A stretch of 34,901 bases of DNA from an uncultured Chlorobiaceae bacterium (GCA_903838025.1 CAILXB010000031.1:1-34901), one strand, 5' to 3'; counted from the first letter of the stretch, positions 1 through 34,901 are shown. The notes: generated from the sequence alone by a model not told the origin. Numbers and translations: made by a program.

Positions 1-698
1 CTACCAAGAAAAACCCCTACTCCATTGACGAGAACATCTGGGGTATCAGCATTGAGTGCGGTGTGCTTGAAGATCCGATTGTTGCACCTCCCGAAGATGC
101 CTACCAGATCACCACGTCACTTGAAAATGCGCCAAACACTCCAACGGTTGTTGATATTGAATTTGAAAAAGGTGTTCCCGTCTCGCTTGACGGCAAAAAG
201 ATGAGTGGCCTCGACCTCATCATCCGCCTCAACGAAATCGGTGCGGCCAACGGCGTCGGACGCCTCGACATGATCGAGAACCGCGTTGTCGGCATCAAGT
301 CACGCGAAATTTATGAAGCCCCGGCAGCAACCATCCTGCACTTCGCACACCGTGAACTGGAGCGCCTGACGCTCGAAAAATCGGTCTTCCAGTACAAGAA
401 GAACATCAGCCAGGACTACGCAAACATCATCTATAACGGACTCTGGTTCTCGCCGATGAGAAAAGCACTTGATGCTTTCGTCGATGAAACGCAGAACCCG
501 GTGACCGGTCTTGTGCGCCTCAAGCTCTACAAGGGTGGTGTTACCCTGCTTGGCCGCAACTCCCCGTACTCGCTCTACAACGAAGAGCTTGCCACCTACA
601 CCGAAGCCGACACCTTCAACCACAAGGCCGCAGCAGGTTTTATCCACCTCTATGGACTTGGTCTGAAAACCTTCAGCGAAGTGCACTCCGCCAAATAA
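1..698 (+). CDS. argG: Argininosuccinate synthase, C-terminal part (truncated by window start)
   Basis: Open frame continues upstream of the listed ATG ([25 protein letters not shown]...). Contains ArgG-like blocks [60 protein letters not shown]. Confidence 0.95.
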
Positions 699-721
699 GA
701 GCCGCACCCATCAGCCATCCA

Positions 722-749
722 CGCAGGCCATACATACCCCCGGCCTGCG
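722..749. terminator. Hairpin between convergent argG and histidine kinase genes
   Basis: 8-bp perfect inverted repeat cgcaggcc...ggcctgcg in the convergent intergenic region; no T-tract. Confidence 0.35.
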
Positions 750-794
750 CGGCGGTGGCTTCTACTCTCGCCACGTTGCTCCTGTAGCGAAAAT

Positions 795-2861
795 TCAAGA
801 TTGACTCAGCATATTCTGCACCATCCTGGAGAGCGATTTAAGAGAGAAGGGCTTCTGGATAAAATTAACTCCTTCGTCAAGCAGGTTATTGTAAGCAACA
901 ATGTCGCTTGAATAGCCTGACATAAAGAGCACGTTGAGTGAAGGATTGATCGGTTGAAGCTTTTTGAAAAGATCACACCCATTCATTCCTGGCATGACGA
1001 CATCCGTCAAAAGAAGTTCGATAACTCCCGCCGACTCTTCGGCAAGCTGCATTGCTTCATGGGGTGAAGCTGCCGTGAGTACCCTGTATCCCTTATTTTC
1101 AAGCTCATCCTTACAGAGTACCAAAATTTCCGGCTCATCTTCAACAATTAGTATGGTTTCTTTGCCGTAGTGACCTGCGGATGACGATTGTTTGTGCGTG
1201 CCTCTCTCAACCTGTACCTCCTCCTGGTATCGTGGCAGGTGGATCTTAAAGGTGGTTCCCGCCCCCTCTTCGCTTCTGCACTCAATACAACCTTTGTTCT
1301 GTTTGACAATACCATAGACGGTCGAAAGCCCCATGCCAATACCTTTTCCTTTTTTTTGGGTGGTGAAAAAGGGTTCAAAAATATGGGGGAGATGCTCTTT
1401 TTCTATACCTTTGCCGGTATCAGTGACTGAAAGTGTTACGTAGTCGCCGGGAACTTTGCAATAATGGTGAGGAGTATGACTAATTCTGTGTTCACAGTAC
1501 TCGCCGATTTCAATGGCGATGCTGCCGACGTTGGTGATGGCGTCACGGGCATTGAGGCAAAGGTTGACGAGAATCTGGTCAAGTTGTGAAGGATCGGCTT
1601 TTACCAAAGCAGGAACGGTATCGGGCTGCCAGATAATGGTGATATTTTCACCAATCAATTGCTGCAGAACAGTGAGCATCTTATCAACCAGGGCATTCAG
1701 CTCTACAACTATTGGCATTACCGTATCCTTTCTGGCAAAGGCCAGAAGTTGACGGGTAAGATCGGCAGAACGGTTGGCCGCCACAAGAATGTTCTTGAGG
1801 TTGTATTGCAAGGACTCATCAGGAGCTGGCGTTTGATCGAGAGCCATTTCGATATTACCGAGAATCACACCAAGCATATTGTTGAAGTCGCGGGCTATCC
1901 CACCGGCCAGTTGCCCCACAAGATCCATTTTTTGCGATTGGGTCAATGCTTCCTGTATCTCATACATGCGCAGTTCTGCATGTTTGCGGGAAACAATATC
2001 CCATGCAACATCAGCAAGGCTTGTGAGTAGTTTGAGATCATGATCATCATAATCCTCCCGCTTGTTTCCTACTCCAAGAATGGCCATAACCTTGCCACCC
2101 TGAAACATGGGGACAAGAAGCGTGCGCCTGATTTCGGGATGACCGGCTGGCCACCCGATTTGCAGATATTCTTGTGCGCTGTAATCATTGATAATCATCG
2201 CCTGCTGCGGTATAATACCGCTCCATAATCCAGTGTCAGCCAATGGTGGATGCTGCATGTCAGCGTCCACACCAGACATCGTTTTCTGGATATTTGATGA
2301 AGCAACCCAAAAGGAGGGAGATGCGGGATTCTCTTTGATAATGTGACAGAAACCGATAGTACTCTCCGTAAGCTTTTCGGCTTCGTCAAGTGTGACTCTC
2401 AGGATTTCCTCTGCCAAATTGGACTCTGCCAGTTGGAGGATGCGCTGACGAAAGAGTGCAAGAGATTCAAACTGTTTGCGATCGTCGATGTCGATACCCG
2501 TTGCCATTAAAAAAGGATTGCCATCAATAATCAGCCTTTTGGCCTTCAAGAGAAACCATCGGAATTTTGCTCCACCACAAGAGTGTATCCTGACTTCGGC
2601 ATACTCTTCAACAGCGTCAGTCAAAACATGCTTGATTTTTTCCTCAATCAGTGGTCGATCGTCCGGATGAACGATGGTTATCGCGTCACTACCCGCTATC
2701 TCGCTGTCGGATTTACAGATAATTTCGTCACGCATAGAGGCATTCCATGCAGTAAATCGGCTGTTACTATCAACAATACAAATAACTCCGGGCGAGGCAT
2801 CAACAAGCGCCTGAATAAAATCCTCCCGATTTTTCAGCTTCTCTTTTTTTTCTTCCTGCAT
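795..2861 (-). CDS. Hybrid sensor protein (PAS - GAF - HisKA-like - HATPase - receiver) with Arg in place of the phosphoacceptor His
   Basis: PAS-like N-terminus, GAF-like middle, H-box region LAGGIARDFNNMLGVILGN, N-box LVNLCLNARDAI, G-box DTGKGI/GIGMGLSTVYG, receiver TILIVEDEPEI...LLLTDVVMPGMNG...QKPF. Confidence 0.9.
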   Translation of the reverse strand: MQEEKKEKLKNREDFIQALVDASPGVICIVDSNSRFTAWNASMRDEIICKSDSEIAGSDAITIVHPDDRPLIEEKIKHVLTDAVEEYAEVRIHSCGGAKFRWFLLKAKRLIIDGNPFLMATGIDIDDRKQFESLALFRQRILQLAESNLAEEILRVTLDEAEKLTESTIGFCHIIKENPASPSFWVASSNIQKTMSGVDADMQHPPLADTGLWSGIIPQQAMIINDYSAQEYLQIGWPAGHPEIRRTLLVPMFQGGKVMAILGVGNKREDYDDHDLKLLTSLADVAWDIVSRKHAELRMYEIQEALTQSQKMDLVGQLAGGIARDFNNMLGVILGNIEMALDQTPAPDESLQYNLKNILVAANRSADLTRQLLAFARKDTVMPIVVELNALVDKMLTVLQQLIGENITIIWQPDTVPALVKADPSQLDQILVNLCLNARDAITNVGSIAIEIGEYCEHRISHTPHHYCKVPGDYVTLSVTDTGKGIEKEHLPHIFEPFFTTQKKGKGIGMGLSTVYGIVKQNKGCIECRSEEGAGTTFKIHLPRYQEEVQVERGTHKQSSSAGHYGKETILIVEDEPEILVLCKDELENKGYRVLTAASPHEAMQLAEESAGVIELLLTDVVMPGMNGCDLFKKLQPINPSLNVLFMSGYSSDIVAYNNLLDEGVNFIQKPFSLKSLSRMVQNMLSQS

Positions 2862-3184
2862 GGCAGTTTCAGTAGTGTTTTGGAGGATCCAAGGATAATG
2901 GCGAGATGCTGGCTCGTTCTCTGCCCTTCTGGGATTTAAAAAAGAGCAGCCACATCACCATTTTTGCAAAGTACAATTAAATTTGAAGAATAACCTCATT
3001 CATTCACCGATAAATACTGCAAACAGGGTGGATAGTAATTTTTGAGAGGAGTTGCGCACGTTGCTTGAAATCAGTAGAAAAAAAGCCCACTCACCCGTCA
3101 GGGGCCAGTTTGCTGACACAAGGCAAAAAGACAAAAATAACTATCTTGAAGGACAATTAAATTTCCTAAACAATCAATACCTCT

Positions 3185-4567
3185 ATGAACAGCAAAAAAG
3201 AATTACTCTGGCAGAGCCGATTTTCATTACCCTTTGACCGCGACGCACTCTTGTTCTCATCGTCGGTTCATGTCGATAAAAAGCTCTATCGAGAGGATAT
3301 TCAGGGCTCTATTGCCCATGTCACCATGCTTTCCGAAGAGAATATTGTCAGTGTTGAAGATGCAGCCCAGATTATTACAGGACTCAGGGAAATTGAGAAT
3401 GAACTTACGACAGGGACACTTGTTCCCCACTGGGAGGACGAAGATATTCATACAGTCATTGAGAACCGGCTAAAAGAGAAGGTTGGGGCTGTCGCCGGAA
3501 AACTCCACTCTGGCCGAAGCCGCAACGATCAGGTAGCAACCGATACTCGCCTTTACATGCGTCGCCAGATTAACGAACTTCAGGAGGCCCTTGGAGGGCT
3601 GTTGCAAGTTCTTGTTGAAAAAGCAGAGTGCTACCACAAAACCATCATCTTCGGCTATACCCACCTGCAGCGGGCCCAGCCAATTTCCGCTGGCCACTAC
3701 TATCTGGCTTACTTTAACATGTTTAACCGCGACCGCCAACGGCTGCGGGATCTTACAAAAAGAGTGAATGTATCTCCTCTCGGTGCAGCCGCCTTTGCGG
3801 GAAGCACGCTACCGCTCAATGCACAAAGAACGGCAGTACTGCTTGGTTTTGACGATCTTTTTTCAAACAGTATTGATGCGGTCAGTGATCGCGATATTGT
3901 TATTGAGTTTATCTCCGACTGTTCCATGATCATGATGCATCTGTCGCGGTTTGCAGAAGACTTGATTCTCTGGAGCTCCTACGAGTTCGGCTATCTTGAA
4001 ATCAGCGACGCTTTTGCAACAGGGTCATCAATCATGCCACAGAAAAAAAATGCCGATATCGCCGAGCTGGTAAGGGGGAAAACGGGAAGAGTCTATGGGA
4101 ATTTAATGGCCATGCTAACCATCATGAAAGGACTCCCGCTCTCCTACAATCGCGACATGCAGGAAGATAAACAGCCTCTCTTCGACAGCGCGGAAACAAC
4201 GATCGAAAGTGTCACCATTTTTGCAAAACTGCTTGAGCATACCAAGCTGAAGGAAGAGCGGCTGGCCAAACTGACGGCGGAAGATCTCAGCCTTGCAACA
4301 GAAATAGCCGAATATCTTGTGCGCCGTCAAATTCCGTTCCGCGATGCCCACCGCATTACCGGTAAAATTGTTACCTGGAGCATCGCTTCGGATGTGACCC
4401 TGCCGAATATCCCGGTAGAAAAGTTCCGGGAGTTCTGTGAAGCTATTGATCCAGATATTTACGACTGCCTCAAGGCCGATGTGAGTGTGAACTCAAAAAA
4501 AACTCATGGCAGTTGCTCGTTTGACTCTGTTGCTCTCCAGATCGAAATGGCAAAAAAAGAGCTTTAA
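3185..4567 (+). CDS. argH: Argininosuccinate lyase
   Basis: 460 aa; fumarase/lyase signature [51 protein letters not shown]. Confidence 0.96.
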
Positions 4568-6621
4568 TGCGATGAGGGCAGAGCTTTGGCTGGTGACACA
4601 GCCTCAAGCTCTGCCAAATCGGCAACCACTGCCACCGCCTGGTTGAGCACGGCGTCTTTGCTCGGCCCTATGGCGGTATCAGGCTCCTTGACCCACTCTT
4701 TTTCAATTCTTTTTATCGTCTCTGTTTCTGATTTGACGGCTGCATCCTGAAGCGACACCGCCTTCTTTTTACGGATCTGATCAAGGGCATCCAGATCACG
4801 CAGATAGCTCTGGTAAAGGATATCTTTCGATGAGCGTTCCTGAAATTTTTGTCGAAGTATCTCGATTTTTTCCGGGTTAATCTCTGCTGTGGGCGTATAA
4901 AATGAGCGTGTTATGGTACTCCATGGCAAACTGCTGGTATAGGTATCCTCTCCAATCCTCGACATATCGATCATGGAGGGCATGGCAATATCCGCCTCGA
5001 CCCCCTTATGCTGGGTGCTTCCTCCGGAGATTCGGTAAAACTTTGCTATTGTCAATTTTATCTCGCCAAGATCTTGCTGCTTTCCGGTAACAGAATCGGC
5101 TTTTGAAAGTTTGAGAAGGCTTTGTACGGTTCCCTTTCCGAAGCTCCTCTCTCCAACAATAACACCGCGCGCATAATCCTGGATGGCCGCAGCAAAAATT
5201 TCAGATGCCGAGGCGCTGTAACGATTGACCAGCACTACAAGGGGGCCTCCATATTGTACCCTGCTGTCTTCGTCTTTGAGTACCATTTTTCCACCAGTCG
5301 AGCTGCTGATCTGAACGACGGGGCCACCGGGAAGAAAGAGTCCGCTAACACTTACAGCCTCTTCAAGCGAACCACCTCCATTATCGCGCAAATCAATAAC
5401 GATGCCGTCAACATGCTCGGCATTCAGTTCATTGAGGATGCGGGCAACATCGCGGCTTGTGCTGTTATAATTGCCCGTATGCTGCTGCTCACCTTCAAAA
5501 TCAAGGTAAAACGAGGGTATGGTAATGACACCAATTTTTTTCCCATTTTCCAGGATAATGCTTTTCTTTGCAGCCTGCTCCTGCAAATCAACCTTGTCGC
5601 GAACAAGTTCGATTATTTTTTCCGGCCCGCGTCCGCCCTGACTTGCCGGAAGAATTTTCAGGCGGACAAGGGTACCTTTCTTTCCCCGGATCAACTTTAC
5701 CACATCATTGATTCTCCAGCCGAAGACATCAACAATATCAGCCACCCTCCCCTGACCAACACCAACAATCTTGTCCCCTTTTTTCAAGGTAGTGCTTTTA
5801 AATGCAGGCCCTCCCGGAATAAGCTCATTGACAACAGTATGCTCCCCTTCAGTCTGGAGTTTTGCGCCAATTCCCTCAAGTGAACGACTCATGTCGATCT
5901 GAAAGTTTTGAAACTCGTCCACAGAGAAGTAGTTTGTATGGGGATCGAACGATGTTGTCAAAGCGTAAGTATAAGCATGGAATGCATCTTCCGGCGTCTG
6001 GCGATTCAAAAGATTGAGTCGGCTTGTAAAGCTTTTTGCAAGCGATCCCCGAATGGTTTTGTCACTTTCTCCGGAATATTTCAAATTGAGCCACTGGTAT
6101 TTCAGCTCTTTTTTCCACAGATCGGTAAGCTGAAGCAGGTTGGCGGGCCAGGGATCGCTCTTGCGGTCAAGGTCGAGGGTTTCCGGTAACGAAAAATCGA
6201 GGTGCACCGTGTCGGCCTGAGCCTTCATGAAACGCATCTTTTCCCTTGCCCGCTTGAGAAAAAGGTTATAGATATCGAATCCGGCCGTTACTTTACCAAC
6301 AAGAAATTCATCATCAATCGTATTACCATACCTCTTTCTGAGGCGCTCAATATCGCTTGCCAGAAAATAGCTTTTGCTGCCGTCAAGGTTTTCTATGTAG
6401 CGGTTAAATATCTGCTGCGACAGGGAGTCATTAACCGAGACTTTTCTGAAGTGGTTCTGCAGCAGATATTTATTGATGGAGTTACAAGCCTCTCTCTCTG
6501 CGATGGTAGGCTTGAGGGTCGTCACAGCGCTGACCACCGCAGATTCCCTGCTGTTTCTGGCAATAAGCGGAGAAACACTTCCCGACGCGATGATAAAAAG
6601 AACGAGACTTTTTCTGAGCAT
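4564..6621 (-). CDS. prc: Carboxy-terminal processing (tail-specific) protease, S41 family, Prc-type
   Basis: Signal-peptide-like N-terminus, PDZ region, S41 core [20 protein letters not shown], catalytic [19 protein letters not shown] and [13 protein letters not shown]. Stop overlaps the argH stop (TTAA). Confidence 0.93.
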
Positions 6622-6639
6622 TGCTGTGTATGATTGTCT

Positions 6640-7158
6640 TTATGAGTAAACCCAGACTGAGGCTGGTGGAATATTTTTCATGACAAAGCGCCTTCTTGCC
6701 TGATTCTTGAAATCCACCTCACCAAGAGGGTTGTTGAGGCCATAAGTGTACATAACACACCACTTGAGAAGCCCGTTGCGGTAGAGCGTGTTGATAATGG
6801 GGACAAATGACGCTTTGAATGGATTGTTGATAAGTGGGATTGAGAGTACCAGCCCGAAGCGCTCGTCCACTTTTTTTAACTGCTCAAGTGCACATGAATT
6901 GACCGTCTTCAAATGGGGATAATTTTGCCGAAGCACCGCACAAAACTCCTGATCTATTTCAACCAGCAATGGGTTCAAACTTGAAATATGCTTTGTGATT
7001 GCTCCTGTACCTGCGCCGATCTCAATAACCGGAGTTTGATCCAGCTCTTTAATTGATTTGAAAATCGCTTTTGCCAAAAATTCCGACGAGGGTATGACAG
7101 AACCGACGCTCTGTGGATTTTTTAAATATTTTTTCAGAAACAGTATTTTTTTACGCAT
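6640..7158 (-). CDS. SAM-dependent methyltransferase, phospholipid N-methyltransferase/KsgA-like fold
   Basis: NPQSVGSVIPSSEFLAKAI...PVIEIGAGTGAITKHI: PmtA-like N-terminal and SAM-binding motif I. Confidence 0.7.
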   Translation of the reverse strand: MRKKILFLKKYLKNPQSVGSVIPSSEFLAKAIFKSIKELDQTPVIEIGAGTGAITKHISSLNPLLVEIDQEFCAVLRQNYPHLKTVNSCALEQLKKVDERFGLVLSIPLINNPFKASFVPIINTLYRNGLLKWCVMYTYGLNNPLGEVDFKNQARRRFVMKNIPPASVWVYS

Positions 7159-7181
7159 GCAGTTGTGGTGTGTTGTGTGTT

Positions 7182-7397
7182 TTATGTTTTCTTGTCAGCC
7201 GCAACACCCTCGTCATCTTTCGATGCTACGGTATCGACGGCTTTGTTAAATTCGTTTTCAAGATCAGCTTGTGCTTTTTTAAACTCCCTCATTCCTTTGC
7301 CAAGCCCTCTGGCCAACTCTGGCAGTTTTGAAGGACCAAAGAATAACAGGACGACAAACAGGATAAGCAACAGCTCCTGACCACCCAATCCAAACAT
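7182..7397 (-). CDS. tatA: Sec-independent translocase TatA/TatB family subunit
   Basis: 71 aa; [44 protein letters not shown] helix, FGPSKLPEL hinge and amphipathic helix. Confidence 0.93.
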
Positions 7398-7508
7398 GAT
7401 AATTCCCCCTAAAAGTTTACGTAATCGATAAGACCTTTTTCAAAAAACACTTCTCGCGATCCCTTCTTGAGGTACTACGCTCTCCTCCTGATTTTCTTTC
7501 AACAAGCC

Positions 7509-9581
7509 TTAATTCAGCGAAGGCAACGTCCGGGTAATCGTGTGCCGTTGAATTGCTTTAAGTTCAGCCAGATCAGAAACAACTGCTGCGGACTGGTTGA
7601 GCACGGCGTCCCTGTTCTTGCCTTTGGTCGAATCCTGATCCACCACCCATTGACCCTCAATCTGCTTTATCTTCTCTATTTCCGATTTAAAAGCAGAGTC
7701 CTGAAGTGATACCGCCTTTTTTTTGCGAATCTGGTTCAGGGTATTCAAGTCGCGTAGATAACTTTGATAATAACGGCTCGTCAATGCCCGTTCCTGCTGC
7801 TTCTGTCGGAGCAACGCAATCTCTTCAGCTCTTACCTCTTCGGTCGGACGATAAAAGGAACGAGAAAGAGTACTCCACGGCAGGCTGCTGCTGTAGGTAT
7901 CCTCTCCCACAACCGAGGTATCAATCATGGATGGCATAAGAATGTCGGGCACAACACCTTTATGCTGAGTGCTGCCTCCTGAAATCCGGTAAAATTTTGC
8001 AATGGTAAGCTTTATTTCGCCAAGTTCAGGCTGTTTTCCAAAAAAAGCAAATGGCCTGAGCTCAGAGATTTTTTTGAGGCTTTGAACGGTACCCTTTCCG
8101 AACGTTCTCTCGCCAATGATAACTCCACGGCCATAATCCTGGATTGCTGCGGCAAATATTTCAGATGCAGATGCGCTGTAACGGTTAACAAGCACCGCGA
8201 GTGGTCCGCTGTAGAGCACCCTGCGATCTTCGTCCCTGAGCACCATTTTTCCCCCTGTCGAGTTACTGATTTGCACTACAGGGCCAGTTGAAATAAACAG
8301 TCCTGTAACATTCACCGACTCTTCAAGCGAACCTCCACCATTGTCACGCAAATCAATAACAATGCCATCAACATGTTCCGTATTAAGTTCATTCAGGATG
8401 CGGGCTACATCACGGCTTGTGCTGTTGAAATTGCCGGTGTTCTGCTGTTGACCTTCGAAATCAAGATAAAATGAAGGAATGGTGATAACACCGATTCGCT
8501 CTCCATTCTGGGAGATAATACTTTTCTTTGCCGCCTGTTCCTGCAAATCGACCTTCTCTCGCACAAGCATGACTATTTTAGCCGGTCCTCGTCCCCCCTG
8601 ACTTGCCGGGAGAATTTTAAGGCGGACGATGGTATTTTTCTTTCCACGGATCAATTTTACCACCTCGTTGATTCTCCAACCAAAAACATCAACAATATCA
8701 CCAACCTTTCCCTGACCAACACCAATAATTTTATCCCCTTTTTTCAAGGTATTGCTCTTGAATGCCGGACCTCCTGCAATAACCTCATTAACAACCGTAT
8801 ACTCGCTTTCGGTCTGCAGTTTTGCTCCAATTCCCTCAAGAGAACGACTCATGTCGATCTGAAAGTTTGCATATTCATCCGGAGAAAAATAGCTTGTATG
8901 CGGGTCAAACGATGTTGTCAGGGCGTAGGTATAAGCCTGAAATGCATCTTCCGGTTTCTGGCGGTTCAGAAGATTCAAGCGATTTGTAAAGCTTTTTGCA
9001 AGAGTTGCCCGGATGTTCTTGCTGTTTTCTCCCGAATATTTAAGGTTGAGCCACTGATATTTAAGCTCCTTTTTCCACAGTTCGGCAAGTTGACTCCGGT
9101 CAGCAGGCCATGGATCGTTTTTGCGGTCGAGGTCAAGGGTCTCCGGTAGTGAAAAATTAAAACGCACGGTATCAGCGGTTGCCTTCATATACCGCATTTT
9201 TTCTTTAGCCCGTTTAAGAAAAAAGTTGTAGACTCCAAAGCCGACATTTGCCTTGCCTGCAAGGAACTCATCATCAATGCGGTTTCCATAGACATGCCGG
9301 AGGCTTTCGACCTCGCTGGCCACAAAATAACTTTTGCTGCCGTCAAGATTGTCGATATAGCGATTGAGTATCTGTTGAGAAAGAGAGTCGTTAACCGATA
9401 TCTTTCTATAATGGTTCTGCAGAAGATATTGACCGATATATTTACTTGCTTCCTCCTGGGCGGCAGTTGGCCTGAGGGTCACGACCGCTATCGGCGCAAC
9501 GGTGTTTTCTGCGTGGAGTGTAGATACCGGCACAGTACTTCCCAATACAACAATCATGAGGAGCAAATTTTTTCTAACCAT
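7509..9581 (-). CDS. prc: Carboxy-terminal processing (tail-specific) protease, S41 family; paralog of 4564..6621
   Basis: Near-colinear with the protein at 4564..6621; catalytic [21 protein letters not shown] and [13 protein letters not shown] intact. The ORF track starts at 9668, but MVRKNLLLMIVVLGS at 9581 is the more plausible signal-peptide start. Confidence 0.92.
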   Translation of the reverse strand: MVRKNLLLMIVVLGSTVPVSTLHAENTVAPIAVVTLRPTAAQEEASKYIGQYLLQNHYRKISVNDSLSQQILNRYIDNLDGSKSYFVASEVESLRHVYGNRIDDEFLAGKANVGFGVYNFFLKRAKEKMRYMKATADTVRFNFSLPETLDLDRKNDPWPADRSQLAELWKKELKYQWLNLKYSGENSKNIRATLAKSFTNRLNLLNRQKPEDAFQAYTYALTTSFDPHTSYFSPDEYANFQIDMSRSLEGIGAKLQTESEYTVVNEVIAGGPAFKSNTLKKGDKIIGVGQGKVGDIVDVFGWRINEVVKLIRGKKNTIVRLKILPASQGGRGPAKIVMLVREKVDLQEQAAKKSIISQNGERIGVITIPSFYLDFEGQQQNTGNFNSTSRDVARILNELNTEHVDGIVIDLRDNGGGSLEESVNVTGLFISTGPVVQISNSTGGKMVLRDEDRRVLYSGPLAVLVNRYSASASEIFAAAIQDYGRGVIIGERTFGKGTVQSLKKISELRPFAFFGKQPELGEIKLTIAKFYRISGGSTQHKGVVPDILMPSMIDTSVVGEDTYSSSLPWSTLSRSFYRPTEEVRAEEIALLRQKQQERALTSRYYQSYLRDLNTLNQIRKKKAVSLQDSAFKSEIEKIKQIEGQWVVDQDSTKGKNRDAVLNQSAAVVSDLAELKAIQRHTITRTLPSLN

Positions 9582-9742
9582 TTTTTTTGCGTGGTGATTC
9601 AAGGGTTTAACGGCAGCATTCAAGCTGTTCTTGAATGAGAAAATAAATATACATATATTGAAAATCACTTAAAAAGCCTTTACCGGCAGAGCTCTTGTAG
9701 AGAAATTAATGCGCATAATAATAAATAAAAGAGAAGCTTTCA

Positions 9743-10717
9743 ATGGAAAAGAAAAAAATCAGTTACAAAGAGCTTGGGCTGTGCAACAGCCGTGAACTCT
9801 TCAAAAAAGCTGTAACGGGCGGCTACGCAATACCTGCCTACAACTTCAACAATCTTGAGCAAATGCAGGCCATCATCATGGCTTGTGCTGAAACCAATTC
9901 TCCTGTTATTCTTCAGGTTTCAAAAGGAGCCAGAAGCTATGCCAACGAAACCCTCCTGCGCTATTTGGCCCAGGGAGCTGTTGCATACGCTACAGAACTT
10001 GGTCACCCCATCCCGATCGTGCTTCACCTTGATCATGGAGACAGTTTCGAGCTCTGCAAGGATTGTATTGATTCCGGCTTCTCTTCGGTGATGATTGACG
10101 GTTCACACCTCCCTTACGAGGAAAACATTGAACTGACCAAAAAAGTTGTTGCCTATGCCCATCAGTACGATGTTACCGTTGAAGGTGAGCTTGGTGTTCT
10201 GGCCGGTATCGAAGATGAAGTTTCGGCAGCACACCATACCTACACCCAGCCGGAAGAGGTTGAGGATTTTGTTGCAAAAACCGGTGTTGACAGTCTTGCC
10301 ATCTCCATCGGCACATCACATGGTGCATTCAAGTTCAAACCAGGCGAAGATCCGAAAATCCGCCTCGACATTCTTACAGAAATTGAACGCCGCATTCCCG
10401 GATTTCCTATTGTGCTGCATGGCTCATCATCCGTTCCGCAGGATCTCATTAAAACCATCAATGAGCACGGCGGAAAACTGAAAGATGCAATTGGTATCAG
10501 CGAAGATCAGCTTCGTCTTGCAGCCAAATCAGCGGTCTGCAAAATCAACATTGATTCCGACGGACGTCTTGCCATGACCGCCGCGATTCGTAAAGTATTT
10601 GATGAAAAACCCGAAGAGTTTGATCCAAGAAAATATCTTGGACCTGCCCGTGATGCTCTCAAAAAACTTTATGTTCACAAGAACATCAATGTTCTCGGTT
10701 CTGACGGTAAAGCGTGA
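9743..10717 (+). CDS. fba: Fructose-bisphosphate aldolase, class II
   Basis: 324 aa; AIPAYNFNNLEQMQAI, VLHLDHGDSFELCKDCIDSGFSSVMIDGSHLPYEENI, EGELGVLAGIED, VLHGSSSVP. Confidence 0.95.
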   Translation: MEKKKISYKELGLCNSRELFKKAVTGGYAIPAYNFNNLEQMQAIIMACAETNSPVILQVSKGARSYANETLLRYLAQGAVAYATELGHPIPIVLHLDHGDSFELCKDCIDSGFSSVMIDGSHLPYEENIELTKKVVAYAHQYDVTVEGELGVLAGIEDEVSAAHHTYTQPEEVEDFVAKTGVDSLAISIGTSHGAFKFKPGEDPKIRLDILTEIERRIPGFPIVLHGSSSVPQDLIKTINEHGGKLKDAIGISEDQLRLAAKSAVCKINIDSDGRLAMTAAIRKVFDEKPEEFDPRKYLGPARDALKKLYVHKNINVLGSDGKA

Positions 10718-10730
10718 CTTTTTTTGATTT

Positions 10731-10766
10731 CAATAAAAAAGGCGCCTATGTGCGCCTTTTTTATTG
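10731..10766. terminator. Bidirectional rho-independent terminator between fba and M20 amidohydrolase
   Basis: 15-bp perfect inverted repeat caataaaaaaggcgc-ctatgt-gcgccttttttattg, with A-run and T-run flanks. Confidence 0.92.
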
Positions 10767-10780
10767 AATATCAGGTCTGC

Positions 10781-11998
10781 TCAGACACTCTGAAGAAGGC
10801 GTAAGGCGGCATAGGCAAGCAATCCACTACCAATTTCAAGAGCACGTTCTTCAGGATTAAAGGTTGGAGAGTGCAGGGTATTGTCTTTATCCTGTTGCGG
10901 AGTGCCTGTTCCAATTTGCCAGAAAGTCCCTGGGCACTCCTGAAGGTAGTAGGCAAAATCCTCTGCAGTCATAAGGGGTTCGCTCTCATACACATTCTCA
11001 GCACCCAGATATTCCCGGCAGATTCCCTCAGCTTTTTCGGTAACAGCAAGATCGTTGAACAAAACCGGATAACCCTTCCTGATTTCCACTTCAGCCTCAA
11101 CGCCAAGTCCTGAAGCAACATGCGTAACCGTCTGACGCAACCTCTCCTGCAAGAGAGTGCGAATCTCTTCATTCATGCTTCTCATTGTCCCCGACATAGT
11201 CACCTGCCTCGGAATAACATTGGGTGCGCTACCACCATGAATAGAGGCTACTGAAACAACTGCCGGTTCATGAGGAGGCACAACCCTACTGACAAGATGC
11301 TGAAGAGCTGTAATGATATGGGCCGCAGCCAGAACAGGATCGGCGGCCCTGTGCGGCGCAGAAGCGTGCCCCCCCCGCCCTGTTACGGTGAAATAGAGTT
11401 CATCGGTGGCCGCCATAAAACTCCCTTTGCAAAGGGCAACCGTCCCGGTTGCTACATTGGGAAAGCAGTGCTGACCTATAATTATTGAAGGGCTGAATTG
11501 CTTGAAAAGACCGGCGTCAAGTAATGGCTTTGCTCCTCCGGGAGCTTTTTCTTCAGCGGGCTGAAACACAAGAAGCACACTGCCTTCAAGTTCATCTTTC
11601 ATTTCCGAGAGAATTTTTGCCGCACCGAGAAGCATTGCCGTGTGCATATCATGCCCGCAGGCATGCATTTTGCCCGATTCAAGGGAACAGAAGTTGTGGC
11701 TGTTCTCTTCGTTCAACGGGAGGGCATCAATATCAGCCCTTAGAGCCACAACCTTGCCTTTGCCAGAGGCATGGTGACCACAAACCAGAGCGACAACCCC
11801 GGTCTCCAACAAAGGTTTTTCCGGGGTGATACCAAGAGCCGTCAGATAGTCTGTTATCAATCCGGTCGTTCTTTTCTCTTCATAGGAGAGTTCGGGATGA
11901 AGATGAATATCGCGGCGTAAAGCAACAACTTCCGAAAAAATGTCTGCTGCACGCTCCCGAATCCGTTCAGCAAGCCCGGTTAAGTGTTCTGTTTTCAT
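10781..11998 (-). CDS. M20D-family amidohydrolase (N-acyl-amino acid amidohydrolase / hippurate hydrolase type)
   Basis: 405 aa; RRDIHLHPELSYEE, ALRADIDALPLNEE, MHACGHDMHTAMLLG, FQPAEEKAPGG, GRGGHASAPHRAADPV, TAEDFAYYLQECPGTFWQIG. Confidence 0.93.
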   Translation of the reverse strand: MKTEHLTGLAERIRERAADIFSEVVALRRDIHLHPELSYEEKRTTGLITDYLTALGITPEKPLLETGVVALVCGHHASGKGKVVALRADIDALPLNEENSHNFCSLESGKMHACGHDMHTAMLLGAAKILSEMKDELEGSVLLVFQPAEEKAPGGAKPLLDAGLFKQFSPSIIIGQHCFPNVATGTVALCKGSFMAATDELYFTVTGRGGHASAPHRAADPVLAAAHIITALQHLVSRVVPPHEPAVVSVASIHGGSAPNVIPRQVTMSGTMRSMNEEIRTLLQERLRQTVTHVASGLGVEAEVEIRKGYPVLFNDLAVTEKAEGICREYLGAENVYESEPLMTAEDFAYYLQECPGTFWQIGTGTPQQDKDNTLHSPTFNPEERALEIGSGLLAYAALRLLQSV

Positions 11999-12080
11999 AC
12001 ATACCTTTTTTTATAATAACTTACAATCGTCATACTACATTGGAATCTTACCCCACTTGATACCCTGTCCAGCCTCCGGA

Positions 12081-12770
12081 CTACATATCCATAAAACGGA
12101 TAAATTCAAGGGCTTTTTCTCTCATATCATCATCTTTTTCCTGAAAAAAAGGTGACGTATAACGAACAGAGTAACCATATTTTTCAAGGTTTTTTACCAA
12201 ACGAAAGAGGTCGTATGTCTGAAGCCTGAAGGTCACTACAACCCCGTCACCATCCGGAGTTGCAGGATACATGCCAAAACTCAGAACAGTCGCGTCATTT
12301 TTTTCAAGTGCAGCAATAACCTCGGAAAGTTTAAGATCGAATGACGGGACATCAAGTTCAAGGGTCACGGCCCCATCACCCAAATGAAAAATAGCGGCTA
12401 TACGCTCAAGAAGGAGTGCTTTTTCAACAACGCCAGCATACATGCCGTCTCTTTCCGATACCGCAATGAGTGGTGAAGAAAAGAGATGCATCCGTGAAAA
12501 AATATCGAAGAGATGCTCATGAAGTCCAATACTTCCAACTTTTTCGAGCTTAAGATCCTTCAGACGCAGCTTTTTTGTTTTTTCCAACTGCTCCAAAGGT
12601 ACAAGATCCATGGTAGTCACCATGGCCGTAACCTCCCCATCGTGCAGTACGGGCGCACATTCAACCCCCTCTTTTTGCATGAAGGCGAGCACCTCCACAA
12701 CCAAAGCGTCATCCGTAAAAAACGGACGGGTTGTATCAAGAGTACTTCCTACGCATTCATTTAGCAGCAT
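12081..12770 (-). CDS. CBS-domain-pair protein with C-terminal ACT-like region (AcuB-like)
   Basis: N-terminal CBS-like repeats (FFTDDALVVEVLAFMQKEGVECAPVLHDGEVTAMVTTMDLV); C-terminal alpha/beta region VTLELDVPSFDLKLSEVIAALEKNDATVLSFG...VVVTFRLQTYDLFRLVKNLEKYGYSV. Confidence 0.7.
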   Translation of the reverse strand: MLLNECVGSTLDTTRPFFTDDALVVEVLAFMQKEGVECAPVLHDGEVTAMVTTMDLVPLEQLEKTKKLRLKDLKLEKVGSIGLHEHLFDIFSRMHLFSSPLIAVSERDGMYAGVVEKALLLERIAAIFHLGDGAVTLELDVPSFDLKLSEVIAALEKNDATVLSFGMYPATPDGDGVVVTFRLQTYDLFRLVKNLEKYGYSVRYTSPFFQEKDDDMREKALEFIRFMDM

Positions 12771-13195
12771 GGTTCAATTTTATTCACCCTCAACTGATGC
12801 CTCCCACCTTCAAATGGGGTGGAAAACCAGTTGTGAAGACTTTGTTCAATTGTGGCTTGATCGGTAAAGCGTGCAGAGAAACAGATAATATTGGCATCAT
12901 TATGCTGCCGGGCAAGTGTCGCAAATTCCGGGTTGCAGGCAATGGCCGCACGAATCCCCTTGATTTTATTTGCAGAGATTGAGACGCCTATCCCTGTGCC
13001 GCAAAGCAGTACACCTGAATCACACAGCCCTTCGGCAACCGCCTGGGCAACTTTGCGGGCATAATCGGGATAATCAACCGATCCTTCATCATAAGGACCC
13101 ATATCAGTAAATGTATAGCCGTTTCGATCAAGCCACGCCAGCACCGTTTTTTTAAATTCAAATCCGGCATGATCGCTTCCAACTGCAATGTTCAT
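12761..13195 (-). CDS. rpiB: Ribose-5-phosphate isomerase B
   Basis: [77 protein letters not shown]. Confidence 0.95.
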
Positions 13196-15342
13196 AATTC
13201 GTCCGCTTTAAATTTACATAAAGTTTTTTTCAGACCAGCCCGATGTAAAAAAAGAGTCTGACTGTTTACTCTTGGGTTATCATTGTTAATTCTGGAATAT
13301 ATACCGTCAGCATGCATCTGCCAAGCTTTGACATTGTCACTCAAAATAAGCTCAAGATCCGATTTGACCAACTGAATGAATGTTTTGTCGAATACCGGAA
13401 AAAGTGTTTCGACCCGATCATCAAGATTGCGCGGCATGATATCGGCACTTCCAAGATATAACTGCTCCTTTCCTCCATTATGGAAGTAGTAGGCCCTGCT
13501 GTGCTCAAGAAAACGACCGATAACACTGATGACCCTGATATTTTCACTAATTCCCGGTATGCCGGGTTTAAGGCAGCAGACTCCTCGAATGACAAGGTCA
13601 ATCTTCACCCCCTTGCAGGATGCAGCGTAAAGCGCCCGTATGGTTTTGACATCTACAAGGGCATTCATTTTCATGATTATTCTTCCCTTGTTCTCCTTCC
13701 GGCTCCACTCAACCTCCCGTTCAATCATCTCAATAATCCTTTTTCGGGTATTGATCGGCGAGACGAGCAGCTTTCTGTATTCGGTATGCTTTGAATATCC
13801 CGTCAAGGCATTGAAAAGCTCTGCCACATCGTTGGCAAGTTGCTCGTTGATTGTAAAGAGGCTGTAATCGGTATAAATTTTTCCTGTTGTGGGGTTGTAG
13901 TTACCTGTACCAAGGTGCAGGTACCTTTTTAGCTTTTTTTGTTCGCGACGTACAACAAGAGTGAGTTTTGCATGAGTTTTTAGACCAGGAAGACCGTAGG
14001 CCACATGCGCACCGACATCTTCAAGTGCCCTTGCCCAGACAATGTTGTTCTCTTCATCAAATCTTGCCTTGAGTTCAACAAGCACGGCAACCTGTTTACC
14101 CTCCTCAGCAGCTCTCATCAGTGCATGGACAATCGGCGAATTACTTCCAACCCTGTACAACGTTTGCTTTATCGAGAGCACATCCGCATCAAGAGCGGCC
14201 TGGTTGATAAAATCGACAACAGGCTGAAACGAGTCATAAGGATGGTAGAGTAAACGGTCTTTAGCTTTTATGGCGGCGAAAACATCAGTGCCAAACTGCT
14301 CTGTAATCCGGTTGCAAGGCATAAAAGGATCATCTTTCAACTCAGGACGATCTATCTTCATAAGCTCCAGAAGAGAGCTGAAACCAAGTACACCATCTAT
14401 TTCATAGACGTTTCGTTCGGTGACTTCAAGATTTTTCATAAGAAGTTTTCTGACCGAAAGAGGCATCGCCGGAGTAATGTCGAGTCGGACAACTTTTCCG
14501 TACCGACGTGAGCGAATCCCCTGTTCAATGGTTTCAAGCAGATCACCCGCCTCATCCTCCTCAATTTCGATATCAGCATCACGAATCAAGCGGAAGAGAT
14601 GCGACTGTATAATCTTCATTTTCGGAAACAGATGGGCCAGATTGCTTTCAATGAGATCTTCTATCCAGATAAGCCGAATGATCCCGTCATCATCACGAAA
14701 CCCCTTGATATCATTAAGCCTCAGAAGCCGGGGAAGAATGCCCGGCACCTTCACTCGGGCAAACTTCAGCGCACTGCTTTCCTCATCTTCCAGCTCAATG
14801 GCAAGGTTCAGCGAAAGGTTCGACATAAAGGGAAATGGATGGCCTGTATCAAAAGCCAAAGGAGTCAGTACCGGAAAAATCTCCTTTCGAAAATAATGGC
14901 TCAACGCCCGCTGCTGCAAGGCGGAAAGCTCTGAAACCCTGAGAAATTCTATTCCTTCACGTCGCAATGCTGGCACAAGATCACAATAAAAGCACTCTTT
15001 TCTTTCTGCAAACTGCCGTAAAACCATCGTGCGAATTTTTTCAAGCTGCTCAAACGGTGTATGACCATCTATTGTTCGATCCACAATACCCGCCTCATAC
15101 TGATCCTCAATACCTGCAACACGGATCATGAAATACTCATCGAGATTTGAACTGAAAATCGAGATGAATTTCACTCGTTCAAGAAGAGGGTGTGCTGCCG
15201 GGTCAAGCGCCTCTTCAAGTACCCGTTGATTAAAGTAAATCCAGCTCAGTTCCCTGTTGACATAGAGTGACGTGTCCAAAAAATCCGGAACCATTTCCCC
15301 CTTACCGTTTTCATCATTCCCTGTTTGCATAAAAAACATCAA
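13192..15342 (-). CDS. ppk1: Polyphosphate kinase 1
   Basis: 716 aa; [102 protein letters not shown]. Confidence 0.97.
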
Positions 15343-15944
15343 AAATTAGAGTTGAACCGAATGATTCCCTCTTCATGAACGACACCATCAAGCGCTTCAT
15401 CGCAACAGTCCACCGGAACAGCGTCAACCTTCTGCTTAAAAAAAGCGAGTCCGATACGACAAGGAGCGACTCCTTGCCGTGAAAGCCGTTGCAAAAAACG
15501 GTCATAGAATCCTTTTCCATAACCGATACGAAATCCTCTTTCATCAAAAGCGAGAAGAGGCAGCAACACAACGTCAAGAGTAGACTCCTCTGCAATCGAG
15601 AATTCAACAGGCTCTGGCTGACCGAATTGTGCGGTACGAACAAGATCCCCCTTCCGGAAAGTTGCCGACAAAAGCTCACCATTTCGAACAACAGGAACGG
15701 AAAGCGGTTTCTTCATTGCGATGAGCCGATCAACAATTGCTGAAGTAGATACCTCACCTGAATCCGGGATGGAGAGGTAGAGATGAATATGACGGGCATT
15801 GAGAACTTCCCTCATGGTGATCACATATTCTGCAATGGCCATGCTCATCTCAATCCTTGATTTTTCCGGTATCAGCCGCCTGCTCTCAATCATTTTTATC
15901 CTCAGCGCAGCTTTTTCAACTGCAAGAGTTGTTTCTCTCTCCAT
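15339..15944 (-). CDS. 5-formyltetrahydrofolate cyclo-ligase
   Basis: C-terminal signature [25 protein letters not shown]. The track ORF opens at 16202, but the start at 15944 ([25 protein letters not shown]) avoids overlap with divergent pyrC. Confidence 0.9.
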
Positions 15945-16154
15945 GGCGTTCAACCTCTCTACCATACCGTATCGTTCAATTACACCCACGACCTCCCCAT
16001 TAACAATAATAAACAGATCAACCACTGCATTATCAAATGTAAAATAATAAAATAGCGCAAGCTTTTTTGTGAGGGAGAAACATGTTGTATCTTCAGGGAA
16101 TAGTGCCGCAGTAAATTTATAATTTACCGGAACACTCAACTTTATACCAGAACC

Positions 16155-17483
16155 ATGAGCTTTATTTTTCAGCAGGCCCGTATCATCAACCCCCTTCAGC
16201 ATCTTGATCTCACAGGAACGGTAAAAGTAGGCGATGACGGAATCATCGAGGCGATCGTTTACGGTGAGGAGACCCTTGCTGCATTACCGGAAGACAAGGT
16301 TCTTGATCTCAGAGGGCAGATACTCTCCCCTGGACTTTTTGATATGCACTGCCATTTCAGGGAACCAGGTCAGGAATACAAGGAGACTCTGGAAAGCGGC
16401 TCAAAAGCGGCAGCAGTTGGTGGATTTACCGGCGTAGCCCTCATGCCGAATACAAAGCCCGTTATCGATAGTCCGCTCGGTGTTGCCTATATCCGTCATC
16501 ACGCAACAACGATCCCCATAGATCTCGAAGTAATCGGGGCAATGACCGTTGCAAGCAAGGGAGAGCATCTGGCTCCATTCGGAAAGTTTCGTTCCTACGG
16601 AGTGACGGCAGTTTCAGATGACGGTTCCGCCATTCAGAATAGCCAGATCATGCGCCTTGCCTTTGAGTACGCATCAAATTTTGATCTCCTCGTCATTCAG
16701 CACTGTGAAGAGCGTTCGCTGACCATTGGTGGGGTAATGAATGAGGGACTTTTTTCAACACAACTCGGCCTGAAGGGCATTCCTGATGTCTCAGAAGCCA
16801 TTACACTCAGCCGCGATCTGCTTTTAATGCGCTATCTCGAAGAGCACAAACTGCATGACCCGCTCAGAAGACCGCGCTACCATGTCGCCCATATCAGTAC
16901 CAAAGCGGCGCTTGATCTGGTACGAAAAGCAAAACAGGATGGGCTTTTGGTGACCTGCGAAGTAACGCCGCACCATTTCACGCTCTGTGATGAAGATCTT
17001 TTTCATGCCGGGATAAAAGGCAATTATATCATGAAACCGCCGCTCTCCTCAAGGGAGAACCGTGAAGCGTTGCTTGAGGCTCTTGCCGACGGGACGATTG
17101 ATGCCATAGCCACCGATCATGCACCCCACGCCTCCCATGAAAAAGAGTGCCCCTCCGACCAGGCAGCCTTTGGTATTACGGGTCTTGAAACTTCTCTTGC
17201 ACTGACCATCACAGAACTTGTTGACAAAAACGTTGTCAGCATGTCGCGTGCCATCGAACTGCTGTCGGTCAATCCAAGAAAAATAATGCAGTTGAAGCCA
17301 ATTCTTTTTGCGCCTGGAGAAGTTGCAAACTTCACCATCATTGACCCTTGTGCCCGCTGGAGCCTCACTTCCAGCTCACTGAAGTCAAAATCAGCAAACA
17401 CCCCCTTTCTTAACCGCCCACTGAAAGGGAGGTCGTGCGGGATTTTCCATAAGGGGCAACTTCTTGAGTCGATCGGCGTATGA
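16155..17483 (+). CDS. pyrC: Dihydroorotase
   Basis: 442 aa; LSPGLFDMHCHFREPGQEYKETLESGSKAAAVGGFTGVALMPNTKPV, CEVTPHHFTLCDED, GTIDAIATDHAPH. Confidence 0.96.
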   Translation: MSFIFQQARIINPLQHLDLTGTVKVGDDGIIEAIVYGEETLAALPEDKVLDLRGQILSPGLFDMHCHFREPGQEYKETLESGSKAAAVGGFTGVALMPNTKPVIDSPLGVAYIRHHATTIPIDLEVIGAMTVASKGEHLAPFGKFRSYGVTAVSDDGSAIQNSQIMRLAFEYASNFDLLVIQHCEERSLTIGGVMNEGLFSTQLGLKGIPDVSEAITLSRDLLLMRYLEEHKLHDPLRRPRYHVAHISTKAALDLVRKAKQDGLLVTCEVTPHHFTLCDEDLFHAGIKGNYIMKPPLSSRENREALLEALADGTIDAIATDHAPHASHEKECPSDQAAFGITGLETSLALTITELVDKNVVSMSRAIELLSVNPRKIMQLKPILFAPGEVANFTIIDPCARWSLTSSSLKSKSANTPFLNRPLKGRSCGIFHKGQLLESIGV

Positions 17484-17601
17484 GAATAATTCATGGCGAG
17501 AGATGCTTGATTATCTCTAAAATTTTTATTACATTCGTGTTCTTTTTGGGCAGAAAAAAAACTAGATCCGCCTCTTAACCTCAAGAACTACTTTACGAGT
17601 C

Positions 17602-17796
17602 ATGGCAAAGAAACAATCGTTTGCAGATAAAGGCAAAAAAACCGGTACCAGTGATTTCAAGTGTGCAAAAGTTATTTTTTCTGTAAAATCAGAGAAAACC
17701 AATGCATGGAAATTCATTGAAAAGAACGTCCGAATCCCCAACGGAGAGAATGATCAAGTGATTCTTGCAAAGGCAATAAGCGATTACGCAAAGTAA
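17602..17796 (+). CDS. Small conserved-looking basic protein (64 aa) of unknown function
   Basis: MAKKQSFADKGKKTGTSDFKCAKVIFSVKSEKTNAWKFIEKNVRIPNGENDQVILAKAISDYAK; same strand as pyrC and the downstream methyltransferase, no competing ORF. Confidence 0.65.
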   Translation: MAKKQSFADKGKKTGTSDFKCAKVIFSVKSEKTNAWKFIEKNVRIPNGENDQVILAKAISDYAK

Positions 17797-17815
17797 GTAT
17801 ATCCCCTATACGTCG

Positions 17816-17839
17816 TCAGGGCATCGCAGGGTGCCCTGA
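17816..17839 (+). terminator. Hairpin downstream of the 64-aa ORF, possible terminator
   Basis: 8-bp inverted repeat tcagggca...tgccctga followed ~12 nt later by tttttt. Confidence 0.4.
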
Positions 17840-17875
17840 ATCTCACCTGTTTTTTCACCTTTTTCTCACTTCAGC

Positions 17876-18664
17876 ATGGCGGATTATCCTGATGGTTCCA
17901 GAGCGAACCTTTCGTCACCCTGGTTTGAAGAGTGGTTCAACCATCCGCTCTATCTTGAAGTTTACAGCCACCGCGACCGTGATGAAGCCGCACGTTGCAT
18001 TCAAACCATTCTCTCACTTTCCGGCCTTGAACATAGGGAGATGACCTCTCTATCAGTACTCGATATAGCCTGTGGAGCAGGCCGACATGCGCTTGAGCTT
18101 GCCCGGCTTGGCTGCACGGTCACCGGAAATGACCTTTCCCCATTTCTGCTCGAAGAGGCCCGGAAGGAGGCTCTGCGAAACGAGTTGCAGCTCACCCTTA
18201 CCTGCTGTGACATGCGCCTCATTCCTGCCGATCCTCATTTTGATCTTGTCGTTCAACTCTTTACCAGTTTCGGTTATTTTGAACGAAAGGAGGATGACCG
18301 GTTGGTGCTCAATAAAGCTTATGGTTCGCTTAACAAGGGGGGATGGTACGTTCTGGATCTTCTTAATCCCATCCCTCTTGCGCGGAATCTGGTGACTCAC
18401 TCGCTGAAAACTGTCGGCAACCTTCAAATTCTTGAAGAGCGAGCGTTTGAAAATGAAAGGATTACCAAAACCATCACCATTACTCCCCAAACAGGCGAAC
18501 GGCTTGCTTTTTCTGAATCGGTGAGGCTTTACGGCAAAGAGGAGATTCTCGCAATGCTTTTTGATGCAGGCTTTTCAGTTGTCTCTCTTGCAGGCAACTA
18601 CCAGGGCGAACCTTTTCTTGAAAATGATTCGCCGAGGATGATGCTTTTTTGCCGGAAACCTTGA
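17876..18664 (+). CDS. Class I SAM-dependent methyltransferase
   Basis: SVLDIACGAGRHALELARLGCTVTGNDLSPFLLEEARKEA (motif I), DLVVQLFTSFGYF, LNKGGWYVLDLLNP. Confidence 0.88.
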   Translation: MADYPDGSRANLSSPWFEEWFNHPLYLEVYSHRDRDEAARCIQTILSLSGLEHREMTSLSVLDIACGAGRHALELARLGCTVTGNDLSPFLLEEARKEALRNELQLTLTCCDMRLIPADPHFDLVVQLFTSFGYFERKEDDRLVLNKAYGSLNKGGWYVLDLLNPIPLARNLVTHSLKTVGNLQILEERAFENERITKTITITPQTGERLAFSESVRLYGKEEILAMLFDAGFSVVSLAGNYQGEPFLENDSPRMMLFCRKP

Positions 18665-18698
18665 GGAGTTGTACTCCCTGGCTTCGGCAAGGTAATCA

Positions 18699-19691
18699 TT
18701 ACAGCATATTGCGATCACGATACCACTCGTAGGCGTTGCGAATGCTGTGTTCATGCGATTGATACTGCATATTCAACTCACGTGTAGCCTTGGCTGAATC
18801 AAAATAGAGAAAATGAGAGGCTACCCTGAACATTGACATATTGAACAGCTTGGATATCCGGTTTTTGTTTTTATAGAGATCAAGGGCCAGTTTCAGTATT
18901 TTTGCCATCCAGAAAGGAAGGGGGAAATGAACCCTTGGCGCACCGGTAATTTTTGAAATCGTATCAGCAAGCTGCTTGTAAGAGACGTTTTCACCGCCGA
19001 GGATGTAACGCTCCCCCGTCTTCCCTTTTTTCATGGCAGTGATGATGGTGTCGGCAACAATCTCAACATCGACCACGCAGATCCCGCCAAGAGGATAAAA
19101 CGGAAGCTTTCTGTTGTAAATATCCTTGATAATCCGACCTGCATTGAAATTGATGTCTCCTGCGCCAAAAACAAATGCTGGATTGACAATAACACAGTCA
19201 AGCCCTTTTTTAATCGCTTCGGCCACCTCTACTTCTGAAAGGTGTTTGGTTCTGGCATATTCGAGATCAATCTGGTGAAAGTTCCAGATAACAGATTCAT
19301 CAACCGGTTTTTTGTCGAAAGCGATTCCTACTGCAGTTATGGAACTGACATGCACCACTCTTGTAACACCAGCAGCCGCAGAAGCCTGCAAAATATTGCG
19401 GGTACCTTCGACATTAATTCTGTAGAGCAGTGCATTTTTCTTGTCACCCATATAGGTCAGACCTGCTGAGTGATAAACAAAATCAACGCCTTGCAGCGCC
19501 CTGTCCAACGAAGCCCTATCGGTAATATCACCATAGACAAGCTTGACCTTGTGCAAAACATCGGTGAGTGATGTTAAATCCGAATTTTTTCGAACAAGAA
19601 TTGAAACTTCATCATCAGTTAAAGTCAGCTTTTTCACAAGACTCGAACCAATAAAACCAGTTGCCCCGGTTACAAGGATTTTTTTATTCAC
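18699..19691 (-). CDS. NAD(P)-dependent epimerase/dehydratase (extended SDR; dihydroflavonol-reductase/HpnA-like)
   Basis: MNKKILVTGATGFIGSSLVKKL Rossmann motif; catalytic YARTK; RINVEGTRNILQASAAAGVTRVVHVSS. Confidence 0.9.
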   Translation of the reverse strand: MNKKILVTGATGFIGSSLVKKLTLTDDEVSILVRKNSDLTSLTDVLHKVKLVYGDITDRASLDRALQGVDFVYHSAGLTYMGDKKNALLYRINVEGTRNILQASAAAGVTRVVHVSSITAVGIAFDKKPVDESVIWNFHQIDLEYARTKHLSEVEVAEAIKKGLDCVIVNPAFVFGAGDINFNAGRIIKDIYNRKLPFYPLGGICVVDVEIVADTIITAMKKGKTGERYILGGENVSYKQLADTISKITGAPRVHFPLPFWMAKILKLALDLYKNKNRISKLFNMSMFRVASHFLYFDSAKATRELNMQYQSHEHSIRNAYEWYRDRNML

Positions 19692-19780
19692 CAGTATTGT
19701 ACTTCAATCAATTAACAATCCTTCATTTTTCCGCTCACAAAAAAAAGCCATCAGTGCCAGACTGACAGCTCCTGCAACAA

Positions 19781-20824
19781 TTATTGTACAACGGCGGTCT
19801 CATCGACAACAATTTTCCCGGTTACTATTTTTTTTCTGATATCCTCCAGTTGTTGATGATTTTTCATACCGATCAATGATGCGTTTTTTCCGTTGTAGAC
19901 ATAATCAGTATAACGATCTTCAAGACCGAATACCGAAACACCACCGCCCCTGAAACTACCGTCAAGAACGGTTTCTACCGTTTTCAAAAGAGCCTTGTCA
20001 ACAGCCTTGGTCATACTCGACAGCACGTATCCTGGAGCTTCTGGCTCCTGATCGCGATCGGTACAGATAACAAGCGCCTTGCTCTCCCTCGCTGCTTCAA
20101 TAACACCAAGTCCACTGGCTCCGGCTGCCTGATAGATAATGTCTGCCCCCCTGGCATATTGACCAAGCGCAAGTTCGCGGCCCTTGGCGGGATCGGCAAA
20201 TGCACTTCCGGTCATGCCAATATAGCCTGAAATAACCCTGACTGCGGGATTTACGGAGCGAACACCCTCAATAAAGCCACTCTCAAACTTTTTGATGACG
20301 CTTGACTCCATCCCTCCAATAAACCCGACCGTTTTTGTTTTGGTAACCAGTGCAGCAAGGGCTCCTGCCAAAAAAGAGCCTTTTTTCTCTTCAAAAACAA
20401 TTCCCTCAAGATTTTTAGGCATGACAACTTTTGGCTGACGAATATAGTCGATGCAGAGAAATTTTTTATCAGGAAATTCCGCCGCAATAGCGGTAATGCT
20501 TTCACTGAAAAGCATACCGACACCAACAATCAACCCAATATCCGGATCCACGGCCATCTGGCGCAACGCAGCCTCACGGTCTGCACCCTCCCCCTGTGGT
20601 TCAATGTAAAGAAAGTTGATACCGTGCTTTGCCTTGGCAATTTCCAGCCCATTATACGCTGAGTCATTGAATGATTTATCGCCCCGGCCACCAACATCAA
20701 AAACCAGACCAATCTGCAATTTGCCCGCTGGAGAGTGCGCATCAACCCTCTTCTCTCCGTTTTGCGCCGAACAGCCTGTAAGAATAAGTAAAAAAAGCAG
20801 AAACAAAGAAAGCGATGGCTTCAT
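19781..20824 (-). CDS. BMP/Med family basic membrane lipoprotein (PnrA-like substrate-binding protein)
   Basis: Lipobox LILTGCSAQ; LQIGLVFDVGGRGDKSFNDSAYNGLEIAK; GFIGGMESSVIKKFESGFIEGVRSVNP; DIIYQAAGASGLGVIEAARE. Confidence 0.92.
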   Translation of the reverse strand: MKPSLSLFLLFLLILTGCSAQNGEKRVDAHSPAGKLQIGLVFDVGGRGDKSFNDSAYNGLEIAKAKHGINFLYIEPQGEGADREAALRQMAVDPDIGLIVGVGMLFSESITAIAAEFPDKKFLCIDYIRQPKVVMPKNLEGIVFEEKKGSFLAGALAALVTKTKTVGFIGGMESSVIKKFESGFIEGVRSVNPAVRVISGYIGMTGSAFADPAKGRELALGQYARGADIIYQAAGASGLGVIEAARESKALVICTDRDQEPEAPGYVLSSMTKAVDKALLKTVETVLDGSFRGGGVSVFGLEDRYTDYVYNGKNASLIGMKNHQQLEDIRKKIVTGKIVVDETAVVQ

Positions 20825-20948
20825 CGTTTTTTAAAAAAAAGGTTTTCGAACCCGCTAACTTTTTGACGCTGCTAATTTATGAAAAACTCGCTTTAATTAA
20901 AAGCTGCAAGCGGGAATGAAAAAAAAATCCGAAAACTGCCCTGTATGA

Positions 20949-23033
20949 TTACGGTGGATTGAGAATTTTCTGAACGGCAACAAGAAGCGATTTGATGGGA
21001 AAGGGCTTCTGGAGATAGTTAACTCCCCGATCAAGCTTCCCTTCATTTTCAACGATGTCTGAGGAGTAACCGGACATAAAGAGAGTTTTAAGGTTTGGTG
21101 ATGTTATCTGGACTCTTTTTGAAAGGTCGCATCCGTTCATCTCAGGCAATACAACATCAGTTACAAGCAGTTGAATTTCCCCCTTATGCTCTTCGGCAAT
21201 CCGTATCGCCTCACTCGGTGAAGTTGCGTCAAGTACCCTATAGCCGCCATTTTCAAGCATGAGCTTGCAGATACTCAGGATATCGGGTTCATCTTCAACA
21301 AGCAGCACCACCACTTTATTCTGACCATCCAACACCGAAAAGTCGCTTTCATTCGGGTCAGCATAACCGACAGAGCGTGGAAACCATAGTGAAAAGGTGG
21401 TTCCCCTGCCAGGCTCGCTCAAGCATTCGATAAATGCGCCATTTTGCTTGAGGATTCCATAAATGGTTGCAAGGCCCATACCAGTCCCGATTCTCTTCTT
21501 TTTTGTTGTGAAAAAAGGTTCGAAAAGATGAGGTAGATCTTTTTTTTCAATCCCGCATCCATTATCTGTTACGGAAAGCGTCACATAATCGCCTGGCACC
21601 TTGCAGCAATGGCCAGTGACACATTCAGCTTTATAGACATGCATCCTGCCGGTTTTAATGGTAATTTTTCCAATACCCTCAATGGCATCCCTTGAATTGA
21701 CACAAAGGTTGCCAAGAATCAAATCTATTTGTGCAGGATCAATCTTGATCGAAGTACTCTGATGATGAGGCAACCATATCAAAGTGATATTTTCGCCGAT
21801 GAGCCGTCTCAAAACAGCAAGCATCCTTTCAACCATGACGTTAAGGTCAAGCACCAATGGCATCACGCACTGCTTGCGGGAAAAAGCAATAAGTTGATTG
21901 CAAAGAATGGACGATTGTTCAGTAGCCCTAAGAATCGCCTTCATATTTTCCAAAAGTGGCCCGTCAATAGACAACTGGTGTATGGCCATTTCAACGTTAC
22001 CGAGAATCACCCCCAGCATATTATTGAAATCGTGAGCGATACCTCCAGCGAGCTGGCCAACCAGTTCCATTTTTTGAGCCTGAACAAGTGACTCTTGTAT
22101 CTTTTTTTCCGACAACTCTGCACGTTTACGCGAAACAATATCCCAAGCAAAATTAACCAAGGCAGTCGCCATCATTGCATCATCCTCGTCATAATCATAA
22201 GACTTGCCTCCAACGCAAAGGAGTGCTGTAACAGCAGTTCCCTGTATCACTGGAAGAACGAGTATCCGCCGAGTGGCTGGATCGATATCCGTCGCACCAT
22301 CGCAATGTAGTGATGCGTTGTACGTATTGTCAATAACCAGCTCTCTTTTTTGTAGTACATCAGCCAACAACTTATCTTCATTCGGTGTGGTGTTGGATGG
22401 TCCTGCATCCAACATTTGTGTACCGGTTGAGAAGACGCGCTTTGAAAAGGTCGTCTGATCGTCGGCAACAATATGGAAAAAACCAATGGAGCTTTCCGTG
22501 ATGCGTTCAACCTCATCAATTGTGGCCCTCAACAACACCTCCAGAGAAGCGTTCTCTCCCATCTCATGAAGGCAAAGACGAAACGCCGACAAGGCTTCAA
22601 AGCGCTTGCGCTCGGTGATATCAATACTAACAGCAACAACGAAGGGCTCCTCATCAACGACTATCTTCCTGCCCGTTATCATGCGCCACTGAAATTTCGG
22701 ACCGCCCCTCAGCAAGACTCTCGCTTCACCAGTCTCTTCAATGCCGAGGTTCAGTACGTTCAGCATTTTTTCCAATGCAAACGCTCGGTCATCGGGATGA
22801 ATGACCTCCAACGCATTGGTCGAAAACATCTCTCTCTCATCTTTTCCGAGAACTTGCTCGCGATAATAGCTGTTCCACCAGACCAGTTGCCCATTGACAT
22901 CATTGATAGAAAAAGAGCCTGGGAGACTCTCGACCATCACTTTGGTAAAAACTCGCTCGCGCTTTGCAATTCCCTCTCTTTCAGCAGAAAACGCATCCAC
23001 ATTCTGATCACTATCGTCCACTTTCGTTGTCAT
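20949..23033 (-). CDS. Hybrid sensor histidine kinase (PAS - GAF - HisKA - HATPase - receiver), canonical H-box
   Basis: LVGQLAGGIAHDFNNMLGVILGN, NLCVNSRDAI, DNGCGIEKKDLPHLFEPFFTTKKKRIGTGMGLATIYG, VVLLVEDEPDI...LLVTDVVLPEMNG...QKPFPIKSL. Paralog of 795..2861. Confidence 0.95.
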   Translation of the reverse strand: MTTKVDDSDQNVDAFSAEREGIAKRERVFTKVMVESLPGSFSINDVNGQLVWWNSYYREQVLGKDEREMFSTNALEVIHPDDRAFALEKMLNVLNLGIEETGEARVLLRGGPKFQWRMITGRKIVVDEEPFVVAVSIDITERKRFEALSAFRLCLHEMGENASLEVLLRATIDEVERITESSIGFFHIVADDQTTFSKRVFSTGTQMLDAGPSNTTPNEDKLLADVLQKRELVIDNTYNASLHCDGATDIDPATRRILVLPVIQGTAVTALLCVGGKSYDYDEDDAMMATALVNFAWDIVSRKRAELSEKKIQESLVQAQKMELVGQLAGGIAHDFNNMLGVILGNVEMAIHQLSIDGPLLENMKAILRATEQSSILCNQLIAFSRKQCVMPLVLDLNVMVERMLAVLRRLIGENITLIWLPHHQSTSIKIDPAQIDLILGNLCVNSRDAIEGIGKITIKTGRMHVYKAECVTGHCCKVPGDYVTLSVTDNGCGIEKKDLPHLFEPFFTTKKKRIGTGMGLATIYGILKQNGAFIECLSEPGRGTTFSLWFPRSVGYADPNESDFSVLDGQNKVVVLLVEDEPDILSICKLMLENGGYRVLDATSPSEAIRIAEEHKGEIQLLVTDVVLPEMNGCDLSKRVQITSPNLKTLFMSGYSSDIVENEGKLDRGVNYLQKPFPIKSLLVAVQKILNPP

Positions 23034-23309
23034 TTTCTGTTAGTGATACGCTGCGTTTACAAAACAAAAACAATAAAAACACTTCCACAAAAAAACACTT
23101 TAATAACAATAAATATAATAAAATAACGCCATAGAATCTTTTTTTTCTTAAAATACCATTAATCAATAACAACGGATATTTCCGCGTAGAAGCAAACCTG
23201 CGGCAAGCTTTTAAAAATTGATTATTATCAATCGATGCAGGCAATCAAAATGTCGGTTATCCACACGACATCAGTTGCATTACGGGATCCTAACCCTCCA
23301 ATCCGCTCT

Positions 23310-23900
23310 ATGAAACGTTTTTTTAAACTTACCCTGATAGCTTTTCTTTCGGCAAGCGCCGCTGCAGCTCTCTTTTTTTTAAGCCTTGGCATACTTGTTT
23401 CACAACATGCTGCCAATCCGGAAAAAAGTGATGTTATTGTGGTGCTGGGAGGTGATAATGGACTCCGGGTACGCAAAGGGGCTGAACTCTACAATGCCGG
23501 GTATGCTGCAAACATTGTTCTGACAGGCATTGACGAGCGATTTTACCATCCCGGCCACCCTAATTGGCGCGAAAGGCGCATGAGAGCGCTCGGAGTCCCG
23601 AAAAAAGCAATTATCATCGATGCAAAATCAAAAACAACCTGGGATGAAGCAATAAACACGTCGATAACGATGGAGAGAAATGGATGGAAAAGTGCAATTG
23701 TTGTCAGCGACCCCCCACACCTGCTCCGGCTGCATCAAACATGGAGCCGGGCATTTGAAGGATCTCCCAGAAAATTTATTCTGGTTTCTACAAACCCTTC
23801 GTGGTGGCACAGAATGCTCTGGTGGAAAGAGCGGGAAAGTTACCAGTTTGTGATCAGCGAGATCAAAAAAAATATCTTTTACGTAGCAGTGCACTACTGA
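23310..23900 (+). CDS. YdcF/ElyC/SanA-family (DUF218) protein
   Basis: SDVIVVLGGDNGLRVRKGAELYNAGYAANIVLTG..., SKTTWDEAINTSITMERNGWKSAIVVSDPPHLLRL; single N-terminal TM. Alternative upstream start at 23235. Confidence 0.85.
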   Translation: MKRFFKLTLIAFLSASAAAALFFLSLGILVSQHAANPEKSDVIVVLGGDNGLRVRKGAELYNAGYAANIVLTGIDERFYHPGHPNWRERRMRALGVPKKAIIIDAKSKTTWDEAINTSITMERNGWKSAIVVSDPPHLLRLHQTWSRAFEGSPRKFILVSTNPSWWHRMLWWKERESYQFVISEIKKNIFYVAVHY

Positions 23901-23906
23901 AAAAAA

Positions 23907-24065
23907 TCAGGAGTGGCCACCGACAACAATTCGCATAATTTTAACATTTAAAACAATGAATCGAACAAGTTGCCACAACAGGTTCTTCCGCCAGTACAGT
24001 GTCCCCTTCGAGGGTACCGGTGGATAAGCCTCATCATAATATGCCTTGACTTTATTCGTGCCCAT
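23907..24065 (-). CDS. Short ORF (52 aa) downstream of SQR; possible small membrane-associated protein
   Basis: Read from the reverse complement: MGTNKVKAYYDEAYPPVPSKGTLYWRKNLLWQLVRFIVLNVKIMRIVVGGHS*. Below the ORF-track cutoff; 38 nt after the SQR stop, same strand. Confidence 0.6.
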   Translation of the reverse strand: MGTNKVKAYYDEAYPPVPSKGTLYWRKNLLWQLVRFIVLNVKIMRIVVGGHS

Positions 24066-24103
24066 AGGGTTTCAAATTTACAGGTTGGTTGCAGAGTACC
24101 CGG

Positions 24104-25558
24104 TTATTCAGGAATCAACCACCAGAATGGGTAGCCTTTTGCTTTATGGAAGAAGAGATAGTGCAGAATGACCTTCAGCCAATGTCCTGCAAGACCAGCC
24201 TCTCCAAGAGAATAGTTCATATCGCGCCCCCATTCAGGATACTTGTTCCAGTCGGGGACAACCGGAAAAAGGGTCATTGATGCACCCAGACCATCAAACG
24301 AACCAAATCCGGCGGAGACGACACATGCAGCCCCCATCCTGCTCATTGAAGCTTTGTGACGATGCTCCTCTGCGCCCTGAATTTTCTCAGCAATATTGAG
24401 CGCTACAATTTTACCCATTACACCTGCCGGCATACCGGTACGTGGTGCTGTAGGAAAAATTTGACGTCCACTCGGGCTCGACATGGGTTTTGAAATCGGA
24501 TGCGGAGGAGCAAAGGCAATTCCAGGAGCATAGATATTTTTGAACATAGGGTTCTGGTAAATTGACGGCCAGTCGTCCGCCTCCCATTCTTCAAAAGGTT
24601 TGGCAGTATAATCTGCATCAACTTTCATAAACTTGTTCGGAGCAAACATCTTGTCTGTAATGTCAGCTCCTGATTTGTCATAAGCGGTAAGTCCAACGCC
24701 TGAGAATGAGGGGATAAGCATGGCAAAATCAAACTCCTGTGTCAAATTATCGCCATCGAGAGTCTCGTAATGCGCCTTTCCAGGTTCAACGCTATGAACA
24801 CCGGCACGTCTTATCCAGTTAATACCGTACTCAGCCATAATGGACTCTGTAAAGACCTTTGTCGGAGTGTAGTATCCTCCCCTGTTGATAAAAGCGCCAC
24901 CCATACCAAAATCACCAAGCTCATACTCATTGGAGAGCCAGGTAATCTGCGCTTTGTCACTGAGGCCAAGCTTTGAAATTTCATAAGCCACATTAAGGAT
25001 GTATTCAAATGCCGCACCCTGACAGGTTGCCATTGCATGACCAGTGCCAATCAAAATCCGCTGCTTTTGACCCGCCTTCATCTTTTTAATGTTGTCCTGA
25101 AGATGTTCCCAGGCATGTGCTGCGTGGTTATAGGTACAGACCGAGAAGCTGTTTTTATCGGGACCAAGGCCCTCTGTAGCATCAAAATTAAGCTTTGGAC
25201 CTGTCGCATTGACCAGAAAATCATAGTCAACCCTCTCTGTCTGCCCACTGCGCAAGCCATCGGTATACTCAATCGTCACATACCCCTTGGCACTTTCACC
25301 ATCGCCTTCAGGATGAATTTCAACAGCTTTCGCCTGTTTAAGGATAATGCCCCAACGGTCATACACTTTTTTAAGTTCAAACCGAACATCATCAATCGTC
25401 ATTCGGCCAACACCAACCCAGATGTTTGAAGGAATCCACTGATAGTAGGCGTTTGGAGTAACCACTACCACCTCATGATGCTTACCGAGTTTTTTTTTGA
25501 GAAATGAAGCCGCAGTATGTCCGGAAATTCCAGCTCCTAAAACAACAACTTTTGCCAT
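24104..25558 (-). CDS. sqr: Sulfide:quinone oxidoreductase family flavoprotein
   Basis: 484 aa; N-terminal AKVVVLGAGISGHTAASFLKKKLG FAD motif; QWIPSNIWVGVGRM; exactly three Cys (SVCTYNH, ATCQGAA, AACVVSAG) spaced as in SQRs; FLVNATGPKLNFDATEGLGP. Confidence 0.88.
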   Translation of the reverse strand: MAKVVVLGAGISGHTAASFLKKKLGKHHEVVVVTPNAYYQWIPSNIWVGVGRMTIDDVRFELKKVYDRWGIILKQAKAVEIHPEGDGESAKGYVTIEYTDGLRSGQTERVDYDFLVNATGPKLNFDATEGLGPDKNSFSVCTYNHAAHAWEHLQDNIKKMKAGQKQRILIGTGHAMATCQGAAFEYILNVAYEISKLGLSDKAQITWLSNEYELGDFGMGGAFINRGGYYTPTKVFTESIMAEYGINWIRRAGVHSVEPGKAHYETLDGDNLTQEFDFAMLIPSFSGVGLTAYDKSGADITDKMFAPNKFMKVDADYTAKPFEEWEADDWPSIYQNPMFKNIYAPGIAFAPPHPISKPMSSPSGRQIFPTAPRTGMPAGVMGKIVALNIAEKIQGAEEHRHKASMSRMGAACVVSAGFGSFDGLGASMTLFPVVPDWNKYPEWGRDMNYSLGEAGLAGHWLKVILHYLFFHKAKGYPFWWLIPE

Positions 25559-25720
25559 AGATTTCCCATTTTTTCAATGAAATCCAAGAATTAAATTATC
25601 ATACATCGTTATATAGTTATTTAAAAATCAACGACCAAAAGGGAAATTTTTTTAAAAATAAAAGAGAGATGCCTCAGATTAAACAATGGACAGAATAAAG
25701 TACGTGAAATCAATAAAAAA

Positions 25721-25770
25721 ATGGTAACCTGCAATACATGAGTACGGAAATTGCAAATTAAGGTCACCAT
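25721..25770. promoter_or_regulatory. Imperfect palindrome upstream of HigA-like gene (candidate autoregulatory operator)
   Basis: atggtaacc/tgcaat (25721-25735) mirrors attgca (25750-25755) and ggtcaccat (25762-25770): 6/6 and 8/9 matching positions, 14 bp before the start codon. Confidence 0.4.
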
Positions 25771-25784
25771 GAGGAAATTCATCA

Positions 25785-26093
25785 ATGCTTGTCAAAAAAA
25801 TGTTGCCGCTTCATCCAGGAACGGTTCTGCTTGAAGAGTATCTCACCCCCATGAACCTCAGCGAAAACAGAGTGGCAGAGGATATGTGTATCCCTGTCTG
25901 GCGCATCAACGATATTATTGCGGGTAAACGGTGCATCACAGCCGAAACCGCCCTTCGCCTTGCCCGCTATTTCGGTACCCCTGCGCAGTTTTGGTTCGGT
26001 CTGCAGATGGATTACGATCTTAAAGTGGCCCTGAACAGTGACGGTGCAAGGATTGAGCGTGAAATCAAGGCTTACGACGAGTCGAGATTATAA
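25785..26093 (+). CDS. higA: HigA-family addiction module antidote / XRE HTH protein
   Basis: LPLHPGTVLLEEYLTPMNLSENRVAEDMCIPVWRINDIIAGKRCITAETALRLARYFGTPAQFWFGLQMDYDLKVA: HigA/VapI signature. Confidence 0.93.
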   Translation: MLVKKMLPLHPGTVLLEEYLTPMNLSENRVAEDMCIPVWRINDIIAGKRCITAETALRLARYFGTPAQFWFGLQMDYDLKVALNSDGARIEREIKAYDESRL

Positions 26094-26177
26094 ACATTAT
26101 TTATTAGAATAAGCGATAAATAAGGCGCATGGAATTTGTAAAGAATAACTTTTTTCTTACCTTGACACTCTCGAAAC

Positions 26178-26251
26178 GGCGAAGTGGCCGAGTGGTTAGG
26201 CAGAGGTCTGCAAAACCTTCTACAGCGGTTCGAGTCCGCTCTTCGCCTCCA
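26178..26251 (+). tRNA. tRNA-Cys (GCA anticodon), CCA encoded
   Basis: Acceptor ggcgaag/cttcgcc, anticodon loop ctgcaaa, T-arm gcggttcgagtccgc, 3' TCCA. Confidence 0.95.
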
Positions 26252-26255
26252 GCAA

Positions 26256-26288
26256 CAAAAAAAGCCTGCATCGTGCAGGCTTTTTTTG
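26256..26288. terminator. Bidirectional rho-independent terminator between tRNA-Cys and the minus-strand sugar operon
   Basis: 15-bp perfect stem caaaaaaagcctgca-tcg-tgcaggctttttttg. Confidence 0.92.
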
Positions 26289-26316
26289 TATAACGTTCAC
26301 ACAACACTCTTCCCTG

Positions 26317-27474
26317 CTATCCGATCTTTTTTGAACCGGAAATGATAGCCTGAACAAGTTTCTCAATCGTAGCGTCATCCATCAGCACCGGAATATTCAG
26401 GCAGATACTGCTGCGCAACATGATGCCGGTTTTTGGCCAGAGAGCTTCAAGATCAGCATCACAATAGCGGTCGTACTCCCCAAGGAGGTGGCCCCATACA
26501 CCAGCAAAATGCCAGTCGAGCGCTTCAGGAAGAATTTTGGTGCCGAAACCGCACTCCGTGAGGTGTGCTTCAAACTGTAACGCCGCTTCACGATCCCTCA
26601 CCCTGAAAATAAGGGTATCTCCCTGTGCTCCCGCTTCATCACTGAACGGCCTGAACAGAAGATTATCAAGATGACAAATCGCCGTCTTGATTTTCTTTTT
26701 GTTCTCCCTTGATTTCGAAAGAATGGTCTCAATTTTTGCAAGCTGTGCCAGTCCGATGGCCGCCGTCACTTCACTGAGACGCAAGTTCAGCCCTTTTGAG
26801 CGTCGAGGATCTTTTCCTCTCGGTAACCCAGGCTGGTGCATGTGGCCGTGGTCAGAGAACTCTGCTGCACGATCATAGATCTCCTTGTCGTTCGTCACAA
26901 TAATTCCACCCTCACCCGTATGGAGCGTCTTGCCCGCATCAAAGGAGAATGAGGCGACACTTCCGAAGGTGCCGAGCTTCTGCCCCTTGTAGGTGGCTCC
27001 GAGTGCCTGTGCTGCATCCTCAATCAGTATCAGACCATGCTTGCGGCAAAGTGCGGAAAGCTCATCCATTTTTGGTGAGGCCCACATGGGAATCGCTACC
27101 ACAGCTTTTGTCGCTGGCGTAATAGCCTTTTCAACCTCAAGCGGATCAAGATGATAGGTCTCGTCAAGCTCAACCGGCACCGGCACTGCACCAAGCGCAC
27201 TGATGGCCTCAACCGGAGCAATAAAAGTCCATGCTGTTGTGATAACCTCATCACCAGGCCCAATCCCGGCTCCCGCAAGAGCGCAGTGGATGGCCGCAGT
27301 GCCGGAAGAGACTGCGTGGGCATACTTCACACCCATCCATGCGGCAAATTTCTCCTCAAACTCTCTCGCCTTGTAATTTCCCCCGCCGTAACGGTACAAA
27401 TTGACTTTTTCGCGGCTGAAAAGCTCCTGTATTTCAGCCAATTCCTCACGTCCAATTAATTCAGCACCCGCCAT
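26317..27474 (-). CDS. DegT/DnrJ/EryC1/StrS-family PLP aminotransferase, KdnA-like
   Basis: AHAVSSGTAAIHCALAGAGIGPGDEVITTAWTFIAPVEAI, LIEDAAQALGATYKGQKLGTFGSVASFSFDAGKTLHTGEGG, FSDHGHMH, GLNLRLSEVTAAIGLAQL. Confidence 0.93.
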   Translation of the reverse strand: MAGAELIGREELAEIQELFSREKVNLYRYGGGNYKAREFEEKFAAWMGVKYAHAVSSGTAAIHCALAGAGIGPGDEVITTAWTFIAPVEAISALGAVPVPVELDETYHLDPLEVEKAITPATKAVVAIPMWASPKMDELSALCRKHGLILIEDAAQALGATYKGQKLGTFGSVASFSFDAGKTLHTGEGGIIVTNDKEIYDRAAEFSDHGHMHQPGLPRGKDPRRSKGLNLRLSEVTAAIGLAQLAKIETILSKSRENKKKIKTAICHLDNLLFRPFSDEAGAQGDTLIFRVRDREAALQFEAHLTECGFGTKILPEALDWHFAGVWGHLLGEYDRYCDADLEALWPKTGIMLRSSICLNIPVLMDDATIEKLVQAIISGSKKIG

Positions 27475-27497
27475 AGTATGTATCCTGCTTTTTTTAT

Positions 27498-28628
27498 TTA
27501 GGTTAATTGAGTAACAACTGCCAGTGCCGACTCTTCAGTAAATTCAACCGGGTTGCCCGAAAAAGAGCCTTTCAGCGCTTCCGAAGCGTTATGGGCAAAT
27601 TCAGCGGCATTACCTTTCCCATACCCGTAAGGCACAAGCGAAGGTATCTGCAGTTGCCGATAGAGTTGATCCATCTCTTCAAGCAATTCAACAGTAGCCT
27701 CTTTTGGTGACGGTGTTGAGCGCATAGGGTTCAGAATGGCATATTTTTCATATCCATGAAGATGGTTATAGCGCATCACCTCCTTGAGAAAAATTGCACC
27801 GGCAAGACCGTGCGGCACACGATGCTTTACACCAAGATAGTAGGCAAAGCCATTGGTTGGACCATCTCCGGAATTCATGAGTGCTGCCGTGCCACAGACA
27901 CTGCCAATTGCAAGGTCAAGGCGCGACTCCGCCCGGTCAAGCTGGTTTTGTTGCAACGCATAAAAAGTGCGCTGGAATCCCTCGACGGCAAAAATCCTGC
28001 TTAGCGCAGTATGCTTTATTGAACCGAAACTATCAACGCAATGCACAAGGCTGTCCATAGCCGATGCAATAACGCTTTCAAGAGGAGCGGTCATGGAGAG
28101 TTGTGGATCAATAACCGCTTTTTTGGGAAAATTTTTCCGGCTGTTAATGCCGAGTTTACGCCCCTCGATCTCATCAATAAAAACCGCATTGTAGCTGATT
28201 TCAGCGCCGCTGCCGAGCAGTGAGGGTACTGTTACAAGCGGTAACGGATCGTTTACCCCTGAAGGAAATCCCTTGAGCGAAAGCGCCGGGACAGTGTTGG
28301 TCATAAGCAGTGCGATCCCTTTGCCAAGATCAAGGGTGCTTCCGCCACCGATGGCTACAATGGCATCCGGAGGATTGCCCCTGAAAAACTCGGCGACCGT
28401 TTCGAGATAAGTGTAGGTAGGCTCTCCGCCAAAATCGTTGCAATAGAGCACGGCATTAGGATAGGCTGAGGTGAAGTTCCTCAAAACTTCCTGAAAATAG
28501 AGCGTTCCGGCTATGTTGGCATCGTAGATAATGCCAGGTTTCTTCACCGACAATTGTGCCAGATGCTCATGCAACTTCAGTGCTTCGTTAACCCCGATAA
28601 CAAGATCAGTGGATAAAAAAAAATTCAT
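27498..28628 (-). CDS. Iron-containing alcohol dehydrogenase family protein, KdnB-like (candidate sugar-acid oxidase)
   Basis: DAIVAIGGGSTLDLGKGIALLMTN, TVPSLLGSGAEISYNAVFID, RKLGINSRKNFPKKAVIDPQL, MDSLVHCVDS, VPHGLAGAIFLKEVMRYN. Confidence 0.9.
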   Translation of the reverse strand: MNFFLSTDLVIGVNEALKLHEHLAQLSVKKPGIIYDANIAGTLYFQEVLRNFTSAYPNAVLYCNDFGGEPTYTYLETVAEFFRGNPPDAIVAIGGGSTLDLGKGIALLMTNTVPALSLKGFPSGVNDPLPLVTVPSLLGSGAEISYNAVFIDEIEGRKLGINSRKNFPKKAVIDPQLSMTAPLESVIASAMDSLVHCVDSFGSIKHTALSRIFAVEGFQRTFYALQQNQLDRAESRLDLAIGSVCGTAALMNSGDGPTNGFAYYLGVKHRVPHGLAGAIFLKEVMRYNHLHGYEKYAILNPMRSTPSPKEATVELLEEMDQLYRQLQIPSLVPYGYGKGNAAEFAHNASEALKGSFSGNPVEFTEESALAVVTQLT

Positions 28629-28640
28629 AAAAACAGTGAT

Positions 28641-29354
28641 CTAATGGTTCTGTTGACTTGTATCCTGAATGCCCAGGTTTTTTTTATAAAAATAATACTC
28701 AATCAAATCGATCTCCTCAAGAGTATCAATCTCCCATGTCTGCCAGAACTCCATTTCATAGGCAGAGAGTTTTTCGCCAATTCTGTTGTCAAAGGCAAGA
28801 AGGGTTTCAGGCTTGAAAATATAGATTGAGCCATTTTCAATAAACTGCGTTGGACGATCCTGCCGCATCCCGCGATTACGGTAATCAAAATTGACACTCT
28901 CCCATTTTCCGGCCCGTGATTCCCACAGGGTAAGATCATCGGCTCTGGTGACCGAGATCAACGAATCGGCCCCTTCCCGAAGAAAAAGCTCTACAGCAAG
29001 ATCGATATCATCAGGTTTTCGCAAGGGGGAGGTAGCCTGCAAAAAAACAATCGTACCGATCGGCATGGCGTACTCTTTTTCAATAACCCCGGCGGCATGC
29101 AGAATAGCCGATTCGGAGCTTGCCTTGTCGCCAGCAAGTTCCGGAGGGCGAACAATTACCTCCGCCCCATACATCGACGCAACGTTGGCTATGGCAGCAT
29201 CGTCGGTGGTGACAAAAACTTTCTCAATACTTGCCGATGCCAGTGCCTGTAAAACACTCCATGCCAGCAGCGGCTTTCCTGCCACAGGATAAATATTTTT
29301 CTCTTTCAGCCCTTTCGAGCCGCCTCTTGCAGGAATAATTGCTACGGTATGCAT
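28641..29354 (-). CDS. Acylneuraminate/CMP-sugar cytidylyltransferase (NeuA-like)
   Basis: [83 protein letters not shown]. Confidence 0.92.
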
Positions 29355-29378
29355 AAAAAAACTGTTGTGCTTGTGTTG

Positions 29379-30335
29379 TCAACCCTCAATCACCTGCCGG
29401 CAAACATCAGCGATTTTTATTGCGGCAGAGTTATTCTGTAACGGAGTAAGCGATTGTAACTCTTCGGGGCTAAGGCCGCAATGCACAATCTTGTTCAGGG
29501 CAGAGCCCACAAAAATAGTTGATGAAAACTGTGCAATCAGCATCACAGAGTTGGCAATCATCTCTTCGGTTTTGCCCTCACTGAAAACAAGGCTATCCGG
29601 CGCGTAGCGTTCAATTTCCCTTGTCGCCCTTGCTATATTCTCATTGGGATGCAATTTAAAAAGAAGTTGGCGTCCATCTGCTATTTCAAGATACTTCCGG
29701 ATGTTTTTGACGCGATTCTCATAAATAAAGGTCTCGCGGTTATCTGATGTACAGACAAGCACATAATCACGATGACCAAAATCGTTGCGGAGATACTTCG
29801 CGCAATTGTCGAAATTTGGAATGCTGGTCACCTCAAGCTTTGCCGGGCTCACCCCCTTGCGGATAAAAAGATCGCGATAGCCTTCACTGGCAACGCAGAA
29901 CTTCTCATAAGCATCAGAGAGACCGGTTGTAGCAGTGCCCGCAATCCAGCGAGGAATCCACTGAAAGTTCCTGGCGAGATGATAAAGGATCGTTTCTGGT
30001 TCAGTCATCCCCTCCTGTACCAGCACAATTTTCTTTCGCCGTATATGTTTTGGGACAATAAGATCAGTGCAGGTCACCACCAGATCATAAGCATGGGCAA
30101 AACCACCAATATCAAGTTTCAACTGGTTGATACGAAGATAGTCGAGCGTACGCTCAGAGCGCTTGCGGCCCATAATGGTAAACTCAAGCAGCCCTCTTTC
30201 ACTGGCAGATCCAAGAAGTCCGTCACTGAAAAACGATGAGAAATATTGGTCGTACTCCGTCATACACCCGGCAATCTGATGCATCTGGGTGGTCTGGTTC
30301 ATTGAGCCGCAAATAAATAACACTTTCTTCTTCAT
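29379..30335 (-). CDS. Putative GT-B-like glycosyltransferase / capsule-LPS biosynthesis protein
   Basis: KKKVLFICGSMNQTTQMHQIAGCM N-terminus; LLFKLHPNENIARATREIERYAPDSLVFSEGKTEEMIANSVMLIAQFSSTIFVGSALNKIV resembles the C-terminal half of GT-B/glycerophosphotransferase-like enzymes; operon context. Confidence 0.55.
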   Translation of the reverse strand: MKKKVLFICGSMNQTTQMHQIAGCMTEYDQYFSSFFSDGLLGSASERGLLEFTIMGRKRSERTLDYLRINQLKLDIGGFAHAYDLVVTCTDLIVPKHIRRKKIVLVQEGMTEPETILYHLARNFQWIPRWIAGTATTGLSDAYEKFCVASEGYRDLFIRKGVSPAKLEVTSIPNFDNCAKYLRNDFGHRDYVLVCTSDNRETFIYENRVKNIRKYLEIADGRQLLFKLHPNENIARATREIERYAPDSLVFSEGKTEEMIANSVMLIAQFSSTIFVGSALNKIVHCGLSPEELQSLTPLQNNSAAIKIADVCRQVIEG

Positions 30336-31393
30336 AACACCCTGCTCTTCACGCCTTCAGCATCGCGCAGATGGACACCTGAAAAAAACATGACACCGTA
30401 ACCGAAACTGTACCAGAGAAGTTCCTTGAAGCGCCTCAAAAGCACAAAAGCGCCATAGTCAGCGACATCATTCATGCCAAGTGCCTGAAAAAAGAGTCGA
30501 TAGCCCAACTCCTGCACACCGAGTCCTGACGGGATGAAAAAAAAGAGAACACGGAGCATGGTAATTGCCGTATCCATAGCAAGCACCTGCAAAAAAGAGA
30601 GTTCAACGCCAAGTAACCGCAGTATGATGTAACTCTCAATTGCAAGCATGAACCAGGCAAGAATATAAAGAAGCAAGACAAAAACAAGCCGAACGGCAAA
30701 AGGTGCATCAAAACTCTTCAACTCCTCATCGGTATCAAGAAATCCTCTCTCCCGGGCAAGCAGCCATGTTTTCACCTTTTTAAAGGGCACCAGCATCAAG
30801 AGCCTATGCACATTGTGAGCAGCGTTCCCATTAAGCAAAAGCAAAAGCAAAAAAAGGAAAACAAAAAACATAATTGTGCCAGCTCCAACCATAATGTAAC
30901 CAAGCACACCTACAGGAAATATCGGAATGGAGATCGTCTGCAGAAGTGAAAATCCGGCGACAGCGCCGATAATGGTATAAATTCCTTGTGCCACACCAAG
31001 CATAAGTTTGCGTACGGCAACACTTGCAACTCCGGCTGGAAGAGGAATTCCCATAAAACGGTGACAAAGAAAAGGGCGAAGAGGTTCACCAACCGCTACT
31101 CCGGCAGGAAGCGTCATCGAAATGGTTTCGGCTATAAACTGAATCTTCAGCAACTTTGAAAACGATATTGCCGTTATGCTCGGTGGAAAGACCCTTATCC
31201 ATGCAAACGTTTCCAAAAGATGGAGCGCAAGAAAAGGCAAAAGGATAACTACGGAGGGAAAGCCGATTGATGAGATACGGCCAATCACACTGGCGAAGTC
31301 AATTTGGCGAAACTGAAACACAACCAGAACAATGCCGAGGCCAAGACCGATGTAACCAGCCAGGGTACTGCCGGATTTTTTCGTCAATTGCAT
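30332..31393 (-). CDS. Flippase-like / lysylphosphatidylglycerol synthase TM-region (UPF0104, YbhN-like) integral membrane protein
   Basis: Multiple TM segments, FFFIPSGLGVQELGYRLFFQALGM motif; likely start MQLTKKSG at 31393, track ORF opens at 31450. 4-nt overlap with the next gene. Confidence 0.82.
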   Translation of the reverse strand: MQLTKKSGSTLAGYIGLGLGIVLVVFQFRQIDFASVIGRISSIGFPSVVILLPFLALHLLETFAWIRVFPPSITAISFSKLLKIQFIAETISMTLPAGVAVGEPLRPFLCHRFMGIPLPAGVASVAVRKLMLGVAQGIYTIIGAVAGFSLLQTISIPIFPVGVLGYIMVGAGTIMFFVFLFLLLLLLNGNAAHNVHRLLMLVPFKKVKTWLLARERGFLDTDEELKSFDAPFAVRLVFVLLLYILAWFMLAIESYIILRLLGVELSFLQVLAMDTAITMLRVLFFFIPSGLGVQELGYRLFFQALGMNDVADYGAFVLLRRFKELLWYSFGYGVMFFSGVHLRDAEGVKSRVL

Positions 31394-31591
31394 AAATAAT
31401 CGGGAGAGAAGGCTAAAAAAACATTCAAAACTCATTTCCACAGTTTGCAAAGATAAGAATGTATGGTTAAATATTTATTAATCATTGAAATTGCCATGAA
31501 CGTACCACTCAACCAGTTTGTGGTGCCCTTGTGAAATTCCGAACGGTTTACCCTGTTACAGGCTCTTGTCACCAACAAAAACCTTGCACTG

Positions 31592-33424
31592 ATGGGACTT
31601 ATTAATCCTGACTTCCAGACATTACCAGAGCTCTTCTCCTCTGTTTTTCACCACTTCAACGGGCAGGAATCAAAATTTCCAATCGCAAGGAAGATCAATG
31701 GGGTGTATGAACCTATCTCTTATGATGCTTTTCAGCGTGATGTCCACGCTTTCTCGGCATTTCTGAAACACAATGGCATCACAACAAAAGAGCGGGTTGC
31801 CATTCTTTCAGAAAACAGGCCCGGGTGGTATCTTTCCGATATGGCGATCCTGAACATAGGGGCAATCAATGTCCCCCTCTACCCCTCCCTGCCAGCCAAC
31901 CAGATTGAGTACATTCTCAACAACAGCAGCGCAAAGGCCGTTATCGTCTCCAACATGCTTCAGCTTGGCAAAATCCTGTCAATCTGGCAGAATTTGCCGG
32001 AGTTGACCCTTGTTGTGGTCATGAATCGCCTTGAGGAGGCCATAGAGGATGTTTTAGACCTCAACCAGGCCAAGGCGATGGGCGATAAAATTCTTGAAGA
32101 GAAACCGTGGATCCTTGATGGAACGCTTGTCGAACCCGACGATGTTGCCACCATCATCTACACGTCAGGCACAACAGGAGTTCCGAAAGGGGTGATGCTG
32201 ACACACCGCAATATCTGTGAAAACGTCAAATCGTGCTCATCGGTCATTCGGCTTGATAATTCTGATTGCGGACTCTCATTCCTGCCTCTCTCCCATGCTT
32301 ATGAGCGAACCGGTGGTTATTACCTCCTTTTTGCCTGTGGAGCAACCATCTGTCTGGCCGAAAGTGTTGAAACGATATCACTGAACATGAGTGAGGCGCG
32401 GCCAACCATCATCTTTACCGTTCCACGGCTGTTTGACCGTATCAAAATGAGCATACTCAAGCAGATTTCAACCCAAAGCGCCATAAAGCAAAAAATCTTT
32501 TACTGGGCACTGAAGACAGGAGAAGCATATCACAGGGAAATCAATAAAAAAGGTAAGGCACAAAAATTTCTTTCCATGCAGCATGCCTTGGCCGAAAAGC
32601 TTGTCTACAGCAAAATCAAAAGCAAATTTGGCGGAAGATTGCGCTATTTTGTTTCAGGAGGAGCCGCTTTGCCGCAAAAAGTTGGCGAGTTTTTTCAGGC
32701 ACTCGATATCCGTATCCTTGAGGGGTTCGGTCTAACTGAAACCTCACCGGTAACTCATGTCAATCGTCCCGAAAAAATCAAATATGGCACTGTAGGGCCT
32801 GCGGTCAACAATGTAGAGGTCAAGATTGCCGAGGATGGCGAAATACTGCTGAAAGGCCCCAATATCATGAAGGGATACTGGAAAGATGAGGTGGCCACCC
32901 GTGAAGTTCTCAAGGATGGATGGTTCTATACCGGAGACATTGGAGTTATTGACCAGGATGGCTATCTGAAAATAACCGACAGAAAAAAACATATCATCGT
33001 TACCTCTGGCGGTAAAAATATTGCACCAATGCCGATTGAAGAACTGATCTCTGAAAGCCCTTATGTCGATCAGGTAATTGTTATTGGCGAAAAAAGACCC
33101 TTTCTGATCGCCCTTATTGTGCCTGACTTCAACAAGCTTAAGGAGTTTACCGTTGCTGAAGGAGTTGTTGCTGCTACAAACAAAGAGCTTATTGAAAACA
33201 AAGCTGTTCTACAGATTTTTGAAAAGCTCATCCGCACTGTTTCACGGCAGCTTGCCACTCATGAAAAGGTGCGCAAGTTTCTGCTGGTCGAAACCGCATT
33301 TACCATTGAGAACGACCACATGACCCCAACCATGAAGCTTAAACGCAAGGCGATTACCGTGCGCTACGCTGCCGAGATCGACAAGGTCTACAACACCCTC
33401 AATATGGTTTACAATACAGAATAA
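31592..33424 (+). CDS. Long-chain fatty-acid--CoA ligase (AMP-binding)
   Basis: [82 protein letters not shown]. Confidence 0.95.
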
Positions 33425-33447
33425 CGTGGGCGGGTGACCCCATACAA

Positions 33448-34287
33448 TCAACTTCCCTTTATTTTAAGGAAGTGAAGAGCGTCGGAAGCGGCGCTTTTTG
33501 ATTGTTCAACTACTCCCTCAGCGATGAGATCATCAATAATTTCATCAAGATTCCAGGGGCAATCGCCGTATTTCTCCTTAATCTCTTCAACAAAAAGAAC
33601 TTCTGAACGAACGAGATCATGCACAAGCCGGCCTCGATACCACCTTTTTGAACCATGAAACGTTGACTGTCGGCCAAGTGAGCGGATTCCGCTCCGTTTA
33701 CTGGTGAGCAACAGTGCGCCGTAATCCATCAGGGCATTATGCCATTCACGACTTCGACCCAGGGGCAGCAACGCTTCAGCCGCCTGTTGAAGATTCAAAG
33801 GCGAAATATCTTCCGAAAGCATGAACTCGTGAATCATGATACGGCGGATGTTGGTGTCAACAGCAGCAGCATCAAAATTATCAGCAAAGACAGGAATTGA
33901 ACGACAGGTATACTCACCTATACCGGGAAGTGTTTTCAGAAGGTCAGGCCTTGGGGGAACAACTCCACCAAAACGCTCCACAATGATAGAAGCAGAGCGG
34001 TGCAACCGAACAGCCCTTGAGTTATAACCGAGACCACTCCACATCGCCAGCACCTCTTTGAGCTGAGCCGATGCAAGAGTCGAAACATCAGGAAAATGTT
34101 GAAGCCAGGCTTCATATTTTGGAATCACCCTTTCAGCCTGCGTCTGCTGCAGCATGATCTCGCTGATCATAACAGCATAACGATCAGTGCTCTCCCTCCA
34201 GGGAAAGCTCCTTCGATTCAACCGGTAAAAATCAAAAATCTTCTGGCGAAAAAGTTCAATCTTCTGGCCGCTAAACTCCAATTTCAT
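33448..34287 (-). CDS. MutY-like (HhH-GPD) DNA glycosylase lacking Fe-S cluster cysteines and C-terminal NUDIX-like domain
   Basis: FPWRESTDRYAVMISEIMLQQTQAERVIPKYEAWLQHFP, LPGIGEYTCRSIPVFA, AAVDTNIRRIM, WHNALMDYGALLLTSKRSG (no CX6CX2CX5C). Confidence 0.88.
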   Translation of the reverse strand: MKLEFSGQKIELFRQKIFDFYRLNRRSFPWRESTDRYAVMISEIMLQQTQAERVIPKYEAWLQHFPDVSTLASAQLKEVLAMWSGLGYNSRAVRLHRSASIIVERFGGVVPPRPDLLKTLPGIGEYTCRSIPVFADNFDAAAVDTNIRRIMIHEFMLSEDISPLNLQQAAEALLPLGRSREWHNALMDYGALLLTSKRSGIRSLGRQSTFHGSKRWYRGRLVHDLVRSEVLFVEEIKEKYGDCPWNLDEIIDDLIAEGVVEQSKSAASDALHFLKIKGS

Positions 34288-34305
34288 TGGGTGGAATGAT
34301 AATCA

Positions 34306-34337
34306 ACGCACCCTTGCAGGATCCCGCAAGGGTGCGT
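34306..34337. terminator. Strong hairpin downstream of rplS
   Basis: 12-bp perfect stem acgcacccttgc...gcaagggtgcgt between the rplS stop and the MutY-like gene; no clear U-tract on the minus-strand side. Confidence 0.55.
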
Positions 34338-34350
34338 CGCAAAAAAAAGT

Positions 34351-34713
34351 TCAGACCTTTTCCGCAATCTTGCGTTCCTTGACTTTCAATGCGGCCTTGC
34401 CTGTACGTTTGCGCAAGTAGAAAAGTTTTGCCCTTCTTGCCTTGCCGTGCTTGACCACCGTAACACTCTCAATGTTGGGAGAGTTGACCGGAATAATGCG
34501 TTCAACACCAACACCATGAGAAATTTTGCGGACGGTGATGGTTTTATTCCCGCCAGCACCACGATCGCTGATAACAACACCCTCAAAAGCCTGAAGTCTC
34601 TCTTTTTCGCCTTCAATAACCTTCAACTGAATCTTGACGGTATCACCCGGATTGATTTCCGGAAAATCTGTAACTGCCTGAGTGGCTTCAACCAACCTGA
34701 TTAACTGATCCAT
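34351..34713 (-). CDS. rplS: 50S ribosomal protein L19
   Basis: [84 protein letters not shown]. Confidence 0.97.
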
Positions 34714-34732
34714 GACAACTGTGCTATTTACG

Positions 34733-34901
34733 TTATTTTTTCTTTAATTCTAAACAATCTTGACCAAGAAGATCCGGCCGACGCTCCCGAGTTCTCTCAA
34801 GAGCATTTTCGCTACGCCACTGCTCAATATTACGATGGTGACCTTTCAACAAAACTTCAGGCACCTTCATTCCCCTGAATTCCGCTGGACGGGTGTAATA
34901 G
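34733..34901 (-). CDS. trmD: tRNA (guanine-N1)-methyltransferase, C-terminal fragment (truncated by window end)
   Basis: Reverse-complement reading [54 protein letters not shown]; trmD-rplS order is typical. Confidence 0.92.

Follow-up and report, generated by a model that had tools for sequence, protein, structure and literature searches.

Which sugar acid is handled by an iron-containing alcohol dehydrogenase (Fe-ADH) and a DegT aminotransferase that are encoded next to a NeuA-type cytidylyltransferase in a green sulfur bacterium? The pair recalls KdnB and KdnA (PDB 5k8c and 5k8b), the Fe-ADH and DegT proteins of Kdo8N synthesis in Shewanella oneidensis. An earlier note on this DNA had likened the two pairs to each other and had left the substrate as unknown. 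The window, i.e. the whole stretch of 34,901 nucleotides analyzed here, corresponds to one of the 329 contigs of a Chlorobiaceae MAG that is 80% complete.

A conserved five-gene operon in the Chlorobiaceae

Five open reading frames on the minus strand were found at 26317-31450, the place given by the earlier note (Table 1). They are tightly packed with operon-like spacing: in transcription order, the genes of the membrane protein and of the glycosyltransferase-like (GT-like) protein overlap by 4 bp, followed by gaps of 24, 12, and 23 bp. Reading frames, gaps, and Pfam matches agree with the gene order described before, with the GT-like protein being the only one without a Pfam family. The reading frame of the membrane protein extends to a TTG at 31450, but alignments with homologues begin at residue about 18-20 only, which makes the ATG at 31393 the likelier start. 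In the upstream region 31394..31591, no sigma-70-like site above chance was detected.

Table 1. Features of the operon and its upstream region, in transcription order.
Feature	Position	Strand	Basis
Polytopic membrane protein, LPG_synthase_TM/UPF0104 (flippase-like), operon gene 1	30332..31393	-	PF03706 2.8e-26
Putative GT-B glycosyltransferase, proposed CMP-sugar user	29379..30335	-	motifs, weak family matches, low-confidence model
NeuA/PseF-type CMP-ulosonate cytidylyltransferase	28641..29354	-	CTP_transf_3 9.9e-26
Iron-containing ADH, proposed oxidase of ulosonate terminal CH2OH	27498..28628	-	Fe-ADH 3e-33
KdnA-like DegT aminotransferase, proposed to aminate terminal aldehyde	26317..27474	-	PF01041 4.5e-79; KdnA 5k8b 4.9e-80; tree
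Intergenic region between operon and divergent acyl-CoA synthetase gene; presumed operon promoter	31394..31591	.	gene layout

All eight divergent loci from Chlorobiaceae that were compared show the same order of membrane protein, GT, NeuA, Fe-ADH, and DegT, which places the operon far beyond chance. The acyl-CoA synthetase gene adjoins it in eight divergent Chlorobiaceae genomes, and the same cluster is present in named Chlorobiaceae/Chlorobaculum records. The aminotransferase was detected in 83 of 86 Chlorobiaceae genomes (E<=1e-30), in the great majority at 80-99% identity. The conservation of the cluster, proposed as a check in the earlier note, is borne out for the Chlorobiaceae by these counts, and the five-gene operon is a real and core trait of the Chlorobiaceae.

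The Fe-ADH (E<=1e-40) is absent from all 12 genomes of other families in the order Chlorobiales, and in a sample of 393 genomes of the phylum the Bacteroidota genome G196 gave the sole match beyond the Chlorobiaceae. The apparent loss of Fe-ADH and DegT in two genomes (G006 and G013) looks like an effect of contig ends. No relatives were found in viral contigs; phages showed generic DegT proteins only, and the best plasmid match of the Fe-ADH, in Priestia, has an unrelated gene context.

Relationship of the Fe-ADH and DegT proteins to KdnB and KdnA

Among proteins of known structure, KdnA (5k8b, 272 bits) is the best match to the DegT aminotransferase, with the next structure about 110 bits lower (163 bits). 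The motifs FSDHGHMH and GLNLRLSE of the window protein correspond to FSDHGHDH and GLNFRISE in KdnA, and the patterns FSDHGHxH and GLNxRxSE are conserved from Chlorobi to KdnA. In the DegT tree, the Chlorobi proteins group with that of a SAR86 bacterium (support 100/99), G196 joins at 91/93, and the KdnA clade stands beside them (100/99). A wider KdnA-like superclade including members from Desulfobacterota is supported with 95/92 and holds the Chlorobi DegT, while a topology forcing the latter together with Shewanella KdnA was rejected (p-AU 1e-92). Judged by its sequence, the aminotransferase thus belongs to the KdnA-like superclade and lies outside the characterised Shewanella KdnA clade. This placement and the close match to KdnA support the chemistry suggested in the earlier note, namely oxidation and transamination of a 3-deoxy-ulosonate prior to activation by a NeuA-type enzyme.

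The Fe-ADH carries RKLGINS where Shewanella KdnB has RKLGLNS, so that all motifs named in the earlier note for the two proteins (RKLGxNS, FSDHGHxH, GLNxRxSE) were found. Its residues D192, H196, Y263, and H273 include a tyrosine in place of the third metal-ligand histidine. This substitution together with RKLGxN occurs in the Chlorobi Fe-ADH and in KdnB and is absent from FucO, YiaY, and AdhE of E. coli; the tyrosine is also found in a Priestia Fe-ADH and is therefore non-specific when taken alone. In bit scores, KdnB (5k8c) reaches 62 versus 97 for 1,3-propanediol dehydrogenase, and in a fold comparison with the AF2 model (pLDDT 91) KdnB appears at rank 46, the nearest folds being simple-alcohol dehydrogenases. 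In the Fe-ADH tree, Chlorobi, SAR86, and G196 form one clade (100/100) and the KdnB proteins another (100/100), with the deep order between clades weakly resolved and some long branches. On this phylogenetic basis the Fe-ADH is placed outside the KdnB clade, in a separate clade with the SAR86 bacterium and G196.

The likeness to KdnB/KdnA hence holds for the DegT protein at the level of the superclade, but for neither protein at the level of the characterised clades. Furthermore, the gene order differs, and the Chlorobi neighbours are genes of a NeuA-type enzyme and a GT instead of KdsB or KdsA. Judging from these sequence comparisons, the pair would act like KdnB/KdnA in principle, though it falls outside the Kdo clade.

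Fe-ADHs accept a wide range of substrates, and the simple-alcohol folds as well as a match to the PsrA model TIGR03405 (115 bits versus a cut-off of 423.7) would suit a non-ulosonate substrate, e.g. a phosphonate or a small alcohol, used by a PsrA-type Fe-ADH in combination with CMP-phosphonate chemistry. We regard this as very improbable. A cluster-level search of the Chlorobiaceae, SAR86, and G196 clusters read gave no phosphonate genes including PEP mutase, the cytidylyltransferase is of the NeuA and not of the phosphonate type, the DegT protein is KdnA-like, and the operons of relatives contain NeuB.

Activating enzyme and base sugar

The assignment of the cytidylyltransferase to the NeuA type, made in the earlier note, stands. 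Its best PDB match is the CMP-Neu5Ac synthetase 6ifd (121 bits), and the 17-residue stretch quoted for it was found in the window protein. The Chlorobi enzymes share an N-terminal PARGGSKG, TSPLR, NGSIY, and a C-terminal EIDT with the CMP-nonulosonate cytidylyltransferases NeuA and PseF. They differ from them in score, since PseF as top NCBIfam match of the window protein reaches 114 bits and thus stays under its cut-off of 205.7; identity to the SAR86 homologue is 50%.

A NeuA-type gene was found in all eight Chlorobiaceae genomes sampled. KdsB is likewise present in eight of eight genomes examined, and KdsA in all but the incomplete window genome. In single-contig genomes, no cytidylyltransferase other than KdsB and the NeuA-type enzyme gave a strong match. 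None of the Chlorobiaceae operon clusters contains KdsA or KdsB, both being encoded elsewhere in the genomes. A replacement of KdsB by the NeuA-type enzyme was rejected, as separate KdsB and KdsA genes exist in the same genomes. For the same reason, the contrast with Shewanella in the use of KdsB, which the earlier note had drawn, is misleading, because these genomes encode separate KdsA, KdsC, and KdsB.

The Kdo genes also bear on the chief rival explanation, according to which KdsA and KdsC supply Kdo, whose C8 is oxidised by the Fe-ADH and aminated by the DegT protein, with the NeuA-type enzyme, not KdsB, activating the resulting Kdo8N for the LOS core. In addition to these genes, the KdnA-like sequence of the DegT protein speaks for it, as do the RKLGxNS motif and the tyrosine substitution common with KdnB. 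A further argument comes from a relative in the Synergistaceae which belongs to neither clade and has KdsB beside the Fe-ADH/DegT pair. The LOS of Chlorobaculum tepidum contains KDO, with KDO alone and no amino form of it being reported for this species and the structure of the outer-membrane lipid not being established (PMC12285230). We nevertheless consider this explanation rather unlikely, since the Fe-ADH lies outside the KdnB clade and the closest operons carry NeuB. A NeuA-type enzyme is moreover unexpected in the presence of KdsB, which, as reportedly described by Gattis et al. in 2013, serves Kdo8N in Shewanella.

In the SAR86 bacterium (locus L193), consecutive genes encode NeuA, Fe-ADH, DegT, and a CBS-NeuB-SAF-TIM fusion, the first three with 50%, 45%, and 60% identity to the window proteins; a true KdsB is also encoded about 6 kb upstream. 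The cluster of G196 (locus L172) combines the Fe-ADH/DegT pair and a NeuA-like gene with NeuB, NeuC, and NeuD above NCBIfam cut-offs. Outside Chlorobi, the link to NeuB was thus seen at these two loci, with NeuBs of long SAF-bearing or full-length types, and NeuB is never adjacent to the operon in the Chlorobiaceae loci read. Around Fe-ADH genes of the KdnB clade, on the other hand, KdsB was found nearby in four Shewanella and KdsA in six Bacteroidota, and NeuB in none.

The Chlorobiaceae possess a NeuB family protein of 290 aa in 84 of 86 genomes, which is the sole gene of this family in single-contig genomes. Each complete genome harbors two KdsC-type HAD proteins, one encoded beside NeuB and one beside KdsA. 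The former scores best with the Kdn-9-P phosphatase model (139-144 bits versus 114-125 for KdsC), under the 180-bit cut-off of this model (NCBIfam NF058599), whereas the latter scores best with KdsC (107-130 bits versus 67-89 for Kdn-9-P phosphatase). Chlorobi NeuA, NeuB, and HAD all stay under NCBIfam equivalog cut-offs. A NeuB-family synthase beside a KdsC-type HAD, in a genome which also encodes a NeuA-type activator, resembles the synthesis of Kdn in Bacteroides thetaiotaomicron (synthase BT1714, Kdn-9-P phosphatase BT1713, and CMP-Kdn synthetase). There are differences in that the Chlorobi NeuB-HAD pair and NeuA reside at separate loci, the Fe-ADH and DegT reactions come in addition, and the scores are under the equivalog cut-offs.

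Because the closest operons carry NeuB and the Chlorobiaceae have a core NeuB together with a Kdn-9-P-phosphatase-like HAD, a nonulosonate is favoured over Kdo. The substrate, given as unknown in the earlier note, is narrowed to this extent. A NeuB-derived nonulosonate aminated at another carbon or built on another base sugar, e.g. a 5-acetamido sugar receiving the amino group at C8 or C9, would agree with the NeuB enzymes of the SAR86 and G196 operons, which score best as N-acetylneuraminate synthase, and with the Chlorobi NeuA, which among NCBIfam models matches PseF best. This variant appears improbable, as the Chlorobi loci read lack NeuC or other amino-sugar genes and the Kdn-9-P-phosphatase-like HAD by NeuB would be needless in a route without phosphorylated sugars (PMC6200933).

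Strict co-occurrence of NeuB and operon fails outside the Chlorobiaceae. Short NeuB (72-76% identity) is present in 11 of 12 other Chlorobiales genomes, usually with the HAD, and these same 12 genomes of sister families are without Fe-ADH at the search cut-off and mostly without a NeuA-type gene; neither NeuA nor GT was found beside NeuB in them. NeuB is therefore older than the operon, with another use in the sister families. That its product feeds the operon in the Chlorobiaceae is what we infer from the operons of relatives and from economy instead of direct linkage.

Proposed pathway and its significance

On balance, the sequence data lead us to favour, with moderate confidence, an operon for the synthesis and use of a nonulosonic acid that carries a terminal amino group and is activated with CMP. 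This acid would arise by amination, at C9, of a nonulosonate produced by NeuB, e.g. Kdn. A synthase together with a phosphatase implies an intermediate bearing a phosphate group, comparable to the known phosphatase route from Man-6-P to Kdn-9-P (PMC6200933). In the proposed sequence of reactions, the short NeuB encoded elsewhere would condense PEP and a hexose 6-phosphate (mannose 6-phosphate in the case of Kdn) to a nonulosonate 9-phosphate. The HAD adjoining NeuB would then strip the phosphate, and this dephosphorylation could leave a primary alcohol at C9 that is oxidisable by an Fe-ADH. The operon Fe-ADH would convert C9 to the aldehyde, the DegT enzyme would aminate it with PLP, and the NeuA-type enzyme would form the CMP derivative. 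Finally, the GT-B-like protein may attach the sugar to a glycan or lipid of the envelope, aided by the membrane protein. With Kdn as base sugar, the pathway would yield 9-amino-9-deoxy-Kdn, which is isomeric with neuraminic acid (C9H17NO8). Gene identities, the operon and its conservation, the clades, and the NeuB linkage in relatives are seen in the sequences themselves; all reactions, the exact base sugar, and the connection of the remote NeuB-HAD pair with the operon are deduced from them.

For the GT-like protein, no sequence match was obtained in the PDB, and its orthologues give only matches with E>0.01, to Epimerase_2, Glyphos_transf, and polysialyltransferase. The motifs QEG, KLHPNE, and SST are invariant in 13 orthologues, and QEG, HP, and SST are similar to motifs of CMP- or CDP-using GT-B enzymes. 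The AF2 model (pLDDT 56) matches the general GT-B fold only, with a polysialyltransferase at rank 48. We regard the protein as a putative GT-B glycosyltransferase.

Concerning the acceptor, Jensen et al. reportedly described in 1991 an aminoglycosphingolipid of Chlorobium with neuraminic acid as its head group. Chlorobium limicola is recorded as the source of an aminoglycosphingolipid (PMC11762602), and in Emiliania huxleyi a Kdn-linked sphingolipid occurs (PMC6200933). It is a tentative and doubtful idea that 9-amino-9-deoxy-Kdn is both the product of the pathway and this head group, in which case the GT of the operon would move it onto ceramide as in the Kdn-sphingolipid of E. huxleyi. The literature searched contained nothing on Chlorobium with neuraminic or nonulosonic acid, nor on the biosynthesis of 9-amino nonulosonates.

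The terminal amination of a sialic-acid-like sugar, which the operon probably performs, would be a variation not reported so far, the pathway being known for no sugar other than Kdo, which is shorter. For annotation, caution is advised, as homology alone is insufficient to name such Fe-ADH/DegT pairs Kdo8N enzymes. The results suggest that the swap of a terminal hydroxyl for an amine by KdnA/KdnB has been extended to sialic-acid-like sugars with nine carbons, and this in such distant phyla as those of the Chlorobiaceae and SAR86, and green sulfur bacteria would thereby gain a nearly universal surface-sugar pathway.

Apparent duplications and an antitoxin gene in the window

The two similar, closely spaced C-terminal-processing-protease-like genes are apparently duplicates, and the two similar hybrid histidine kinases, which contain sensor and receiver regions, appear to be paralogues. 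For the HigA-like antitoxin gene, no toxin partner is visible among the listed window ORFs.

Coordinates of the features described in the text
Sequence	Positions	Strand	Feature
Window	795-2861		Hybrid histidine kinase
Window	4564-6621	minus	C-terminal-processing-protease-like gene
Window	7509-9668	minus	C-terminal-processing-protease-like gene
Window	20949-23033		Hybrid histidine kinase
Window	25785-26093		HigA-like antitoxin gene
G016:C1 (L074, L075)	2232082-2232812		Split KdsA match
L193 (SAR86)	978-5497		Upstream stretch of surface cluster
L259 (Bacteriovoracaceae)	1464-3664		Short NeuB region

KdsA in G016 and the SAR86 surface cluster

In the one-contig genome G016, the KdsA match is split into two overlapping pieces in different frames, reflecting either a frameshift or a sequencing error. 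Upstream of the SAR86 NeuA-FeADH-DegT-NeuB operon, the surface cluster carries genes for a true KdsB, a 2-hydroxyacid dehydrogenase and a large GT-like protein, together with an aldolase-like gene of the HpcH type.

Short NeuB outside Chlorobiaceae

The Chlorobiales sister families (G086-G097; loci L278-L286) retain the short NeuB synthase (72-76% identical), usually adjoined by a KdsC-type HAD, and the NeuA-type operon is absent from them. A closely related short NeuB in Bacteriovoracaceae adjoins a fusion of an SIS-like isomerase domain with a KdsC-type HAD, as well as a DegT gene.
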